This document shows, in pieces, positions 1-64,000 of a stretch of 64,000 bases of DNA. The stretch lies in contig JADGNZ010000023.1 in assembly GCA_017883205.1 (NCBI GenBank), positions 1 to 64,000 of the forward strand, read 5' to 3'. This DNA is from Thermoanaerobaculia bacterium (GTDB taxonomy: Bacteria > Acidobacteriota > Thermoanaerobaculia > Gp7-AA8). The notes under the pieces are model-generated. The model saw nothing but the letters and a program-made list of their open reading frames with translations. It ran no database searches and was not told the DNA's origin. Every line of letters begins with the position of its first letter. Within the stretch, counting starts at the first letter, position 1. The translations under genes and the position numbers were made by a program.

Positions 1-146
1 CACTTCTCCAACCCGCCACGAAAACGGAAGAATCAGCGCATCGCCGCCATCCTCCTCTGCGGAGGTCTAAGTTAGCGCCTATGGGCGTCTCGCCCGCGGG
101 CACCAGGGCGTCCCGCCCGGGTGCTTGCGCTGACCCATCGCCTCTT
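1..146. other. Window edge, no supported gene
   Basis: Two forward frames run in from the left edge and stop near 70 and 75, so the 3' end of a gene could be present, but nothing in either short translation is recognisable. From about 84 there is a GC-rich stretch with repeated gggcgtc/gcccg words that can fold, similar in style to the hairpin at 42214-42239. Confidence 0.3.
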
Positions 147-1028
147 TCAGTGCCGCGCCATCACGTCGTCGACATCGCGCGCGAGATCCTCGAGGTAGGC
201 ATCGCCTTTCGGATGATGTGTCAGCGCGACGAGCACATAGCGGCGGTTTGGACCTTCGATGATGGCGGAGTCGTGCAGCCAATCCTCATACGTGCCCCAT
301 TTGCGGAGGATGGTGAGGCCGCGGCCCGCGAGCGCTTTCACGAACTTGTGGTCGTCGTTCGGAATATCGGGCGAGAGAAAAATCGCCCGCATCTTCTGCG
401 ACGCGGCAGGCGAAACGAGTTGATCGCGCGACAGCAGCCAGTAGAAGCGCAGGAGCTGGCGCACCGTCGCCGCATGGGAGTGATTGGCAACCGGATCGCC
501 AATCCGCTCGCTGTTCGGGCCGTAGTGTTTGCCCACCCAGATGCCGCCGCCATGCGCCGCGTCATAGAAGCCCTGCGCATTGAGCACCTGCTGGATCTCG
601 CGCAAGCCCATCGCCCGCGAGTACTTCGCCGCCATCTCGTTGCTGGAAGCCTTGATCATCAGTCCCAGCTCATGCTCGGTCTCCGCATCCATCTGTGTCG
701 CGGCATCAGGATGCAGTTGAAAATACGCCAGCAGAATCCCCACCTTCGCCACGCTGGCCGCGTACTCGATCCGGTCCGGATGAATCATCGCCAACCGCGG
801 CCGGTTCAAATCGAGTACGCCGACGGCAGTCTGCTCCGTCGACATGCCGTACTTCGCGCGCAGCCGCGCGTCGATTTTCTCGATGCGTGCCTGCAAACGG
901 CGATCGGTAGGCGTGTCGTAATCGAGCACGAAGGTCTCCGGCGTGACACGCGGACGATGAGATGCCGATGTACACCCGAAGAGGAGCGCGCAGACGCCGG
1001 CGAGGAAGAGAGCGATTCGAAGATTCAC
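147..1028 (-). CDS. Class A beta-lactamase-like serine hydrolase lipoprotein
   Basis: Predicted exported serine hydrolase of the beta-lactamase/penicillin-binding fold (293 aa). The N-terminus is a lipoprotein signal with lipobox LLFGC (Cys19). The three family motifs are visible: S92-V-A-K95 (nucleophile Ser and Lys), S128-S-N130 in place of SDN, and K243-W-G-T246 in place of KTG. The family acylates on the Ser and either hydrolyses beta-lactams or trims peptidoglycan peptides; the unusual KWGT makes a true beta-lactamase role uncertain. It is monocistronic, with repeat-rich DNA upstream. Fold assignment is solid; substrate is unknown. Confidence 0.8.
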   Translation of the reverse strand: MNLRIALFLAGVCALLFGCTSASHRPRVTPETFVLDYDTPTDRRLQARIEKIDARLRAKYGMSTEQTAVGVLDLNRPRLAMIHPDRIEYAASVAKVGILLAYFQLHPDAATQMDAETEHELGLMIKASSNEMAAKYSRAMGLREIQQVLNAQGFYDAAHGGGIWVGKHYGPNSERIGDPVANHSHAATVRQLLRFYWLLSRDQLVSPAASQKMRAIFLSPDIPNDDHKFVKALAGRGLTILRKWGTYEDWLHDSAIIEGPNRRYVLVALTHHPKGDAYLEDLARDVDDVMARH

Positions 1029-1134
1029 GGGCCGGTAGGATAACTGCGCCGGCTCGGAGAAGGTTACCCTTGAGCAGGCGTGGCGGCCAACGGCGCTGTC
1101 TCACCTGTTGGCAACGTTGCCGCGACATCAAACG

Positions 1135-1203
1135 CCCCCTCATCCGCCTTCGGCACCTTCTCCCCCACTGAAAAGCGTGGGGGAGAAGGCGCTCGTGGGA
1201 GAG
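1135..1203. repeat. Palindromic intergenic repeat, family E copy 1
   Basis: An imperfect palindrome built from cccctcatccgccttcggc, accttctccccca and its complement tgggggagaaggcgctcg. Near-identical copies lie at 1388-1445, 59450-59514 and 60807-60867, with a partial copy near 16388-16430. It occupies the gap between the serine hydrolase and the DUF1203 gene, which holds no other gene. Confidence 0.85.
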
Positions 1204-1263
1204 GTAGTCGTGAAATGGACTGTAATTTGGTTGCGCAACCGCATGGTCGCGCTCGTGCAGCCA

Positions 1264-1392
1264 CGCGATGCTCCTGAATCGAGCGGCGCTCCCACTGAAA
1301 AGCGTGAGGGACAAGGCGCTCGTCGGAAAGGTCGTCGTGAGGGTTGGCGATCACGCGGTCGTTCCCCTCGCGCGATGCTCCTGAATCGAGCG
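1264..1392. repeat. 22-bp direct repeat inside repeat-rich gap
   Basis: The 22-bp word that starts cgcgatgctcctgaatcg occurs at 1264-1285 and again at 1371-1392, about 107 bp apart. Both are followed by family E-like sequence, so the gap looks like a local duplication of a palindromic element. Confidence 0.75.
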
Positions 1393-1445
1393 CCTTCTCC
1401 CCTCGTGCTTTTCGAGGGGAGAAGGTGCCGAAGGCGGATGAGGGG
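1388..1445. repeat. Palindromic intergenic repeat, family E copy 2
   Basis: Same element as 1135-1203 in the opposite orientation: cgccttctcccctcg, a short loop, then cgaggggagaaggtgccg and aaggcggatgagggg. The long stem could act as a terminator-like or REP-like structure. Confidence 0.85.
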
Positions 1446-1561
1446 TGTCGTGCAATTGGATGGACCGAGGTTTCAGACTGGCGTCGATGTTGGGGCGGCG
1501 CTCAAAGTTCGCGAACGCCAGGTCGCTTTCGCGTGTTCTCTCTAGAAAAAAGGGAGAGCTC

Positions 1562-2074
1562 ATGACTACAGTCGATCTGCTGACATCCACCGAGGTAACG
1601 ATCGCGCCTGTTCCACAGTCGTTTCTGGACCGCGTCCGCTCCGAAGGCATCGACGACCTCGGGCAGCCGGTCAAGCGTCTCATCGCCGCGGGCGGAGAGC
1701 CCTGCCGCGACGTTCTGCGCCGGGCCAGGGCAGGGGAGGAACTGATCCTCGCCAGCTTCACGCCATTCAGCAAGCCGGGGCCATACAAGGAGTACGGTCC
1801 GGTTTTCGTGCTGGCGCGCGCAGGCGGCGAACCCGTCCGGCGCGATGTTCTTCCGCCGGCCGGTTCCGCGACCGACTATCTGCGCGAACAGTTCGTGATT
1901 CGCGCCTATTCAGCCGAGGAGGAGATCATCGATGCGGTCATGGTCAGCGCCCCGGCGCTCGAAGAGACCGTCGATCGTTTCTTCCAATCGACCGGCACGG
2001 CATTCCTGCACGTCCGCTTTCCGACGTACGGCTGCTTCGCCATGCGCATCGATCGTACGCATGGCGAAGCGTGA
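1562..2074 (+). CDS. DUF1203 family protein
   Basis: Cytoplasmic protein of 170 aa matching the DUF1203 family, whose biochemical role is not established. The start is set at the ATG preceded by a gggagag Shine-Dalgarno; an open frame extends upstream to 1445 but has no ribosome site. Family features seen: the PCRDVLRRA segment near residue 48, the SFTPF and GPYKEYGPVFVLA block near 65-85, and the C-terminal PTYGCFAMRID. The family often has a second conserved Cys in the central block, which I do not see here. Monocistronic, followed by the convergent peroxiredoxin gene 14 bp away. Confidence 0.8.
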   Translation: MTTVDLLTSTEVTIAPVPQSFLDRVRSEGIDDLGQPVKRLIAAGGEPCRDVLRRARAGEELILASFTPFSKPGPYKEYGPVFVLARAGGEPVRRDVLPPAGSATDYLREQFVIRAYSAEEEIIDAVMVSAPALEETVDRFFQSTGTAFLHVRFPTYGCFAMRIDRTHGEA

Positions 2075-2088
2075 GTGTTCCGCGAGAG

Positions 2089-2673
2089 CTATTTCGTTTT
2101 GTGTTGGCTTATCTGACACGCGTCGACGATCTTCGTCGGATCGACTGCCTCGCTGTCGACCTGTTCCGCGGTGATTTTCCCTTCCTTGTCGATCAGGAAT
2201 GTGGCCCGGCGCGCCGACGCCATCGTCGCTCCACCGATGTGATACTCCTTTTCCAGTCCGTACGCCTTGATCGCTTTGGCGTCCATGTCGCCGAGGATCG
2301 GGAAGGTGATGCCGTTCTGCATGGCGAAGGCGTGGTTTGCGAAGGGGCTGTCGATGCTCACACCCAGGACCTGGGTGTCGGAGCCTTCCATTTTGGCCAT
2401 GCTGGCCTGGAAGGCTTTCATTTCCTGCGTTCAGCCACCGGTGAACGCGAAGACGAAGAACGCCAGCGCCACCTGCTTCTTGCCCTTGAAGTCGTGCAGC
2501 GATACCGGCTTGACCTTCTGACCGTCGTACTCGACCAGCGTAAAGTCGGGCGCAACGTCCCCCACTTTGATCTTGAGCGGCTCCGCCTCTTTCTTCTTCT
2601 CCTGGCCGAAGCCCGCCGCGCCCGACAAACAGAGCGCGGTCACCAGAAGGATTCCCATAACACGATGTCGCAT
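2089..2673 (-). CDS. Exported peroxiredoxin, probable selenoprotein (UGA = Sec81)
   Basis: AhpC/TSA-type peroxiredoxin of 194 aa if the in-frame UGA at 2431-2433 is read as selenocysteine. Residues 1-24 are a signal peptide. The thioredoxin fold starts at GDVAPDFTL (about 38-46). The UGA falls in FAFTGG-x-TQEM, exactly where the peroxidatic Cys of this family sits. The frame stays open and conserved in character on both sides: VLGVSIDSPFANHAFA, FPILGDMDAKAIKAYGL and the RRATFLIDKEGKI strand. Cys186 near the C-terminus could be the resolving residue. A strong AAGGAGG lies 6 nt before the ATG. Expected role: reduction of peroxides in the periplasm. Without Sec decoding it would be two fragments (2434-2673 and 2089-2421). 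No sel genes lie in the window, so decoding is inferred. Confidence 0.82.
2382..2416 (-). promoter_or_regulatory. Candidate bacterial SECIS hairpin
   Basis: On the mRNA strand this folds into an 8-bp lower stem AGCCTTCC/GGAAGGCT with no mismatch, an A-U pair, a 4-nt bulge on the 3' side, a 4-bp upper stem GGCC/GGCC and the loop AGCAU. The loop starts 28 nt after the UGA and has a G in its second position. These meet the published general rules for bacterial SECIS elements (loop about 16-37 nt from UGA, a G in the first two loop positions). It lies inside the coding sequence, as expected for bacteria. Confidence 0.75.
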
Positions 2674-2793
2674 GCAGCACCTCCTTGATCGTGCGGGATT
2701 AGATTAACTCAGACGGGCATGCCTGCCATCAAGCTGGACGTGACGGTCGTGGGTCAACTTGGACGACTTATCGTGGTCGCCGAAGCAAAGGCA

Positions 2794-2850
2794 ACCACAG
2801 AGACGCAGAGAACACGGAGGAGTTCTCTGTGACCTTTGTGCCTCTGTGGT
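2794..2850. repeat. Palindromic repeat family A, copy 1
   Basis: Inverted repeat of the ACCACAGAG...CTCTGTGGT type. Five further copies are at 21998, 29845, 34323, 51756 and 60122. It fills the 199-bp gap between the peroxiredoxin start and the end of the phosphatase gene. Confidence 0.9.
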
Positions 2851-2872
2851 GACCGGTTTTCCAAATGACACA

Positions 2873-4297
2873 CTACTGCGCGCTCGGAGAAGAGACCGTC
2901 GAAGAGGCCCTTCGCTTGACCACGATCAACGTCACGTCATCATCGGGCGCGCCGTCGGTTCCTCGCCATTCCGCCACATCATTGATGATGCGCATGGCAA
3001 GCGAGGCGGTGTTGTCGGCGGCGTGGCTCGTGATCGTTGTTCGCAGGCGCTCGTCGCCCCAGATCTCGGCGTCGCGGTTCGCGGTTTCCGTCACACCGTC
3101 GGTGTAGAGGACGAGAGTGTCGCCCGAGGTGAAGGGACGGGTGAGCTCTTCGTAGCGGGCGTCGCGGAAGCGGCCGAGGACGACGCCGGGGGCGATGACC
3201 TCGGCGGAGGCTTCGCCGTGCCGCAGAATCGGAGGCGGGTGTCCGGCGGATGCGACGACGAGCGTGCCTGCGGCAGGATCGATGTGGACGTAGGCGGCGG
3301 TGATGAATTGCCGCTCGAGCCGGCCGCAGAAGAGGGTGTTGAGTGCGGCGAGGATGCGCGCGGGTGAGGACGCATTCTCGATCTGCGTTGCCAGCGCGAT
3401 CTTGAGCATCGAGGCGACCAGCGCGGCCGGCACACCATGGCCGGAGACGTCGGCGATGAATAGGCCGAGCGTGCCGTTCTCGAGCTCGACGAAATCGTAG
3501 AAATCGCCGGCGACGTCGGAGGCGGGGGTGTAGACCGTCGCCACCTCGAGGCCGGCGAGACTCGGATTCGTACGTGGCAGCGCGGCAAGTTGGATCGCAC
3601 GCGCAGTGGCCAGCTCGCTGTCGACCGCGACGAGCCGCTGCTGCGCGCGCGTTCCTTCACGCATCGTCGTGATGATGATCGTCAGCATCAGGAAGAGAAA
3701 GCCGGTCGGCTCGCGCGTCAAGCCGTAGGGATCGCGGACGAAACCAAGGTGCTGATTGAGCACGAACGCGGTGAATACGAGAGCGCCGATGCGCACCAGT
3801 CCCCAACTCCGGTTCTCTGTGCCGGGCGCGAGAAGATCGATCCCGAGCACGGCAACCAACCCGAGGACGAGCGCGTTGATGACCGGGTTGAGCGCGTACG
3901 GCGAACGGAGCGCAATCTCCAGCGGAATGGCCACGGCGGCGCAGATCGCGAGCGCGATGGTGACGATCCGGTGCAGCGCCGTCCGCCTGCCTTGACTGAA
4001 CGACTTGAATAACAGCGCCGCCGGAAGGGGCACGAGGTACTCGAATGCGGACCGCACATAGGCGAGCCAGTACGGATCTCCCGAGAGCAGAGCAAAGGAT
4101 GACGTGTTGAAGGCCAGCCGGACTCCGTAGACGATGGCGAAGAGCCCGGCGTAGAGGAACGGCCGCCGCGCGTCGCGCGCACTGAGCGCGCCGAGGAGCA
4201 ACATCCCCGCGCCCATCGTGCAGAGCACCACGGCGATGACGATCGCAATCGTGTCGGCGCGAAAGGTGGCGATGACGCCGGCGGCGGTGGGGTGCAT
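2873..4297 (-). CDS. Membrane-bound PP2C-type phosphatase (SpoIIE/RsbU domain)
   Basis: A 474-aa protein with about seven hydrophobic segments in residues 15-225 followed by a SpoIIE-type serine phosphatase domain (about 260-465). Metal-binding motifs are visible: VAGDFYDF, ADVSGHG, YTDGVTE and the C-terminal DDDVTLIVV. Such proteins dephosphorylate anti-anti-sigma factors in partner-switching stress pathways; here the membrane part probably senses a signal. I chose the ATG at 4297 because the protein fold starts there; the frame stays open 30 codons upstream but that part looks non-coding. No anti-sigma partner is adjacent. Domain call is firm; the pathway is inferred. Confidence 0.85.
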   Translation of the reverse strand: MHPTAAGVIATFRADTIAIVIAVVLCTMGAGMLLLGALSARDARRPFLYAGLFAIVYGVRLAFNTSSFALLSGDPYWLAYVRSAFEYLVPLPAALLFKSFSQGRRTALHRIVTIALAICAAVAIPLEIALRSPYALNPVINALVLGLVAVLGIDLLAPGTENRSWGLVRIGALVFTAFVLNQHLGFVRDPYGLTREPTGFLFLMLTIIITTMREGTRAQQRLVAVDSELATARAIQLAALPRTNPSLAGLEVATVYTPASDVAGDFYDFVELENGTLGLFIADVSGHGVPAALVASMLKIALATQIENASSPARILAALNTLFCGRLERQFITAAYVHIDPAAGTLVVASAGHPPPILRHGEASAEVIAPGVVLGRFRDARYEELTRPFTSGDTLVLYTDGVTETANRDAEIWGDERLRTTITSHAADNTASLAMRIINDVAEWRGTDGAPDDDVTLIVVKRRASSTVSSPSAQ

Positions 4298-4411
4298 CGG
4301 ACGCGAATGATGACAGAGCGATGGGCGAGTGGATTGGTGGATTGGGAGGTGTGAGGGGTTTGCCTGCTCGGTGGTGATCGCTCCCAAACCCCTCGCGTCT
4401 GGCCGAGTATG

Positions 4412-4885
4412 TTATCCGTGCCTGAGATGAGGAACCACTCGTGCGGCGTAGTCGATGGAGGAGCCACCGGCAGATGAATGCTCGGACGCGGGGCCGCAAG
4501 CGGCGGGATGGCGAGCTTTGCGTTGAACCGGGGCCACGAGATCCTGCCGTGGCGGCCCGAGGTTCACCGCCACGAGCGCCCACGACTTCGGATTGCGCTT
4601 CCGCATTAGACGCGCGCTGTGTACTGGTTCCTGAGCTTCGGATCGCGCACCACAAACTACTCCACTTCGTGGTTTTTGAACGAAGACGGCTCCCCCCGGC
4701 AGCAGCGGCGATTCCCGGAAGATGGTCTTCATGTACAACGTGCACCCGTCCGTGAAGTACACGACCTCGTTCTTCTTGTTCGGATCCGGCGGCTTGATCT
4801 CCTTCTCCTGATAAAGCGCAAACGTCATCCGAAACGCCGACAGCAACTGCGTCCCGTCAAGGTACGCCGGCTGCGGCGCCGGCCG
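4412..4885 (-). pseudogene. Unexplained in-frame tail after the stop of the CHAT partner gene
   Basis: Directly after the UGA stop of the gene at 4886 the same frame stays open for about 157 codons with no good start codon. The first 70 residues look protein-like (for example QLLSAFRMTFALYQEKE and VVYFTDGCTLYMKTIF). Near 4680 a run of A residues precedes a change in character, and a +1 frame there gives FVVRDPKLRNQYTARV before a stop. I read this as a decayed gene or a lost C-terminal extension. A GC hairpin right after the UGA is too close to be a SECIS. Function unknown. Confidence 0.3.
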
Positions 4886-5695
4886 TCAAGGGTTGTCGAT
4901 CGGGCCACAGTCGCCGTGGGGATTTTTGTGGTCCTGGCTCTTGGTATGAGCGTCGAGCGCGATTCCGATGACGGCGCTGACATGGCCGGCGACATCGATT
5001 GGTTTGCAGGTCATATTGTGAAGAACTTCCGAATCTCCCAACTCACCTCCCGGTTGTTTGAGTAAGTGCTTGTACGATGGGAAATGCTGGTGATCCTCGT
5101 CGGTCGAAGTATTGGAGACATAAACAAGATCACCGTCGTCCAAGATGATACCCGAGTTCCCCTCGGACCCGCCGTTTCGTATCTTCATTTCCGCCGGTGT
5201 TGAGGTTGTCGTAGCCTTGAGAATGACGTATCTAGTGAAGCACTTCACCTGCGCTCCGTGCAACATGGAGAGAAGCACCGGGTCTTCGAATGTTCTCCAT
5301 ATCGTCAGTTCTCCCGGCGAGAGTTCGATAAATGCCAGAACGCCATTTACCGGTTTTTTGTCTATGACATTCTGGTGAACCGCACCCGCCACGATGTAGT
5401 CTTTAATGTTGGGAACGTTCCCTAATAGGTACTCTTTTGAGGGTGTGGCGGATCCTGGAGTGCCGAATGAGACCTCGTCGCCCGGCTTGAGCGGGACAGG
5501 TGTTCCGCATTCGGTGAGCGGATAGTTGTTGAGTGGGCCCTTGTGGCAAATCGTGATGCGTGGATTCTTGTGAAACTCGGTCGTGGCGTCGACGATGGCA
5601 ACATGCTTGCGACCACCGTTGCCGTCGTTCTGAAACATCATCAACCCTTCAAACGCGATCGTGAACGTTGCGGCCAGTATCTGTGGCATTGCCAT
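4886..5695 (-). CDS. Hypothetical protein, partner of CHAT gene
   Basis: A 269-aa protein of unknown family, likely cytoplasmic; the N-terminus has no clear signal peptide. The start is fixed by AAGGAGG 7 nt before the ATG at 5695. The gene begins 20 bp after the CHAT protein stop codon on the same strand, so they are almost certainly co-transcribed. The C-terminal half has GDLVYVSN and several His/Cys residues but no motif I can name. In CHAT loci the neighbour is often a substrate or partner of the protease, so this could be one, but that is inference. Confidence 0.7.
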   Translation of the reverse strand: MAMPQILAATFTIAFEGLMMFQNDGNGGRKHVAIVDATTEFHKNPRITICHKGPLNNYPLTECGTPVPLKPGDEVSFGTPGSATPSKEYLLGNVPNIKDYIVAGAVHQNVIDKKPVNGVLAFIELSPGELTIWRTFEDPVLLSMLHGAQVKCFTRYVILKATTTSTPAEMKIRNGGSEGNSGIILDDGDLVYVSNTSTDEDHQHFPSYKHLLKQPGGELGDSEVLHNMTCKPIDVAGHVSAVIGIALDAHTKSQDHKNPHGDCGPIDNP

Positions 5696-5715
5696 CAGAA
5701 GCCTCCTTCTCTCTC

Positions 5716-8700
5716 TCAATGAATGACGGACGTTTTGGCACTCTTCTGCACACTCGGTTTCACACCCAGATGAATTTGAAACGCCGCCCACTCTCGCGGC
5801 GGTTCGGTTTGTCTCGCCTGCATCTGCGCCTCGCGCAGCGCTTCGGGTAGGTTCGCACCACTCGCAAGACTGCGGTAGAAGCGGGTCGTCAGCTCGCTCG
5901 TGCGATCATCGTCGACGTTCCAGAGCGTGGCCAGCACGGCGCGGCTTCCGGCAGCGAGAAAGGCGTTGGCGAGGCTGCGCATGCTGCCGGTTCCTCCGCC
6001 GAAGGAGCCGGTTTGACAAGCGGCCAGCACGACCAGAGGCCGGCTGACCAGCGAGAGCGATACGATGTCGCCGAGGTAGAGGAGACCTTCGTTGCCGGGC
6101 TCGGGGGTGAGCGCGATCAGTGAGAGCGACGCGTCACGGGCGCTGGAGAAGGCGTGCGCGGCGACGTGGAGTACGTCGCAATCGACAGCGGCGGACTTCA
6201 CTGCTCGAAGCGTGGCATCGTCGCCGATCAGCGCGGTCGTATGCCCGAACATCGAAGCCACTGATCTGGCATCGTAGTGGGCGGCGGGGAGCCGGTTGAG
6301 GCTTGGGAAGAGCTTCGTCGAGAATGCAGGATCGCCGACGATGGTGACGTAGGACCGCTTCGGGATGAGCGTCTGACGATCGCCGGTCAACGCGGCGCCG
6401 GCCGGCGCGATGGCGATCGCAGTTTCGTCGATCAGGAAGCGGCCGCTGGAATTGCGCAGAGCTGCGAACGGGATTCCGTACGTGATCTCATCTGGAGCGA
6501 TCACGAGCACGCGGCCTGCCGCCAATCGGTCCTGAAGCGGTGCGATCAGCAGGTCGTACAGACGGCGCGACTCCGGTTCCAACTCCGGGTTCGCCACAAA
6601 CCGATCGCGCAATCGGACCAGCTCCGCTCGATCGATGTCGACTACATGATGCGTGGCCTGGCCATGCTCGAGGACAACAAGCAACGTGCGCGAACGGAAG
6701 CTCGTGAAGTGCGCCCCGACGACGGACGGCGGCGTGCCTGCAATGATCTCTGGCAGCGACATGGCGCCGCGTCCGGCCTTGTCGAGCAGCACTCGTGAGC
6801 GCGCCCGCTCGGAGGTCTCGAAAGCTCCCATCCAATCTCCCCGCGAGAGCAAGAGGTCGCCGAGCTCTTCGTAGACATCCTCGGAACGCCCCAGGAATGC
6901 GTCGCGGAGAGTGTCGCCGGCGATTCGTTCACGTCGGGATTCAATCAGCTCAACCGCGTGACGGAGGTCCTCTTGGGCACCGGTGAGATTTCGCAACGTC
7001 CGACGGACGCGTGCACGTTGCATGAAGATCGACGGCAAAAAGGCTGGAAGACCGGCGCGGGTTCGATAGTCGATCACATCGGAAAACAGACGCTCTGCGG
7101 TGAGTGGTTGCAACTCGCGGATGGCCAGTCCTTCGGCAAGGCGAAGCTCATCCATTGAGTCGTCCCGCTGCTTCGTGTCCGGGATGTTCGTAGCAGCAGT
7201 TCGCGCCGCGGCGAGGTCGGGGGCGCGTCTGGTGGTACGCGCATCGAGGACCGCGTTCCACAAAAGACCATTGAACCTCATGAGCGGCAACGCTGAAGGA
7301 GCGGCCACCTGGACGTTGAAAAGTGAGCGGGCGATGTCGCGATCAGGTCCGTCCACCTCCTCGCGGGCGATGGCTTCAATGGCCACTTCCACCAAGTTCC
7401 ACTTCCCCGAACCCGCTGCTCCCGCAAGGGCGGCACGGCGGCTTTGCCAAGCCTCGCGATCGCGTCCCAGCCGTCCCAGCATCGCCGCTTCTGGCGTGCG
7501 CAGACGCGCCGCGTAATCAACCTCTCCCAGCTGCTCGAACGACTCGCGCGCATCACGGTTTGCAATGAGCGACTCGTAATCGTGTGCAGCGTCGTTTGTT
7601 TGTCTCCCCCGAAGCCAGAAGAGATGCGCGCGAAGCGAGCGGTACGATGGATCGAGGCGCGGCTCGATCTGTGCGGCGATAGCCTCCGACTCCTCCGGCC
7701 TGCCGAGGTCCACCAGCGCGTTGGCGCGAAAGTAGGCCGCGCTCAGTTCCATCGGATTTCCGGCCGCGGCGAAGCCTCGCTCGGCTTCAATGAATCGTTC
7801 GAGTGACTCTTTGACCCTTCTTGCCGTGTTGTCAGCTCTGCCCTGGCCGTAGGCGTGGAATGCCTGCGCGAAGGTCTCGGTGGCCTTTGACGCGGCTTGC
7901 TCAAGCAGTCCGTCCCCGTTGCACTTCTTGAGTGCAGCCGCAATCAATCTGGCGCGCGCGAGTGATTTCTCCGCGAGCGTAACGTTGCCTGCGAGGAGAG
8001 CATCGGCCCATGCGGGAAGATGTGAGGTTTCGACCGCCGTCCGTGCCTGCTGCGGGAAACGCGCGACGATTCGGTCAACCGTCGCCGCATCTCCGCGATC
8101 CAGCGCGTGATCGAGAGCGACCTCCTCGCGCTTCCACTCCTGATCGCGCGTCGGTGCCTCGGAAGTTGCCAGTCTCTCGCGCGCTTCGACTGCCCATGCC
8201 GACGTCGCGTCGATGCTCAGATACTGGCGCCAGGCATCCGCGGCGGCAAAGCGAAGGCCCAGCGCGTCGAGCGCAAGGCCACGATTGAAGAGCGCTGCTG
8301 CATGCGTCGGTTGCACCGCGAGCGCGTGATCCGCAGCCGCGAGCGATTTTGCGATCTCGCGAACGTCGTCGTTGGCCTCACCGTCCTCTAGTCGCGCGAC
8401 CGCGAGATCGTTCCAGTCGTCGGGATTCGTCGGCTCGCTGACAACGAGTGCTTCGAGCGTTGACACTGCCTGTCCCGGCTGACCGCTCAACAACGAGGCC
8501 ACGGCGGTGGTGTGTGCCTCACGACGGGGCTCGCTCAGAATCGACCTCGCTACAGATCGCAACGTCCCATCAGTGACTCGGGAACCGGAACGAGTCGATC
8601 GGGGAGCATGGCCGAAGGCGCTCAACCGGCCCTCGATCGGTCGCCACCGCTCGGACTCTGCCGAACGGATCAGCCTCTCCAACGACGTCTTGGGAGTGAA

Positions 8701-8787
8701 GATCAGGAAAGCTGCGCCGATCAACACACTCGCCGTCACAGCAGTGGCCAGCCATCCGAGGCGAGGATGCCATCTCCGAGAATTCAT
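5716..8787 (-). CDS. CHAT-domain (caspase-like) protein with TPR-like repeats
   Basis: A 1023-aa protein. An N-terminal hydrophobic segment (about residues 12-32) suggests membrane anchoring. Residues 100-650 are alpha-helical repeats of TPR type (for example HAAALFNRGLALDALG). The C-terminal CHAT domain (about 700-1015) has both catalytic residues: His878 in VLHVAAH and Cys924 in VLAACQTGS. The family are caspase-like proteases, some acting in gasdermin or CRISPR-linked defence, many uncharacterised. The start is the ATG at 8787 after a run of upstream stops in the natural gene context; the longer open frame to 10245 is antisense to the peptidase gene. Followed by an unknown gene 20 bp downstream. 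Confidence 0.88.
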   Translation of the reverse strand: MNSRRWHPRLGWLATAVTASVLIGAAFLIFTPKTSLERLIRSAESERWRPIEGRLSAFGHAPRSTRSGSRVTDGTLRSVARSILSEPRREAHTTAVASLLSGQPGQAVSTLEALVVSEPTNPDDWNDLAVARLEDGEANDDVREIAKSLAAADHALAVQPTHAAALFNRGLALDALGLRFAAADAWRQYLSIDATSAWAVEARERLATSEAPTRDQEWKREEVALDHALDRGDAATVDRIVARFPQQARTAVETSHLPAWADALLAGNVTLAEKSLARARLIAAALKKCNGDGLLEQAASKATETFAQAFHAYGQGRADNTARRVKESLERFIEAERGFAAAGNPMELSAAYFRANALVDLGRPEESEAIAAQIEPRLDPSYRSLRAHLFWLRGRQTNDAAHDYESLIANRDARESFEQLGEVDYAARLRTPEAAMLGRLGRDREAWQSRRAALAGAAGSGKWNLVEVAIEAIAREEVDGPDRDIARSLFNVQVAAPSALPLMRFNGLLWNAVLDARTTRRAPDLAAARTAATNIPDTKQRDDSMDELRLAEGLAIRELQPLTAERLFSDVIDYRTRAGLPAFLPSIFMQRARVRRTLRNLTGAQEDLRHAVELIESRRERIAGDTLRDAFLGRSEDVYEELGDLLLSRGDWMGAFETSERARSRVLLDKAGRGAMSLPEIIAGTPPSVVGAHFTSFRSRTLLVVLEHGQATHHVVDIDRAELVRLRDRFVANPELEPESRRLYDLLIAPLQDRLAAGRVLVIAPDEITYGIPFAALRNSSGRFLIDETAIAIAPAGAALTGDRQTLIPKRSYVTIVGDPAFSTKLFPSLNRLPAAHYDARSVASMFGHTTALIGDDATLRAVKSAAVDCDVLHVAAHAFSSARDASLSLIALTPEPGNEGLLYLGDIVSLSLVSRPLVVLAACQTGSFGGGTGSMRSLANAFLAAGSRAVLATLWNVDDDRTSELTTRFYRSLASGANLPEALREAQMQARQTEPPREWAAFQIHLGVKPSVQKSAKTSVIH

Positions 8788-8967
8788 GTGTGTGGGTGAC
8801 TCGGCAACATAGTAGGAGGGTTTCTTTCGACAATCCACAACGCAGTTTTTGGCCGTCACGAATTGAGGAGTGCTTTCATGACGCTCGCTGAACGCCGGTT
8901 GAAGACCCTCATGACAGAATGACCCCCAGTCTTTCGGACACTCGATCGTCCCAGCCAGGAGATTCCC

Positions 8968-11037
8968 ATGCATCGTTTCATCGTCACAATCCTCGTTCTG
9001 CTCTCGGCGTTCGCACTCGCGGCCCAGAAGGCGCCGAGCAAGGCGGACAAGCCTCTCACCCAGCTTCCGTACACGCCGAGCCTCGATATCAGAGCGATGG
9101 ACCGGTCGGTTGAGCCGTGTGCTGACTTCTACCAGTACTCCTGTGGGAACTGGATGGTGATGAATCCGATCCCTCCGGATCAGGCTTCGTGGAGTGTTTA
9201 CGGGAAGGTTGGGGACGACAATGCTCACTACCTTTGGGGCATCCTGGAGGAGGCGGCGAAGCCTTCGGCGGGGCGGACGAAGACGCAGGCTGAGATTGGC
9301 GATTACTTCGCGTCGTGTATGGATGAGGGCACGATCGACAAGCTCGGCAGCGCGCCGATCGAGCCGCTGCTGAAGAAGATCGACGGGATGAAGTCGTCGG
9401 GCGAACTGGCGATGATGCTTGCGGAGGCGAAGCGCGACTCGTCTCCTTACTACTTCGGAACGAACTGGCTTTTCCGGTCTGGTTCGACACAGGATCTCGC
9501 CGACGCAAGCAAGGTCATCGCCGAAATCGACGCCGGAGGCCTCGGGCTTCCCGACCGCGACTACTACACGAAGACGGATGACAAGTCGAAGGCGATCCGC
9601 GAGAAGTATGCGAATCACGTCGCGGCGATGTTCGAGTTGATCGGGGAGAAGAGGCCCGAGGCCGCGGAGGACGCGAAGACGGTGCTGACGATTGAGACAG
9701 CGCTCGCCGAGGCGGCGCTCACACGGGTGGAGAAGAGGGATCCGCACAATCTCGATCACAAGATGACGCTCGCGGATCTCGCGAAGATCGCCCCATCGTT
9801 CGACTGGCCGCACTACTTCTCGATTCTCGGGCTTCCGAAAGTCGATTCGCTCAATGTCGCGCAGCCGAAGTTCTTCGCGGCGGTCGAGACGGAGATCAAG
9901 AACGTTCCGCTCGCCGACTGGAAGACGTACCTTCGCTGGCATGCGGTTCACGCCCACGCGCAGTACCTGTCGTCGAAGTTCGTGGCCGAGGATTTCAACT
10001 TCTATCGGAAGACGCTGCGGGGCGTGACGGAGATGCCGCCGCGGTGGAAGACTTGCGTCCGCCTCGTCGATCACGATCTCGCCGACGCCCTCGGGCAGGA
10101 GTTCGTCCGCCGCACGTTCACTGCGCAAACGCGCCAGAAGACGATCGAGATGACCGTCCAGATCGAGAAGGCGATGGCGCAGGAGATCGCGTCGCTCGAC
10201 TGGATGACGGACGCGACGAAGAAGCATGCCCTCGAAAAGCTGCACGCGATCGCGAACAAGGTCGGGTATCCGGAGAAGTGGCGCGACTACTCATCTATTC
10301 TCTTTAAACACCAGGATTTCTACGGCAACGTTGCGCGCTCCGCGGGGTGGGCGAGCGATCGCGACTTCGAGAAGATCGGCAAGCCGGTCAACCGGGAGGA
10401 GTGGTTCCTGTCGGCGCCGACCGTCAACGCCTGGTACAACGCGCAGCTCAACGACATCAACTTCCCGGCCGGTGTGCTCCAGCCGCCGCTCTACGACCCG
10501 AGGATGGACGATGCGCCGAACTACGGCAACACCGGATCGACGATCGGCCACGAGTTGACGCACGCCTTCGACGACGAGGGGCGCCAGTTCGACGCCGCGG
10601 GGAATCTCAAGGACTGGTGGACGCCCGACGATGCCAAGGCGTTCGAAGAGCGCATCCAATGTATCCGCGATCAGTACGCGCAATACACGATCATCGACGA
10701 CATCAAGATCAACTCGAAGCTGACCTCCGGGGAAGACGTCGCCGATCTTGGCGGCACGCTGCTCGCGTATGTCGCGTGGAAGGAAGAGACGGAGAGCGAG
10801 GATCTGAAGCCGGTTGACGGATTCACTCCCGATCAGCGCTTCTTCATCGGATTCGCGCAGTGGGCCTGCACGAACGAGCGCCCCGAGAACGCCCGCATGA
10901 ACGCGGTCACGAACTCACACTCACTGGCGAAATATCGCATCAACGGGATCGTCTCAAACCTCCCGCAGTTCCAGAAGGCGTTCCAATGCAGCGACGATAA
11001 GGCGATGGTGCGAAAGAAGATCTGCAAGGTCTGGTAA
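8968..11037 (+). CDS. M13 family zinc metallopeptidase (neprilysin-like)
   Basis: Secreted or periplasmic endopeptidase of 689 aa with a signal peptide ending near residue 20. The zinc site is H528-E-L-T-H532 with third ligand E589 in GEDVADLGG; the substrate-binding VNAWYN lies upstream, and the chain ends in the family-typical CKVW. An early conserved block, DFYQYSCGNW, is also typical. The length fits full M13 enzymes (about 650-700 aa). AGGAG lies 7 nt before the ATG. The family cleaves short peptides. It stands alone, divergent from the CHAT gene and convergent with the VWA gene. Confidence 0.95.
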   Translation: MHRFIVTILVLLSAFALAAQKAPSKADKPLTQLPYTPSLDIRAMDRSVEPCADFYQYSCGNWMVMNPIPPDQASWSVYGKVGDDNAHYLWGILEEAAKPSAGRTKTQAEIGDYFASCMDEGTIDKLGSAPIEPLLKKIDGMKSSGELAMMLAEAKRDSSPYYFGTNWLFRSGSTQDLADASKVIAEIDAGGLGLPDRDYYTKTDDKSKAIREKYANHVAAMFELIGEKRPEAAEDAKTVLTIETALAEAALTRVEKRDPHNLDHKMTLADLAKIAPSFDWPHYFSILGLPKVDSLNVAQPKFFAAVETEIKNVPLADWKTYLRWHAVHAHAQYLSSKFVAEDFNFYRKTLRGVTEMPPRWKTCVRLVDHDLADALGQEFVRRTFTAQTRQKTIEMTVQIEKAMAQEIASLDWMTDATKKHALEKLHAIANKVGYPEKWRDYSSILFKHQDFYGNVARSAGWASDRDFEKIGKPVNREEWFLSAPTVNAWYNAQLNDINFPAGVLQPPLYDPRMDDAPNYGNTGSTIGHELTHAFDDEGRQFDAAGNLKDWWTPDDAKAFEERIQCIRDQYAQYTIIDDIKINSKLTSGEDVADLGGTLLAYVAWKEETESEDLKPVDGFTPDQRFFIGFAQWACTNERPENARMNAVTNSHSLAKYRINGIVSNLPQFQKAFQCSDDKAMVRKKICKVW

Positions 11038-11048
11038 TTGCGCTGAGC

Positions 11049-11084
11049 CGTGCAGCGATGCCCAACGTCGGGCACCGCTGCACG
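11049..11084. terminator. Hairpin between convergent genes
   Basis: A perfect 9-bp stem CGTGCAGCG/CGCTGCACG encloses an inner GCCC/GGGC stem. It lies between the stops of the M13 peptidase and the VWA protein. There is no clear T run, so a bidirectional transcription terminator is likely but not proven. Confidence 0.55.
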
Positions 11085-11093
11085 TTCAATCAC

Positions 11094-13370
11094 TTATCGG
11101 TTGTCGCCGCCCAGGACGAAGACACCGTCGACGATGACGTCGATGCTCGGGGTTACGTCGGGGGAGCCGGCGATGGTGAAGGTGTACCTGCCGGTTTGAT
11201 CCTGATCTTCGGGAACGAGACTCCGCAGTTCGCCGCCGCGGACGCGCGCCTGGATCAGCGATGCGTAGCCGGGTCCGAAGTAGTTGCCGAAGCGGTCACG
11301 CGGAGTGACGGTGAGCGTCGTGATGCCCGTTGCGTTGGTGGTCAACGTGATGTCGGTTTTGGCCGGGTCGGCGCGGAGCTTCACGTTCTCTTCGATGGTT
11401 TCTTCGCGGACTACGTGGCCGGTGAGCTCAGTGTTCCAGTCGAGTGATGCTTCGAATACGTACCTGCCGGGCACGGTGCTATCGGGGAACGTCGCGGCGT
11501 AGATCCCTCTGCCCTGATCCTTGAGGGTGAGGACGGCGACTTCCCGAGGGGTGATGCGTTCGAGAAGGGACTGTCCGTTGAAGGATGCGATCTTGGCGTC
11601 GAGCGGCGTCAGGATGTCGCCGGTGGGCGTGATCGTATTTCCGCGCTGCACCACGCGCTGCGTCTGATGAAGGATCGTGCCCATACCCTCGGGCTGCCGC
11701 AGCACGCGGACGCGGATGGCGCCGTCGGGCAGGCCGGTGAGCGGCTTGCCGTCCCAGTCCACCAGCACGTGGATGCCGAGCGGGTCGCCGGCTACCGCGT
11801 GGAGGTTGTCGAGCGAGAACTGATAGTCGAGGTGTTTCTCGAGGAAGATGACATTGAGCGCGTACGGCACGGGCGCGGCGCTCTTGATGTCGCGCTTCAC
11901 TCGCACGCTCCAGACGCCAGGGCCGAACGACCGGCCCATTTCGAAGGCCTGGATGGACGCCTGTGCCGTCTTCTTCGACGACGTCGGCACCGCGGGGACG
12001 ATGGCTCCCGGCGGATAGACGTCGAGGTCAAGCAGTTCGCGCGACGGAGGCGCCCATTGCACGGAGAAGACCGCGCGCTGCGCCGAGCGATCGACGACGA
12101 CCGGAACGGCCGCACTCGGTCCTTGTCCATTCAGTGTGTCCAACCGCGACACCGCCATCGACGCGGTGTTCCCTTTGAGGATGGCCACCAGCGTCTTCGC
12201 CCAGAGATCGAAGATCGTCGTGGCGCTGATGGCCTGGAAGGAAACGCCGGAGGTCTCGAGCGACATGTTGGTGAGCAGAGTCGCGTCTACCTGCGCCGGC
12301 GTACCGAAGGCAATGGTCTGGATGGGGATGAAGCGCTTGCGCAGCTCCTGCGGCAATCCGGCCACCGGCGTCAGGCCGAGGAAGCCGCTGCCGGTGGGCG
12401 TGATCAGGGGCGCCGTGTTCTGCATCCCGTCGGTAACGACGATCATGTTCAGGTCGTTCTTCGGGTCGGTCTTCCACTGGCTCATCCCTTCGTTGACCCC
12501 GCCGCCGATCGACGTCGAGCTTCCCGGCGCCAGCGCATTGGCCGCGTTGATGACTTCATCCCAGGCGTTGGCGTTGCCCCGCTGGAGGAAGAAGTTCGCG
12601 GGCGGATCGGCGCCGACGAGCGTCTGCGGATGCGCGGTGGAGTCGAAGAACACGAGCCCGATGCGGTCGCCCGACCATTCCGGTCCGCCGCCCGGAGGCG
12701 CGTCGAGCAGCTCCCACTGGCCGACGAAGTTCTGCACGGCGGTCTTGAGAATCTCGAACTTTTTCGGGCCTGCGTTCGCGCCGGGAGGGAGATCGGCCAT
12801 GCTGCCGGACTTGTCGAGGACGAGCGCGACGTCGAACGTGTTGCGGCCTTTGTAGATCGCATCGAGCGGCTGTGCCACGCCGTCATCGTTTGGGATCAGG
12901 CTGGCCGGCGTGTCTCCGGTGTGCTTCGACACCTGCGAGCACTCCGCCATCGGCGCGGCGACGATGTAGGTCGACATCCGGTAGGCGACGACGTCCTGCG
13001 CGCCGACGAATCGCATCGGGATGTTCTTATCCGAGGCGCCGAATCCGGCGCAGAAGTCCGCTCCGAAGTTGGAGAGCGGCACGTAGGTGATGCGGACGTT
13101 GTTGCCGGTGAGCGCCTCGTAGGTCACCGAATCGCCCGCGACGATCTGGGTATCGCCGAGGTTGAGGGTGGTGCTCCCGTTGACGACGAGCTGCGAGCCG
13201 GCGGGAGCAGAGTCGAGCTCGAGGGTGGCGCGCACCATGCCCGATTCCTGGTTGGGTATCCCGCGCACCGGAATGTTGAGAATCCACGCCTCGCTCGCGG
13301 CGGCTGTGAATGGCTGCAGGGCGGCAGCCAGAGCGAAGAGAACAGAGAGAGCGACGATTGGTCGTTTCAT
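11094..13370 (-). CDS. Secreted VWA-domain protein
   Basis: A 758-aa exported protein with a signal peptide (1-26). A von Willebrand factor A domain lies at about 178-400 and has a complete metal-ion (MIDAS) site: D186-K-S188-G-S190, a downstream Ser/Thr in SSTSIGGG and Asp in VVTDGMQN. The C-terminal 350 residues look like beta-sandwich domains (for example GRYVFEASLDWN). Such proteins mediate adhesion or assembly outside the cell. AAGGAG precedes the ATG. No partner genes for a chloride-channel or pilus-type system are adjacent. Confidence 0.85.
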   Translation of the reverse strand: MKRPIVALSVLFALAAALQPFTAAASEAWILNIPVRGIPNQESGMVRATLELDSAPAGSQLVVNGSTTLNLGDTQIVAGDSVTYEALTGNNVRITYVPLSNFGADFCAGFGASDKNIPMRFVGAQDVVAYRMSTYIVAAPMAECSQVSKHTGDTPASLIPNDDGVAQPLDAIYKGRNTFDVALVLDKSGSMADLPPGANAGPKKFEILKTAVQNFVGQWELLDAPPGGGPEWSGDRIGLVFFDSTAHPQTLVGADPPANFFLQRGNANAWDEVINAANALAPGSSTSIGGGVNEGMSQWKTDPKNDLNMIVVTDGMQNTAPLITPTGSGFLGLTPVAGLPQELRKRFIPIQTIAFGTPAQVDATLLTNMSLETSGVSFQAISATTIFDLWAKTLVAILKGNTASMAVSRLDTLNGQGPSAAVPVVVDRSAQRAVFSVQWAPPSRELLDLDVYPPGAIVPAVPTSSKKTAQASIQAFEMGRSFGPGVWSVRVKRDIKSAAPVPYALNVIFLEKHLDYQFSLDNLHAVAGDPLGIHVLVDWDGKPLTGLPDGAIRVRVLRQPEGMGTILHQTQRVVQRGNTITPTGDILTPLDAKIASFNGQSLLERITPREVAVLTLKDQGRGIYAATFPDSTVPGRYVFEASLDWNTELTGHVVREETIEENVKLRADPAKTDITLTTNATGITTLTVTPRDRFGNYFGPGYASLIQARVRGGELRSLVPEDQDQTGRYTFTIAGSPDVTPSIDVIVDGVFVLGGDNR

Positions 13371-13527
13371 GAGTTGACTCCTTTATTGGTTAAGGGAAAA
13401 TCGAAATACGCGAGGTTGGGCGGATGCCCCGATCGCCCGCGTGTCCGTCATTAATCGGTCGCAAGCTCGGCTGTTTCCGTGTTCCAGGTCACAAGGCGGG
13501 GTTGCCTGGCAGGATTTACAGGACCTT

Positions 13528-13596
13528 ATCCGCAGATGACGCAGATGAACGCAGATCAAAGCCCGATCGATCTGCGCCGTCGGCGCCATCTGCGGA
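13528..13596. repeat. Palindromic repeat family C, copy 1
   Basis: Imperfect palindrome of the atccgcagatgacgcagatg type with the complement catctgcggac. It occupies the 253-bp gap before the alkylsulfatase gene. Other copies are at 19779, 23564, 49796 and 50413. Confidence 0.85.
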
Positions 13597-13623
13597 CGGG
13601 TGCCTGACTACAATCTCTGACGC

Positions 13624-15696
13624 CTACCGCAAACTCAACGGAATCGCCTTATCCGGCGCCCGATCGAAGTTATCGAAGAACGCACGAGCCTCGGGTGCTC
13701 CCCCTCCGCGAACGCGAATCCGTTTCTCGTCGATCAGCTTCGTGAGCTCCTCCATGAACGCGTCCGGCGCGTTCGGATGATCGGCGGCGATCAGATCGCG
13801 CATTGTGTCGCGGTCCATCGACAGCGTCAGGTCGGAGCCGGCGTCCACCGCTTTGCGATCGGCCTTCGTGTCGATGAACTCGCATACCGCGCGGCGCAGC
13901 CGCAGCAAGTAACCCTCGGGGCCGAAGCCGTCGTTCGTGCCTTCGATCCAGATGCCGAGGTTGCTGTGGGTGTTCTTGGCGATCGTGTCGTCGGCTTTGA
14001 GCCGCATCGTCCATTCGTTCACCCAGGCGTAGTACGGAAGATTGATGACGATGTCGGTCGATGTGAGGCCGCCGTTGATCGCGGCATGGGGCATGAGACC
14101 GTGAAGCTCCCGCTCCGAGGTGATGTACCAGTTGCGCCAGTTCGGATTCGTCTGCGGTGAGGCGAGCTTGCGATAGGACGCAGCCTTGATCCGCTTCGCG
14201 TCCGTGTTCGCGGCGTCGGCGCGGAGGACGAGTGTGGCCAGTTGCGCGGCCCACTGCTCCTCTTTCATCGTTCCCTTCTTGAGCGCCGCATCCGCCTCGG
14301 CCACGACTTTCGCCGCGCCACCCATCAACGCCACGGTTCGCTTCGCGTTCTCGACCGGCGGCAGAGGATCGAGCGCGACCGGGTCGCCTTCGAACCAGCC
14401 GAGGTAGCCGAAGTAGACCTCGCGAACGGCTTGCGGGACGGAGCCGTAGAAGAACGTGAGGTAGTCGCGCGGATCGGTGATCTCGGGCGGCTTCGCCGTC
14501 TGCACCGGCGCGAGATCGTCGATCAGGTACTGCGGCATGTGAATGATTTGAGGCAACTCCTCGATTGTTTTTCCCTTGTTGAGATTCCGCACAGTCTGGT
14601 CGTGCGTGTATTGCACGGCGTCGCGGAAGTTGCGCAGCACCGTCTGGATATTGTCGGCACCGCAAAGCGGCGTTCCGTGGCTCGGCAGCATGCACCACGA
14701 CTCATACGTGCGCAGCTTGTCGACGCTGCGGAACCACGTTGCGGGATTGCGATAGCTGGTGCCGCGCAGCGAGTACAGGTTAGGAAACGACGGTCCCTGA
14801 ATCACCTCGGCCGACAGGAGAAGGCCCGGCCCCTTCCAGCTTTCGGGATCGGAGGGAGATGCGGGGCCATCGATGCGATTGAGCTTGTCCGGCAGGAAGA
14901 CCGCCAGCTCGTCGTTCGTCTCGCTCGGCACGTAGACCAGCTCCATCCACAGCCCGGCGGCGTGAACATGCAACTCGTTCGTGAAGGTCCGCGACGGCAT
15001 GCAGAAACCGGCATGCCCCTTGTTCACCTGCGGCCCGATCCCGTCGTTAATCACGCCGTCGGGAAAGAGATAGCTGCCGTACATGTACGCCGAGCGCTGA
15101 TTGATGATCGTGCCGACGACCGTGCCAGTGTTGATGACGCTATCGACGATCTGGGCCTGCCCGATCACCGGCACACACCCGGAATCCTCGGCGTCCGCGT
15201 CATACACGCCATCTCGCCCCGCCTTGTCAGGATTCTCCGGCCGGCACGGTTTCCCCTTCGCCGCGTGCAGATACCCCTGCACGCCGCCGGTGTGATCGAT
15301 GTGGTTATGGGTGTAAATCAACGCCCGGAACGGAACGTCGGACGCGGACGCAAAGACCCCCTTCGCCGCCAGCTTCCCGATCACATCCTGTGCCGACTCG
15401 TAGTCCCCGAGCGTATCCGCAATCACGACCTCTTTCGTGGCCCTGTTGACGAGCACGATGGAGTTGGCCAGGTCATACCCGACCGGCAGATACGCGTCGT
15501 ACTTCAACCCGGCCGGCTTGTATTTCGCCAGCCGCGCATCCGTCTGCAGATCCCAAATCTGCGCCGGATCGAAGAAGTTCGAATGCTTACAAAGCCTGTC
15601 GTTGACGGGAGGCCGGCCCGGCTTGCTGCAGTCGGGATCCGGCGACTGCGCGAACAGAGGAAGAGCAATCGCGAGGGCGAGAAGGGCACGGTACAT
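13624..15696 (-). CDS. Alkylsulfatase-type MBL-fold hydrolase (SdsA1/YjcS family)
   Basis: A 690-aa exported enzyme (signal peptide 1-17) of the class III alkyl sulfatase family. The metallo-beta-lactamase signature T-H130-N-H132-I-D134-H135-TGG binds two zinc ions. A central dimerisation region and a C-terminal SCP2-like domain are typical of the family, and the length fits (about 650). The family removes sulfate from primary alkyl sulfates such as SDS. AGGAG lies 7 nt before the ATG; upstream codons belong to no gene. Monocistronic. Substrate is inferred from family only. Confidence 0.88.
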   Translation of the reverse strand: MYRALLALAIALPLFAQSPDPDCSKPGRPPVNDRLCKHSNFFDPAQIWDLQTDARLAKYKPAGLKYDAYLPVGYDLANSIVLVNRATKEVVIADTLGDYESAQDVIGKLAAKGVFASASDVPFRALIYTHNHIDHTGGVQGYLHAAKGKPCRPENPDKAGRDGVYDADAEDSGCVPVIGQAQIVDSVINTGTVVGTIINQRSAYMYGSYLFPDGVINDGIGPQVNKGHAGFCMPSRTFTNELHVHAAGLWMELVYVPSETNDELAVFLPDKLNRIDGPASPSDPESWKGPGLLLSAEVIQGPSFPNLYSLRGTSYRNPATWFRSVDKLRTYESWCMLPSHGTPLCGADNIQTVLRNFRDAVQYTHDQTVRNLNKGKTIEELPQIIHMPQYLIDDLAPVQTAKPPEITDPRDYLTFFYGSVPQAVREVYFGYLGWFEGDPVALDPLPPVENAKRTVALMGGAAKVVAEADAALKKGTMKEEQWAAQLATLVLRADAANTDAKRIKAASYRKLASPQTNPNWRNWYITSERELHGLMPHAAINGGLTSTDIVINLPYYAWVNEWTMRLKADDTIAKNTHSNLGIWIEGTNDGFGPEGYLLRLRRAVCEFIDTKADRKAVDAGSDLTLSMDRDTMRDLIAADHPNAPDAFMEELTKLIDEKRIRVRGGGAPEARAFFDNFDRAPDKAIPLSLR

Positions 15697-15994
15697 GGTT
15701 GTCTCCTGACTGGTTTGGAGTGGGGGTACCAATATGGGAGTGATTGGGAGGGGGGAATCCCTACCCGGGGAGGCGGAAAAAGCAGAGAAGCCATTGCTGT
15801 TCGAGGCGACCGCTAGTTTTACGCTGCTCTCAAGGGACCGACTGTCAACGGCGCTGCATCGATTCAGGTTCCGTCGGGAGGTATGCGCCGCGCTGTGACC
15901 GAATAATCGCCGGCCCAGAACGAACAGCCAGGCGTTTCCGTCAAACGAGACTGCAGGAGACGAGTCAGAAGGGTTTGCGCAGCTCGAGAAACGA
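15697..15994. other. Gap with possible vapC debris
   Basis: No intact gene. On the minus strand, short protein-like pieces occur in shifted frames after the vapC stop (for example AWLFVLGRRLF), compatible with a decayed PIN-domain gene. Nothing else is recognisable. Confidence 0.35.
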
Positions 15995-16069
15995 TCATGC
16001 TTCCTTATGCTCCGCGGCCTCGGCGTTCGAGGCCAGGAGGAGGATGTTGAGATCGATCGCGTAGCTCAC
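15995..16069 (-). pseudogene. vapC: Truncated vapC (PIN-domain toxin) remnant
   Basis: A GTG overlaps the stop of the upstream antitoxin gene (GTGA), the usual coupling of toxin-antitoxin pairs. It encodes 24 residues, SYAIDLNILLLASN being the start of a PIN-domain toxin with its first catalytic Asp, then a UGA. Typical VapC length is about 130 aa. The rest of the gene is frameshifted or lost, so no active toxin is expected. Confidence 0.65.
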
Positions 16070-16326
16070 GACCGGCGGCGCGGTTTCTTGGGACGCTCGT
16101 CGAGCGCGGCGAAGAGCGCCTCTTTGTCGTCGAGATCGACCAGTGCTCCCATCGGACGTGAGGTCCATTGCAGATGTACTGCCGGCGCGGTTGCGAGCTT
16201 GCGGTCCGCGAGCGCCGATGCCAGAAGCTCGGAGGCCAGGTCGCCGAGCGCCTTGCCTTCCTTGCGCTGGAGCCGCTTCAGGTCAGCGAGCACAGGGCCG
16301 TCAAGATTGATCGTGGTGCGCGGCAT
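16066..16326 (-). CDS. vapB: VapB-like antitoxin
   Basis: An 86-aa protein that starts MPRTTINLDGPVL, the beta strand and helix of ribbon-helix-helix-type VapB antitoxins, and continues with a helical linker (KRLQRKEGKALGDLASELL). The C-terminal half, with LQWTSRPMGALVDLDDKEAL, is the toxin-binding tail of this group. It would bind DNA and neutralise a PIN-domain RNase, but the toxin gene next to it is broken. The ATG at 16326 is used; the frame extends nine codons upstream without support. Confidence 0.8.
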   Translation of the reverse strand: MPRTTINLDGPVLADLKRLQRKEGKALGDLASELLASALADRKLATAPAVHLQWTSRPMGALVDLDDKEALFAALDERPKKPRRRS

Positions 16327-16387
16327 GATGCGTGATGCTAAGGAGCGAGGCATCTGATGTCAAAGGCGCGGTTCGATGTTTGGACGG

Positions 16388-16430
16388 CTCCTTCTCCGCC
16401 TTCGGTACCTTCTCTCGGGGGCCGCGTGCC
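16388..16430. repeat. Partial palindromic repeat family E
   Basis: Contains ccttctccgccttcggtacc followed by ttctctcgggggcc, a half copy of the family E element, upstream of the YfhO-like gene. Confidence 0.5.
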
Positions 16431-16469
16431 CGTGTCACAATTGGCGTCCTCCGAGGTAATCCTTCGCTA

Positions 16470-18842
16470 ATGCAACGTGATGACAGTGAGCGTGCGCTGG
16501 CGCGGCGCGAGGATTGGATTGCTATCGGCTTGCTCGCGCTGCTCGTGGTGATTGCATTCGCGAACGTCGTCTTCGGCGGGAAGTCGCTCATCCCGTCCGA
16601 GAATCTCAATCCTCTCGATTCGCGGCCCGAGGTGCGTTTGCGCGGGCCTGGGTTTGTGCCGGACGATGAATGGCGGCGGCGGGATCTCCTTCCGTATCCC
16701 AACTTCCGCGACATCACCGCCGCGATCATGCAGTCCGATCCGTCGCGCGAGTTCCTTCGACGCAGTCTTCTGCGCGGGGAGTTTCCTTTCTGGGATCCAT
16801 ACCTCGGCGGCGGTGGGCCGTCGTTCGCGTCGCTTACTCCGGCGTACGCGTTTCCTCTGTCGCTGATCGTTGTGCTGCTGGGCAACGGAAGTGGCTTGAT
16901 GAACGGCTACATCCTGCTATTGATCGTCACGGCCGGCGTGCTGACCTATTTCTTCCTGAGACAACATGGATTGAGCTGGCCGGCGGCGCTGGCAGGCGCG
17001 ATCGCGTTCAGTTTCTCAGGAGCCGTCGTGCAGATGGCGCCATCGAGTTACGGACAGCCGGTGCCGTTCTTCGCGCTGCCGCTGATCGTCACGGCGCGTC
17101 TGGTCGGCGGGCCCAGTGCCCGCCGTGCCGCCCAACTGGCGCTGGCATTCGCATTCGTTGCCCTGGCCACGTTCCCGCCCGTTCTTCTGCAGATTTTCGG
17201 GATGAGCGTCGTCTACGTGCTGGTCGCTCTGCTGCGAAAACCAGGACTGCGATCAGCGATCGCGGCGTGGTTCGCGGCGGGGGCGGCGGTTAGCCTGACG
17301 ATGGTCGGTTTCGCCTATGTGCCTGCGGTGATGTGGCAGAACGAGATGCCGCAGGTCAGCGAGCACTACGCGCACGCCGCCGAGGAGACGCTGGCTTTGC
17401 AGCGGGTGGGGCAGATTCTTTCGCCGACGATCATGGGAGGGCCACTCGTCTACGCGCATCCTGCTGTCGGCGAGACGGCCGTTCATCTTTACTACTCGGG
17501 CATCGTCGCACTGCTGCTCGCGGGGATTGGACTCTTTGCCCCAGCCACCTCCGCCGCGCGATCAATCAAGATCACGGCGATGATCTGCGCACCGCTCGCG
17601 CTGGCGAAGATCTTCGGTGTGCCTCCCCTGCAATGGATTGCGCTCGTTCCGTTCCTTCGCAATTTTCACTACGCCGCGTATTTCGGAATGCTGGTCGCGT
17701 TCTCCGCGGCGCTCCTTGCCGCGCTCGGCGTCGATGCGCTGATCGGTGGCCGTGTCCGAGCATGGAACGTCATTGCCAGCGCCGGACTGATGGCCATCGC
17801 GCTCATCGTCCTACGCGTTCTAGCTACGCGGCATGGCATTCCTCTCCGTCCGCAGGGCTGGCGCTGGATCGCGGATTTCAACCGGCTCGTCGTCCTCGGT
17901 GTGCTCGCCGCTGTCTCCGCGTGGATCAGCAGCCGCGTGCAACGCCGGACTCTCGCGGTGATGCTCGTCATCGCCGTTCTCGCATTCGAAGGCGTGTCGA
18001 ATGCCAGGTATCCGCGTCCGAGGCGGTGGGACATCTGGGCGCATCCGCCGCGTTACATCGAAGTGCTGATGGAGCGCAACAGCGGCGGACGCATTCTGCC
18101 GATGCCTGTGTTTCCGGCGAACACCGAGTCGGTGTTCCGTCAGCCCACCATCGACGTGATCCTCACTGTCTCGACGCGGATGTACGAGCTTTACCGCGCC
18201 TATTTCGGTCCGCTGAATGATGTGATCCTCCGCGAGACCCATCGGATTCCGCCCGAGCGCGTGCTCGACGCGGCGAACATCGAATACCTCACCATCACGT
18301 CGCTCGATCCCGGACACATTGCGGAAGCGTCCGGACGCGGGTACGAGACGATCTACGCAGACGATTGGGTTCATCTGATGCGACGACCCTCGGATGCGCG
18401 CTACTCCTTCACGTCGAGTTATCAGGTGATGCGGTCGCCGGCTGAGGCGCTGGCCGCGCTGTCTGCGCTTCCGCGTGGCAGTGTGCTGCTCGAACAGAAG
18501 CCATCGTTCGCGGCGTTGCCTGCGTCGCCCGCGGATGTGCATCCGCGTCTGGTCAAATTCGCGCTGAACGAGGTCGCGATCATCGTCGACACTCCGCGTC
18601 CGGGCCTGCTGGTCTGCTCGGAGAGCAACATGAACGGATGGACCGCAACGATCGACCGCCAGCCCGTGCCGATCATGGCCGCGAACTACGCGTTCCGCGC
18701 CGTGGAAGTGCCGTCCGGCGTGCATGCGATCCGCTTCGTCTATCGCCCACCCGGTCTGATCGCCGGTGTCGCGATCACAATTCTCGGGAGCTTCCTGTGC
18801 GTCGCGGGATTGGTTAAGTCAGAGATCAGGGACAAGAGATAA
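16470..18842 (+). CDS. YfhO-like polytopic membrane protein
   Basis: A 790-aa inner-membrane protein with about a dozen hydrophobic segments between residues 15 and 520 and a C-terminal extracytoplasmic beta-rich domain (about 550-760). The features SLTPAYAFPLSL, GVDALIGG, the NIEYLTIT region and the C-terminal WTATIDRQPVPI with FVYRPPG match YfhO-family proteins, which are GT-C-fold proteins implicated in glycosylation of cell-wall polymers. The start at 16470 is the first ATG of the conserved part. The last residues come from a repeat (see 18818). The enzymatic target is unknown. Confidence 0.82.
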   Translation: MQRDDSERALARREDWIAIGLLALLVVIAFANVVFGGKSLIPSENLNPLDSRPEVRLRGPGFVPDDEWRRRDLLPYPNFRDITAAIMQSDPSREFLRRSLLRGEFPFWDPYLGGGGPSFASLTPAYAFPLSLIVVLLGNGSGLMNGYILLLIVTAGVLTYFFLRQHGLSWPAALAGAIAFSFSGAVVQMAPSSYGQPVPFFALPLIVTARLVGGPSARRAAQLALAFAFVALATFPPVLLQIFGMSVVYVLVALLRKPGLRSAIAAWFAAGAAVSLTMVGFAYVPAVMWQNEMPQVSEHYAHAAEETLALQRVGQILSPTIMGGPLVYAHPAVGETAVHLYYSGIVALLLAGIGLFAPATSAARSIKITAMICAPLALAKIFGVPPLQWIALVPFLRNFHYAAYFGMLVAFSAALLAALGVDALIGGRVRAWNVIASAGLMAIALIVLRVLATRHGIPLRPQGWRWIADFNRLVVLGVLAAVSAWISSRVQRRTLAVMLVIAVLAFEGVSNARYPRPRRWDIWAHPPRYIEVLMERNSGGRILPMPVFPANTESVFRQPTIDVILTVSTRMYELYRAYFGPLNDVILRETHRIPPERVLDAANIEYLTITSLDPGHIAEASGRGYETIYADDWVHLMRRPSDARYSFTSSYQVMRSPAEALAALSALPRGSVLLEQKPSFAALPASPADVHPRLVKFALNEVAIIVDTPRPGLLVCSESNMNGWTATIDRQPVPIMAANYAFRAVEVPSGVHAIRFVYRPPGLIAGVAITILGSFLCVAGLVKSEIRDKR

Positions 18843-18930
18843 GGACCAAAGATCAGAGACGAGAGATAAGAGATCAGGGGTATGCCCTCATCTCTGATCT
18901 CTTGTCTCAGATCTCTGATTCTCTGCTCTC
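18818..18930. repeat. Palindromic repeat family D, copy 1
   Basis: A run of agagatcagggacaagagat-type words followed by their complement (atctctgatctcttgtctc). It starts inside the YfhO-like gene, encoding its last eight residues, and touches the stop of the convergent DUF3667 gene. A second copy is at 22732. Confidence 0.85.
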
Positions 18931-19753
18931 AATGCACCATCACGATCGCTGCGACGAGCGAGCCGCCGAGGAGCAGCGCCATGATGCCTACGCGCCCGCC
19001 CATCAGGAGCACGGTCTTGAACGCGGTCGATGCCGGGCTGTCGCCGTAGAAGCGGCGTTGCGCGAGGAAGAGATAGACGAGCGAGATGCCGTTTGTGGCT
19101 GCGATTGTCACCTTGTACGTCAGCCCGGGCTGGAAACCGGCGACAGCGAAGATGGGCCAGACGAGAACGAGGCTGAGAATATACGAGAAGGCTAGATAAT
19201 GCGCCGCGAAAACGAGGTGCTCGGCGAGATACCGCCGGTGATACAGCACCTTCAGCACGAGACCGAGACCGGCGATGTTCACGAGTTGCAGGAGCGAGTA
19301 GTTCTTGTGCCACCGTTCGTCGATCTTCTGCTCGAGCTCGTCGGCGCTGACGTGAATCCGTTTTGCTTTGTTATCGAGAAGCTTGTGCAACGGCCCCCTG
19401 TCGAACTTCTTCATCGACTTCACTGAGTAAAGCGCCACCGGTGAGTAGGCCGTGAAGGCGACGAACTGCAATGCGAAGAGGACGAGGAACAGCCGCAACG
19501 CCGGAATGTACCGCGACTTGCGCCCAGCGAAATACTCCTGCGTGAGAAAGCCGGGTTTGGCGACCAGATCGCGCAACGTCAGGAAGAGCTTCGAGTCGAC
19601 GTGAGCGATCTCGTGGAAGACCTCGTGCGCGAAGTGAGCGACGCCGAGGTCGTGATGGCCGGGCTGGCGCTCGCCGCAGCGTGCGCAGTAGATGTCCGCG
19701 GCGTCCGCGCCGCAATTCGTGCACGGTTTCGGCGAGGTAGCGGTGTCGGTCAT
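18929..19753 (-). CDS. DUF3667 membrane protein with zinc ribbon
   Basis: A 274-aa protein. The N-terminus has a zinc ribbon, CTNCGADA...YCARCG, followed by the conserved THFAHE-like AHFAHEVFHEIAHVDSK block and four to five membrane segments (about residues 85-270). This is the DUF3667 family, of unknown role. The start MTDTATS at 19753 is chosen because the open frame upstream runs through a family C repeat (19779-19844). Its stop lies at the edge of a family D repeat. Confidence 0.85.
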   Translation of the reverse strand: MTDTATSPKPCTNCGADAADIYCARCGERQPGHHDLGVAHFAHEVFHEIAHVDSKLFLTLRDLVAKPGFLTQEYFAGRKSRYIPALRLFLVLFALQFVAFTAYSPVALYSVKSMKKFDRGPLHKLLDNKAKRIHVSADELEQKIDERWHKNYSLLQLVNIAGLGLVLKVLYHRRYLAEHLVFAAHYLAFSYILSLVLVWPIFAVAGFQPGLTYKVTIAATNGISLVYLFLAQRRFYGDSPASTAFKTVLLMGGRVGIMALLLGGSLVAAIVMVH

Positions 19754-19778
19754 TGATCGGAAGTCTAGAGGAAGTTCT

Positions 19779-19844
19779 ATCCGCAGATGACACAGATGTT
19801 CGCAGATGACGAGAACATCTGCGTTCATCTGCGTCATCTGCGGA
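19779..19844. repeat. Palindromic repeat family C, copy 2
   Basis: Tandem atccgcagatgacacagatg words followed by catctgcgtcatctgcggat. It lies just upstream of the DUF3667 start. Confidence 0.85.
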
Positions 19845-19953
19845 TCGAAACCCCGTTGCATCGGAGGCGGGATTCGGGCTATCTTCCCTCTCCCGTCGAG
19901 GGGAATCATCACGGGATCGGCCCTGTTCGTGGGCTGGTTAGCGAGTCTTTCAC

Positions 19954-20030
19954 AGGCCCTTAGCTCAGTTGGTTAGAGCACCACCTTGACACGGTGGGGG
20001 TCAGCGGTTCGAGTCCGCTAGGGCCTACCA
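19954..20030 (+). tRNA. tRNA-Val (GAC)
   Basis: A full cloverleaf of 77 nt. The 7-bp acceptor stem AGGCCCT/AGGGCCT is perfect, the D arm is GCTC...GAGC, the anticodon stem CCACC/GGTGG holds loop TTGACAC with anticodon GAC, the T arm is AGCGG-TTCGAGT-CCGCT and CCA is encoded. It sits 10 bp from the 3' end of the glycan gene cluster, a classic integration site, but I see no attachment repeat. Confidence 0.97.
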
Positions 20031-20040
20031 ATTCTCTGAC

Positions 20041-20994
20041 TCACGCGAGCTGCGCAACCGTCTCCCGGATCGAGCGCCTCACGGCTTCGTCGCTTCCCAT
20101 CTTCGGGGTCCAACCCAGCGCGGTCATGCGGGATGTGTCGAGGCGGACTTTCGGTACGTCGCCGGGCCAGCCGCGGGAGCCGCCGGTACGGGTGATGGCG
20201 ACGCTCTTCGGGTCGATGCCCATCGCTTCGATCGTCCATTCGGCGATCTGATTCACCGAGGTCCAGTCGGAGACGGCGAGGTTGTAGCAGTTGACGAGGT
20301 CCGTCGCGGTGCGATGACCGAACATCATGCCGTCGAGACAGTCCTGGACGTGCACGTACGGCTTCGACTGCGTGCCGTCGCCGAGGATCTCGAGACGCGT
20401 CGGATCGCGCCGCAGCTTCAGGACGAAATCGTGAATCACGCCATGGGTCGGATAGCCGCCGACGATATTTCCGAACCGGAAGATCCAGCAGCGCATCTGA
20501 TAGCCGGCGGCAAAGGCCGTGATCAGCGTCTCGCAGGCGATCTTGCTGGCCGCGTAGAACGAGATCGGGAAGAGCGGGCCGTAGTTTTCGGGCGTCGGCA
20601 GCACGGTCGGCTCGCCGTAGATCGAGCCGCTGCTGGAGAAGATGAGCTGCTTCGAGCCGGCGACGCGCATCGCTTCGAGCAGGTTGTACGTGACGAGCGT
20701 CCCTCCCTTGAGATCGAAGTCGGTGTAGCTCGTGCCGAAACTGATGTCGCTGTTGGCGGCGAGATGCCAGACGAGCTCGGGGCGCAACCGCTGGAAGAGC
20801 GAGACGACGCGGTCGCGGTCGAGCAGATCGAACTCATGGAACGTGAAGCCGGGCTTTGCCAGCGACCGGGCGACGTATTCGCGCTTGCCGAGGAAAAAGT
20901 TGTCGATGCCATGCACCTCGTGCCCTTCGGCAAGAAGGCGCTCGAGAAGGTTCGTAGCGATGAAGCCGGCCGCGCCGGTGACGACGATTCTCAT
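20041..20994 (-). CDS. NAD-dependent sugar epimerase/dehydratase
   Basis: Extended short-chain dehydrogenase of 317 aa. The Rossmann signature TGAAGFIATN (residues 6-15) binds NAD, and the catalytic set is Ser120-122 with Y147-AAS-K151. The sequence resembles UDP-glucose 4-epimerase and GDP/dTDP-sugar dehydratases that make sugar nucleotides for surface polysaccharides. It is the last gene of a run transcribed from 26866 down. The precise sugar cannot be told from sequence. Confidence 0.9.
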   Translation of the reverse strand: MRIVVTGAAGFIATNLLERLLAEGHEVHGIDNFFLGKREYVARSLAKPGFTFHEFDLLDRDRVVSLFQRLRPELVWHLAANSDISFGTSYTDFDLKGGTLVTYNLLEAMRVAGSKQLIFSSSGSIYGEPTVLPTPENYGPLFPISFYAASKIACETLITAFAAGYQMRCWIFRFGNIVGGYPTHGVIHDFVLKLRRDPTRLEILGDGTQSKPYVHVQDCLDGMMFGHRTATDLVNCYNLAVSDWTSVNQIAEWTIEAMGIDPKSVAITRTGGSRGWPGDVPKVRLDTSRMTALGWTPKMGSDEAVRRSIRETVAQLA

Positions 20995-21063
20995 GGTGTA
21001 GTGAACGTAGATTAGCCGATTGGCGTGCTAGAGATCAGAGATTCGTCAGTCGTCGCGCTGACG

Positions 21064-21184
21064 GCGGCGGGACGCCGCCGGGCCAGCCGGCGAGGACGCC
21101 AGCGTTCCATCCGCGATGAATGACGTTCAAGTGCCAGCGGAACGCTGGCGTCCCGCCGGCTGGCTTGGCGTTGTCTCGCCGCCG
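21064..21184. repeat. Palindromic repeat family F, copy 1
   Basis: Long imperfect palindrome: gccagccggcgaggacgcca gcgttcc on the left and ggaacgctggcgtcc cgccggctggc on the right. A closely matching copy is at 43933-44053. It separates the epimerase start from the nucleotidyltransferase end; a 295-bp gap with no gene. Confidence 0.88.
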
Positions 21185-21289
21185 TTACCCGCGACGGAGC
21201 ACCAACCGCAGATCCTGCCCGCCGAAGACACTCGCGTTCAGGGCATCATCGACAACGTGGCGCACGTCGTCGGCCTGATCCACTAATCT

Positions 21290-21979
21290 CTAATCCACTG
21301 ATCTCTGCTTCTCCAACGCCGCCCGCGTCCGCGCAAGCTCCTCCGGCGTGCCGATGTCGAAGAAGTCGAGATCTACGATCTCGGCGGCGAGACGGCGTTC
21401 CGCGGCAAGCAGCGGAAAGATCGTCTCCTCGAAAGAGCAGGCCCCGTGCTGAGGAAGGAGATCGATCACGCTCGACGGCATGATCGAAAAGCCGGCGTCG
21501 ATAAAGGGTAGTTCGGGCGCTTTCTTGTCGAAGCGGATCACCCGTCCCCCTTCGACCTCGGCGTTCCCGACGTTCTGGCGCGGATAGACGGCCAGGCATG
21601 GCTCGTCGTGCGCGGCCACGAAACGGTCGTAGTCAAAGTAGCGAAGGACATCGCCGTACGTCATCACGAAGTGCTCGCCGAGGAGTGCGCGGGCGTCGCG
21701 AATGGCCCCACCGGTGCCGAGCGGCTCGGTCTCGCGGCTGTAGGCGATACGAACGCCGAACGCAGTGCCGTCACCAAAGTGCGCTTCGACCGCGTCCGCG
21801 CGATAACCGGTGAGGAGCACGATGTCGCGCAATCCGCATCGCGCAAACGAATCGATCACGCGCTCGAGATACGGCCGGCCGGCGATATTGATCATTGGCT
21901 TGGGAACGTCCCGGGTGAGGTCTCCGAGACGCGTGCCGAAGCCTCCGGCGAGGATGGCGATTGTGACGTGGCGGTTCAT
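21290..21979 (-). CDS. Sugar-phosphate nucleotidyltransferase
   Basis: A 229-aa enzyme of the NTP-transferase family. The signature LAGGFGTRLGDLTRDVPKPM (residues 10-29) binds the nucleotide, GTGGAI and a YGDVL motif follow, and FDIGTPEEL closes the domain. It resembles the D-glycero-D-manno-heptose 1-phosphate guanylyltransferase (HddC) group, so it probably makes an activated sugar for the cluster. Located between the epimerase and a glycosyltransferase on the same strand. Confidence 0.88.
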   Translation of the reverse strand: MNRHVTIAILAGGFGTRLGDLTRDVPKPMINIAGRPYLERVIDSFARCGLRDIVLLTGYRADAVEAHFGDGTAFGVRIAYSRETEPLGTGGAIRDARALLGEHFVMTYGDVLRYFDYDRFVAAHDEPCLAVYPRQNVGNAEVEGGRVIRFDKKAPELPFIDAGFSIMPSSVIDLLPQHGACSFEETIFPLLAAERRLAAEIVDLDFFDIGTPEELARTRAALEKQRSVD

Positions 21980-21997
21980 AGATCTTCATTCAAAATC

Positions 21998-22054
21998 ACC
22001 ACAGAGACACAGAGAACACAGAGGATTTCTCTGTGCTCTCTGTGTCTCTGTGGT
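21998..22054. repeat. Palindromic repeat family A, copy 2
   Basis: ACCACAGAGACACAGAGAAC followed after a short loop by the complement ending CTCTGTGGT. Nearly perfect stem of about 26 bp. Confidence 0.92.
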
Positions 22055-22064
22055 GAAAAACTCA

Positions 22065-22727
22065 TCATTTGCCAACTCGGCGCGCACGCCACAGTCTCTT
22101 AAACGTCCATTTCGTCGAGTTCCAGCGTTGCAACGTCGACGCGCCGATCCGGTCGCGGTATTCAATCGGGATCTCTTTGATGCGGAAGCCCATCCGGTAT
22201 GGGATGACGAGCATGTCCACAGGCAACGCAGGGCCGTTCGGATTCCACTGCACTTTCTCGATCATCGATTTGCGGTATGCGCGCATGCCGCTGTGGACGT
22301 CGGTGGTGCGGATGCCATGCAGCAGCCGCGCGGTCCAGGCGAATACGCGGTTGGCGAGGTAGTTCGCGAACGGCATCGCTTTCGGACGCGTGGCCAGCCG
22401 AGTGGCGTTGACGAGGTCGTAGCCTTCATCGATCAGCGCGACGAGCGTTGGAATCGTCTCGACGGGATAGGTGTCATCGCAATCGAGGGTGATGACGATG
22501 TCGCCGGCGGCATCGCGAACGGCGCGGTCCATGGCCGGGCCGTAGCCCTTCGGCGGGAATTGCTTGAACACGCGGCAGCCCATCTCCGTGGCAATTTCGG
22601 CGGTACGGTCGCGGCTCGAGTCGACGAGAAAGATCTCCGCGTCGGGCGCGACGCGTCGAATGTCCTGAACGACCTTCGCGACGGCGCGCTCCTCGTTGAG
22701 CGTGATCATGGAGATGGTGAGTTTCAT
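22065..22727 (-). CDS. Family 2 glycosyltransferase
   Basis: A 220-aa GT-A fold enzyme. The start MKLTISMITLNEE, the VDSSRDRTAEIA segment and the metal-binding D82-C-D84 are typical of family 2, in the group close to dolichol-phosphate mannosyltransferases. No C-terminal membrane segment is seen. It would transfer a sugar from a nucleotide donor to a lipid carrier or growing glycan. Part of the cluster; family A and D repeats flank it. Confidence 0.9.
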   Translation of the reverse strand: MKLTISMITLNEERAVAKVVQDIRRVAPDAEIFLVDSSRDRTAEIATEMGCRVFKQFPPKGYGPAMDRAVRDAAGDIVITLDCDDTYPVETIPTLVALIDEGYDLVNATRLATRPKAMPFANYLANRVFAWTARLLHGIRTTDVHSGMRAYRKSMIEKVQWNPNGPALPVDMLVIPYRMGFRIKEIPIEYRDRIGASTLQRWNSTKWTFKRLWRARRVGK

Positions 22728-22731
22728 GTCA

Positions 22732-22807
22732 AATCAGAGACAAGAGACGAGAGATCAAAGATCAGATCAGAAACCTCCTGATCGCTGATCTCTTATCACT
22801 GATCTCT
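22732..22807. repeat. Palindromic repeat family D, copy 2
   Basis: Words agagacaagagacgagagat and agatcagatcag with complementary gatctcttatcactgatctc. It overlaps the last codons of the methyltransferase gene that ends at 22796. Confidence 0.85.
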
Positions 22808-23548
22808 CCGCTCCCCCTCGAAAATCATCTGAAACGCCAGCGCGCCGGGCCAGACGCTGGCCGCCGCCCGCTCGATCGGGTAGATCGTTCGTAGATAGAG
22901 TTTGTACGGTTTCGATTCGAGAAGCGACGACGGATCGTGCGACGACGCTGCGCCGCCGCCGAGGAGCTTCTTTACCAGAGGGACGAAAGGGCGCACGAGG
23001 CCGGGATTGTATGTTCGACGGACGATTTTCAGTCCGGCTTGCTCGATCATCTCCCTTGCTGAACGCCGCGTGAAGAATCGAAGGTGAGTGTGATCGAGGA
23101 CGCCGGTCTCTTCATAGCGAAACCGTCCGGCGAGTAAATTGAGCCGCACGGACCAGAGGCCGACGTTTGGCAACGAGACGATGACGCTACCGCCTTCCTT
23201 CAACAGATCGAGATAGCCGCGCAGGATGCCGATGGGCCAGGCCAGATGTTCGAGGACGTCGGCGAAGATGATGACGTCGAAGCGGCGGTCTGCGAGCGCG
23301 TTCTTTACGGCGTCGAGTTGCTGTAGGTCGGCGTGGACGATGTCGCTCACGCGCGTACGCGCGACCGCCACGGCCTCAGCGCTCGACTCGATCCCCGTCA
23401 CGCGGTTGCCGAGCGCGGCGATGTGCTGCGAAGTTGTGGCAAAGCCGCAACCGACATCGAGTACTTCGAGGTCCTTGCGGCTGTCCCATAGGCGCAATAA
23501 GCCCCAGTTAACGTCCTCGAAGTACTGGTAGGTTTCTGATTCGTACAT
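22796..23548 (-). CDS. SAM-dependent class I methyltransferase
   Basis: A 250-aa methyltransferase: motif I VLDVGCGFATTSQH (about 35-48), a DVLEHL motif and GGSVIVSLPNVGLW. These match the Methyltransf_23 type, frequent in O-antigen and sugar-modification clusters. The gene starts only 5 bp after the stop of the FAD gene, so the two are translationally linked. Substrate unknown, probably a glycan intermediate. Confidence 0.88.
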   Translation of the reverse strand: MYESETYQYFEDVNWGLLRLWDSRKDLEVLDVGCGFATTSQHIAALGNRVTGIESSAEAVAVARTRVSDIVHADLQQLDAVKNALADRRFDVIIFADVLEHLAWPIGILRGYLDLLKEGGSVIVSLPNVGLWSVRLNLLAGRFRYEETGVLDHTHLRFFTRRSAREMIEQAGLKIVRRTYNPGLVRPFVPLVKKLLGGGAASSHDPSSLLESKPYKLYLRTIYPIERAAASVWPGALAFQMIFEGERRDQ

Positions 23549-23553
23549 TGGTT

Positions 23554-24909
23554 TTATCTGGTTGGATCTGCGTCATCTGCGGACCAGCTTTTATCCGCAG
23601 ATGACGCAGATGAACGCAGATGGGACGCCAGCGCAATCGCTCGCTCAATGCAGACATCGCTATTGATGTAATCGAACTGTGCAAATCGCCCGAGCAGATG
23701 CAAGCCGGTTGCGGCGACAGTGTTGCGCATGGCGGTGACGTTGGCGCGGTAATCGAGATCGTAGACCGGGTAGCCGTACTGAAAACGCACCGCCTTTTGG
23801 TAGACGATCGTCGATGGATCGACGAGGCCGGTGCGGGCGAGCTCGGCGATCGTCCGTTCGATGATCTGCTCGTCCGGCATCTCCCATATGCCGTCGCGTC
23901 CTTCATTGGTCGTAATTTCGGCCATGACGGACGAGGAGCCGGCCGGAACGCAATGCTCGCTGAAGGCTTTCGGAAACGAGAGGCGGTGAAAGAGGAGGTC
24001 GGGATCGGGGACGTAGAGCGCCGTGTAGGGATAGCCGCGGTCCTCATTGCAGCCGATGAGAACATTGATCAGCGAGTTGTAACGCAGCGACGCGACGAGA
24101 CGGTGCACCTCGTCGGGCGCATCAGTCCACACCTTCAACAATTCATGAATCGGCAGCGTGGAGACGAGCGTGTCGTACGTTCGCTCTTCGCCGTCTGAGG
24201 AAGTCACGCGCCACTGTTTGCCGTCGCGCGCGACCGCGGCCACGCGCCAGTTTGTGCGCAGTTGGCCGCGCACCTTTGAAGCGAATGCATGAACCAGCGA
24301 TTCGTACCCGCCATCGACTGGATAGTAGAAATGCAACTGGTGCAAATACCCCTCGGTCGAAATACCGATCGACGACTTGAGCACGTCCTCCATCGGCGGC
24401 TTCGGGATACGTTCGACGAACTCCAGTCCGAGCTTTGTCGCGGGATAGTTCCAGATCTTCTCGTTGTACGGGATGAAGTACTTCTCCGAGATGCCGGCGC
24501 CGAAGGTCTTGTACGACCACTCGGCGAGGTTTGCCGGCACGTTATCGGCGTGCGGATTGACGATGTAGCCGTAGATACATTCGAAGTTGTCCTGCGGCGG
24601 CAGCGCGGCCAGGTCGTTCTCGAATGGATACTTCACCAGCCGTCCCTTGAACCAGATCTTGTTCTCGCGGCGGCGCTGATGAACGTTCTCGCCGAGCGTG
24701 GCGACCATCAGGTTTAGCACCTCTTTGTTCTTGCTGAACATGATGTGCGGCCCGGCAGCGTCGAACGTGAAGCCGTCTTCGACGATCGTGCCGCACAGCC
24801 CGCCGATGCGCGATCGTTTCTCGACGACCTCGACGTCTTCGCCGAGGTGTGCCGCAAGGGAGACGCCGGAGATGCCGCCGCCGAGGATGCCGATGGAGTG
24901 ATGGGTCAT
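23554..24909 (-). CDS. FAD-dependent oxidoreductase, UDP-galactopyranose mutase-like
   Basis: A 451-aa flavoprotein. The dinucleotide motif GILGGGISG and EKRSRIGGLCGT (residues 7-42) bind FAD; the AAGPHIMFSKNK block and a KYPFENDL segment resemble UDP-galactopyranose mutase and protoporphyrinogen-oxidase-like proteins of glycan clusters. Translation into a family C repeat gives the last 20 or so residues (from about LRSSASSAD), so the natural C-terminus is altered or extended. Reaction inferred from family and neighbours. Confidence 0.8.
   Translation of the reverse strand: MTHHSIGILGGGISGVSLAAHLGEDVEVVEKRSRIGGLCGTIVEDGFTFDAAGPHIMFSKNKEVLNLMVATLGENVHQRRRENKIWFKGRLVKYPFENDLAALPPQDNFECIYGYIVNPHADNVPANLAEWSYKTFGAGISEKYFIPYNEKIWNYPATKLGLEFVERIPKPPMEDVLKSSIGISTEGYLHQLHFYYPVDGGYESLVHAFASKVRGQLRTNWRVAAVARDGKQWRVTSSDGEERTYDTLVSTLPIHELLKVWTDAPDEVHRLVASLRYNSLINVLIGCNEDRGYPYTALYVPDPDLLFHRLSFPKAFSEHCVPAGSSSVMAEITTNEGRDGIWEMPDEQIIERTIAELARTGLVDPSTIVYQKAVRFQYGYPVYDLDYRANVTAMRNTVAATGLHLLGRFAQFDYINSDVCIERAIALASHLRSSASSADKSWSADDADPTR
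23564..23622. repeat. Palindromic repeat family C, copy 3 (inside coding end)
   Basis: ggatctgcgtcatctgcgga, a short loop, then tccgcagatgacgcagatg. It lies within the 3' end of the flavoprotein gene and supplies its stop region. Confidence 0.85.
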
Positions 24910-24949
24910 GAGGTGCCGGGCCGCGTATTGTAGCGGACGCGGTTATGCC

Positions 24950-26866
24950 TCATCGCCGGCACGGCTCGCGCGTTTGCATCGCATCCGTTCCTCTCGCGAT
25001 CTGGCGCAGCACGGCGAGGTCGGGGACGTGCCACTGCGGCGGTTCGGACGCTTCGAGCTTGACGCCGCGTACCGGCTGACAAAACGCGACGTCGTTCTGC
25101 GCGCCGATGAGCATGATGCCGAGCGGTTGCGGTTCGTGTGAGATCGCGTCGAGGCGCTGCCCTCGGCGAAGCATGAGCGTGTTGGATGGCGCGATAGGCG
25201 CACCGTCGACGAGCCAGTCGACACGCGCGCCGCGATCGGCGGCCGACGGCGGATGGATGCCCGACCACGAAGGGCCATCGAAATGGAACGGATCCCGAAA
25301 CCAGGGATGCGATGCCAGGCGCGCCGACGCGTAGACGTCGTACGTGCCGTCGGCAAGAACGATCCAACGCGCCGCGGGAGTTGCCGGCGCGACGCGGGCG
25401 CTCATGCCCGGCAACCAGATCTCGCGCCAGAGCGGCAAGTAATGCGTGAGGATGAATCCGGCGAACGGACGGTGCAGCGTCAGCCAGTTGTCGACGGTGT
25501 AGTCGGCGATGACCTCGGCGGGCGGATCGCGGAGAACATCCTCGATTCGGTACGGCTCGAAGTAGCCGTGCGCCTCCATGACGAACACGTTCGCGCGCAA
25601 GAACCAGTAGCGATAGGACGGCTCGTGGTGCAGCACCCAGCCGGCACCGTCCCACACTTTGGCGCCAGCGGGGATGCGGCGATCGGCCTCGCGCATGATG
25701 AAGTCCTCGTACTGCATGTCGGCCTCTTTGCCGCGGAAGACCGCGGCCGCGATGTTGACCGCGGCGGCGACGATGATGAGGGCGACAAGAGCGCGACGCC
25801 GCGCCGTCGACGTGACCAGCCGATCGATCTCGATGGCGGCGAGTGGAACCATCAGCAGTGCGACGATCTCGAGGTGGTAGTTGTAGACGTACTTCATCGC
25901 AGCGATGAAGAGGAGGTTCGTGACCTGGAGAAAGGCCAGGAAGAGCTCGTCGCCCGGCGCACGGAAGCCGCGATAGAGCGCGCGGACGACGCCAATTCCT
26001 CCGATTACGAGGATGGCGATGCCGCCCGGATCGGCGAGGGAGAGTTGAAAATTCGGAACGGCATCGATGAGCCGGATGCCGAACGGCGCGGCGATGCGAT
26101 GAACGAACATCCACTCGACACCGGGCGCGAATCGATCGGCGAGAAAGTTGTCGATCCAGAGCCGCTGCCAGGCGATGCGCGCGGAATGGGTTGCCGCGAA
26201 GTAGACCGCGGCCGGGACGAAGGCCGCAGCAGCGCCGACGAAGCTCCAGTTCGCGCGGGTGTTGCCGCCCCAGGTGCGCTCGCGGGTGCGCACGACGCGC
26301 ACGAGCAGCAGCGTCACGACGGCCAGCGGGCCGAGTCGAAGATTGGCGAGACCGGCCAGGCAGAGGAAAGCGCCGCCGAGGAAGGCGAAGCGGCGTCCGT
26401 CGCCGAGGCGCTGGAGACAGGCGATGGCGGCGATGTAGACAACGCACCCGAGAACGTCGACGCGGTACTCGACCGCGGGCAGCATGAAGAGCGTGCTGCA
26501 GAGGACGAGCGTCGCCGCACTCCATGTGGCGAAACTGGAAGTGCCCGCGCGGCGCATCCAGCCCCAAAGCAGGACGAACGCAGCGATCCAGAGCGGCAGT
26601 TGCGCCCAGCGCATCAGGATGATCGCGCTCGCTCCGGGGCTGTTCGTAAGCGCCGTCACTGGAGCGAAGAGGAACCACTGCAGCGGTGTGTGGTGCTCCC
26701 AGAAATCGCGATACGGCACCAGGCCACGCCACACCCAGTCCGTCGCGCGGAAGAACTCGATCTCATCCCAGACGAGCGGATGGAGTCCCTGTAGTTGCAG
26801 TAACCGGGCGGCGATGGCCAGGAGCGCGATGATCGGGAGAAGCGCGGTTCCGCGCTCGGTTTTCAT
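24950..26866 (-). CDS. GT39-like membrane glycosyltransferase (GT-C fold)
   Basis: A 638-aa integral membrane protein with about 10-12 membrane segments in the first 400 residues. The early loop has DEIEFFRATDWVWRG and DFWEHHTPLQW, the acidic/His pattern of ArnT/PMT-type transferases that use lipid-linked sugar donors. The C-terminal domain (about 400-638) is outside the membrane. First gene of the cluster, so probably transfers or modifies the finished glycan at the cell surface. No close family name can be given. Confidence 0.82.
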   Translation of the reverse strand: MKTERGTALLPIIALLAIAARLLQLQGLHPLVWDEIEFFRATDWVWRGLVPYRDFWEHHTPLQWFLFAPVTALTNSPGASAIILMRWAQLPLWIAAFVLLWGWMRRAGTSSFATWSAATLVLCSTLFMLPAVEYRVDVLGCVVYIAAIACLQRLGDGRRFAFLGGAFLCLAGLANLRLGPLAVVTLLLVRVVRTRERTWGGNTRANWSFVGAAAAFVPAAVYFAATHSARIAWQRLWIDNFLADRFAPGVEWMFVHRIAAPFGIRLIDAVPNFQLSLADPGGIAILVIGGIGVVRALYRGFRAPGDELFLAFLQVTNLLFIAAMKYVYNYHLEIVALLMVPLAAIEIDRLVTSTARRRALVALIIVAAAVNIAAAVFRGKEADMQYEDFIMREADRRIPAGAKVWDGAGWVLHHEPSYRYWFLRANVFVMEAHGYFEPYRIEDVLRDPPAEVIADYTVDNWLTLHRPFAGFILTHYLPLWREIWLPGMSARVAPATPAARWIVLADGTYDVYASARLASHPWFRDPFHFDGPSWSGIHPPSAADRGARVDWLVDGAPIAPSNTLMLRRGQRLDAISHEPQPLGIMLIGAQNDVAFCQPVRGVKLEASEPPQWHVPDLAVLRQIARGTDAMQTREPCRR

Positions 26867-26942
26867 TGGCGCGGGATGAGGTCAAGACCCGAAGGGGGCG
26901 CGGCAAACGCGCGCCCCGATGGGTCGTTCCGCTGTGGAGTGG

Positions 26943-27209
26943 TCAGATCTTCTTTGCGGCGCGCTTCAGCGATTTCGAGCCGGCCATGAGCGCGTCTTTG
27001 GTCATCGACTTGGCCTGCTTCACGCCTTTGGCGACCTGCTTCTTGACGGCCTTCTTGGCCTGCTCGACCTTCGGCGCAGCCGCCTTCTTCATCGCCTTCA
27101 GCTTCGGAGCCGCGGCTTTGCTTACCTTTTTGTACGCCTGTCCGCCGGCCTCGACGACTGTGTCCGCTGCTTTCTTTGCAGCCTTCTGAACGTCTTTCTT
27201 CTTGATCAT
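26943..27209 (-). CDS. Small Lys/Ala-rich histone H1-like protein
   Basis: An 88-aa protein with roughly 28 Lys and 20 Ala residues and almost no aromatic residues: repeated KKAA, KAAAPK and AKKAVKKQ units, the C-terminal-tail type of eukaryotic H1 and bacterial H1-like proteins. It probably binds DNA non-specifically or compacts it. AGGAGG lies just upstream of the ATG. It stands alone between the glycan cluster and the DUF4331 gene. Annotated by composition only; homologs would need to be checked. Confidence 0.7.
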   Translation of the reverse strand: MIKKKDVQKAAKKAADTVVEAGGQAYKKVSKAAAPKLKAMKKAAAPKVEQAKKAVKKQVAKGVKQAKSMTKDALMAGSKSLKRAAKKI

Positions 27210-27300
27210 GGGAGTGCCCTCCTTTGTTGATGGGTAGCTACCTTAGCACTGCCCCGTTCCAATCCGGAAGCGCGCAGCGTACTGCGGAAAGAAAAATGCT

Positions 27301-27360
27301 TCACGCGGAGGCGCGGAGCTCACGGAGAAAACCCCCGCGTCCTCCGCGTCTCCGCGTGAA
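27301..27360. repeat. Palindromic repeat family B, copy 1
   Basis: tcacgcggaggcgcggag with the complement ctccgcgtctccgcgtgaa. A full copy is at 42351-42413; half copies are at 55523 and 59641. Confidence 0.88.
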
Positions 27361-27495
27361 ACCGTTCTCCGTCCCGTCACGCGACGTTTCTGATGGTTCC
27401 GCACCTTTTTGCTTTGCTCGATACGTCTGCTTTGCGTTTCGCAACGTAGACCTTCTCGAACCACGGAAAGGGATCCGTGGAGCAAAGGAGAACCG

Positions 27496-29031
27496 ATGAA
27501 ACTCTCGCTCTCGCACCGGCTGGCTGGTGCACTCATTCTCGCCGCTGCTGTATTGATCGTTCCGCTGGCACACGCTTCCAGCCATCGCGAAGCGCTGGCC
27601 ATTCTCAACGAGCCGTGCGCGGACAACACCGACACGTACGCGTGGGTCTCGAACGCGACGCACGACAAGCTGTACCTGGTCATGGACTACAACCCGCTCC
27701 ACGAGCCTGGTCAGGGCAACCAGGGCTTTCGTGCCTGCAACGGCTACCGATACGAGTTCCACATCGGGAAAGGAACAAGCCTCAAGGACGAGGCGGTCTA
27801 TCGCATCGAGTTCAAGAATTCGCTGACTCCCTCGCCGGCTCCGGGGCCGACGGATGCGCTGGGCGGAGGCAATGAGCTTCTCTGGCAACTGACCGGCGGC
27901 ACCGAGACGATGACCGTCACCCGGATCATGGCCCCCGGCAACCCTAACCCTGTCGTCTTAGGCGAGGCCATGACCGTTCTTCCGAACAACAACGGTCCGC
28001 AGACCGACCGGCTCGTTTACGGACTCGGGGCCTTCAAAGGTTACGATTCCGGCGATCCAGCCAGCCGCCAAAACGGTCTCTATGACCAGCCGTTCGTCGA
28101 CACATTCATCCACAATCTCGCCGGCGGGGGCCGTGTCATCGCTGGCGATTTCGACGATCCGTATCAACTCGACGAGAAGGGCATCTTCGACCTCGTCAAT
28201 CTGGGCAAGAGCGATCTTGGAGGAATCCAGGGAGCGAGGAGCACGCCCATCAAGGACGTCTTCGCAGGCTTCAATGTCTCTGCGATCGCCCTGGAAATTC
28301 CGACCGCCGACCTGTTCCCGAACGGCATCCCGCACAATGGCGTTCTCAATGCAACATCCACCGACAGCCTTCTGCGAATATGGGCCAGCATCAGCCGTCA
28401 GGCAACGCAGACCGTCGATTCCACCAACATCATCACTGGCCTTCGCGGTTCCGGGAACTACGTCCAAGTGGGGCGTAATGCGCTCCCGCTCTTCAACGCC
28501 GGGCTGGTAGGTACGCAGCGGCAAACGCTCTATCTGCACACGGACCCGATGAAGGACGTGACCCGATTCGGTAATGACATTCTGTTCCCCGTTCTTGTAC
28601 GCGACGCGGAGGCCCTGGGTATTTATAAGGCATTGGGCGTTCCCGCGTCGGCTGTTACCACGCTGAAAGGACCGCGGCTGGACATCATCAACGCCATCAA
28701 CCTGGGGCGGCCGATTCCTATCGCTGATGGGTCCACCGGTGACGTCATCACCCTCGACGCGGCAATCGATTCGATGTTCCCGAACGGACGGCGGATCGGC
28801 GGCGGATCGGCTCCCAATCGCAATCAGGTCAACGTCAACAGCGTGTTGATCAGTCTGATCGTCGCCGGAGACCCGGGTGCAGGTCTGGCCAAAGGTGTCG
28901 AAGTGAACGATAAGAACTATCTTGACCGGTTCCCGTTCCTGGCGCCGCCTCATCAGGGCTTGCTCCAGGGACACGGCGGCACAAATGCCGTAACCGTCCC
29001 GAACATCCCGGATCCGAACAATCCGCAGTAG
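27496..29031 (+). CDS. DUF4331 exported protein
   Basis: A 511-aa protein with a signal peptide (1-25) directly followed by SSHREA, the hallmark of DUF4331, then DTYAWVS and a series of beta-rich segments. The function of this family is not established; members are exported and often sit near other surface genes. AAGGAG lies 7 nt upstream of the ATG at 27496. The next gene, also exported, starts 34 bp downstream. Confidence 0.88.
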   Translation: MKLSLSHRLAGALILAAAVLIVPLAHASSHREALAILNEPCADNTDTYAWVSNATHDKLYLVMDYNPLHEPGQGNQGFRACNGYRYEFHIGKGTSLKDEAVYRIEFKNSLTPSPAPGPTDALGGGNELLWQLTGGTETMTVTRIMAPGNPNPVVLGEAMTVLPNNNGPQTDRLVYGLGAFKGYDSGDPASRQNGLYDQPFVDTFIHNLAGGGRVIAGDFDDPYQLDEKGIFDLVNLGKSDLGGIQGARSTPIKDVFAGFNVSAIALEIPTADLFPNGIPHNGVLNATSTDSLLRIWASISRQATQTVDSTNIITGLRGSGNYVQVGRNALPLFNAGLVGTQRQTLYLHTDPMKDVTRFGNDILFPVLVRDAEALGIYKALGVPASAVTTLKGPRLDIINAINLGRPIPIADGSTGDVITLDAAIDSMFPNGRRIGGGSAPNRNQVNVNSVLISLIVAGDPGAGLAKGVEVNDKNYLDRFPFLAPPHQGLLQGHGGTNAVTVPNIPDPNNPQ

Positions 29032-29064
29032 CAACGCGCAGCCAACCATCAATAGGAGATCATC

Positions 29065-29826
29065 ATGAAGAGACTTGCATCTCTCCTCGCCATCACAATG
29101 GCCGTCATCGCGATGCCGGTCCTTGCGCAATCGCGCGTTCCGCATGCGCTGGGTTTTGCATCCGATTTTCAAACAGTACCGGTCATGGGCAACGTGCCCG
29201 GAATCGGCTCGACGTTTCAGACGTACGTGGCAATACTGAATCCGACAGCGTCGGCGTACTCGATCCAGGCTTCACTCTTTGACGCGGCGGGCGTCAGGCA
29301 CGACGCCGTGATCACGCTCGCCGCCGGCGAGTTGAAGACCTATCCGAACTTTCTCGATGCCGTTTTTCAGGGTTATGTCGGCGGCGGCGCGGTGACGTTC
29401 AGGAGTCCCGACTCCGCGGGCGGCACGCGTAACAACCGCTTCATCATCGATACCGAGGTTCGCACGAGCAGCACGCGATTCGGCACGTCGGTTCCGGCAC
29501 TCGAGTTCGCGGGGACGAGCTCGCGGTCGTTCAGCCCGGGAGTGACCGTTGGCGCGGCATCGCGGACGAACATCGGATGCTTCGATCAGTCCGGCAGCGC
29601 AAACTCGATCAAAGCGACGGTCCTGGACAGCACTGGCACGCAGACCCTCGGCACAGTCACGCTCAATCTCGGCGCAAACGCCTGGGGACAGACCGCGGTC
29701 ACGACGATCGTCAGCAACGGCACCGTCCAATTCGATCCGTCTGACTCCGCGGTTTGCTATGCCGTCGTCGTCGACAACAGCTCCAATGATGGGCGGTTCG
29801 TCATGGCTTCGGAGTACCGGCCGTAA
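29065..29826 (+). CDS. Secreted hypothetical protein
   Basis: A 253-aa protein with a signal peptide (1-21, cleavage at AQS). The rest is beta-rich with no motif I can name; VFRS-type repeats such as TVTLNLGANAWGQTAV suggest an all-beta domain similar to the tail domain of the multiheme protein at 52264 (both contain LPLIV/ NLGANA-like and 'AWGQ'-type strands only weakly). AGGAG 7 nt before the ATG. Probably co-transcribed with the DUF4331 gene. Confidence 0.75.
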   Translation: MKRLASLLAITMAVIAMPVLAQSRVPHALGFASDFQTVPVMGNVPGIGSTFQTYVAILNPTASAYSIQASLFDAAGVRHDAVITLAAGELKTYPNFLDAVFQGYVGGGAVTFRSPDSAGGTRNNRFIIDTEVRTSSTRFGTSVPALEFAGTSSRSFSPGVTVGAASRTNIGCFDQSGSANSIKATVLDSTGTQTLGTVTLNLGANAWGQTAVTTIVSNGTVQFDPSDSAVCYAVVVDNSSNDGRFVMASEYRP

Positions 29827-29844
29827 TCTTTCAGAATCAGTTGA

Positions 29845-29900
29845 ACCACAGAGGCACAGAGGTCACAGAGCTCAGCTCTGTGTCACTGTGTCTCTGTGGT
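29845..29900. repeat. Palindromic repeat family A, copy 3
   Basis: ACCACAGAGGCACAGAGG with complement ending CTCTGTGGT, 19 bp after the stop of the preceding gene. Confidence 0.9.
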
Positions 29901-29920
29901 GCCGTTTTGCAAGCAACCTT

Positions 29921-30703
29921 ATGCGAACCATTCTTACACTTGCCCTGGCTTTTGTCGCCGGTACCGCATTCGCTCACGATTTCTGGATCGAGCCCTCGAC
30001 GTTTCGTCCGCAGGTCGGGACGACTCTGCTGACGACGCTCCGAGTCGGTCAGGAATTCGTCGGCGATCCTGTGGCGCGCGACTCGTCGATGATCGAGCGG
30101 TTCATTCTTCGCGATGGCGACGGTGAGCACGACATCGCCGGCATCGAGCGCCGGGACCCCGCGGGCTTTCTGTCTGTCGAACATCCCGGCATCGCAGTCA
30201 TCGGGTATCGGAGCCGTCCGAAATATCTGGAGATGCCGCCGGATAAGTTCGAGCAGTACCTCAAAGACGAAGGGCTCGAATCGATCATCGCCGCACGCGC
30301 GAAGCGGGGCGACTCCCTGAAGCCTTCGCGAGAGATCTTCTCGCGCTGCGCCAAAGCGCTGATCCTCGCTGACGGCAGCGGAACAGGCGCGCGCGCCGAC
30401 GCTCCTCTGTCGTTCCGTTACGAGATCGTCCCGAGGACCAATCCGTACCAGATGAAGAGCGACGAGATGCAGGTGGCCGTTCTCTATGAAGGGAAGCCGC
30501 TGCCGAACGCACTGGTCGTGGCCATGCACCAGGAAGACTCGTCGCTGCGAATCCGCCTCCGCTCCGACGCGAAAGGCCGCGTTACCTTCCACCTCCCGAA
30601 GCGCGGTGTCTGGTTGATCAAGTCTGTGCAGATGATTCCGGCGCCTGCCGGCTCGAATGCGGAGTGGGAGAGTTTGTGGGCTTCGCTGACGTTTGAACGG
30701 TGA
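29921..30703 (+). CDS. DUF4198 periplasmic protein
   Basis: A 260-aa protein: signal peptide (1-18) followed at once by HDFWIEPSTF, the start of DUF4198 domains, which are periplasmic proteins often linked with nickel or cobalt uptake. The conserved beta-sandwich end includes GKPLPNALV and RVTFHLPKRGVWLIKSV. The start is the ATG at 29921. Metal role is family knowledge only; no transporter gene is beside it, though a HupE-type gene is 3.7 kb away. Confidence 0.85.
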   Translation: MRTILTLALAFVAGTAFAHDFWIEPSTFRPQVGTTLLTTLRVGQEFVGDPVARDSSMIERFILRDGDGEHDIAGIERRDPAGFLSVEHPGIAVIGYRSRPKYLEMPPDKFEQYLKDEGLESIIAARAKRGDSLKPSREIFSRCAKALILADGSGTGARADAPLSFRYEIVPRTNPYQMKSDEMQVAVLYEGKPLPNALVVAMHQEDSSLRIRLRSDAKGRVTFHLPKRGVWLIKSVQMIPAPAGSNAEWESLWASLTFER

Positions 30704-30704
30704 G

Positions 30705-30757
30705 GGTGTGGGGAGTGGGGGGTGGGGTGTGGGGGGAGGTGTGGGGGGGTAGGGCGT
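30705..30757. repeat. G-rich tract, left flank of minisatellite
   Basis: Runs of G (gtggggagtggggggtgggg and gtggggggagg) capable of G-quadruplex folding. Its approximate complement, C-rich, lies at 31783-31822 on the far side of the minisatellite, making a 1-kb inverted arrangement. Confidence 0.7.
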
Positions 30758-30796
30758 GGTAGCGCGGGAATGATGCTTCTGTCGGCGTATGAGAGT

Positions 30797-30945
30797 CGCC
30801 GCCGAGCCGGCGGGCGGTCCAGCCAGCGGGCCGCTGGCGCTACGCTCTTCCGATGTGGACGTTCATCTAAGAGAACCTCGGCGTGAAGGTAGAGGAGTAG
30901 CGCCGCCGGCTCGGCGGCTGTACCGCGGGCGGCTCGCCTGCGACT
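30797..30945. repeat. GC palindrome related to family F
   Basis: gccgccgagccggcgggc near 30798 pairs with gccgccggctcggcggc near 30902. Resembles family F in composition but the middle differs. Nothing else in this stretch. Confidence 0.5.
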
Positions 30946-31040
30946 TTGGTGTTCTCTCCTGCATTCGCGTTCACCTGGCTTGCCGTCGCGTTTGTCGGCC
31001 GAAAAACGCGTTTATCCGCGGGGAAACGCGTTCATCCGGC

Positions 31041-31631
31041 GTGCTGTCGGGTTCACCCGCCGTGCCGTCGCGACTTACGGGCATGCTGTCGCGTCCACCC
31101 GCCGTGCGGTCGCGTTTTGCGGGCATGTTGTCGCGTCCACCCGCCGTGCCGTCGCGATTTAAGGGGCGTGCTGTCGCGTCCACCCGCCGTGCGGTCGCGT
31201 TTTGCGGGCGTGCTGTCGCGTCCACCCGCCGTGCGGTCGCGTTTTGCGGGCGTGTTGTCGCGTCCACCCGCCGTGCCGTCGCGATTTAAGGGGCGTGCTG
31301 TCGCGTCCACCGGCCGTGCGGTCGCGTTTTACGGGCGTGTTGTCGCGTCCACACGCCGTGCCGTCGCAATTTACGGGCATGCTGTCACGTCCACCCGCCG
31401 TGCTGTCGCGTTTTTACGGGCATGCTGTCGCGTTCATCTGCCGTGCCGGCGCGATTTACGGGCGCGCCGTTGCGTTCACCCGCCGTGCTGTCGCGTTTTA
31501 CGGGCGTGTTGTCGCGTCCACGGGCCGTGCCGTCGCGATTTACGGGCATGCTGTCGCGTCCACCCGCCGTGCTGGCGCGTTTTGCGGGCGTGTTGTCGCG
31601 TCCACCCGCCGTGCTGTCGCGTTTTTCGGTC
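31041..31631. repeat. 21/42-bp minisatellite, 14 double units
   Basis: Fourteen tandem double units. Half-unit A is like gtgctgtcgcgtccacccgcc and half-unit B like gtgcggtcgcgttttgcgggc, 21 bp each, starting alike and differing at the end: CCCGC alternates with GCGGG, which can pair. Three B halves are 22 bp, which shifts the reading frame. Related single units extend on both sides to about 30977 and 31671. All three forward frames stay open over parts of it, but the 1-nt shifts and lack of a ribosome site argue against a gene. Confidence 0.95.
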
Positions 31632-31782
31632 GAAAATCGTGTTCATCGGGGGTGCTGTCGCGTTTTTCAGCCGAAAATCGCGTTCCTACTCGGGATTGTC
31701 GCGATCATCCGTCCAGCCGCGCAGCAACACGGGCGACCAGCTCGTAATATTTGCCGGTCACGCTGGGGGGAGCATGCTCTCT

Positions 31783-31822
31783 CCCAGTCCACCCCCGACT
31801 CCCCACACCCCACCCCCTACTT
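31783..31822. repeat. C-rich tract, right flank of minisatellite
   Basis: ccacccccgactccccacac and ccaccccctac, the near complement of the G-rich tract at 30705-30757. It ends at the stop of the DUF3313 gene. Confidence 0.65.
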
Positions 31823-32464
31823 CCCCGTATGAATCTGATCGAGGCGAATCCGAAACTCGCTGGCCCATGAGGCAAACGCGTTCTCGACGTCACCCCACCG
31901 GCGGTACGGGCGCAGACCGTTGAAGTAAGCGCGGCCGGCTTTGCGGTCGGCGAATGCGGCGACACGCGCGTTGGTCATGCAGTCCCGCATATCGACTTCG
32001 ATCGCTGCGTGACCGATATCGACCGTGGGCAGGAACAGGCCTCCCGGAATGGCCGCTCCAACGACCTTCGCGACGGCGTTCTTTGCCGGATCGACAGGCA
32101 CGAGCTCGGTGAGTGCTGCGCGAACGCGAAGAACGCCGGCGCCCGGAACATCGACGACGGAATACCCTCCGCGCCGGAGCTCGGCGGTGAAGGCATCGCG
32201 AAGGTGCGCGCCGAGGTCCTTCATCTCCTCCACGCTGACCTGTTTGTCAGGCTCCGTTTTCCCCAGGATGACCACCACCGGCTCGAAGAGAAACGCGTGA
32301 TAGTTGTCGAGCGCGCCAGGCCGGCTGGCCCAGGCGCGCATCGAACGGCTTCCGGGGATCGGCTGCAGGTCGAGGCCGCGGCCCAGAAAGACGATATCCG
32401 CCGGCTTCGACGTCGCACATCCGGCGAGGAGCAGAAATATGACCGCAGCCGCGAGCTTCTTCAT
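31817..32464 (-). CDS. DUF3313 family lipoprotein
   Basis: A 215-aa lipoprotein with lipobox LLAGC (Cys at about residue 15). The body matches DUF3313: FVVVILGKTEP-like strands, the AFTAELRRGGYSVVDVPGAGVLRVRAALTE region and the late DRKAGRAYFNGL. Its role is unknown; related proteins sit in the outer or inner membrane. The ATG at 32464 is chosen over an upstream open stretch that is not conserved. Adjacent to a DUF885 gene on the same strand. Confidence 0.8.
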   Translation of the reverse strand: MKKLAAAVIFLLLAGCATSKPADIVFLGRGLDLQPIPGSRSMRAWASRPGALDNYHAFLFEPVVVILGKTEPDKQVSVEEMKDLGAHLRDAFTAELRRGGYSVVDVPGAGVLRVRAALTELVPVDPAKNAVAKVVGAAIPGGLFLPTVDIGHAAIEVDMRDCMTNARVAAFADRKAGRAYFNGLRPYRRWGDVENAFASWASEFRIRLDQIHTGK

Positions 32465-32525
32465 CAAATTCTCCTGAGTTTCTCCTGGGAGCGCGGGCGT
32501 CTCGCCCGCTCTTGATCGCAAGCCT

Positions 32526-34280
32526 TCAATGTGTCTTCTGCGTCTCAATCCATCGATCGACATTCGCTTCGAGCACCTTCAATGGCACTGCGCCGCTGCC
32601 GAGGACGACGTCGTGAAAAGCGCGTAAGTCGAAACGCGGCCCCAATGCTCCCTCGGCTCGTTTGCGGAGCTCTTTGATCTTCAGCTCCCCCAGTTTGTAC
32701 GAGAGCGCCTGGCCCGGCCAGGAGATGTAGCGATCGACTTCGGTCTCGACTTCGTGCAGCGGCAACGCCGTGTGGCTGGCCAGGTAGTCGATGGCCTGTT
32801 TGCGCGTCCATCCCATCGAATGAATGCCGGTATCGACGACCAGCCGGCAGGCGCGCCACATCTCATACGTCAAGCGTCCGAAGTTCGAGTACGGATCCGA
32901 ATAGATCCCTGCTTCGAGGCCCAGCCATTCGCAATAGAGGCCCCAACCTTCTCCGAACGCGGAGATGTACGAGAAGCGGCGGAAGTTCGGCAGGCCGGTC
33001 AGCTCGCGGCTCAGCGCGATCTGCAGGTGATGGCCCGGCACTGCTTCGTGAAGCGTGAGTGCCTCGAGGTTGTAGAGCGGACGGCTTTCGAGCATGTACG
33101 TATTCACCCAGTAGATGCCCGGCTGCGTGCTCCCTTCCGGTGCGCCGACGTAGCGGCCGCTCGTGTACTTCGGGGCGATGTCCGCCGGAACGGGCTCGAC
33201 CGTGTACGGCAAGCGGGGGAGCGTCTTGAAAAGCGAGGGAAGTTTTCCGTCGATGCGTTTGGCGATGCGCGATGCGCGCATCAGCAGCTCTTCGGGAGTC
33301 TTCGCGTAGAAGCGCGGATCGGTGCGCAGGAAGACGAGGAACGCCGGGAAGTCGCCCTTGAAGCCGACCTCCTTCATCACCGCATTCATCTCCCCTGAGA
33401 TGCGCTCCACTTCGCTTAGGCCGATCTGGTGAATCTGTTCCGGAGTCAGATCGAGCGTCGTGTACTCGCGAATCTGCTGCGCGTAGTAGGCCCGCCCGTT
33501 GGGAAGCTCGGACGCGCCGAGGGTGGTGCGGGCGTGGGGGAGGTACTCGTTGCGGAAGAAATCGAGGAACTCGCGGTAGCCAACGACCGCGCCTTCCATG
33601 ACCGCCTTGCGCCCCGCCTGCCGCAACCGCTCGCGATCGCCCTCGGGGACCGTCGACGGGAACTTCGCGAATGGCTTCCAGAAGACGCTCTTCTCGGGAT
33701 CGTCGACGATATGAGCCGTGATCGTCGAGTCGTACCCATCGAGCGTCGCGCGCGCAACCGTCATGCCGCGCGCGATGCCGATGCGCATCAGCGCGATCTC
33801 CTCGCGTACGTGGCGCGGCCACTGGTTCAGGCGGCTGATGTAGTTCTCGTAATCCTTCACCGTCGCCATCGGCATGTTCTGAGCGAGCCGAGAGAATCCG
33901 GAGTGGAATCCCGAGTCGGCATTGAAGGGCATCTGGTACTCGCCGAGCTCGAAACTGGCGATACCGTTCTCGATCTGTTCCTGGAAGATGTCGTAGTTGA
34001 CCATCTCCTCGGGCGGCAGCTTCGACCGGTCGATTGCCTTAAGCTCGGCCAGCGTCGCTTTCTCCTGCGCGTTGCGCCGCTCGAGATCGGCCATCGTCGA
34101 CGACCCCAGCCGGTCGTCGTACTCATGCCGCCCGACCGACGTCGCGAACATCGGACTCTCCTTGAGGTTCGTCTCCCACGTGCGATCGAAGAGCGCGTGA
34201 AGACGGACAACTTCATCGGCTGCGTGTGCGGAAATGGTCATCAGAGAAACCATGAGGAGGACGGCGCATTGTCGCTTCAT
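32526..34280 (-). CDS. DUF885 family zinc metallopeptidase
   Basis: A 584-aa exported protein (signal peptide 1-20). The zinc motif is H411-EAVPG-H417-H418 in TLHEAVPGHHLQ, typical of DUF885, a gluzincin-like family of mostly unknown substrate. AFGEGWGLYCEWL follows as a second conserved block and probably holds the third zinc ligand. Length matches the family (about 580-600). Its start overlaps nothing; the gene is divergent from the HupE gene. Expected to cleave peptides in the periplasm. Confidence 0.92.
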   Translation of the reverse strand: MKRQCAVLLMVSLMTISAHAADEVVRLHALFDRTWETNLKESPMFATSVGRHEYDDRLGSSTMADLERRNAQEKATLAELKAIDRSKLPPEEMVNYDIFQEQIENGIASFELGEYQMPFNADSGFHSGFSRLAQNMPMATVKDYENYISRLNQWPRHVREEIALMRIGIARGMTVARATLDGYDSTITAHIVDDPEKSVFWKPFAKFPSTVPEGDRERLRQAGRKAVMEGAVVGYREFLDFFRNEYLPHARTTLGASELPNGRAYYAQQIREYTTLDLTPEQIHQIGLSEVERISGEMNAVMKEVGFKGDFPAFLVFLRTDPRFYAKTPEELLMRASRIAKRIDGKLPSLFKTLPRLPYTVEPVPADIAPKYTSGRYVGAPEGSTQPGIYWVNTYMLESRPLYNLEALTLHEAVPGHHLQIALSRELTGLPNFRRFSYISAFGEGWGLYCEWLGLEAGIYSDPYSNFGRLTYEMWRACRLVVDTGIHSMGWTRKQAIDYLASHTALPLHEVETEVDRYISWPGQALSYKLGELKIKELRKRAEGALGPRFDLRAFHDVVLGSGAVPLKVLEANVDRWIETQKTH

Positions 34281-34322
34281 GGCGGAAAGCTTATCGCGGA
34301 CCTTGCGCGAGGAGAATCATGA

Positions 34323-34380
34323 ACCACAGAGACGCAGAGATCACGGAGAGCCAACTCGGTGACCTTTGTGTCCCTGTGGT
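34323..34380. repeat. Palindromic repeat family A, copy 4
   Basis: ACCACAGAGACGCAGAGATC with complement ending CCCTGTGGT. It occupies the gap between the divergent DUF885 and HupE genes and could affect both promoters. Confidence 0.88.
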
Positions 34381-34448
34381 GATCGGTTTGGTGGGGCTGG
34401 AATCGCGATACGACCCACAGAGGATCAGGCGCGTAGATCCCGTAGCAC

Positions 34449-35588
34449 ATGAATTTTTGCGAGAGATCGAACAGCCACAATCGCAACCGCCGTCTCACGC
34501 GCGTGGTGATCAGCGCCGTCCTGACCGCGGTCTCGCTCGCGCTGCCCGCGCGCGCACACGAGATCGGCACCACGCAGGTACGTGCGCTGTTTCGGAAGGA
34601 TCACACCTTCTCGATCGATGTCGTCACGGCGCCGCAGGCGCTGCTGAACAAGATCGAGGCGCGGACGCACCTGCCGCGATCGTCGAAGTTGAATCCGGCG
34701 CAACTGCAGCAGCGATTGCAGTCGCTGGCGCCGCAGCTCGCGGACGCGGCAAGCATCCGGTTCGGCGGGGAGACCGCGGTGCCGAACGTGGAGGTTCAGC
34801 CGATCGTCGCTCCGGCCGATCCGCGGCAGGCTTCGTACGTTGTCGTACGGTTCACCGGCGACATTCCCCTGCGCGCCAGCGACTTCACCTGGCAGTACGC
34901 GCTCACCTATGCGGCGTACGCGCTCACGCTGCAGAACGAAGGACATGGTGCTCCTGCGCACCAGTGGCTGGAGGGCGATCAGCGCAGCGCGCCGTTTCCG
35001 CTGGCGCGGGACATCCTGCCGCCGACGCGCCTCGAGGTCATGAAGCAGTATCTGAAGCTCGGCTTCACGCACATCGTTCCCCACGGCCTCGACCACATCC
35101 TCTTCGTCCTGGGCATCTTTCTCCTGACGACGCGCATCCGGGCCATCCTGGCCCAGGTCACGGCGTTCACGATCGCGCACTCCATCACGCTCGGTCTGAC
35201 GATCTACGGCCTCGTGTCGTTGTCGCCGCGGATCGTCGAGCCGATGATCGCGCTGTCGATCGTCTACGTCGCCGTCGAGAACCTCGTCACGAGTGAGCTC
35301 AAACCGTGGCGCGTGGCTATCGTCTTCGCGTTCGGACTCCTGCACGGCATGGGCTTCGCCGGCGTGCTGAAAGAGATGGGCCTGCCGCGCTCCGAGTTCC
35401 TGACGGCGCTGATCACGTTCAATGTCGGAGTCGAGCTCGGGCAGTTGACCGTCATCGCTGCCGCCTTCGTCCTCGTCGTGTACTGGATTCGCAAGAAGCC
35501 GTGGTATCGATCTCGGTTTGTGATTCCTGCGTCGCTGGTGATTGCCGCCGTCGGCCTGTTCTGGACTGTGCAGCGAGTCCTTCTGTGA
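34449..35588 (+). CDS. HupE/UreJ_2-type membrane protein
   Basis: A 379-aa protein. A signal-like segment (about 17-35) ends at ARAHEIG; a periplasmic domain (about 36-200) is followed by six to seven membrane segments. The conserved THIVPHGLDHILFVLGIFLL-type block and the HGMGFAGVLKEMGLP block match the HupE/UreJ_2 family, thought to move nickel or cobalt. The ATG at 34449 has no good ribosome site; a GTG in RVVISAV is possible. Metal substrate is inferred. Confidence 0.85.
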   Translation: MNFCERSNSHNRNRRLTRVVISAVLTAVSLALPARAHEIGTTQVRALFRKDHTFSIDVVTAPQALLNKIEARTHLPRSSKLNPAQLQQRLQSLAPQLADAASIRFGGETAVPNVEVQPIVAPADPRQASYVVVRFTGDIPLRASDFTWQYALTYAAYALTLQNEGHGAPAHQWLEGDQRSAPFPLARDILPPTRLEVMKQYLKLGFTHIVPHGLDHILFVLGIFLLTTRIRAILAQVTAFTIAHSITLGLTIYGLVSLSPRIVEPMIALSIVYVAVENLVTSELKPWRVAIVFAFGLLHGMGFAGVLKEMGLPRSEFLTALITFNVGVELGQLTVIAAAFVLVVYWIRKKPWYRSRFVIPASLVIAAVGLFWTVQRVLL

Positions 35589-35746
35589 CGCCGTGCGGCC
35601 GTCAGTGCCGCAGGCCGACCCTTGGGGCCAGGCCCGGAATTGCAGAATTTACGCGGAATTCTCGCGGCGTGTCTCTCCGCTTGACGCTTCCTCCTTGATA
35701 GTTTCGCGACGTCTGTAATCACGGTCAGCGCTTCGAAGGAGTGGTC

Positions 35747-38700
35747 ATGAACAGAATCATTCTGGGTGTGTTGGGTATCCTTCTGGCAGCGGCGCTCTCC
35801 GTTTCCTTGCAGGCCCAGCCGCTCGCGAAATCAGCGATTCAGGTCGGCGCGGGCAACACCAAACAGGCGGGCCAGACCTTCGGTTACCGGCTCACGTACA
35901 ACTGCAGCAGCACTTCCGGCCCCTGTCTCGGTGCTCAGGTAATCGACCTTCTTCCAGCCGCGGTGGCGTTCGTCGATACAGTGCCGGCGAGTCCGACAGG
36001 TGATGTTGCCGCCATCAACGTGACGAACAACTTCAGCGGATCAGGCAGGACGCGCGTGCAGTTCGTCTTGATCAACCCACTGCCCGCGGGAAACAGCGGC
36101 GATTTGCTGATCGACGTCAAGTTCCCGAACGGCTCCACGCCTGACGGAACCGTCGCCACGAATACGGCGGATGGCATCAACCTCGGCGCCTCACCGGGCA
36201 CTTTCACGACGCCTCCCGTCAACGTGACTGCCATTGCCTCGCTGCAAGTCTCGTTGTCGAAAACTCTCACGTCGTCGCCTGCCAATCTCGACTTGCCGGA
36301 GTCGTACCGGCTGCGGATCTCGAACACGAGCAACTCGAGCGGCTCCCTCAATCTGACCGCGATCGGACCAGTAACCGACACCCTCCCAACCGGCGTTGTG
36401 TTCAACGGATCAACACCTGCCGCAGACTGTCAGCCGGGCTGCGTCGGGACGACGCCGGCGACGGTCACCTGGACTTCGCCTTGTTCCCTTCCATTGACGC
36501 CTGGCAGCAACTGCGACGTCAGCGTCAACGTGACCTTTCCGAGCGCCACGTTCACCTCGGGTACGAACGTGACGAACAGCTTCACCGCGACCGGCACGCC
36601 GCTCGGCCAGTCTCCGACGAACCTTGGCATTGGGCAGGTGACTCATTCGGTGACGACCTTCGTTCCTGCGCCGAACGCGTCGCTGGGGAAGAGCGTCAAC
36701 GGCAACAGTCCGAATCCGCCGACGCTTAACCAGACCTTCAGCTACGACGTTTCGAACGGGAACAACGGCAACGTCGCGCTCGACGGCACGACAGTCATCG
36801 ACACGCTACCGATCCAGTTTCAAATGTCATCAGTGACCACGGGCTCCTACAACGGCGCGGCAGACTTCGCAGCAGGTGTTGGCGTGCGGGTTTCCTACGA
36901 GAAGAATACCGCCCCCGGCGTCTTCACGCTCTGGGGCTCGTCGCCCAACGCAACGACGAACACGACGCTCACGGCACCACCGCCAGGCCTCGGTGCCGGC
37001 GAGTACGTCACGAAGATCAAATGGGAATTCGGCCAGACCCAGCCGGGGATGAGTACGGCGACGAAGGCAGCCGTCACCGGAAAGATCATCAACCCGAGCA
37101 ACGCGGGCGCTCCGGTCGGCTTCGGCGATACCATCACCAACTGCCTCGACCTTTCCGCGGTCTACACGGCCGGTCCGACCAACGTTAATCGCAACACCTG
37201 TCCGGCATTCACGCTCAGCGGGCCATTCGTGCAGCTCAATCCTGCAAAGGACAACCTCTCCGGCAGTGGACCGTTCAATCCCGGGCAAACGGTCAACTTC
37301 CGCTTGCGCGTGCGGAGCGCGGCGCAATCGAGCGATCCCGGGCCGCTCGAGGACATCGTCGCTTCTGACCTTCTCCCGGTCGATCTCATCTTCTCGTCGT
37401 GGACGTTCGACGATCAAGGCACCGGCCTGCCCGCGCCGCAGGTCTTCGAGAACATCCCGAACTACAAGAACACGGGAAGGGTGCTCCTGCGCTGGCACTG
37501 GAACGCCGGCAGCGGAAACCTCGGCGTGAATCAGCAGGTTTTCATCAACATCGCCACGACCATCCGGGTCGGCGCTCAGTTCGGAAGCCTTTCCAACACG
37601 ATGGACCTGGCCATCAACGCTCCGGGCCTGGCCCAGCGCTGCAGCGGCGGCTCCACCACGGACGCTCTCGATCTCGACAACGACGGCAGCACCTCCGACA
37701 CTCTCTGCACGGCATCGGGCTCCCTCAACGTTGCGCCGATCGCGCAATTGGTCTCATCGAAAAAGATCAAGGCCACGTGCGACGGCGGAGCGGTCACTAC
37801 CTCAGCCGGCACCTTGACCGGCGGCGCGATCGAATATCACCTCACCGTGACGAATCCCGGCACCGTCCCGATGCAGAACTTCGTGCTCATCGACATCCTC
37901 CCGTTCGTTGGCGACACCGGCGTTCGCGACACGAGCCCGCGCGGCTCGCAATGGACGCCGCTGCTGGCCGCGCCGATTACCCCTCCGGCCGGCACCGTCA
38001 TCTACTACTCGACGGCGGGGAATCCGTGCCGAGGAGAGGTGGGAGGGCCTACGTCGGGCTGTACAGCGCCGAATTGGACAACGGTCGCGCCCGATCCGAT
38101 CACCAGCGTCCGCTCCTTCAAGATCGAGTTCGGAGCCCGCGTCGTCCTTCCCTCTGATGGGATCGATTTCACCTACTACATGATCACGCCGGGCACCGTC
38201 GCTCCGGCGACGACGGCATACAACTCGTTCGCGTATCAGGCGGATCGCGCTGATGGGCTGGGTGCCTTGGCCGCGGAACCGCAGAAAGTGGGGCTCACCC
38301 TCGGAGGCTGTCCCGCCGCAAGTCTCGGCGATTTCGTGTGGGTCGACACGAATCACGACGGAATCCAGAACGATGGCCCGACGGGACTCAATAACGTCCG
38401 CGTCGAGCTCTGGACGCCGGGAGTCGACGGCATTCAGAACACGAATGACGACGTTCACCTGGCCTCGACCCTGACCGCGGCCAGTCCCACCAACACCGCC
38501 GGCTGGTACCGCTTCCCCGGTCTCGCGCCGGGCAGCTACTACACGAAAGTCATCCCGCCGCCGACGTTCATTCTCACGACCCAAGGGGCGACGACCGACG
38601 CGCTCGACTCGGATGGAAACACGTCGACCGGCGCGACGCGCGTTGTGACCCTGGCCGCGAACGAAGACAACCCGAACCTCGACTTCGGTCTGTTCGCGAC

Positions 38701-41700
38701 GCAGAAGGCAGCGCTGGGCGACTACGTCTGGTTCGACCGCAACGCCAACGGCATTCAGGACGAGTCGCCGTTCGATGGCGTGAACGGCGTCACGGTGAAG
38801 CTCTTCGTCGACGACGGCGACGGCGTCCCCAGCGGGGGCGATCTCCAGGTGGCCACGACGATCACCGCTGACGATACCTTCGCTCGTCCCGGCTACTACC
38901 TCTTCGATGGCCTCATCCCGGGCCTGCCCTACTACGTGCAGTTCGTCCGGCCATCGGTCGCGACCGCGTTCACGTCGCGCGACACAGGCAGCGACGACAC
39001 GCTCGACTCCGACGCGTCGCTCGTCGACGGCACCTCGCAAATCGTCACGCTCGCTCCGAATGAAGTGAACCGCACGGTTGACGCCGGTCTGATCGTCCCC
39101 GGTGGCACGCTGGCCCTCGGCAATCAGGTCTGGAACGACACGAACAACAACGGGATCTTCGAGCCGCAGAGCGGGGAGGTGGGCATCGACAATGTCCGTC
39201 TCGATCTTTACCGCGACGCAAACAACGACGGCGCGCCGTCGCTCGATGAGTACGTCGGCACGACGCTCACCCAGACCATCAACGGTTTTCCCGGCCGCTA
39301 CCTGTTCGACAAGCTGGCCGCCGGCAACTACATCGTCGTCGTCAACTCGAACAACTTCCTCGGCACCGGCGCGCTCTTCGGACTGAGCACCAGCACGGGC
39401 AACGATCCGGCGCCCGATCCTGACGACGATGTTGACGGAGACGACAACGGTACCAATGTCGGAGCGCTCATTGCCAGCCATCCCGTCACGCTCAGCGTCG
39501 GAGGCGAACCGACCAGCGAAGACGGCGACCCAAACACCAACCTCACCGTCGACTTCGGCTTCACGGCAACCCCGTCGACCATTGAGTATTACGACTATGG
39601 CGACGCGCCCGACGTCGGCTTCGGAACGTCCAGGGGCAACTACAACACGACGGCCCTCGACAACGGTCCCAGTCACCGCCTCGGAGTGCCGAATGCACCG
39701 TACCTCGGTGCTTGTGTCGACGCAGACAGCGGTCTCCTGCAGAACATCACAGCGGACGCCGACGACAACGGCGAGCACACTCTGGTAGTCGGAACGTGCG
39801 CCGGCAGCAGCGACGAAGACGGCGTCACATTCACCGGACCGTTCACTCCGGGCAGCACGGCCACATTCAATGTCACGGCTGGCGGCGGCCCGACCCAATG
39901 CCATCTCGACGCCTGGGTCGACTGGAATCAGGACGGCATCTTCGGAAACAGCCCCGGCGAACAGATTGCGACCAATCTCATCGTCCCACTCGGACCGGCG
40001 ACCGTGCTGACACCGACCGTTCCCGCCAACGCGATTCCGGGGACAACGTACGCACGCTTCCGCTGCTCGAGCGCCGGCAACCTGCCACCCACCGGTCCCG
40101 CGGCCGACGGCGAAGTCGAAGACTACGCGGTCGGCGTCATCGGCTACGACTATGGCGATGCACCGGCCAGCTACGGCACATCGGGTGCTGGCGCCGCGCG
40201 GCACCTCGTCGTTTCCAATGCACCACTCGTTCTCGGCCAGTGCGTCGACACGGAGCTCGACGGACAACCGAGCGCCGACGCCCGCGGCGATGACGGAAAC
40301 GCCGGCCTGAGCCGGGTCGGCGACTGTCTCAACGACGAAGACGGCGTGACCTTCACGTCTCCGATCTACACGTGCGGCACATCGAGCGTTTCCGTCGTCG
40401 CCAGCGCGGCAGGCAAACTCGACGCCTGGCTTGATTTCGGCCGCAACGGCACCTTCGACCCATCGGATCAGATCTTCACCAACCAGTCCGTCGTGGCTGG
40501 AACGAACACGCTGACATTCAACGTGCCCTGCACGGCGTCAGTTGGCCTCTCCTACGCACGGTTCCGCCTCTCGTCAGCCGGTAACCTCGGGCCGACAGGA
40601 ACGGCCGCCGACGGCGAAGTGGAAGATTACGCGGTCAACATCGCCGGGCTCGATTTCGGCGACGCCCCCGACACCTACAAAACGACGCTCGCCCCCGATG
40701 GAGCGCGCCACATCGTCGTCCCCGGATTCTCGCTTGGCGCCACCATCGACGCCGAGCCGAACGGACAACCGTCCGCAGGCGCGAACGGTGACGGAGCCGA
40801 TGAGGATGGCGTGATCCTCCCGGCAGGTGCAATCATCAAGACCTGCGCGGCCAACACGCTCACGATCAATCTGACGAACACCGCCGCCCAACCCACGCCG
40901 AAACTCGACGCCTGGATCGACTTCGACGGCGATGGTCACTTCGACGATCCGCGCGACCGCGTGGCTACCGGCCTTGCGCTCGTCTCTGGCAGCAACATCC
41001 TCACCGTAAATGCGCCCTGCAACGCGCGAACTTCGAACACCTACGCGCGCTTCCGCCTGTCGTCGTCGGGCATCGCCACGCCCGGCGGCGTCGCGCTCAA
41101 CGGTGAAGTCGAGGACTATGCCGTCGTCGTCGAGGCTCTCGACTACGGCGACGCGCCCGCTCCCTATCCGACTCTGCTCGCGAACAATGGTGCTCGCCAT
41201 CGCGTACTGCCGTCCGGCAACCCGACGCTCGGAACGTTCGTCGATACCGAGGCTGACGGTCAGCCCAATGCCACTGCCACGGGCGATGACACCTCCGGCG
41301 TTCCGGACGACGAAGATGGCGTGACGTTCCCGTTCCCGCTCGTCCTCGGCGCCCCGAGCAGCATGACCGTCCGCACCGGAGCCACCGGCGGCAACGTCAG
41401 TTGCTGGGTCGATTTCAACGCGAACGGCAGTTGGCTCGACGCCGGCGAAAAAGTGATCAGCGATGTTTCGATGCCCGCCAACACCAGCCAGTCGTTCACG
41501 TTCACGGTTCCCCTCACGGCGGCCGTTGGAAACACGTTCACCCGCTGCCGCATCTCCACGCTTACGGGCCTCACGCCCGTCGGCGAGGCCCCGGACGGCG
41601 AAGTCGAAGATCACCTGACCACGATCGTCAACGAGCATCCGTCGATCGGCATCGGCACCTGCGCCACGCTCAGCACCGACACGGTAGTCCTCGGTCACTG

Positions 41701-42190
41701 GGACGCCACGATCGACGTCCGTCTGCAGAACTACGGCGACGTGACGGACTTTGCGTTGCAGGTCAAGACGCCGCTCGCGGCGCTGTTCGGAGCGAACGTC
41801 AGCTACTCGGTGCTGTCGCTCACGAGCACGGCGTTCACTGTTAACCCCGGGTATAACGGGAACGCCGACACGAACCTGCTCGCGCCGGGCGCGACGCTGG
41901 CAGCCGGTGCCAGCGGCATGATCCACCTCGTGATTCGCGCGCAATCGCTCACGCACGTCCCCGGCCCGTTCCTGCTGACCAGCACCGTCACGGCGACGAG
42001 TCTGGGCGGCAAACCGCTGACCGACAACTCACAGGATGGCTGCGATCCTGACCCCGATCATGACAACGACCCGACCAACAACAACACTCCGACGCCGATC
42101 CTCAACCCGGACGACATTCCGGCGATGGGCTTCGTCGTACTGAGCATCCTCGCAGCGATGATGGCGCTGATTGCACTGCGCCGCCTCTAG
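35747..42190 (+). CDS. Giant surface protein with SdrD B-like and GEVED domains
   Basis: A 2147-aa exported protein with a signal peptide (1-27). Residues 30-850 contain DUF11-type beta-sandwich repeats (PVTDTLPTGVVF style). Three SdrD B-like domains begin at about 859, 987 and 1121 with LGDFVWVDTNHDGIQ-like starts. Four GEVED units begin near 1280, 1465, 1633 and 1795, each from a YGDAP motif to GEVEDYAV; the last reads GEVEDH. The C-terminus is a short IPAMGFVVLSILAAMMAL helix with RRL, like the IPTL/PEP-type sorting tails, so it is probably anchored or processed at the surface. AAGGAG is 6 nt before the ATG at 35747. Likely adhesin or matrix protein. Confidence 0.88.
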   Translation: MNRIILGVLGILLAAALSVSLQAQPLAKSAIQVGAGNTKQAGQTFGYRLTYNCSSTSGPCLGAQVIDLLPAAVAFVDTVPASPTGDVAAINVTNNFSGSGRTRVQFVLINPLPAGNSGDLLIDVKFPNGSTPDGTVATNTADGINLGASPGTFTTPPVNVTAIASLQVSLSKTLTSSPANLDLPESYRLRISNTSNSSGSLNLTAIGPVTDTLPTGVVFNGSTPAADCQPGCVGTTPATVTWTSPCSLPLTPGSNCDVSVNVTFPSATFTSGTNVTNSFTATGTPLGQSPTNLGIGQVTHSVTTFVPAPNASLGKSVNGNSPNPPTLNQTFSYDVSNGNNGNVALDGTTVIDTLPIQFQMSSVTTGSYNGAADFAAGVGVRVSYEKNTAPGVFTLWGSSPNATTNTTLTAPPPGLGAGEYVTKIKWEFGQTQPGMSTATKAAVTGKIINPSNAGAPVGFGDTITNCLDLSAVYTAGPTNVNRNTCPAFTLSGPFVQLNPAKDNLSGSGPFNPGQTVNFRLRVRSAAQSSDPGPLEDIVASDLLPVDLIFSSWTFDDQGTGLPAPQVFENIPNYKNTGRVLLRWHWNAGSGNLGVNQQVFINIATTIRVGAQFGSLSNTMDLAINAPGLAQRCSGGSTTDALDLDNDGSTSDTLCTASGSLNVAPIAQLVSSKKIKATCDGGAVTTSAGTLTGGAIEYHLTVTNPGTVPMQNFVLIDILPFVGDTGVRDTSPRGSQWTPLLAAPITPPAGTVIYYSTAGNPCRGEVGGPTSGCTAPNWTTVAPDPITSVRSFKIEFGARVVLPSDGIDFTYYMITPGTVAPATTAYNSFAYQADRADGLGALAAEPQKVGLTLGGCPAASLGDFVWVDTNHDGIQNDGPTGLNNVRVELWTPGVDGIQNTNDDVHLASTLTAASPTNTAGWYRFPGLAPGSYYTKVIPPPTFILTTQGATTDALDSDGNTSTGATRVVTLAANEDNPNLDFGLFATQKAALGDYVWFDRNANGIQDESPFDGVNGVTVKLFVDDGDGVPSGGDLQVATTITADDTFARPGYYLFDGLIPGLPYYVQFVRPSVATAFTSRDTGSDDTLDSDASLVDGTSQIVTLAPNEVNRTVDAGLIVPGGTLALGNQVWNDTNNNGIFEPQSGEVGIDNVRLDLYRDANNDGAPSLDEYVGTTLTQTINGFPGRYLFDKLAAGNYIVVVNSNNFLGTGALFGLSTSTGNDPAPDPDDDVDGDDNGTNVGALIASHPVTLSVGGEPTSEDGDPNTNLTVDFGFTATPSTIEYYDYGDAPDVGFGTSRGNYNTTALDNGPSHRLGVPNAPYLGACVDADSGLLQNITADADDNGEHTLVVGTCAGSSDEDGVTFTGPFTPGSTATFNVTAGGGPTQCHLDAWVDWNQDGIFGNSPGEQIATNLIVPLGPATVLTPTVPANAIPGTTYARFRCSSAGNLPPTGPAADGEVEDYAVGVIGYDYGDAPASYGTSGAGAARHLVVSNAPLVLGQCVDTELDGQPSADARGDDGNAGLSRVGDCLNDEDGVTFTSPIYTCGTSSVSVVASAAGKLDAWLDFGRNGTFDPSDQIFTNQSVVAGTNTLTFNVPCTASVGLSYARFRLSSAGNLGPTGTAADGEVEDYAVNIAGLDFGDAPDTYKTTLAPDGARHIVVPGFSLGATIDAEPNGQPSAGANGDGADEDGVILPAGAIIKTCAANTLTINLTNTAAQPTPKLDAWIDFDGDGHFDDPRDRVATGLALVSGSNILTVNAPCNARTSNTYARFRLSSSGIATPGGVALNGEVEDYAVVVEALDYGDAPAPYPTLLANNGARHRVLPSGNPTLGTFVDTEADGQPNATATGDDTSGVPDDEDGVTFPFPLVLGAPSSMTVRTGATGGNVSCWVDFNANGSWLDAGEKVISDVSMPANTSQSFTFTVPLTAAVGNTFTRCRISTLTGLTPVGEAPDGEVEDHLTTIVNEHPSIGIGTCATLSTDTVVLGHWDATIDVRLQNYGDVTDFALQVKTPLAALFGANVSYSVLSLTSTAFTVNPGYNGNADTNLLAPGATLAAGASGMIHLVIRAQSLTHVPGPFLLTSTVTATSLGGKPLTDNSQDGCDPDPDHDNDPTNNNTPTPILNPDDIPAMGFVVLSILAAMMALIALRRL

Positions 42191-42213
42191 GAGTGCGGTC
42201 GTCTCGACCGCGG

Positions 42214-42239
42214 GCACTCGGGCGTCCTCGCCCGAGTGC
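42214..42239 (+). terminator. 11-bp perfect hairpin after the giant gene
   Basis: GCACTCGGGCG, loop TCCT, CGCCCGAGTGC, starting 24 bp after the stop. No T run follows, so rho-independent action is uncertain. Confidence 0.55.
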
Positions 42240-42350
42240 AGTAGGGCGGAGGTTGAAATCTCGCTCGCGTGAAGCACAGCTGCTCGGGGATCAGCGACAA
42301 GGGTTGCCGATCACGGTCGAGAAGGTGCTCTAACGTTCTGGAAAAACCAT

Positions 42351-42413
42351 TTCACGCGGAGACGCGGAGAACACGGAGGTTCTTTCTCCGCATCTCCGCG
42401 CCTCCGCGTGAAA
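42351..42413. repeat. Palindromic repeat family B, copy 2
   Basis: ttcacgcggagacgcggag with the complement ctccgcgcctccgcgtgaa. It ends 13 bp from the stop of the radical SAM gene. Confidence 0.88.
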
Positions 42414-42426
42414 TGTCTTTGTCAGA

Positions 42427-43545
42427 TTACACCGTCGCTCCCCCGCACGAGCTGCCCGATCCTGCCGTGCAGCCGAAGCAGTGGCGGCGGGTGACAATGC
42501 GGCGGCTTTGCCATTTGGCGAGGTCGAACGCGGTGACGTGCATGGCGGCATCGCCGGGCAGCGCATCGAGATCGAGCATCTGGTTGAAATCGCAATCGTA
42601 GAGCCGCCCGTCCCAGGAGATCGAGATCGTGTTGCGGCACATCAATCCGTTGACCGCGGCGGGATTGAACGACTTCGCCAACCGCTCCATGTACGGATCG
42701 AGGTTCTCGCTGTCGACGAGCCACTCGAGAAACCGCGAGATCGGCATGTTGTTGAGCGTGAAGAGTCGATCGAACGAGATCGCGAAATTGCGCTGCAGGC
42801 CGTCCTTCCATTCGTTCTCGATGCTGGCCTGATTCGCGGAGAGAAACGCCCCGGCAGGATTACTCATCAGAGTCAGGCGCCGCCGCGGGTCGCCAGTGCC
42901 GTAGCCGGCTTCGTTCAGAAGATGGAGCGCCTCGATCGATTTGTCGAACGCGCCATCGCCGCGCTGCGCGTCGGTGTTGCGCTTCCGATAGTGCGGCAGC
43001 GAGGCCACGATCTCCACGCCGCGCTCTCCCAGCCACTCCACGAGTCCCTTGTTGCGCGGGAGTAGAAGGACCGACAGGTTGCATCGATCGATGACGTGCT
43101 TCCCTCGGCGCACCGCTTCCTCGACGACATAGCGAAAGTGCGGATGCAGCTCCGGCGCGCCGCCGGTGAGATCGACCGTATGAGCCGCCGTCTGGTCGAG
43201 CGCCCGCAGACAGGCCTCAATCGTGTCGAGACTCATCATCGCGTCGGTGCGGTCGGGCCCTGCATCGACGTGGCAGTGACGGCAGGTCATGTTGCAAAGC
43301 TTGCCGAGGTTGATTTGAAAGATCTCGAGGGACGCGGGGTGGAGGCCGGGAAAACCGGCGGCGGCAATCGCGCGCTCGAAGTCGAGCGGCTGACCTTCGA
43401 TCACGACGTTGGCGAGTTGACGCAACTGCTCGGCGGGTGCCGCAAGGGTCGAATGCCGCGCGCGCAGCGATTGCGCCGCACGCGGACCATCGATCGAAGA
43501 CGCAGCCAACTCCTCAGTCGAGTCCAAGATCGTGGATCCCTTCAC
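42427..43545 (-). CDS. arsS: Radical SAM protein ArsS-like (arsenosugar biosynthesis type)
   Basis: Radical SAM enzyme of about 372 aa. The 4Fe-4S site is C84-NMT-C88-RH-C91, inside the diagnostic LCNMTCRHCHVDAGP. The C-terminal Cys-rich domain ends CFGCTAGSGSSCGGA, as in the ArsS family (TIGR04167-type), some members of which carry selenocysteine; here all are Cys. The family is named for arsenosugar synthesis together with ArsM, which is not in the window. The start is uncertain: the first ATG at 43626 would overlap the upstream gene, a GTG at 43545 lies 5 bp from its stop, and a TTG 18 nt inside has an AAGGGA site. Co-transcribed with the peroxidase-like gene. Confidence 0.85.
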   Translation of the reverse strand: MKGSTILDSTEELAASSIDGPRAAQSLRARHSTLAAPAEQLRQLANVVIEGQPLDFERAIAAAGFPGLHPASLEIFQINLGKLCNMTCRHCHVDAGPDRTDAMMSLDTIEACLRALDQTAAHTVDLTGGAPELHPHFRYVVEEAVRRGKHVIDRCNLSVLLLPRNKGLVEWLGERGVEIVASLPHYRKRNTDAQRGDGAFDKSIEALHLLNEAGYGTGDPRRRLTLMSNPAGAFLSANQASIENEWKDGLQRNFAISFDRLFTLNNMPISRFLEWLVDSENLDPYMERLAKSFNPAAVNGLMCRNTISISWDGRLYDCDFNQMLDLDALPGDAAMHVTAFDLAKWQSRRIVTRRHCFGCTAGSGSSCGGATV

Positions 43546-43550
43546 TCTTC

Positions 43551-43886
43551 TCACATCCCCGCTTTCTTCGCGTGTTCCTTCATCTGCATCCCATGAACAA
43601 GCGACGCTCCTCCTCGGATTGCACACGCCACATGAACAGCCTCGGTCATCTGCTCGAGGTCAGCGCCTTTCTCGAGACTGGTGGTCGTGTAGGCGTCGAT
43701 GCAGTACGGACACTGCACCGCATGCGCGACCGCCAGCGCGATCAGCGCCTTCTCACGTTCCGTGAGCGCGCCCGCCGCGAACACGGCGTTGTAGTACTCG
43801 AAGAATTTCTTCGCGAGATCGGGAGCACCCTCGGCGATGTCGCCAAACGCGCCAAGATGTTTCGATTCGTAGTAGTGCTCGGACAT
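43551..43886 (-). CDS. AhpD/carboxymuconolactone decarboxylase-like protein linked to ArsS
   Basis: A 111-aa all-helical protein of the alkylhydroperoxidase/CMD fold. The redox pair is C-PY-C in AHAVQCPYCIDAYTT, and REKALIALAVAHA precedes it. This subgroup (peroxidase-related, TIGR04169-type) is repeatedly found beside ArsS-type radical SAM genes and has selenocysteine in some organisms; here it is Cys. Likely handles a reactive intermediate or protects the enzyme, which is inference. GAAGGAGA lies 5 nt before the ATG. Confidence 0.88.
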   Translation of the reverse strand: MSEHYYESKHLGAFGDIAEGAPDLAKKFFEYYNAVFAAGALTEREKALIALAVAHAVQCPYCIDAYTTTSLEKGADLEQMTEAVHVACAIRGGASLVHGMQMKEHAKKAGM

Positions 43887-43932
43887 GGTTTCTCCTTCGT
43901 GGCGGGAGTCTATGACACGGTTGTTGAATCAC

Positions 43933-44053
43933 CGGAGGCGAGACGCCTCCGAGCCAGCCGGCGAGGACGCCAGCGTTCCATCCGCATTGGCCGCGCTTTG
44001 TGCCGGCGGAACGCTGGCGTCCCGCCGGCTGGCCTGGCGGCGTCCTCGCCGCC
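43933..44053. repeat. Palindromic repeat family F, copy 2
   Basis: Same core as 21064-21184 (gagccagccggcgaggacgc, then gcggaacgctggcgtcccgc), with extra outer arms gaggcgagacgcctcc. Fills the gap before the DUF3011 gene. Confidence 0.88.
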
Positions 44054-44115
44054 AACACCAATCAGTACTAGACCCCAGCCCCGAAGCGCAGATGATCCGC
44101 ACTTCGGAGGCAGCG

Positions 44116-45045
44116 ATGCGCAGATGGTTCGTCACGTGTGTGGTTCTCTTGTCGTGTGCGGCGCCGGCGTTGGCGCAATCGATCACGTGCGAATCGCCGG
44201 AGGGGGCCTACCGCGAATGCCGCGGCGGATCTGCCGGCAAGGCCGAACTGACGATGGAGCTCAGCGACAACCGCTGCATCGAGGGCACCACCTACGGAAC
44301 GCGCATGGAAGGCGTGGTGTGGGTCGATCGCGGTTGCCGCGGCCGCTTTTCGTTTCGTGGCGGCAGCCTCACCGGCAACCGGCGCATCATCTGCGAGTCG
44401 CAGAAAGGGACGCTCGAATGGTGCCCCGCCGAATTGAACAACGCCCCCGATCCGAAGGCCGGCGTATCGCTCGTCCGCCAGCTCGGCGAAAAAGCGTGCG
44501 TCGAGGGCGAGGGGTGGGGTTACGACATCGAGCGCGATCAGGTCTGGGTCGATAAGGGATGCCGCGGCGAATTCATGATCGGTCACGCCAATCCGTCGAA
44601 AGCCGTGGAGGCGCTCGACGCCAAAGTCATCTGCGAGACACCCAACCGCGGGAAAGTGCAATGTGCGGCGGATACCGGGGCCGGCGTGCGCATTATCCGC
44701 ACGCTGAACGACACCACATGCGGCTTCGGAAAGCAGTGGGGTTACGACGAGAGGAGCATCTGGGTCAGCGGCGGCTGCCGCGCCGAGTTCGCGATCCGCG
44801 GCGTCGTCAAGCCGACCATCCAGGCCGTGACGTGCGAGTCGCACAACAACGTTCGTGTGGCCTGCCCGGCGGAGACGAGATACGGAGTCGCGCTCGTACG
44901 CAACACCGGCGAGAGCGAATGCGTGCTCGGCAAGAGCTGGGGCTTCGACGACAAAGGCGTCTGGGTCGCTGAAAGCTGCCGCGCCCAATTCGCCCTCGGC
45001 GGCTACCGCCTCCGCCGGCTACCAAGCTTCCTCCAACGGCGATGA
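44116..45045 (+). CDS. DUF3011 repeat protein, first part
   Basis: A 309-aa exported protein (signal peptide 1-20, ending ALAQS) with five DUF3011-type units, each near 55-60 residues: an opening CES, an inner Cys, a WG(F/Y) and a closing GCR(A/G)xF. The function of this family is not known; the Cys pattern suggests disulfides. The start at 44116 is set by GGAGG 6 nt upstream. The frame ends after a short aberrant tail (YRLRRLPSFLQRR), where the next unit begins in another frame at 45042. Confidence 0.82.
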   Translation: MRRWFVTCVVLLSCAAPALAQSITCESPEGAYRECRGGSAGKAELTMELSDNRCIEGTTYGTRMEGVVWVDRGCRGRFSFRGGSLTGNRRIICESQKGTLEWCPAELNNAPDPKAGVSLVRQLGEKACVEGEGWGYDIERDQVWVDKGCRGEFMIGHANPSKAVEALDAKVICETPNRGKVQCAADTGAGVRIIRTLNDTTCGFGKQWGYDERSIWVSGGCRAEFAIRGVVKPTIQAVTCESHNNVRVACPAETRYGVALVRNTGESECVLGKSWGFDDKGVWVAESCRAQFALGGYRLRRLPSFLQRR

Positions 45046-45227
45046 AGCTCATCTGCGAGTCCGCCGACGGCCAGAAAAAGATTTGCGAGGTCGACGCTTC
45101 ACACGGCGTGGGCCTGCTGCGCCAGATCAGCGAAACCGACTGCGTCCTCAATCGGAGCTGGGGCTACGGCCGCGACGGGATCTGGGTGACGGACGGCTGC
45201 CGCGCGGAGTTTGTGGTCGCGAAGTGA
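45042..45227 (+). CDS. DUF3011 repeat protein, last unit in shifted frame
   Basis: A 61-aa open frame holding one complete DUF3011 unit (KLICESADGQKKIC through GCRAEFVV). It starts in an ATGA overlap with the stop of 44116-45045. Because it lacks a signal peptide, it makes little sense alone: either a frameshift split one six-unit protein, or the cell recodes or re-initiates here. I favour a frameshift. Confidence 0.6.
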   Translation: MKLICESADGQKKICEVDASHGVGLLRQISETDCVLNRSWGYGRDGIWVTDGCRAEFVVAK

Positions 45228-45230
45228 GGG

Positions 45231-45301
45231 AGTCGGATTTCGGGAGTCGGGTGTCGGAGCAGTTCGGCACTTGCCCCCGACTCCCGACCCCCGACTCCCG
45301 C
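45231..45301. repeat. Palindromic repeat (gggagtcgg type)
   Basis: gagtcggatttcgggagtcg followed by cccgactcccgacccccgac: short repeated words with complement, in the gap between convergent genes. May serve as a terminator. No second copy seen in the window. Confidence 0.75.
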
Positions 45302-45313
45302 GGTCTACGCAAA

Positions 45314-46453
45314 CTACTGAATCACCCGAAGATTGAGTATCCCCGAAATGGTCAGCGAGAAAATCGTGGTCTTGCCGTTTGACCGGCGGCCGTATTTCGC
45401 TCGCGTGTAGTAGGCATCTTCGTAGCCACGTTGGAAGCCTTGGCGGAAATAGTAGTTGTAATCGCTCTGCGAGACATACCGTCCCGAGTAGCCGTAGTTG
45501 GCGTCACGATAGGCAAATGCGTCCTGGTATTTGTATCCCCAGTGATCCATCCGGTCTGCCTCGCCGGCGCGATATCCCTGGTCATACCCATAGTTGATTG
45601 CCTGGCGCAGAATGTCGGCGCCATAACGGTTCGTACGGCGCGTCTGCCCGCTGATCGTATAGGTGTACGTGGACGCCGTGCGGTAGAAGGGGTCGCCGTT
45701 GTAGTTGTAATTCTGTTCGTTCCGGAGCCGCTGCTGCTGCGCTTGCAGAGCCTGCGCATACTGCTGCTGGATCTGATACTGCGACTGGCGCTTCTGCTGC
45801 TGCAGTTGTGCGTTCTGCGCCTGGATGGCACGTAATTGCTGATCTAGATTATTTTGATACTGACTGGCGCGCTGCTGCTCGATGGCGATCTGTTGCTGCT
45901 GTTGCTGTGCGAGTTGCTGCTGCGCGGCCTGCTGCGTGTTTGGCTGGCTCGTTGCGCCATTCTGCGCGCGCTGCTTTCCCGGAGGAACCGCCTTCTGTGC
46001 CTGCGCTGGATGCTGCTGCGCTGCCTGTGCTGCCCGTGCTTGTTGCGCTTGCAACGCCTGCTGCTGTGCTTGCTGCGCAGCCTGCTGCGCGTTTGGCTGG
46101 CTCGTTGCGCCATTCTGCGCGCGCTGCCTTCCCGGAGGAACCGCCTTCTGTGCCTGCGCTGGATGCTGCTGCGCCGCCTGCGCCGCCTGTGCTGCCTGTG
46201 CCGCCTGCGCTGCCTGTGCCTGTTGCGCTTGCAACGCCTGTTGCTGTTGCTGCGCCTGAGCCGCCTGCTGTTTGCTCACCGCGTCGGCGTCGCCTTTTCC
46301 TTTGTTACCCTTCGCCTTGTCCTTCTCATCTTTGCTCTGTTTGTCCTGCTTGCCCTGGTCTTTGCCCTGATTGTCCTGCTGTGCATAGGCACCGGCAGAC
46401 GTGCCAAAAAGCAGAAGCGCAAGCATTGCGCCGGTCAATCCAATTCGTTTCAT
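45314..46453 (-). CDS. Gln/Ala-rich secreted protein with internal duplication
   Basis: A 379-aa exported protein (signal peptide 1-24). Residues 25-55 are Lys/Asp-rich. Residues 60-235 are low-complexity Gln/Ala with one unit, from AQQHPAQAQKAVPPG through QNGATSQPN, present twice, so it grew by duplication. Residues 240-379 are Tyr-rich (YNYNGDPF, GYDQGYRAGEADR, GFQRGYEDAYY), a pattern seen in exported proteins of Acidobacteria. GGAGG 8 nt upstream sets the start. No enzyme motif; perhaps a surface or matrix protein. Confidence 0.75.
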   Translation of the reverse strand: MKRIGLTGAMLALLLFGTSAGAYAQQDNQGKDQGKQDKQSKDEKDKAKGNKGKGDADAVSKQQAAQAQQQQQALQAQQAQAAQAAQAAQAAQAAQQHPAQAQKAVPPGRQRAQNGATSQPNAQQAAQQAQQQALQAQQARAAQAAQQHPAQAQKAVPPGKQRAQNGATSQPNTQQAAQQQLAQQQQQQIAIEQQRASQYQNNLDQQLRAIQAQNAQLQQQKRQSQYQIQQQYAQALQAQQQRLRNEQNYNYNGDPFYRTASTYTYTISGQTRRTNRYGADILRQAINYGYDQGYRAGEADRMDHWGYKYQDAFAYRDANYGYSGRYVSQSDYNYYFRQGFQRGYEDAYYTRAKYGRRSNGKTTIFSLTISGILNLRVIQ

Positions 46454-46680
46454 GGGTGTTGCCTCCGATTCAGCGGCCCTGGGCGATGCAGGATTGCGCC
46501 GCGCGCAGGTCGTATGCAGGCCTTCAATGCAAGCGGCGGCCCAGGATCCAGCGAACTGGCGGGCGATCAAACACAGCGTGCGCCCCGTCAATGGCGAACG
46601 AATCGAATGTCACACTGCGAAGTTCAGAACCCAGCATCGACGGTGCAAAACACACTATCGATTACTGGAGTGAAAAGAAC
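46454..46680. other. Gap without gene
   Basis: 227 bp between the start of the Gln/Ala-rich gene and the stop of the alcohol dehydrogenase gene. No repeat or gene recognised; likely promoter of the downstream gene. Confidence 0.4.
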
Positions 46681-47796
46681 TTACGGCGTGATCGCAACCT
46701 TCATGACTCCATCCGCACGGTTGCCGAAGAGTTTGTAGGCCTCGTTGATGTCCGCCAGTTTGAAGCGGTGAGTCAACAGTGGCGTGAGGTCGAGTTTGCC
46801 GCGGCGGACCATCTCGATGAGCCGGCGCATGCGCTCTTTGCCGCCCGGGCAGAGGGTGGTGACGATGCGGTGGTCGCCGAGGCCGGCGGCGTAGGCGTCG
46901 TAGGGGATGTTCAGATTGTGCGCATAGACGCCAAGCGATGAGAGCGTTCCGCCGGGACGGAGCACGCGCAGTGCCTTCTCGAACGTGTCCTGCGTGCCGA
47001 GGGCTTCGATGGCTACGTCGACCCCGCTCCCGCCCGAGAGTTTGCGTACCTCGGCGATTACGTCGGTAGTGCGATAGTCGAGAACGACGTCGACGCCCAT
47101 CTTGCGGGCTATGGCGATGCGATGGTCGTCGCCGTCGATGCCGATGACGAGTGCAGCGCCCATCAGCTTTGCGCCGAGGGAAGCGCAGAGGCCGATCGGA
47201 CCTTGGGCGAAGACGGCGACCGAATCGCCGATTCTGACTCCGCCTGATTCCGCGCCGCTGATGCCGGTGGAGGCGATGTCGGTCAGTAGAACGACCTGCT
47301 CGTCGGTCACACCCTCGGGGATCTTCGCGAGATTGGCTTGCGCGCTCGGCACGAGGAGATACTCGGCCTGCGCGCCGTTGATCGTGTTGCCGAAGCGCCA
47401 GCCGCCGATTGCTTCGTATCCGTTGCCGTGTCCGCACTGGGACAGGTTGCCGGAGAGGCAGGCGTTGCATTGGCCGCAGGGAGTGATGGCTCCAACGATG
47501 ACGCGATCGCCGACTCTGTAGCCGCTCACGCCGGCGCCGAGCTCTTCGATCACGCCGACCGGTTCGTGCCCGACGATGAGGCCCGGTTTGACCGGATATT
47601 CGCCGCGCAGGATATGCAGATCGGTGCCGCAGATGGTGGTCATGGTGACGCGGATGACCGCTTCTCCCACTCCGGCACGGGGCCGCAAAACATCCTCGAC
47701 CCGGATGTCATCGACGCCGTGAAACACCGCAGCACGCATCGTTTCGACGTGCTTCGTTCGGATGACTTCTTCTTCGGCCGCAAAGGTGGTGCTCAT
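46681..47796 (-). CDS. Zinc-dependent alcohol dehydrogenase
   Basis: A medium-chain dehydrogenase of 371 aa. Catalytic zinc ligands: Cys in ICGTDLH and the GHEPVG His/Glu pair. The structural zinc has C-GQ-C-NA-C-LSGNLSQ-C. The NAD-binding domain shows AQGPIGLCASLGAKL-type sequence. It resembles the TDH/sorbitol and formaldehyde-type group; substrate not determinable. The start at 47796 is chosen because GAAGGGGA is 8-12 nt upstream; the frame extends six codons further without support. Confidence 0.92.
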   Translation of the reverse strand: MSTTFAAEEEVIRTKHVETMRAAVFHGVDDIRVEDVLRPRAGVGEAVIRVTMTTICGTDLHILRGEYPVKPGLIVGHEPVGVIEELGAGVSGYRVGDRVIVGAITPCGQCNACLSGNLSQCGHGNGYEAIGGWRFGNTINGAQAEYLLVPSAQANLAKIPEGVTDEQVVLLTDIASTGISGAESGGVRIGDSVAVFAQGPIGLCASLGAKLMGAALVIGIDGDDHRIAIARKMGVDVVLDYRTTDVIAEVRKLSGGSGVDVAIEALGTQDTFEKALRVLRPGGTLSSLGVYAHNLNIPYDAYAAGLGDHRIVTTLCPGGKERMRRLIEMVRRGKLDLTPLLTHRFKLADINEAYKLFGNRADGVMKVAITP

Positions 47797-47907
47797 AGAA
47801 ATTTTCCCCTTCACTGATGATTGATGCGGACGCAGATCGTCGCGGCGTCACGCGCCACGTTGGACGGTGCGCTCGATCACCAATCGGAGCTGTGCTAGTT
47901 TCCCGCC

Positions 47908-48312
47908 ATGTCATTGCGGACGTATCAGGCAGGCTCGCCGCGAAAGCCGGGCGAAGGGCTTCGAATCGGCACCGTCCGCTTCCCGCCTCGGGGCGTGCAC
48001 AAGGAAGACTACGCGCGGCTCGACTTCTTCGATGTGTGGTTTCCGGTCGTCGCGCCGTCGCGCCCGCTGCTGGCCTGGGTGAAGAAACACGACATCGCCA
48101 ACGATGCGGCGTCGAAGCGCGCGTTTCAGGAGCGCTACGCGCGCGAGTTGGAGAGCGATCCCGCGGCGCGCCAGTCGGTTCAGCTGCTCGCGGCATTGGC
48201 GCAACAGACGGCGATCTCCATCGGTTGCTTCTGCGAGGATGAGAGTAACTGTCACCGTTCAATCCTGAAGACGGTGATCGAGAAGGCGACGAAGGCGCTG
48301 CCGGAGCGATGA
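47908..48312 (+). CDS. DUF488 family protein
   Basis: A 134-aa cytoplasmic protein of the DUF488 family: GTVRFPPRGVHKEDYARLDFFD at the start region and the CFCEDESNCHRSIL Cys/His block near residue 106, a typical conserved site. Function unknown. It is divergent from the alcohol dehydrogenase and its stop overlaps the next gene (ATGA), so the two are translated together. Confidence 0.85.
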   Translation: MSLRTYQAGSPRKPGEGLRIGTVRFPPRGVHKEDYARLDFFDVWFPVVAPSRPLLAWVKKHDIANDAASKRAFQERYARELESDPAARQSVQLLAALAQQTAISIGCFCEDESNCHRSILKTVIEKATKALPER

Positions 48313-49787
48313 GAGGCGGAATGCTGCGCCGGCTCTACTTCGGTCTCGCGCTTCTAGCTCTGACCCCGATCTGGAGCGCGTCATACCTGCCGACCTCGGA
48401 TGGCCCTTCGCACCTTTACAACTCGTGGGTTCTGCATCAGCTCGTGAGGGGAAGTCATAGCCCAGTCGCGGATTGGTATGCCATCGACTGGAGGCCGCTT
48501 CCGAACTGGCTCGGACACGGTGTAATGGCGCTATTGATGATTGTCGTACCGCCGCTGATCGCCGAAAAGCTCCTCGTCAGCGGCATCGTGCTTCTCTTTC
48601 TCTACGCGATCTGGAGATACGCCGGCGCGGTCGATGAGTCGCGTCAGGTGTTTGCCTTCCTCGCGTTCCCGTTCGCGTACAACCTTCTTCTGCAGCAGGG
48701 CTTCTACAACTTCTGCATCAGTGCCGCACTCTACTTTCTCGTGCTCGCCGTCTGGTGGAAGCGCCGCGACACGCCGGACGCTCGCACGATCGCCATCGTG
48801 GCCGTCCTGCTGCTCCTTTGCTACTTTTCGCATCCGATGTCGACGATCCTCGCGATCGGGTCGATCGGCATTCTCTGGCTGGCGACGTTGCCCGGCCGGC
48901 CGCTCGCGATCCACGCACGACATCTCGTTTCGCTGCTTCCGGTTCTGCCGCTGCTGGCATGGTTCTTTCGCGTGCAAGGTGTTTCGCTGGCGCGGGCGCC
49001 AGTCAGCGCGGCCGGTCTCTTCAGCTACATCATGAGGATGTGGGTGCTGCTCACGTTCGATGAGTTTCAGGCAAAGCTCGGCTTCGCGCTTTTCCTCGCG
49101 CTGGCCGCGTTGATCATCATTACGCTGATCCGCCGCCGATGGCGATGGAGCGAAGGGGATGCTTTCATCCTCGTCACGCTGGCCCTTGTTTTCGTCTACG
49201 CGCGCGCTCCGGCAGCATCGTCGGGCGGGACGATGATCATGGAGCGGATGGCGCTCTTCGTCGTCCTTTCGCCAATCGTCTGGCTGGCACCACGTCTGCC
49301 GCGGCGAGCCACGATCGTACTGGTCATCCTGCTCTCCGCAGTTTCCGTCGCATACACCGGATATCTTGTTCGGCGCTACCGCGGACTCTCGCGGCGCGTG
49401 GCGGAGCTCGTACGCAGCGCGGATGCGATCGGGCCCGGCACGGCATTCGTTCCCCTCATTCGCGATGTCCGTCCGCGCGGATCGTTCGTTGCCGCACAGA
49501 TGCACGCTATCGACTACGCGGCGATCGAGAAAGGCTCCGTCGACATCGCCAACTATGAAGCTGCAGCCGGATTCTTTCCCATCCGATTCCGACCCGGCAT
49601 CTTGCCGCCCGACACCAGCACCGCCGGCCCGAAGGTGAACGAAATCGATCTCGCCTCGTACCTCGCCCGCGTGCCCTACGTCTTCCTCTGGCATGTTCCC
49701 GATGACGCACCGGTGATGTCGCAACTCGCCACCTGTTGCGAACGCGTAGGGGCGTCAAACGGTGGCCGTGTCTATTTGAAGCATTGA
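48309..49787 (+). CDS. Polytopic membrane protein, possible GT-C type
   Basis: A 492-aa membrane protein with about ten hydrophobic segments and a first loop containing LPTSDGPSHLYNSWVL, an Asp motif in the position of GT-C transferases. The C-terminal about 100 residues are soluble. The start overlaps the DUF488 stop; an internal ATG 12 nt later is also possible. No family identified; a glycosyltransferase role is inferred from topology only. Confidence 0.65.
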   Translation: MRGGMLRRLYFGLALLALTPIWSASYLPTSDGPSHLYNSWVLHQLVRGSHSPVADWYAIDWRPLPNWLGHGVMALLMIVVPPLIAEKLLVSGIVLLFLYAIWRYAGAVDESRQVFAFLAFPFAYNLLLQQGFYNFCISAALYFLVLAVWWKRRDTPDARTIAIVAVLLLLCYFSHPMSTILAIGSIGILWLATLPGRPLAIHARHLVSLLPVLPLLAWFFRVQGVSLARAPVSAAGLFSYIMRMWVLLTFDEFQAKLGFALFLALAALIIITLIRRRWRWSEGDAFILVTLALVFVYARAPAASSGGTMIMERMALFVVLSPIVWLAPRLPRRATIVLVILLSAVSVAYTGYLVRRYRGLSRRVAELVRSADAIGPGTAFVPLIRDVRPRGSFVAAQMHAIDYAAIEKGSVDIANYEAAAGFFPIRFRPGILPPDTSTAGPKVNEIDLASYLARVPYVFLWHVPDDAPVMSQLATCCERVGASNGGRVYLKH

Positions 49788-49795
49788 TGCCGTTC

Positions 49796-49846
49796 CATCT
49801 GCGGACAAAGGCCTTCATCCGCAGATGGCGCAGATCTACACAGATG
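49796..49846. repeat. Palindromic repeat family C, copy 4
   Basis: catctgcggacaaaggcctt then atccgcagatggcgcagat; fills the gap between convergent genes. Confidence 0.85.
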
Positions 49847-50299
49847 CTACCGCTGCCCCATCCCGCCCATGATATGCGGGCCACGGAACGCCTTGCCGGC
49901 GGCCTGCAGCGCTTCGAATTTCGTCTTCTGCTCGGGCGTCAGCGTGGCCTCGAATTTCGCCATCGAATCGTCAGCCAGTGCGCGGATGGCCTGGCGAGCC
50001 GCGCGAAGTGACAGCGTCAGTTTGCCGACCGTTGCGGGATCAGGAGGTGTGGCCTTCAGCGCGGTGTCGAGCTGGCCGCGAAGGTCGTGCGCGTTCTGCA
50101 CGAGAGGCTTCATCGCCGTCGTCTGCGCTTCCCGCAACTGCTTCCAGGTTGCGAGCTGATCAGGCGTCGGCTGCAGAACCTGCACGAGCAGGGCGCCGAT
50201 CCGTCCGCCGCGTTGCGGTGGCGCGCCTGCCAATTGTGCCGAAGCCATCGCTGCGACGAGCAGCGCGATTGCCATGAGTGGAATCCATCGTTTGTTCAT
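49847..50299 (-). CDS. Spy/CpxP-like periplasmic protein
   Basis: A 150-aa exported protein (signal peptide 1-22, AMASAQ) of mainly helical character. LTPEQKTKFEALQ and the repeated Q/L-rich helices resemble the LTxxQ proteins (Spy, CpxP), periplasmic chaperones or stress sensors. The short loops rich in Ala and Pro (KATPPDPATV) match. GAAAGGAAG upstream of the ATG at 50299. Metal or stress control is inferred from the family. Confidence 0.72.
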   Translation of the reverse strand: MNKRWIPLMAIALLVAAMASAQLAGAPPQRGGRIGALLVQVLQPTPDQLATWKQLREAQTTAMKPLVQNAHDLRGQLDTALKATPPDPATVGKLTLSLRAARQAIRALADDSMAKFEATLTPEQKTKFEALQAAGKAFRGPHIMGGMGQR

Positions 50300-50412
50300 C
50301 GTTCTTCCTTTCGGTTTTCTCTCTGTTTCGAAGAGAAGACGGGCTCGACTCGATAACGCGTACAGTGATCCAGCGATGCGTGATGCCTGTCTCACGGCGA
50401 TGTGACGCGTCT

Positions 50413-50462
50413 GATCTGCGAACAAAAAAGCCTGCACCCGCAGATGACGCAGATGGACAAGA
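50413..50462. repeat. Palindromic repeat family C, copy 5
   Basis: gatctgcgaac followed by acccgcagatgacgcagatg. Just before the stop of the PLP enzyme gene. Confidence 0.8.
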
Positions 50463-50465
50463 TGG

Positions 50466-51665
50466 TTAGCCGATGGCCGCGGTCACGTGCGCCATCGCCT
50501 GCGTGAGGTCGGCCAGCAGATCGTCGAGGTCTTCGCAGCCGGCCGAGAGCCGCACGAGGCCGGCCGTAATCCCCTGCCGTCGTTGTTCGGACTCAGGCAC
50601 GCTCTTGTGCGTCATCGATGCGGGATGCTCGATGAGCGATTCGACCCCGCCGACCGAAACCGCGAGCGTGATCATGCGGACGCTGTTCATCAGGATGCTG
50701 CCCGCGGTGACGCCGCCGCGCATTTCGAACGCGATGATCGATCCCGGTCCGTCCATCTGTTGCTGCGCGAGCTTGAACTGCGGATGCGATGGCAGTCCCG
50801 GGTAGCGCACCCAGGCCACCTGGTCGTGATCTTCGAGCCAGCGGGCGATGGTCATCGCGTTCGTCTGCGCGCGCTCGACGCGCATGCCAAGGGTGCGGAT
50901 GCCGCGCAGGAGGAGCCAGGATTGGTGTGGGTCGATGGTGAGACCGAACATGATCGCTGCGTCGCGCAAGGTTGCGAGCATGGAGGGATCGCGCGCGACG
51001 ACGATTCCGGCGATGACGTCGCTGTGGCCGTTGAGCGATTTCGTGGCCGAGTGCAGAACGACGTCTGCGCCGAGCTCGATCGGACGCTGCAGGTACGGTC
51101 CGGCGAAGGTGTTGTCGACGATGAGCGGAATGCCTGCGCTGTGCGCGGTGGCCGAGGCGGCGATGAGGTCGACGAGATCCAGCGTCGGATTGGCAGGCGT
51201 CTCGACATAGATGAGACGCGTTTCGGGACGGATGGCCGCGGTCAGTGCGGCGGCGTCGACAGCAGGCACGAAGGTTGAGGTAACGCCGAGGCGGGAGAAG
51301 TAGCGCGTGAGCAACCCGCGGGAAGCGCCGTAAAGAGGATCGGTGGCTACGACGTGATCGCCGCTTCGCAGCAGAGCGAGAAAGACGGTGCTGATGGCGG
51401 CCATGCCTGTGGCCGTGGCGATCGCGCCGCATCCGCCTTCGAGATCGGCGACGCATTCTTGGAGAGCATGCACGGTGGGATTTCCCATCCGCGTGTAGAT
51501 CGGACCATCCGAGGTACCGTCAAACCGCGCGGCGCCTTCTTCGGCGGTGGGAAAGGCGAAGGTCGAGCTCTGATAGATCGGCACCGATACCGCACCGCGA
51601 TGCGCCGCCGGATCGAGCCCGCCATGAATTGCCTTGGTGTGCAGACGCTTCGCTTTGTTCGCCAT
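50466..51665 (-). CDS. Cys/Met metabolism PLP-dependent enzyme (trans-sulfuration family)
   Basis: A 399-aa enzyme of the cystathionine gamma-synthase/methionine gamma-lyase family. The PLP Lys is in HSATKSLNGHSDV, the phosphate-binding YTRMGNPT is near residue 58, and VETPANPTLDLVDL and VDNTFAGPYLQ carry the ring-contacting Asp. The last domain includes SVGGVESLIEHPASMTH. Which of synthase, lyase or gamma-lyase it is cannot be told. No SAM or other riboswitch was recognised upstream. Confidence 0.92.
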   Translation of the reverse strand: MANKAKRLHTKAIHGGLDPAAHRGAVSVPIYQSSTFAFPTAEEGAARFDGTSDGPIYTRMGNPTVHALQECVADLEGGCGAIATATGMAAISTVFLALLRSGDHVVATDPLYGASRGLLTRYFSRLGVTSTFVPAVDAAALTAAIRPETRLIYVETPANPTLDLVDLIAASATAHSAGIPLIVDNTFAGPYLQRPIELGADVVLHSATKSLNGHSDVIAGIVVARDPSMLATLRDAAIMFGLTIDPHQSWLLLRGIRTLGMRVERAQTNAMTIARWLEDHDQVAWVRYPGLPSHPQFKLAQQQMDGPGSIIAFEMRGGVTAGSILMNSVRMITLAVSVGGVESLIEHPASMTHKSVPESEQRRQGITAGLVRLSAGCEDLDDLLADLTQAMAHVTAAIG

Positions 51666-51755
51666 GCGAAGAATGATCGTGTCGGGGTGCTACGGCCGCG
51701 CATGTCGGGCAACACATGGCAGTGTGATGCCGCGCACGGGCTGACAAAAAGAATC

Positions 51756-51815
51756 ACCACAGAGACACAAAGGACACAGAGATTTCTTTCTCTGTGCTCT
51801 CTGTGTCTCTGTGGT
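51756..51815. repeat. Palindromic repeat family A, copy 5
   Basis: ACCACAGAGACACAAAGGAC with complement ending CTCTGTGGT; 14 bp from the stop of the cytochrome gene. Confidence 0.92.
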
Positions 51816-51828
51816 GGATTGCTTCTAC

Positions 51829-52149
51829 TTAGTGCTTGGCCAGGCCGCGGATGAACGCGACCAGCGAGCTGACGTCGGCGACGCTCAGCTTGGTTTTGTA
51901 CGCGGGCATTTTGCCCTTGCCGTCCGAGATGATCTTCTCCAGGTCGGCGTCGGACTGTTTCTGCACTTCGGCCGAACTCAGATCGCGGATTTTCATCGAC
52001 TTGCCGATCGCGGTCGCGCCTTTGCCGTCGGGGCCGTGGCACGTTGCGCACTTTGATTTGTACGTGTCCGCGGCGCCGGGCGCGGCAGCGAACGACACCG
52101 AGGCGACGAGGAGGGCGAGGGTCATGATGGACAGTAGTTTTCGATTCAT
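51829..52149 (-). CDS. Monoheme cytochrome c
   Basis: A 106-aa periplasmic cytochrome (signal peptide 1-22). Heme attaches at CATCH near residue 35 and the axial Met is probably in GKMPAYKT. Carries electrons between periplasmic partners. AAGGAG lies 8 nt before the ATG. It sits 115 bp after the nine-heme gene on the same strand, separated by a strong terminator, so the two are probably transcribed apart. Confidence 0.92.
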   Translation of the reverse strand: MNRKLLSIMTLALLVASVSFAAAPGAADTYKSKCATCHGPDGKGATAIGKSMKIRDLSSAEVQKQSDADLEKIISDGKGKMPAYKTKLSVADVSSLVAFIRGLAKH

Positions 52150-52210
52150 ATGTTTCTCCTTCAGTTCAGGTGACTATATGCCGCCTGAGTGCCAGGCAGC
52201 GCAAAGCAAC

Positions 52211-52245
52211 AAAAAAAAGGGTGGCAGCCGAAGCCGCCACCCTTT
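52211..52245 (-). terminator. Rho-independent terminator of the multiheme gene
   Basis: A perfect 10-bp stem AAAGGGTGGC/GCCACCCTTT with inner GGCTTCGGCT, followed on the minus strand by eight T. Lies 19 bp after the stop of the gene at 52264. Confidence 0.92.
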
Positions 52246-52263
52246 GCGGATGATGCGTTATGT

Positions 52264-55200
52264 CTACTGCTTGGACGGGATCGTGGTCGGATCGTTGGTC
52301 TTCATGTCGATCAGCGATGCCGAGGAGAGAACGTTCGTCCCCTTCAGCACGGTAACCGTCGCAAAGCCCCAATCGAGGTCCGGCGCGTTCGCCCGGTTCT
52401 TGAACGGCTCGAGATCCTGCAAGCCTTTGCCCGCTGGGACGGTCAGGGTGTAGCTCGTCAAGGACTTGCCATTCGCATCGAACAGATTGATCGAGACCTG
52501 CGCCTCGGTCGTCCCGCCGTTGGTCACGACGAGATTCGAGCGCCAGGCGTCCGTTTTCTGGCGGAGTCCAATCAGGCTGATGGTCTGGCCGACGGTGTAG
52601 CCGAGGTCGGCAACGCGGCCGTCGTAGCTCTGGCCGTAGGTGCCGTTGTCAGCCTGGTTGAAGATGCGCGTGGTCACGAGCAGCGGACGGTCGGAGCAGA
52701 CTTCCAGCGCGCCGATGTTGCTCGGTCCCATGATCGCAGTCAGGTCTTCAAAGGCCTTCTGCGAATTGCCGATGACCGTGCCGGTAGCTTCGAGATCGCC
52801 GCTGGCCTGGTGAAGGATGAAACGAAGCGACGCGGTGGACGAATCGAGATTACGCGCCACGAGATCGGTGCGCCACTGGCTGTTGGCCTGGCCTGCCGTG
52901 TGGCCGACCATCTCGCTCCAGTAGACGTACTTGCTGGTGCAGGAGACGGCCCCGGCACCGTTGCCGAGTCCGCCGCCGATTGCGTTGTTGGTCACACTGC
53001 CGGCACCTGGAGTTACCGTTGCAGCGGCGTTGATCGAGCTCACCGCGAAGGTCGAGACGTCGAGCGCGGAATTGACGAAAGCCGGGTTGTGGACGCCCTT
53101 GCTCCTGTCGTTGATCACCATGAAGTAGTTCCAGCCGGCCTTCGCGATCGCGGGATCGGCGGCGGCATAGAGCTCGACGGCCGTGCCGGCGGGCGGGGTG
53201 ACCTTCACTGTGTTGAGGGCGAGATTGTTGACCTTGGAGCCGTCTGCAAGCGTGACATTGATGCCCTGGCGACCCGAGGCGGAGATGAATTCGATCGCCG
53301 AGATGTCGGAGGCGTTCTTGACGGTCTTGAGGCCATTGAGGTCGATCGATTTGCCGGCCCGAAGCTGCGCCTGCATCACGTTCTTGATGGCGGTCTCCAT
53401 CTGCGCCTTGAGCGCGTCCAGTTTCGCCTGTACCGGCGTCTGAACGGTCTCTTTGGTGATGTTGGTGTGACACTTGTTGCAGATGGTGTTGCTGGCGTAG
53501 AACGTGTGGTTCGTGCCGACCCAACTGCCGTCGGCATTCTGGAGCGCAACCGCGGCCGGAGGATTGGTCGATTCCATGTGGCAGGCAACGCAGGAGTCCT
53601 GAATCATGGAGTGCAGGCCGCGCGTGCCGACGTTCGTGAAGAACAGGTTCTGGCCCATGATGATGTCGGCCTGCGTTCCCTCGTGTGGTGCGCGTGAGGC
53701 GTCCGAGGCGAGGTAATTCGCGTCGTTCTTGAGTCCGCGCCGGCCGTTGTGGCAGGTCATGCAGGTCGCGCCTTTGCCGACGTTGGTTGCCGTGAAGCCG
53801 GCCATCAGCAGCGGAGTCGTGTTCATCACCCGGACCGTGGCGTTCGTGTTGTTGTCGCTGGACGTCGTGCCTGGGTTGTGCGGGTCATGGCAGGCTACGC
53901 ACGTCTGTGGGTCGACCTGATCGGCTGTCCAGGTGACGTTGAGATTGTTCGTGCTGAATGCGCTGTCCTGCCAGGCGATGAATCCCTGCGCGCTGTGACA
54001 CTTGGCGCAGGTGGGGTCAGTCCCCTCGGAAATGGCGGTGGTGTAGTTCGCATGCGCCGACATCTGCCACTGCTGGTAGCGTCCGTGGCGGGTGGGCTCG
54101 CCATGGCAGCTTCCGCAGACGTCGGACGAGAGCGACATGCGCGAGCCGTCCTTCGCCATGTGGGCCGCGCTGTCCTGCGGACCGTGGCAGTTCTCGCATT
54201 GGATATTCGCCATCCGTGCGGTAGCTGGGAATTGCGCGAGGATGTTGGTCCAGTTCGAGGCATCGCCGTGCGTGAGCAGAGTAGTGCTCAGGAATGCAGT
54301 CCAGTCGATCTGGTCGTCGATGCCGTTGTTCTTCACCGCTTTGGCGTTGAAGCCGACGGTATGACAGGAGAGACACGCAGAGGAGTAGTGGCCTGCCGGC
54401 GTGGTGACGTTCTGCGTGAAGATCTCGGCGTGGCCTGACTGGGCCCAAGGCGTGAAGAGATCGAAGTGCGGCGTGTTCTTGACGTGGCATCCCATGCACG
54501 TGGCATCGGCCACGGGACGGCCTGTCGCATCCTGTCCGGTGATGATGCCCTTCCAAGTGCCGGCGTGAACGGTGAGCGTGACCGGCTTGGCGGTGGCCAG
54601 GTCGAGCACGGTGAGCTGATAGGTGCCGGCGACGTCAGGTGTGAACTCAGGGTTCTGCGACGTCGGATCGAGCAGTGTTGCGGTCGATCCCGTCGGACCG
54701 GAGAGCGACCAGTTGTACTGCGCCTGCGTCTTGCCGTGCACGAGCACCGGCAGAAGCGTCGGAACGTTGCGAACGCCCGTCGAGGTCTCCCACGGCAGAT
54801 TGCCGGTGACCGTGGCGGCGGTGTGGTACGTGCCGGAAGAGGTGGTCACGGCGATGTCGAACTTGATCCCGATCGCTTCGGCGAGTGCTTCATTGGAGAC
54901 GCCGGCGACCATGTAGCGATTCTGCAAACCGCCTGTGTAGTCGGTGCTCGGCGGTATGTAGGCGGGCAGCAGCGAATTGGCGACCGGCTGCTCCTCGAGC
55001 ACCGTCATCAATTGTTCGCGAAACACATTTCGGGCCGGAAGCGCGATGGTGACCGTGTCGGTGCCGGTGTTGCTGAGCGTCGCCGCCGGACCGCCGTTCT
55101 GTGTCCATTTGATGCTGATGAGCGATGATCCGTCGGTGATAGCGACGGTGGCCTTGGCCGTAACCGTCGCTCCAGGCACCGGATCGCCGGTGACCGCAGT

Positions 55201-55311
55201 CGTGACGGTAACGGGTGCGGCGGCCCAGGCGGCGCCTGCGACACCCAGAATCAGAATCCCCGCCAGCAATACGAGCAAAATCCGCTGATGACGATGTTTC
55301 CCTGTCTCCAT
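52264..55311 (-). CDS. Nine-heme c-type cytochrome
   Basis: A 1015-aa exported protein. Signal peptide (about 1-30), then Ig-like beta domains (30-260) with SLISIKWTQNGG. Nine CxxCH heme sites lie between residues 272 and 615: CMGCH, CLSCH, CENCH, CGSCH, CAKCH, CVACH, CMTCH, CVACH and CNKCH. The last 400 residues are beta-rich and Cys-poor. This fits extracellular or periplasmic multiheme cytochromes used in respiration or electron export; the electron partner is not known. AAGGAG is 7 nt before the ATG, and a T-tailed hairpin ends the gene. Confidence 0.92.
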   Translation of the reverse strand: METGKHRHQRILLVLLAGILILGVAGAAWAAAPVTVTTAVTGDPVPGATVTAKATVAITDGSSLISIKWTQNGGPAATLSNTGTDTVTIALPARNVFREQLMTVLEEQPVANSLLPAYIPPSTDYTGGLQNRYMVAGVSNEALAEAIGIKFDIAVTTSSGTYHTAATVTGNLPWETSTGVRNVPTLLPVLVHGKTQAQYNWSLSGPTGSTATLLDPTSQNPEFTPDVAGTYQLTVLDLATAKPVTLTVHAGTWKGIITGQDATGRPVADATCMGCHVKNTPHFDLFTPWAQSGHAEIFTQNVTTPAGHYSSACLSCHTVGFNAKAVKNNGIDDQIDWTAFLSTTLLTHGDASNWTNILAQFPATARMANIQCENCHGPQDSAAHMAKDGSRMSLSSDVCGSCHGEPTRHGRYQQWQMSAHANYTTAISEGTDPTCAKCHSAQGFIAWQDSAFSTNNLNVTWTADQVDPQTCVACHDPHNPGTTSSDNNTNATVRVMNTTPLLMAGFTATNVGKGATCMTCHNGRRGLKNDANYLASDASRAPHEGTQADIIMGQNLFFTNVGTRGLHSMIQDSCVACHMESTNPPAAVALQNADGSWVGTNHTFYASNTICNKCHTNITKETVQTPVQAKLDALKAQMETAIKNVMQAQLRAGKSIDLNGLKTVKNASDISAIEFISASGRQGINVTLADGSKVNNLALNTVKVTPPAGTAVELYAAADPAIAKAGWNYFMVINDRSKGVHNPAFVNSALDVSTFAVSSINAAATVTPGAGSVTNNAIGGGLGNGAGAVSCTSKYVYWSEMVGHTAGQANSQWRTDLVARNLDSSTASLRFILHQASGDLEATGTVIGNSQKAFEDLTAIMGPSNIGALEVCSDRPLLVTTRIFNQADNGTYGQSYDGRVADLGYTVGQTISLIGLRQKTDAWRSNLVVTNGGTTEAQVSINLFDANGKSLTSYTLTVPAGKGLQDLEPFKNRANAPDLDWGFATVTVLKGTNVLSSASLIDMKTNDPTTIPSKQ

Positions 55312-55522
55312 GACCTTCTCCTTTTGTTCAGTTCCGGAGGATGGCGATCACAGCGGGCCATGAGGGCATACGCCGTCGCGCATCGATGGAGACACTCTCG
55401 GCTCTGAGCGTCCGAAAAGCAGTCGAGACGGTCACGGTACCCACGTACGGAAAATCACGGGTGTTGGTGTCGGGGGAACGTCACCGATAGGGGTGATCGA
55501 CGTGTCTGCGTGTGAGAGACGG

Positions 55523-55542
55523 GTTCACGCGGAGACGCGGAG
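55523..55542. repeat. Half copy of palindromic repeat family B
   Basis: gttcacgcggagacgcggag, just beyond the stop of the DUF4041 gene; the right arm is missing. Confidence 0.75.
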
Positions 55543-55563
55543 TGATATGTCCGGCCTGGACGC

Positions 55564-57108
55564 TCACGTTAGCGGCCGGACCGGCTCCGCTACGAAAGCC
55601 GGAAGCGGGGGCGGTACGTCCTCCGTCACGGCGTCACTGAGGGGCAGCCGCGCCGGGAAGGCAATTGCAAGTTTTGCCGCTTCCGGTGCCGCTTTTGAAG
55701 CGCGCATCGTCACCGTTTCTCGGTACTCGCGAGCTTCTGCCAAACGCGTGAAGTAGATCTTTAGTCCTTTCTCTTTGGCCAGGGTCTCAAGTTCTTCTAT
55801 GGAAACGCGAAAGAATTCTTTCCGCATGTTGACGAGGTTTACGCTTCGGTCGGCGAAGTAATGCTGAATCTCCCATTCCAAAGCGGGCGCGTCTTCCGAG
55901 TAGGCCATTGCGTGCACATCGAACGGGAAAGGCACCGAGGCGTCGCTAAGGTCCTTCACGCGGTCCATTGGATCTAAACGCCTCGTCATTCCGATCTTGA
56001 AGACGCCTTCGCCGAACGAACCCACGTTCGAAATTACATAGACGTAACCGGCCTTTGTAAGTTCAGCGAGAGCCTTGGCCCGTCGGCCTTTGGTGCGCGC
56101 TTGCTCAAGCTGCTGTTGCAACTCGAGAATTCGAACATTCAGGCGGTTGTGTTCTTCCCCTTGTGACTTCGCAAGCTCGACTCGCGCTTTCTCCAGTGCG
56201 CGTTCGTAACGAGTCTCCTCGGCCTGTGTCTCCGCGTGCACCTGCTCTGCCTCCCGGCGCGCCTTCTCCTCGTCGCGCATCTGCTCTCGGATCCTGCGCT
56301 GCTCTTCGGCGATCTGATGCTTCTTCTCCTCCAACTCGTATTCGAGTCGCAGTTCCTCGATCTTCAGCTCCAGATAAAGCCGGGTAATCGAGACCTGCAT
56401 GACGCCGCCGAGATCGTTGACGACTTCGAAAGATTTCTGTATCCGTTCCTCCATCTTGGTAACGTTGTTCCACGAGACCCGCGCGACCGCAGCATCACAC
56501 TCTCCGTTGAAGGCGCGCAGTAGGAGTTTCATGTACTGCTTCTGCATCCGTTCGCCGTCTCGGCGGCTTCCTCCGACGGACCATGCGATCGCGAATTTCG
56601 CGGCCTCGCCATTCTTCAGCAGAGCTTTCTGCTTCTCGCGTACGGTCTCCACTCGCGCTTTATATTCATCCGGCGTGTCGAAGTTGAAGTGCGGTTTGTA
56701 GAGGCCGAAGGAGATGTCTTCCAAGTTTTCTTCAAGCAAAGTCACCTGCGCATACAGGCGGTCGTAGGTACTCTTGGCGTTTGTGTAGTCAACGTCAAGA
56801 GCATCCCGCCGGCTCTTGGTAGTAGTGGCCAGGTCCACTCCTTCCTGGCGAAGGTTCGCGGCCTCTTTTTCGAGCTGCTCAACCTCACTTGCCGTCTCGC
56901 TCTTCTGGCGCTCGATTGCCGTCATGGCATCGCTCCTCTCGCGAGCAAGCGATGTCTCAGCTTCGGCCTTCAAACGCTTGATCTCTACTTCGACGCTGGC
57001 AATTCCGGCGTACTCTGCTTGTACGCGCCGGAGCTTCCGAACTAGAACAGCTAAGCCGACAGCGAGTCCGGCGGCGATGATCCCCAGAGCTGCGAGTACG
57101 ATGGACAT
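55564..57108 (-). CDS. Membrane-anchored DUF4041 / GIY-YIG nuclease (SNIPE-like)
   Basis: A 514-aa protein. Residues 3-22 form one membrane helix, 27-100 a coiled coil, about 125-250 the DUF4041 domain (GLYKPHFNFDTPDEYK to QVSITRLYLELK), 245-350 another long coiled coil, and 354-435 a GIY-YIG nuclease of the T5orf172/MUG113 type. The nuclease core is intact: Y355-V-Y357 in place of GIY, K371-I-G373, R383 in MDRVKDL and E411/E413 in EWEIQHYF. This architecture (TM, coiled coil, DUF4041, GIY-YIG) is that of SNIPE, a membrane nuclease known to cut incoming phage DNA. It starts 36 bp after its partner gene. AAGGA before the ATG. Anti-phage role is inferred from architecture. Confidence 0.85.
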   Translation of the reverse strand: MSIVLAALGIIAAGLAVGLAVLVRKLRRVQAEYAGIASVEVEIKRLKAEAETSLARERSDAMTAIERQKSETASEVEQLEKEAANLRQEGVDLATTTKSRRDALDVDYTNAKSTYDRLYAQVTLLEENLEDISFGLYKPHFNFDTPDEYKARVETVREKQKALLKNGEAAKFAIAWSVGGSRRDGERMQKQYMKLLLRAFNGECDAAVARVSWNNVTKMEERIQKSFEVVNDLGGVMQVSITRLYLELKIEELRLEYELEEKKHQIAEEQRRIREQMRDEEKARREAEQVHAETQAEETRYERALEKARVELAKSQGEEHNRLNVRILELQQQLEQARTKGRRAKALAELTKAGYVYVISNVGSFGEGVFKIGMTRRLDPMDRVKDLSDASVPFPFDVHAMAYSEDAPALEWEIQHYFADRSVNLVNMRKEFFRVSIEELETLAKEKGLKIYFTRLAEAREYRETVTMRASKAAPEAAKLAIAFPARLPLSDAVTEDVPPPLPAFVAEPVRPLT

Positions 57109-57144
57109 GCAATGTTCCTTTGTGGCCTGTGCGTTGTTGCGTTC

Positions 57145-58305
57145 CTACGCTTTCCTCTTATTGCTTGGATTCGCGACGTTGAATTCGAAGATTGGTTCCA
57201 CTGGCGCTAGTTCCTCTGGTTTTTTCGACAGAGCGGCGTGAAGCGTCCGAAGGCAGGCGGCCGGATCGACGCGTCGCAAGTCAAAGTCGGTGAGAATGTC
57301 CGGGGACGCTCTAACGCTAACAAGGCAGGGCTTGGCGGGTTGGCCTGTCCCGCGATCAATGCCGCTCACGTAGCCAGTAAAGGCCACCGTGTCGACCGCG
57401 TGAGACTCTTTATCGGCCGAGAAGATTTCGCATAGGGTCCGGAGAGCCGTCTGTGCAATCACAGAGGCGTAGAGGGTTCGCCGCTCTTTGGCCGACCGGG
57501 GAGTCTCAATGATCTCGTCCTTGCTCTTGACGTACTTGAAACTTCCCACCCCCGGCACGATGTCAAAGGATGGAAGCTCCATGTCTACGGCGAGCACCTT
57601 GGACCGAGGCTCGTATGCCACTTCTGACAAGCTCGGAAATCCTTCGGGGTACTCACTCCTGCTCAGGACGAGTGTAAAAAACGCCGCTACAGCTTCTTCG
57701 GTGCGAGCCTGAAAGCCACGCTTCAGTTCGTCCACTTCGGCGTGCTGCGCCTCGACTCGACGGCGGTTTTCGAGGGCCTTGCATTCGTGCGCGGCCCGCG
57801 CCTCTTCGAGCTTTTGTTGTCGCTGTCTCTCGCCCTCGGTGTGCTCCGCCACATCAGACTCGAAGCGCTGCAACGCCTCCGCACTTCGCCGTTCGTGCCT
57901 CGCTTTGGTTCCAGGTATTAGCTGCAAGAACCAACCCGGAGGAGGAGGCAGATAGTCGCCGATCTCCGGCAAAGGTATCGGGTACGCGAGGTGGCCCGGT
58001 TTGAAGGGATCGTCTACTTGTGGCTCTTTGAGGAACTCCAAGTCGAGGTGGGAGTCGGCCGCTAAGCCATGAGAAAGAACCGATTCGAGACTCTCGACCG
58101 TGTGGAGGAGCTCGGCGTTTTGATCCTCAACTTCAGTCAACTGCGACTCAATGTAGTGACGTTTTTGTTCTTTTGCCTCAGCTAAGCGAAAACGTGCCTC
58201 CGCGCGCTGCGCACGCACCAAGGCACGGGCATGAGCGGCCTGCGCCCGTCGTGCTGCGCGCTCCATTTGGATCATCGTTGATACGAATCCGCGGCTTCGG
58301 CTCAT
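57145..58305 (-). CDS. Coiled-coil partner of the SNIPE-like nuclease
   Basis: A 386-aa protein. Coiled coils at about 12-80 and 155-205 flank a Pro-rich DYLPPPPGWF segment. The C-terminal 180 residues (RSEYPEGFPSLSEVAYEP, KYVKSKDEI, LYASVIAQTALRTL, RVDPAACLRTL) resemble the N-terminal half of a group of longer proteins that end in an Mrr-type restriction nuclease; that nuclease is absent here. So the nuclease may be supplied by the second gene instead. The ATG at 58305 is used; a GTG is two codons earlier. Function inferred; the resemblance is from memory of the family, not a search. Confidence 0.65.
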   Translation of the reverse strand: MSRSRGFVSTMIQMERAARRAQAAHARALVRAQRAEARFRLAEAKEQKRHYIESQLTEVEDQNAELLHTVESLESVLSHGLAADSHLDLEFLKEPQVDDPFKPGHLAYPIPLPEIGDYLPPPPGWFLQLIPGTKARHERRSAEALQRFESDVAEHTEGERQRQQKLEEARAAHECKALENRRRVEAQHAEVDELKRGFQARTEEAVAAFFTLVLSRSEYPEGFPSLSEVAYEPRSKVLAVDMELPSFDIVPGVGSFKYVKSKDEIIETPRSAKERRTLYASVIAQTALRTLCEIFSADKESHAVDTVAFTGYVSGIDRGTGQPAKPCLVSVRASPDILTDFDLRRVDPAACLRTLHAALSKKPEELAPVEPIFEFNVANPSNKRKA

Positions 58306-58660
58306 CTCCACGCTCTCTCGCCACCACGCAACGCTTCATCACAGGCCCATGCTTGGAACCCGCTCGAAAACTCAGGAGTCCTTGGATCGGCCGATTTTAA
58401 CCCGCGATGCCTAATTCGGCACCAATGATTAATTAAACTATTTGGCTGAGCCGTTGGTGTCGCTGTACCGGGGTCCAACCATCGATCGGTGATCTGGAAC
58501 GTTGCCTCACACGGCGAGAGCGACGCCGCGGTCTGGACGGCGCTCCGTCCGCTGGCATCGCAAACGCGCATCACGCCGATTTCCGCGTGACCTCGAATCG
58601 CCACGAATCGTGGGGGCACGCTTTCTGGCGATCCACACAACGTCGGGGAGCGGAAGAGCA

Positions 58661-59395
58661 GCGAAACGATGCCCACGAGTAACGAAACGAAGCTCGCGAC
58701 CAACCAAACGCTGCTCGGGGGCAACGAAGCGATGCTCGTGAGTTCCGAAACGGTTCTCGCGAGCAACCAAACGCTGCTCGCGAGCTTCGAAACGTTGCTC
58801 ACGTTCTTCCACGGTAAGAGCGTGCGCTTCAAAACGATGCTCGCGACGTTCGAAACGATGCTCGCACTATTTCCAGGGTAAGAACTGGAGCATCAAAACG
58901 ATGCTCGCGAGGTTCGCAACGATTCTCGCGAGGAACCAAACGCTGCGTGCGAGCTTCGAAGCGTTGCTCACGTTCTTCCATGGTAAGAGCGTGCACTTCA
59001 AGACGCTGCTGGCGAGATTCGAAACGATGCTCGCACTCTTTCCAAGATAAGAACTGAAGCATCAAAACGACGCTCGCGAGGTTCGAAACGATTCTCGCGA
59101 GCAACCAAACGCAGCTCGCGGGCATCGAAACGTAGCCCGCACTCTTTCCACGGTAAGAGCGTGCGCTTCAAAACGATGCTCGCGAGGTTCGAAACGTTGC
59201 TCACGTTCTTCCATGGTAAGAGCGCGCGCTTCAAAACGATGCTCGCGAGGTTCGAAACGATCCTCGCGAGCAACCAAACGCAGATCGCAAGCATCGAAAC
59301 GTTGCCCGCACTCTTTCCACGGTAAGAGTGTGCGCTGCAAAACGATGCTCACGAGGTTCGAAACGAAGCTCGCGCTCTTTCCATGGTGAGAGCGG
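58661..59395. repeat. 21-bp heptad minisatellite, about 35 units
   Basis: Tandem units like ctcgcgaggttcgaaacgatg (21 bp), each with CTCGCGAG at the joint and TTCGAA in the middle. Every fifth or sixth unit ends in ccacggtaag and several of these are 22 bp. All six frames can read heptads: LLASNQT/LLASFET forward, EHRFEAR/EQRLVAR reverse. The 22-bp units break any long frame, and I find no ribosome site, so it is probably non-coding, although the reverse heptads look like a coiled coil. Confidence 0.93.
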
Positions 59396-59449
59396 GCCTC
59401 AAGAACAGCGTCGAGAACTCTCCGGTTCGCAACATGCCGCGAGAGGAAA

Positions 59450-59514
59450 CCCCCTCATCCGGCCTTCGGCCACCTTCTCCCCCACAAAAAAGACGTGGGG
59501 GAGAAGGCGCTCGA
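59450..59514. repeat. Palindromic repeat family E, copy 3
   Basis: ccccctcatccggccttcgg, accttctcccccac, a short loop with acgt, then gtgggggagaaggcgctcg. Directly after the minisatellite. Confidence 0.9.
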
Positions 59515-59640
59515 ATGAGAGGCACCCGCGTCAACAACCCTCACTGCAAAAAGAGAGGCCCGGCGCTCACGACTCTCATCGGATCGCCGAGGACTTTGCC
59601 GCCGGCGTCGGAGACGGTCTTCATCGATTGGCGGAAATGG

Positions 59641-59668
59641 TTCACGCGGAGACGCGGAGGACGCGGAG
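59641..59668. repeat. Half copy of palindromic repeat family B
   Basis: ttcacgcggagacgcggagg followed by acgcggag, 23 bp upstream of the cupredoxin gene, so it may overlap its promoter. Confidence 0.75.
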
Positions 59669-59690
59669 TACCGGCGTTACCATGGCTGTG

Positions 59691-60137
59691 ATGAAACGAA
59701 TCGCGCTCTTCTCACTTCTTCTGTTCGCCTGTCGCGATACGCACCAGCACGGTGTGACGATCGCGCGGAGCGGGAAGGCCGCGGCGCGCGTGGTCGTGCT
59801 GACGATCGGCGTGGCCATCAAGGAGACGGGGCCGGCGGAGACGGTGAAGCAGTTCGGTGAGGTGTACGCCTTTTCGCCCGAGGTGTTTGCAGTGCGGCGC
59901 GATCAACCGACGGAGATCGTGTTCTGGAACCTGCAGCCGGACGACGAGCACGACTTCATGCTCACCGATCAGTCGAACAAGGTGCTGTTGCAGACGAAGT
60001 TTCCGCCGTTGTCGAAGACATCGTTCGTGATGACGTTTCACGACGATGGCGTTTTCCCGTTCTACTGCACGATGCATCAGCCGGCCATGTCGGGGCAGAT
60101 CATCGTGACCGAAAGCAATGAACCACAGAGACACTGA
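59691..60137 (+). CDS. Cupredoxin-domain lipoprotein
   Basis: A 148-aa lipoprotein with lipobox LLFAC. The C-terminal cupredoxin fold has a His in DDEHDFML and the copper-site loop YCTMHQPAMSG (Cys, His, Met), like COX2- or nitrosocyanin-type sites. It could carry electrons or copper in the periplasm. An ATG three codons upstream is possible. The last residues (NEPQRH) and stop come from a family A repeat at 60122. Partner unknown; cytochrome genes lie 4-8 kb away. Confidence 0.8.
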   Translation: MKRIALFSLLLFACRDTHQHGVTIARSGKAAARVVVLTIGVAIKETGPAETVKQFGEVYAFSPEVFAVRRDQPTEIVFWNLQPDDEHDFMLTDQSNKVLLQTKFPPLSKTSFVMTFHDDGVFPFYCTMHQPAMSGQIIVTESNEPQRH

Positions 60138-60177
60138 GATCGCAGAGTGATCTCCGTGACCTCTGCGTCTCTGTGGT
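60122..60177. repeat. Palindromic repeat family A, copy 6
   Basis: ACCACAGAGACACTGAGATC with complement ending CTCTGTGGT. Overlaps the last codons of the cupredoxin gene. Confidence 0.9.
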
Positions 60178-60187
60178 TCAACCGCTT

Positions 60188-60634
60188 CTACGACACCGCT
60201 GCCGCGGCCGCCGGCCTGCGGCTCCAGTACGACACCGCGAGGAGGAAATCGGCGACGTTGGTGGAGGCAAAGGTTGGGGCGAGGTCGGACGGGGCGACGA
60301 TTCCGACGACGTGGAAGGCGTCGTCGACGACGGGAAGGCGGCGGACCTGCTTCGCTTCCATCAACTGGATCGCTGCGTCGACTTCCTCATCCTGATGGAT
60401 CGTGTGGACGGTTTTCGTCATCACGTCGCGGACCGGAACGGCGGCGGGGTACATGCCTTTCGCCACGGCGCGGCAGGTGATGTCGCGGTCGGTGATCACA
60501 CCGACGAGCTTTGAGTCTTTGCAGACGGGGACGATGCCGCAGTCGTGGTCGAGCATCAGTGTGGCGACCTGATCGATCTTCGTATCGGGAGTGCAGCAGA
60601 CGGGAGCGGGTGTCATGACATCTTTGACCAACAT
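60188..60634 (-). CDS. Tandem CBS-domain protein
   Basis: A 148-aa protein of two CBS domains (about 1-60 and 70-130): VKDVMTPAPVCCTPD, GIVPVCKDSKLVGVITDRDI and RDVMTKTVHTIHQDEEV, RRLPVVDDAFHVVGIVAPSDL. CBS pairs bind adenosine nucleotides or SAM and sense energy state. GGAGG is 8 nt before the ATG at 60634, which I prefer over the long open frame upstream. Convergent with the cupredoxin gene. Confidence 0.9.
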   Translation of the reverse strand: MLVKDVMTPAPVCCTPDTKIDQVATLMLDHDCGIVPVCKDSKLVGVITDRDITCRAVAKGMYPAAVPVRDVMTKTVHTIHQDEEVDAAIQLMEAKQVRRLPVVDDAFHVVGIVAPSDLAPTFASTNVADFLLAVSYWSRRPAAAAAVS

Positions 60635-60806
60635 GAGAGGTACCTCCATTTGGGACCTGTCATCTGAATACGTCCGTGCGCGGCTGCGAACAAGGAGAGG
60701 CGTCACGCTGATGTTGTATGCATGAACACGTCCATGAGTGTCTCGCGTGAGAACGGCCCGATGACACACAGCGAGGATGACGGCGCCCATGCCACACGCT
60801 CCCATC

Positions 60807-60867
60807 GAGCGTCCTTCTCCCCCACGTTTTTTTGTGGGGGAGAAGGTGCCGAAGGCGGATGAGGGGG
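60807..60867. repeat. Palindromic repeat family E, copy 4
   Basis: agcgtccttctcccccacg, T-rich loop, then gtgggggagaaggtgccgaa and ggcggatgaggggg. The T run in the loop and strong stem suggest it may also end transcription of the citrate synthase gene. Confidence 0.9.
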
Positions 60868-60885
60868 CTGTCTTACACGGAGAAG

Positions 60886-62166
60886 TTACGCGATCGTCAG
60901 CGCAAGCGCTTCGTCGACTTCGCTCAGCTCGCGGACTTTGCTGCCGACGTACACCTGGCGCGGGCGGTTGATCCTGGTCTTGTCGTCGTCGACCATTTCT
61001 TTCCACTGTGCGATCCAGCCCGGCAGGCGTCCGAGGGCGAACATGACGGTGAACATGTTCGTGGGGATGCCCATGGCGCGGTAGAGGATGCCGCTGTAGA
61101 AGTCGACGTTGGGATAGAGCTTGCGCTCGATGAAGTACGGATCCGACAGCGCGATCTGCTCCAGCTCCGTCGCGGTCTGCAGGAGAGGATCGCGCTTGCC
61201 GAGGGCGGAGAGAACGTCGTCGGCGGCGCGTTTGAGGATCGTGGCGCGCGGATCGAAATTCTTGTAGACGCGGTGGCCGAATCCCATCAGCTTGAAGCCG
61301 GAGTCTTTCTGCTTGGCGCGCTCCACGAACGTCTTCGCGCTCTGACCCGACTCGCGGATCTGCTGCAGCATCTCGATGACCTGCTGGTTGGCGCCGCCGT
61401 GCAGCGGTCCCCACAACGCGCAGATTCCTGCGGAGATCGACGCGAAAAGATTCGCGCCGCTGCTGCCGACCATGCGCACGGTGGACGTGCTGCAATTCTG
61501 CTCGTGATCCGCGTGGAGGATCAGCAGAAGGTTGAGCGCGCGGTCGATGGCCGCGGTCACTTTGTAGCCTTCCGCCGGCACCGCGAACATCATGTGCATG
61601 AAGTTCTGCGTGTAGCTGAGGTCATTGCGCGGATAGATGAACGGCTGGCCGATCGATTTCTTGTACGAGAACGCGGCGATCGTCTTCGCCTTCGAGAGCA
61701 GGCGGATGATGTTCAGCTCGTTGTCGTTCTCCGGGTAGTAGGCGGAGAGCGACGCGATCATCGCCGAGAGAATCGCCATCGGATGCGCGGACGGCGGGAA
61801 GCCTTCGAAGAACTTCTTCATGTCTTCGTGAATGAGGCTGTGCCGCGTCAGCTTTTCATTGAACGCGTCCAGCTCCGGAATCGAGGGCATGTTCCCGTGA
61901 ATCAGCAGATAGCAGACTTCGACGAAGGTGGCGCTCTTTGCCAGCTCTTCGATCGGATAGCCGCGATAGCGAAGAATGCCCTTCTCGCCATCGATGAACG
62001 TGATGGCGCTCGCGCACGAACCGGTATTGCCATAGCCCGGATCGAACGTGACCGCGCCTGTCTTCGCGCGTAGCGAGGTGATGTCGATCGCGGTCTCACC
62101 CTCCGATCCCTCCATCACCGGGAGCTCGTATTCTTTTCCCTTCAACAACAGCGTGGCGGTGCTCAT
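60886..62166 (-). CDS. gltA: Citrate synthase
   Basis: Condenses oxaloacetate and acetyl-CoA to citrate (TCA cycle). 426 aa, the usual length of the hexameric bacterial type. Catalytic residues are in place: His in LHADHEQNCSTST, His in GPLHGGANQ and Asp in YPNVDFYSG; GFGHRVYKNFDPRA is also conserved. The start is the ATG at 62166, preceded by GGAGAG 5 nt upstream. It lies 28 bp after the malic enzyme on the same strand, so the two are one transcription unit feeding carbon into the cycle. Confidence 0.96.
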   Translation of the reverse strand: MSTATLLLKGKEYELPVMEGSEGETAIDITSLRAKTGAVTFDPGYGNTGSCASAITFIDGEKGILRYRGYPIEELAKSATFVEVCYLLIHGNMPSIPELDAFNEKLTRHSLIHEDMKKFFEGFPPSAHPMAILSAMIASLSAYYPENDNELNIIRLLSKAKTIAAFSYKKSIGQPFIYPRNDLSYTQNFMHMMFAVPAEGYKVTAAIDRALNLLLILHADHEQNCSTSTVRMVGSSGANLFASISAGICALWGPLHGGANQQVIEMLQQIRESGQSAKTFVERAKQKDSGFKLMGFGHRVYKNFDPRATILKRAADDVLSALGKRDPLLQTATELEQIALSDPYFIERKLYPNVDFYSGILYRAMGIPTNMFTVMFALGRLPGWIAQWKEMVDDDKTRINRPRQVYVGSKVRELSEVDEALALTIA

Positions 62167-62194
62167 GAACCTCTCTCCTTTCGATTGTTGATGG

Positions 62195-63526
62195 TTACAA
62201 CTTCGCCGTTCCGGCAAGGCCGGCATTTCTTGCAGTTTCTGCGACCGTCGCTGCGACGGCCTGATGAACATTGCGATCGAGACACGAAGGCACGACGTCG
62301 CCGGGCTTGGCAAGCGACGCGATCACTTCTGCTGCAGCGATCAACATCTCGGTCGTAATCGCGCAGCTTCGCGCTTCGAGGGCGCCGCGGAAGAGTCCCG
62401 GGAACGCCAGCGCGTTGTTGATCGATCTTCCATCCCCCGCGAACGCCGCCCCCGCCGCCCTTGCCTCGGAAGGCAAGATCTCCGGCTTCGGATTCGTCAG
62501 CGCGAAGATCACCTGGCCTCTTCGAATGCTGCTGGCAGCGATGAGGCCGGGCCGTCCGGTGGCGGCGATGACGATGTCCGCGGTGGCCATGATCGTGGCG
62601 GCATCGGATGCGATGGCGCCGGCGCGCTGCACGCGGCTGACGGCGTCGGCATTGATATCGCTGACGAGAACCTCGCCGACACCGTACGAGACGGCGAGCA
62701 TGGCGATGGCGCTGCCGGCCGCCCCGAGTCCGATCATGCCGACGCGCGAGCGTTTCAGATCGCGGCCGGTGATCTTGCAGGCGTTGATGACCGCGGCCAG
62801 CGTGACGGTTGCCGTGCCGTGCTGGTCATCGTGCATGACCGGTTTGCAGAGTCGCCGGCGCAGCTCGTCTTCGATGATGTAGCAATCGGGGATGCGGATG
62901 TCCTCGAGGTGAATGCCTCCGAACGTCGGCGACACGCGCATCACGGTCTCGACGAACTCGAACGGATCGAGCGTGTCGATCAGAATCGGCGTGGCGCTGA
63001 TGCCCGCGAGCTCGTCGTAGATCACCGCCTTCCCTTCCATCACCGGCATGCTGGCCAGCGGGCCGATGTTGCCGAGCCCGAGGACGCGGGAACCGTTGGT
63101 GAAGATGCCGACCGAGTTTCCGACCGACGTGAGATCCCAGGCCCGGTTCGGATCTTTGACGATGGCTTGCGACACGCGGGCGACGCCGGGCGTGTAGATG
63201 CTGCGCATGTCGGCGAGCTGATCGAGATGAACGCGGCTGGTTGAGTGGAGCTTGCCCCCGCGGTGCGCTTCGAAGACGCGGTCGGTGGACTCGACGACGT
63301 CGACGCCGTCGATCTCGCCGATGCAGCGGACTACATGAATCGTCTGGGCTTCGTCGATGGTCTCGATAGTGACGTCGCGCAGGGTGGCGGTCTCACCGAC
63401 CTGGACCGTGGAGACGTCGCCGATCAATCCTCCCGCTTCGGCGATGGTGTTGGCGAGGCGCGCGAGCTGACCGGCACGATGCTCGACACGCACGCGCAGG
63501 ACAGTGTCGATGACGTGTTCGCTCAT
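62195..63526 (-). CDS. Malic enzyme with N-terminal ACT domain
   Basis: A 443-aa NAD(P)-dependent malic enzyme. Residues 8-80 form an ACT domain, a small-molecule sensor. The catalytic domain follows (about 90-225): SIYTPGVARV, VMEGKAVIYDELAG and CKPVMHDDQHGTA. The NAD domain has GLGAAGSAIA near 257 and ALTNPKPE. It converts malate to pyruvate and CO2; the ACT domain probably makes it respond to an amino acid, which is inference. First gene of the pair with citrate synthase. Confidence 0.9.
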   Translation of the reverse strand: MSEHVIDTVLRVRVEHRAGQLARLANTIAEAGGLIGDVSTVQVGETATLRDVTIETIDEAQTIHVVRCIGEIDGVDVVESTDRVFEAHRGGKLHSTSRVHLDQLADMRSIYTPGVARVSQAIVKDPNRAWDLTSVGNSVGIFTNGSRVLGLGNIGPLASMPVMEGKAVIYDELAGISATPILIDTLDPFEFVETVMRVSPTFGGIHLEDIRIPDCYIIEDELRRRLCKPVMHDDQHGTATVTLAAVINACKITGRDLKRSRVGMIGLGAAGSAIAMLAVSYGVGEVLVSDINADAVSRVQRAGAIASDAATIMATADIVIAATGRPGLIAASSIRRGQVIFALTNPKPEILPSEARAAGAAFAGDGRSINNALAFPGLFRGALEARSCAITTEMLIAAAEVIASLAKPGDVVPSCLDRNVHQAVAATVAETARNAGLAGTAKL

Positions 63527-63602
63527 GAAACGCGAATTTGCCTGAAGCGGAGGCGAATGCCCATCGCGTACGTCACAGCTGTTGCTGGTCTACGTCACAT
63601 CG

Positions 63603-63695
63603 AAGGGGTCAGACCGAAAGTGAAAGTGACGAGAATTGCGTTGCGCGGAGGTCAGGAGCCCTTTTCTGTCACTTTCACTTTCGGTCTGACCCCTT
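63603..63695. repeat. Perfect 28-bp inverted repeat (REP-like)
   Basis: Arms at 63603-63630 and 63668-63695 are exact complements, starting aaggggtcagaccgaaag, with a 37-nt loop. It sits 105 bp upstream of the transposase gene. RAYT transposases act on such extragenic palindromes, so it is probably its substrate. Confidence 0.92.
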
Positions 63696-63799
63696 CCATT
63701 TTTCACGCTTTCGATTGGATTCCGGTTGCGCTATGCTCCACAGCTCTCACGCGCAGACCGGTCCTCGGTCAAGACGGAATTGCTCTGCTCCGACGCGCT

Positions 63800-64000
63800 G
63801 TGCCTCGTCCTCTCCGACTCGAGTTCCCTGGTGCTGTCTGGCATGTGACCAATCGCGGTGTCGAAAAGCGATCGATCTACGCCGACGATTGCGATCGAAT
63901 TCACTTTCTGCACCTGCTGGAGAAGGTGATCGACGACTACCGCTGGCAACTGCGCGCGTACGTGCTGATGTCGAATCACTACCATCTCTTTTTCCGAACG
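63800..64000 (+). CDS. REP-associated tyrosine transposase (RAYT), 5' part
   Basis: Partial gene running off the window: 67 codons from the GTG. PRPLRLEFPGAVWHVTNRG is the standard start of the Y1/IS200-like RAYT family, and MSNHYHLFF carries the HUH metal site (His-x-His). These enzymes cut and join single-stranded DNA and move or maintain REP palindromes. The catalytic Tyr lies beyond the window. Start codon is the GTG, with no strong ribosome site seen. Confidence 0.85.
   Translation, partial: MPRPLRLEFPGAVWHVTNRGVEKRSIYADDCDRIHFLHLLEKVIDDYRWQLRAYVLMSNHYHLFFRT

Follow-up and report, generated by a model that had tools for sequence, protein, structure and literature searches.

Selenocysteine (Sec)-containing peroxiredoxins with a TxxU motif have long been known, as passages of PMC1794560 and PMC13188914 indicate, and the first bacterial example came from Eubacterium acidaminophilum, according to a study cited in part of PMC13188914. 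A section of the latter calls the Pro of the extended motif PxxxTxxU highly conserved. In PrxQ, the resolving Cys lies five residues past the peroxidatic Cys (CxxxxC; passage in PMC6590489), and an excerpt of PMC9312934 states that nearly all selenoproteins have Cys homologues at the same place. Four selenoproteins were counted in the Acidobacteria of 2006 (section of PMC1794560), and three are listed for Occallatibacter riparius in a passage of PMC12013277 that does not name them; some of these may belong to the family described here.

We analyzed a peroxiredoxin gene in a 64,000-nucleotide stretch of DNA from a Thermoanaerobaculia bacterium (hereafter, the window). Its product resembles the bacterial Sec-peroxiredoxins in having an AhpC/TSA domain and Sec at the peroxidatic site within TxxU; it differs from them in a signal-peptide-like start, a C-terminal Cys and Val in place of Pro, and no Cys form was found in its clade. 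Against the NCBIfam PrxU model it scored 64.4 bits, compared with a cut-off of 270. Model fold and sequence matches are shared with the Cys peroxiredoxins of the Bcp/PrxQ and AhpE types, the relatives in sequence and fold being Sulfolobus Bcp4 (3hjp; 39% identity over 154 aligned residues), M. tuberculosis AhpE (1xxu) and BcpB (5epf). However, those proteins use Cys, whereas the window protein has Sec, no Cys at +5, the signal-peptide-like start and the C-terminal Cys. With the peroxiredoxin-like thiol:disulfide oxidoreductase selenoproteins (UxxC/UxxU), as described in part of PMC13188914, it shares the Pfam family and an active-site Sec, but it reads UTQE and contains no such motif. The Acidobacteriota Cys peroxiredoxins L127, L131 and L149 share the family and a hydrophobic N-terminus; in L148, from the window's own genome, this N-terminus was recognized by eye and scores 1.37, which is under our threshold (see below). 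All four have Cys and the canonical Pro, lack the C-terminal Cys and fall on a separate starred branch of our tree.

Compared with known Sec-peroxiredoxins, what looks new is the predicted export, the C-terminal Cys (70/71 clade members), the replaced Pro (45/71) and the lack of a Cys version. Within the portions of the literature searched, no description of an exported Sec-peroxiredoxin or of this acidobacterial clade was found; the main text of PMC13188914 contains none of the terms periplasm, signal peptide and Acidobacteri. We propose that the window gene encodes an exported Sec peroxidase, a reading to which, the resolving step excluded, we assign a probability of about 0.85. The gene almost certainly specifies a working Se-containing peroxidase.

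Gene structure and homologue set

The gene is read from the minus strand; its frame opens with an ATG at 2673 and closes with a TAG stop at 2089 (Table 1). Translation with table 11 broke it into pieces of 80 aa (2431..2673) and 110 aa (2089..2421), as the original prediction had expected of a normal gene finder. When the TGA was read as U, a single protein with exactly one TGA, at residue 81, was obtained; the surrounding FAFTGG-U-TQEM agrees with the earlier placement of the UGA at the position of the peroxidatic Cys. The frame had also been described as protein-like on both sides of the UGA, and this was confirmed: the Pfam AhpC-TSA match spans the TGA (residues 37-169, 108.6 bits; cut-off 26), and third-position codon bias was observed before and after it. 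In seven orthologues of the window's family, f1, codon differences at positions 1/2/3 numbered 76/64/310 before the TGA and 117/72/327 after it; in 17 g37 sequences, the numbers were 286/246/1080 before and, less sharply, 427/753/1400 after. No NCBIfam model reached its cut-off with the window protein, making the description of the gene as unannotated plausible. The family is split by gene finding and has no NCBIfam name; therefore, it is likely to be missed in annotation.

Table 1. Positions in the window of the Sec-peroxiredoxin gene and its features
Feature	Position	Strand	Remark
Selenoprotein gene, AhpC/TSA peroxiredoxin, probably exported; 194 residues with UGA as selenocysteine	2089..2673	-	TAG stop at 2089-2091
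In-frame TGA, codon 81, read as selenocysteine at peroxidatic position	2431..2433	-	U in 70/71 distinct clade members
Shine-Dalgarno-like AAGGAGG, 6 bases 5' of ATG	2680..2686	-	From sequence
Signal peptide predicted at the N-terminus (signal peptidase I type; residues 1 to about 22)	2608..2673	-	Cleavage point by eye; hydrophobic stretch
Cys186 codon, sole other Cys in mature protein; candidate resolving thiol	2116..2118	-	Invariant in alignment A1
SECIS hairpin 3' of TGA, arms 2407-2415 and 2383-2391, apical region 2392-2406	2383..2415	-	90.7% of cells paired, 12 sequences

In this protein, identity to the six nearest relatives that carry a name is 74-82%; all six come from metagenome assemblies of Thermoanaerobaculia or other Acidobacteria, and two bear the label 'gp7'. 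A class-wide search gave matches at E <= 1e-15 in 81 of 148 genomes; among the best seven orthologues besides the window's own, six contain one TGA and one contains none. The phylum-wide search used a profile of the 17-row alignment A1 in which U was entered as Cys; therefore, Cys homologues were not penalized. Matches at E <= 1e-30 were found in 194 of 396 Acidobacteriota genomes, and the best 60 (294.8-159.7 bits, 59 genomes) contain exactly one TGA each. The next score below 159.7 bits was 139.6, and from there on stop-free and one-TGA rows were intermixed among the matches listed.

The protein set comprised the loci from the relatives, class and phylum searches and 60 fetched stretches, and we defined the clade as the 71 distinct sequences scoring at least 150 bits after removal of duplicates. 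Counts of U, C-terminal Cys and N-terminus include L045 and not L129 among the 71; those of the hairpin rule and the motif Pro include L129 and not L045. Outside these tables stand eight distant relatives with Cys at the column (L031-L038) and L023-L028, which are the same proteins as L040-L045.

Predicted export, active site and proposed mechanism

We assessed the N-termini with a hydrophobicity threshold of our own (Kyte-Doolittle mean of 1.6 over 11 residues). At this threshold, 69 of the 71 clade members showed a hydrophobic N-terminal stretch, the exceptions being L105 and L113, and cleavage sites like AFA-Q or AFG-Q were recognized by eye in orthologues; inspection by eye of the window protein leader revealed neither a twin-arginine motif nor a lipobox. 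These conserved signal-peptide-like N-termini support the original prediction of export, and the window protein is probably exported. The stretch was also present in 17 of the 32 other homologues; therefore, peroxiredoxin export as such looks common in the phylum. The accompanying claim that this is an unusual place for a bacterial Sec-peroxiredoxin was only partly right, since several Cys peroxiredoxins and a second Sec subfamily of the same phylum have hydrophobic N-termini as well.

We infer the steps from Sec insertion and export to peroxidase activity, the Sec-Cys step and its reductant as follows. SelA, SelB, SelD and tRNA-Sec would decode the UGA of codon 81, directed by a stem-loop at bases 16-48 after the UGA. 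The product would then be exported via the general Sec translocon, lose its signal peptide and act outside the cytoplasm, where the selenol of Sec81 would attack a hydroperoxide to give a selenenic acid. This acid may be resolved by the conserved Cys186 into a Sec-Cys (selenenylsulfide) bond, which an extracytoplasmic thioredoxin-like protein would reduce. Neighbouring genes were checked through the frames listed in L024 and L026-L030, with Pfam applied to five flank proteins (four loci) and five window neighbours. No thioredoxin- or DsbD-like partner was found among these Pfam-tested neighbours, a weak negative given the small sample; the only link among the neighbours tested was selA in L024. 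This selA (TIGR00474, 465.5 bits) lies at L024:5282-6520 (-), approximately 1.7 kb from the Sec-peroxiredoxin, which is the same protein as L041 from the same-genus genome G007.

Residue 86 of the window protein, five past Sec, is Lys; therefore, it has no resolving partner of the PrxQ/Bcp type, and we thus propose Cys186 as the resolving residue. Cys186 is located in the last helix (residue 164 of the AlphaFold model). The model was computed from the 54-row alignment A4, drawn from 103 distinct sequences, with Cys replacing Sec, and it shows a peroxiredoxin fold with a mean pLDDT of 94.4. Its nearest PDB entries are BcpB (5epf, Z 24.7), Bcp1 (3drn, Z 24.4) and Bcp4 (3hjp, Z 24.3), which are tied, and the AhpE structures 5id2 and 1xxu are close to it (Z 23.5). 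This closeness to AhpE and the Lys at residue 86 also suit an exported 1-Sec peroxidase, in which Cys186 would be structural or dimer-joining and an outside thiol would reduce the selenenic acid, as in 1-Cys AhpE. Such an enzyme would differ from our explanation in the resolving step only, and we regard it as possible but somewhat doubtful: the C-terminal Cys is present in 70 of the 71 clade members (the exception, L063, has lost its tail, apparently by a frame shift) and is nearly confined to the clade, its single occurrence among the 32 other homologues being in L129, which has Sec as well and resembles a peripheral member of the clade. However, Sec and the C-terminal Cys may go back to a single common origin, and therefore their pairing does not amount to many independent observations. 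For the resolution of Sec by Cys186 through a Sec-Cys bond, we put the chances at even.

The Pro four residues before Thr in PxxxTxxU is Val in the window protein; therefore, we filed it as a variant rather than a plain Sec-peroxiredoxin. Across 71 Sec-clade sequences this position holds Pro in 26, Val in 43, Ile in one and Ser in one, compared with Pro in 31 of 31 other homologues. The replacement of this Pro in 45 members, together with the predicted thiol:disulfide oxidoreductases among the Sec proteins of the superfamily (section of PMC13188914), could point to an exported selenoprotein that serves thiol-disulfide or repair chemistry instead of peroxide removal. We consider this unlikely, as the window protein has no UxxC motif and retains T-x-x-U (TGGU), the first residue of which is Thr in 69 and Ser in two of the 71 clade sequences, and R156 is invariant in the 17 rows of A1. 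This residue is presumably the peroxiredoxin Arg. With good confidence, the window protein is predicted to be a peroxidase.

Decoding of the UGA codon

The host assembly (6.37 Mb, 105 contigs, 99.73% complete) contains a tRNA-Sec with a TCA anticodon (71.4 bits; cut-off 47), selB (346 bits) and, on a contig other than the window's, selA (477 bits), both matches being free of in-frame TGA. It also contains selD (L018, G000:C35:91437-92372; 367 bits) with one in-frame TGA in TTGG-U-ACK, which we take to be the catalytic site of SelD; this selD is probably a selenoprotein gene itself. Therefore, the Sec machinery is in place and is apparently used by at least one further gene. The original prediction had made its case depend on these sel genes, and all four were found in the host genome. 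With strict filters, tRNA-Sec was detected in 238 of 396 Acidobacteriota genomes, namely in 55 of the 59 with the clade gene versus 183 of the 337 others (Fisher p 1.7e-9, kinship ignored); in the remaining four of the 59 (G072, G441, G357 and G385), none was found at the cut-off.

The TGA stays in a single alignment column among the orthologues. Within the clade, this column holds U in 70 of the 71 sequences and Cys in none, and neither TAA nor TAG occurs there (0/71), although identity between clade sequences with the same TGA falls to approximately 40% for some. In the 32 lower-scoring homologues, which were hand-picked rather than taken as a census, the column holds Cys 18 times and U 14 times, so that the proposed check for Cys or Sec in homologues returned Sec throughout the clade and both residues outside it. 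Every clade copy examined that has an intact active site is read as having Sec, never Cys. The one odd sequence, L045:1531-2043 (L028 is the same protein), carries a 24-nt in-frame deletion that takes the TGA codon together with the hairpin's 5' arm; its frame stays open but lacks the catalytic residue. A real loss and an assembly artefact are both possible.

A section of PMC13188914 (Fig. 2 legend) gives a rule for bacterial SECIS elements: a loop of 3-9 nt that has G at position 1 or 2, 4-16 stem pairs, a UGA-to-loop distance of 16-37 nt and an energy of <= -7.5 kcal/mol. We automated this rule without the energy limit and obtained the expected numbers from synonymous codon shuffles. Agreement with the rule was found in 55 of the 71 clade members (9.4 expected) and, outside the clade, in 8 of 13 Sec forms (2.6 expected), compared with one of 18 Cys homologues (3.0 expected). 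When judged by the minimum-energy fold, only two of seven f1 sequences passed, the window's own among them.

The window's subclade differs in its hairpin, which has a longer stem, of 8-9 bp and maintained by covariation, and an apical region of approximately 15 nt. In alignment A5 (12 sequences of this subclade), the stem formed by positions 19-27 and 43-51 encloses 15 nt of apical sequence, and pairing reached the level given in Table 1, compared with 25-58% when slid. Pairs 19-51 and 22-48 were changed on both sides, i.e., in a compensatory manner; these two changes were matched by 114 of 500 shuffles, and the covariation score by 2 of 500. Pair 27-43 failed in 5 and pair 20-50 in 4 of the 12 sequences. 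Alignment A6 (51 sequences) has a shared stem with an AGGCT or AGTCT cap 22 nt 3' of the TGA, and 89.3% of its cells pair, compared with 25-53% when slid. At its pair 24-32, a change of U-A into C-G is seen in 12 of the 39 distinct rows, its outermost pair 20-36 failed in 17 of the 39, and its count of both-side pair changes showed no excess over shuffles. The two alignments cover 51 + 12 of the 71 sequences; L112, L117-L119, L125, L126 and L129, whose hairpins take different forms, and L063, which is truncated, were omitted, and the pairing percentages are therefore flattered.

Folding energy alone was a weak hairpin signal. The fraction of synonymous shuffles at least as stable was 0.002 for the window and 0.3%-18% for six f1 relatives (0.059, 0.151 and 0.18 in three of them). 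Five g37 sequences gave 0.074-0.704, and two from Bryobacterales gave 0.45 and 0.62. Codons were held constant more often in the hairpin than elsewhere, both in f1 (8/12 vs 19/59, p 0.047) and in g37 with Bryobacterales (5/7 vs 10/41, p 0.024). In 17 of 17 g37 genes, the uncommon codons GCT and GGT occur at the hairpin; their totals over these 17 genes are 28 and 29, respectively. No promoter was returned by a scan of window positions 1900-2900, and its one terminator-like match, on the plus strand, overlaps the hairpin at the 5' arm.

The sel genes, the conserved TGA and a hairpin with compensatory pairs lead us to regard the window gene as a genuine selenoprotein gene with near certainty, Sec insertion itself being deduced from them. 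A sequencing error, which the original prediction had raised against itself, was ruled out because many separately assembled relatives share the TGA. We accordingly rejected, as having next to no probability, both a pseudogene or sequencing or assembly error in a peroxiredoxin gene with a premature stop, for which a lone stop in an otherwise complete frame (resembling a fresh nonsense mutation) and the lesion in L045 might speak but against which stand the TGA column conserved among distant sequences, the third-position bias past the TGA and the lack of TAA and TAG, and a genome-wide assignment of UGA to a standard residue (Trp, Gly or Cys), as occurs in some bacteria, against which stand the TGA-free selA and selB, the termination of the same-genus orthologue L041 at TGA and the tRNA-Sec with its TCA anticodon.

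Distribution and evolution in Acidobacteriota

The model that reached at least 159.7 bits in 59 of 396 Acidobacteriota genomes gave no clade match at E <= 1e-45 in Planctomycetota (0/246), Pseudomonadota (0/249) or Bacteroidota/Ignavibacteria (0/247); these phyla were assigned from the record titles of the search centres. In this search of 742 genomes, none of which was positive, at most 13 candidates per genome were scored in the rows listed, and an empty result of this kind carries no weight by itself.

In a quick maximum-likelihood tree of 102 rows (L063 dropped), no Cys row lies inside the Sec clade on a starred branch. The state of Sec with C-terminal Cys needs two changes, of which starred branches force one, and Sec versus Cys needs four. 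As drawn, Cys and other Sec branches stand between the Sec-clade groups at deep forks with support of 59-86, and the tree allows that the clade may have a single origin. Family f1 nests among sequences from families f24 and f36, possibly as a result of transfer.

We tentatively suggest, as a picture somewhat more likely wrong than right, that Acidobacteriota have widespread extracytoplasmic Sec-only peroxidases that form a Sec-Cys bond via a clade-specific C-terminal Cys and have often lost the Pro. A Cys enzyme could perhaps not take their place, and they may contribute to the retention of the Sec machinery in these bacteria. The presence of Sec in 70 of 71 sequences and of Cys in none would make it possible to test why selenium is needed there. 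If the proteins are exported, selenium would defend the cell envelope across a large phylum. The loss of Pro beside Sec constitutes a natural experiment on the role of this Pro for Cys.

Further Sec-peroxiredoxins were encountered in the phylum. One subfamily (L133, L136, L142, L146 and L153) has a hydrophobic N-terminus and GUTAEC and lacks the C-terminal Cys. Two more (TPVU/TSVU and TPGU; L132, L143, L145, L150, L152 and L154-L156) have N-termini below the hydropathy threshold. In a marine group III euryarchaeote genome, reached via L038, a peroxiredoxin match with two in-frame TGA codons was found at G502:C11:25882-26280. Around the Sec-peroxiredoxin gene, the window contains a beta-lactamase-family protein (147-1028, -), DUF1203 (1562-2074, +), a SpoIIE-type phosphatase (2873-4387, -) and a TPR and CHAT-domain protein that is part of a longer frame (5719-9000, -). 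An exact 21-base repeat, seen by eye at 1265-1285 and 1372-1392, precedes the DUF1203 gene.

Follow-up and report, generated by a model that had tools for sequence, protein, structure and literature searches.

Can a SNIPE nuclease work together with a second protein encoded by the gene in front of it? The question arises from two adjacent genes on the reverse strand of the window, that is, the whole 64,000-nucleotide stretch of DNA from a Thermoanaerobaculia bacterium (phylum Acidobacteriota) analyzed here. SNIPE, also known as PD-Lambda-1, blocks the entry of siphovirus DNA and binds the tape measure protein. It represents a newly described form of self/non-self discrimination, based on the position of DNA at injection, and, as published, consists of a single gene (Saxton et al. 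2026, PMC13190303; Vassallo et al. 2022, PMC9519451). As shown in the former paper, the E. coli protein is placed at the inner membrane by a transmembrane (TM) helix, and its GIY-YIG domain cuts incoming phage DNA. The open-access passages on DUF4041 proteins that we drew on, PMC13190303 among them, name no partner gene for SNIPE. In contrast to the described single-gene system, the window adds a conserved upstream partner. Its sequence suggests that the pair is an undescribed two-protein form of SNIPE defense, which upholds, as a two-gene SNIPE variant, what an earlier note on this DNA had put forward as a candidate for an undescribed variant of a system.

A SNIPE gene and its upstream partner

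The SNIPE homolog P0001 (514 aa; 55564..57108, reverse strand) has the order of parts that had been read from its letters, as PADLOC, Pfam, and hydropathy agree: from the N- to the C-terminus, a TM helix (residues ~3–25), a coiled coil, DUF4041 (194–249), a long helix, and GIY-YIG (354–446). The PADLOC profile of PD-Lambda-1 matches residues 23–475 (E = 2.7e-158), Pfam DUF4041 (PF13250) matches 194–249 (E = 3.8e-24), and the GIY-YIG families T5orf172 and MUG113 in Pfam match 354–444 and 370–446, respectively. The N-terminus, judged by simple hydropathy, contains a single strongly hydrophobic stretch, with a maximum 19-residue Kyte–Doolittle mean of 2.68 (3.37 in the E. coli SNIPE homolog), and is predicted to form the membrane anchor that characterizes SNIPE. 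The likeness to SNIPE/PD-Lambda-1 thus comprises the order of domains, the catalytic Glu, and ~42% identity to an E. coli homolog. Among the residues named earlier for mutation, E411 corresponds to the catalytic glutamate E414 in the E. coli protein and R383 to R386, both being identical in 49/49 SNIPEs aligned; E411 is thus a sound choice, whereas E413 is not conserved and is a poor target.

The partner, P0002 (386 aa; 57145..58305, reverse strand), was characterized by PADLOC, alignment, and AlphaFold2 as a nuclease-less protein corresponding to the N-terminal portion of the Mrr type (mREase_IV). Its sole PADLOC match is to mREase_IV (PDLC03663; E = 2.5e-57), the alignment of which covers profile positions 25–389 of 544, including the N-terminal coiled coil and the alpha/beta domain, and stops there. 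No significant Pfam or NCBIfam family was found in P0002, and Mrr_cat (PF04471) gave no match. Full-length relatives run on into Pfam Mrr_cat at the very point where P0002 ends, and the best of these Mrr-fused proteins are ~38% identical to it over the whole N-terminal part; residues R289, E293, G321, P245, and L343 are conserved and common to partners and Mrr-fused forms. Thus, P0002 resembles mREase_IV, whose cutting of modified DNA is known from profile annotation only, across the entire N-terminal part but lacks Mrr_cat, and the nearest nuclease is the GIY-YIG domain of the SNIPE encoded by the next gene. The profile search accordingly returned the N-terminal part of an Mrr-type family without its nuclease, as the earlier note had it, and not an unrelated family.

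The AlphaFold2 model of P0002 (pLDDT 91.6) predicts a helical hairpin (residues 5–74 and 133–199) and an alpha/beta domain (about 200–360), which reaches a pLDDT of 90.9 when modeled alone. Sequence searches for solved relatives of the partner yielded none that was convincing, and fold searches gave nothing above background, either for the whole protein (best Foldseek E = 3.5e-3; best Z = 7.4) or for the alpha/beta domain (best Foldseek E = 2.2e-3; best Z = 7.6). The sex pheromone precursor domain, MamM CTD, and Era KH were dismissed as fold kin on these scores, and homology of P0002 to DUF4041 was dismissed as well (hhalign probability 1.3%).

Both genes are present in one copy each per genome. 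They are separated by 36 nt (57109..57144, reverse strand) with an AAAGGA Shine–Dalgarno-like site before the ATG of SNIPE and, because of the shared strand, the short gap, and this site, likely form one transcription unit. In G401, a genome of the same genus, the flanks of the pair are only about 200 nt apart, representing an empty site, and the pair therefore lies in a variable block of roughly 4.9 kb (55325..60207), which was delimited by blastn of the window against L166 (window 51836–55324 maps to L166 4115–7575, and 60208–63529 maps from L166 7779 onward). The block is flanked by multiheme cytochrome and CBS/citrate synthase regions, and no defense genes were recognized beside the pair among the neighbors sampled within the window. 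Just upstream of P0002, positions 58656–59391 hold degenerate tandem repeats with periods of 21, 63, and 169 bp and a unit near GAGCAACGAAACGATGCTCGC, which yield repetitive ORFs. In genome G392, an ORF of DTKTACM repeats (L165, 3596–4528) replaces the pair upstream of the same cytochrome.

Recurrence and evolution of the pair

By hand count, the pair is found in 20 genomes, plasmids, or contigs, 19 of them besides the window, and a deduplicated script count gave 18 nuclease-less partner entries with an adjacent SNIPE. The corresponding number for Mrr-fused homologs is 0/42 within the extracted span of each locus, mostly at least 1.5 kb per side. In every pair, SNIPE immediately follows the partner in the same orientation, and most other pairs have frames that share 1 or 4 nt, compared with the 36-nt gap in the window. 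In Micrococcaceae (345 genomes), where the search was made for the partner and not for SNIPE, all 12 partner genes have SNIPE directly downstream, including those of a Pseudarthrobacter (L065) and an Arthrobacter (L066). Co-occurrence of the two genes in other genomes, on which the earlier proposal hinged, also holds in an Acidobacteria MAG (L062), another member of the window's class (L072 in G440), Actinomycetota (L122), Planctomycetota (L141 and L151), the Kocuria rosea plasmid NZ_CP126484, and a viral contig (L169). Among 396 genomes of the phylum Acidobacteriota, SNIPE is present in 6, and the unfused partner was seen in just two, the window's genome and G310, where it is the orphan L012; since both are this rare in the sample, their adjacency by chance is very unlikely.

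Most SNIPEs have no partner. Plasmid records matching SNIPE number 185 and those matching the partner family 18, with the pair in one of those inspected, and the window-type pair, in which a lambda-like SNIPE with a TM helix is accompanied by the partner, was found once only. The remaining nuclease-less matches consist of frameshifted Mrr fragments, TerB fusions, contig-end pieces, weak matches, the truncated gene L126, and the orphan L012. Partner relatives were absent from phage records; against viral contigs, P0002 as the query gave no match, and the actinobacterial partner alignment gave one pair. L147/L152 was not counted, as its N-domain ORF lies downstream of SNIPE and is cut short close to the end of a contig. 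An additional, unpaired SNIPE occurs in both Pseudarthrobacter G498 and Arthrobacter G499 (L082 and L083), and the paired SNIPEs devoid of a TM helix (L062, L065, L066, L072, L141, and others) begin with repeats of the motif PPPGWPxPPxGW.

In the SNIPE tree, the actinobacterial and acidobacterial paired SNIPEs form a clade of their own, the window SNIPE groups with lambda-type single-gene SNIPEs (support 98/86 and 96/88), and that of L151 belongs to a third lineage; paired SNIPEs hence occupy at least three separate lineages. A single clade for the first 15 paired SNIPEs was rejected (p-AU 4e-40), as was the grouping of the window and L151 SNIPEs (p = 1.4e-4). Given that well-supported branches of this tree force three changes, SNIPEs appear to have gained the partner about three times, if losses are taken to be less likely than gains. 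In the partner tree, the window partner sits among Mrr-fused proteins, and a single origin of the partner lineage was not rejected (p = 0.075 without L151 and 0.29 with it), so the repeated association is claimed for the SNIPE side only. The partner in L151 is a remote homolog (hhalign 97.7%, E = 2e-12). In the Micrococcaceae pairs, both genes are under purifying selection, with dN/dS of about 0.08–0.18 for the partner and similar values for SNIPE.

Possible roles of the partner

On balance, the pair is probably a two-protein SNIPE variant in which the partner most likely acts as a recognition or licensing subunit. Judging from its conserved anatomy and catalytic residues, the window SNIPE would be anchored in the inner membrane through its TM helix and use the GIY-YIG domain to cut phage DNA on entry. 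The product of the upstream gene would be a dedicated accessory subunit with a predicted long helical hairpin and alpha/beta domain, a module found ahead of the nuclease in the single chain of Mrr-type restriction enzymes. It would most likely bind SNIPE through the coiled coil of the latter and sense either the incoming DNA or the injection apparatus, so that SNIPE would take over the cutting from the absent Mrr domain. The word recognition follows from domain logic. The earlier note's reading of recognition and cutting as tasks of two proteins is likewise a hypothesis, one that agrees with the fusions described below.

The main rival, to which we give a smaller but real chance, holds that the partner restrains SNIPE as an inhibitor or tether against self-cleavage instead of recognizing phage. 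Many antitoxin genes come first in their operons, and the partner gene likewise precedes SNIPE. Moreover, SNIPEs of the largest paired clade have a proline/tryptophan-rich N-terminus without a predicted TM helix, and the partner accompanies every member found; E. coli SNIPE deprived of its TM helix is described as cutting host DNA and being toxic (PMC13190303). However, the window and L151 SNIPEs keep the helix and yet have the partner, and TM-less SNIPEs without a partner exist (L105–L109 except L107, L112–L114, L075, and L083). In three natural pairs (L087, L094, and L169), the partner is frameshifted or interrupted by a stop beside an intact nuclease gene, which also speaks against restraint, although these breaks may be either sequencing errors or signs of a dispensable partner.

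That two independent defense genes share an operon by chance, with the partner working independently or together with a different nuclease, is improbable. Defense genes do tend to cluster, and an AbiEii gene lies near the L156 pair, but an intact, confidently nuclease-less partner away from SNIPE was not found, save for the odd case of L012, the order is fixed, most pairs have overlapping frames, and three SNIPE lineages carry the partner. We consider it very improbable that the partner is a functionless relic left by the decay of an Mrr restriction enzyme, as its missing nuclease and the resemblance of L012 and L126 to eroded orphans could suggest: the end point is identical in many genomes, the low dN/dS of paired partners and the residues held in common with Mrr-fused forms argue for constraint, and the fold is predicted with confidence. 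A recurrent second subunit derived from restriction enzymes would show how SNIPE specificity diversifies and could account for the safety of SNIPEs that have no membrane helix. The partner is also the missing component for profile searches to target.

The partner-type domain beyond SNIPE

Elsewhere, the partner-type N-domain is fused to an Mrr nuclease or to TerB domains (L063, L145, and L146; Planctomycetota). In the Phycisphaerae locus L063, the fusion is to a TerB_N/TerB region matching SngA of Shango; the N-domain is common to this protein and the partner, but TerB is absent from the window pair, making Shango a third context of the domain only. Because the N-domain is fused to effectors in these proteins, it would be a sensor or adaptor of effectors and, beside SNIPE, would act in trans. 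As its architectures indicate, the N-domain is a modular defense domain, and the pair offers a first handle on this widespread, uncharacterized module found with Mrr and TerB effectors. More tentatively, one may picture a heteromeric SNIPE in which a recognition module of restriction enzymes acts in trans on a membrane GIY-YIG nuclease, joining injection-site sensing by DUF4041 with a second check on DNA or phage, the module being a general plug-in for Mrr and TerB/Shango effectors as well.

The TerB fusions in L063, L145, and L146 may constitute a further defense architecture. A Kitasatospora plasmid protein (L035, 5731–8016) combines the N-domain and Mrr_cat with a C-terminal TerD. Prophage-borne defense genes often sit between repressor-like and integrase-like genes, and in three viral contigs (L173, L174, and L175), proteins with the N-domain and Mrr are encoded between genes that appear, from their ORF starts only, to be of these two kinds.
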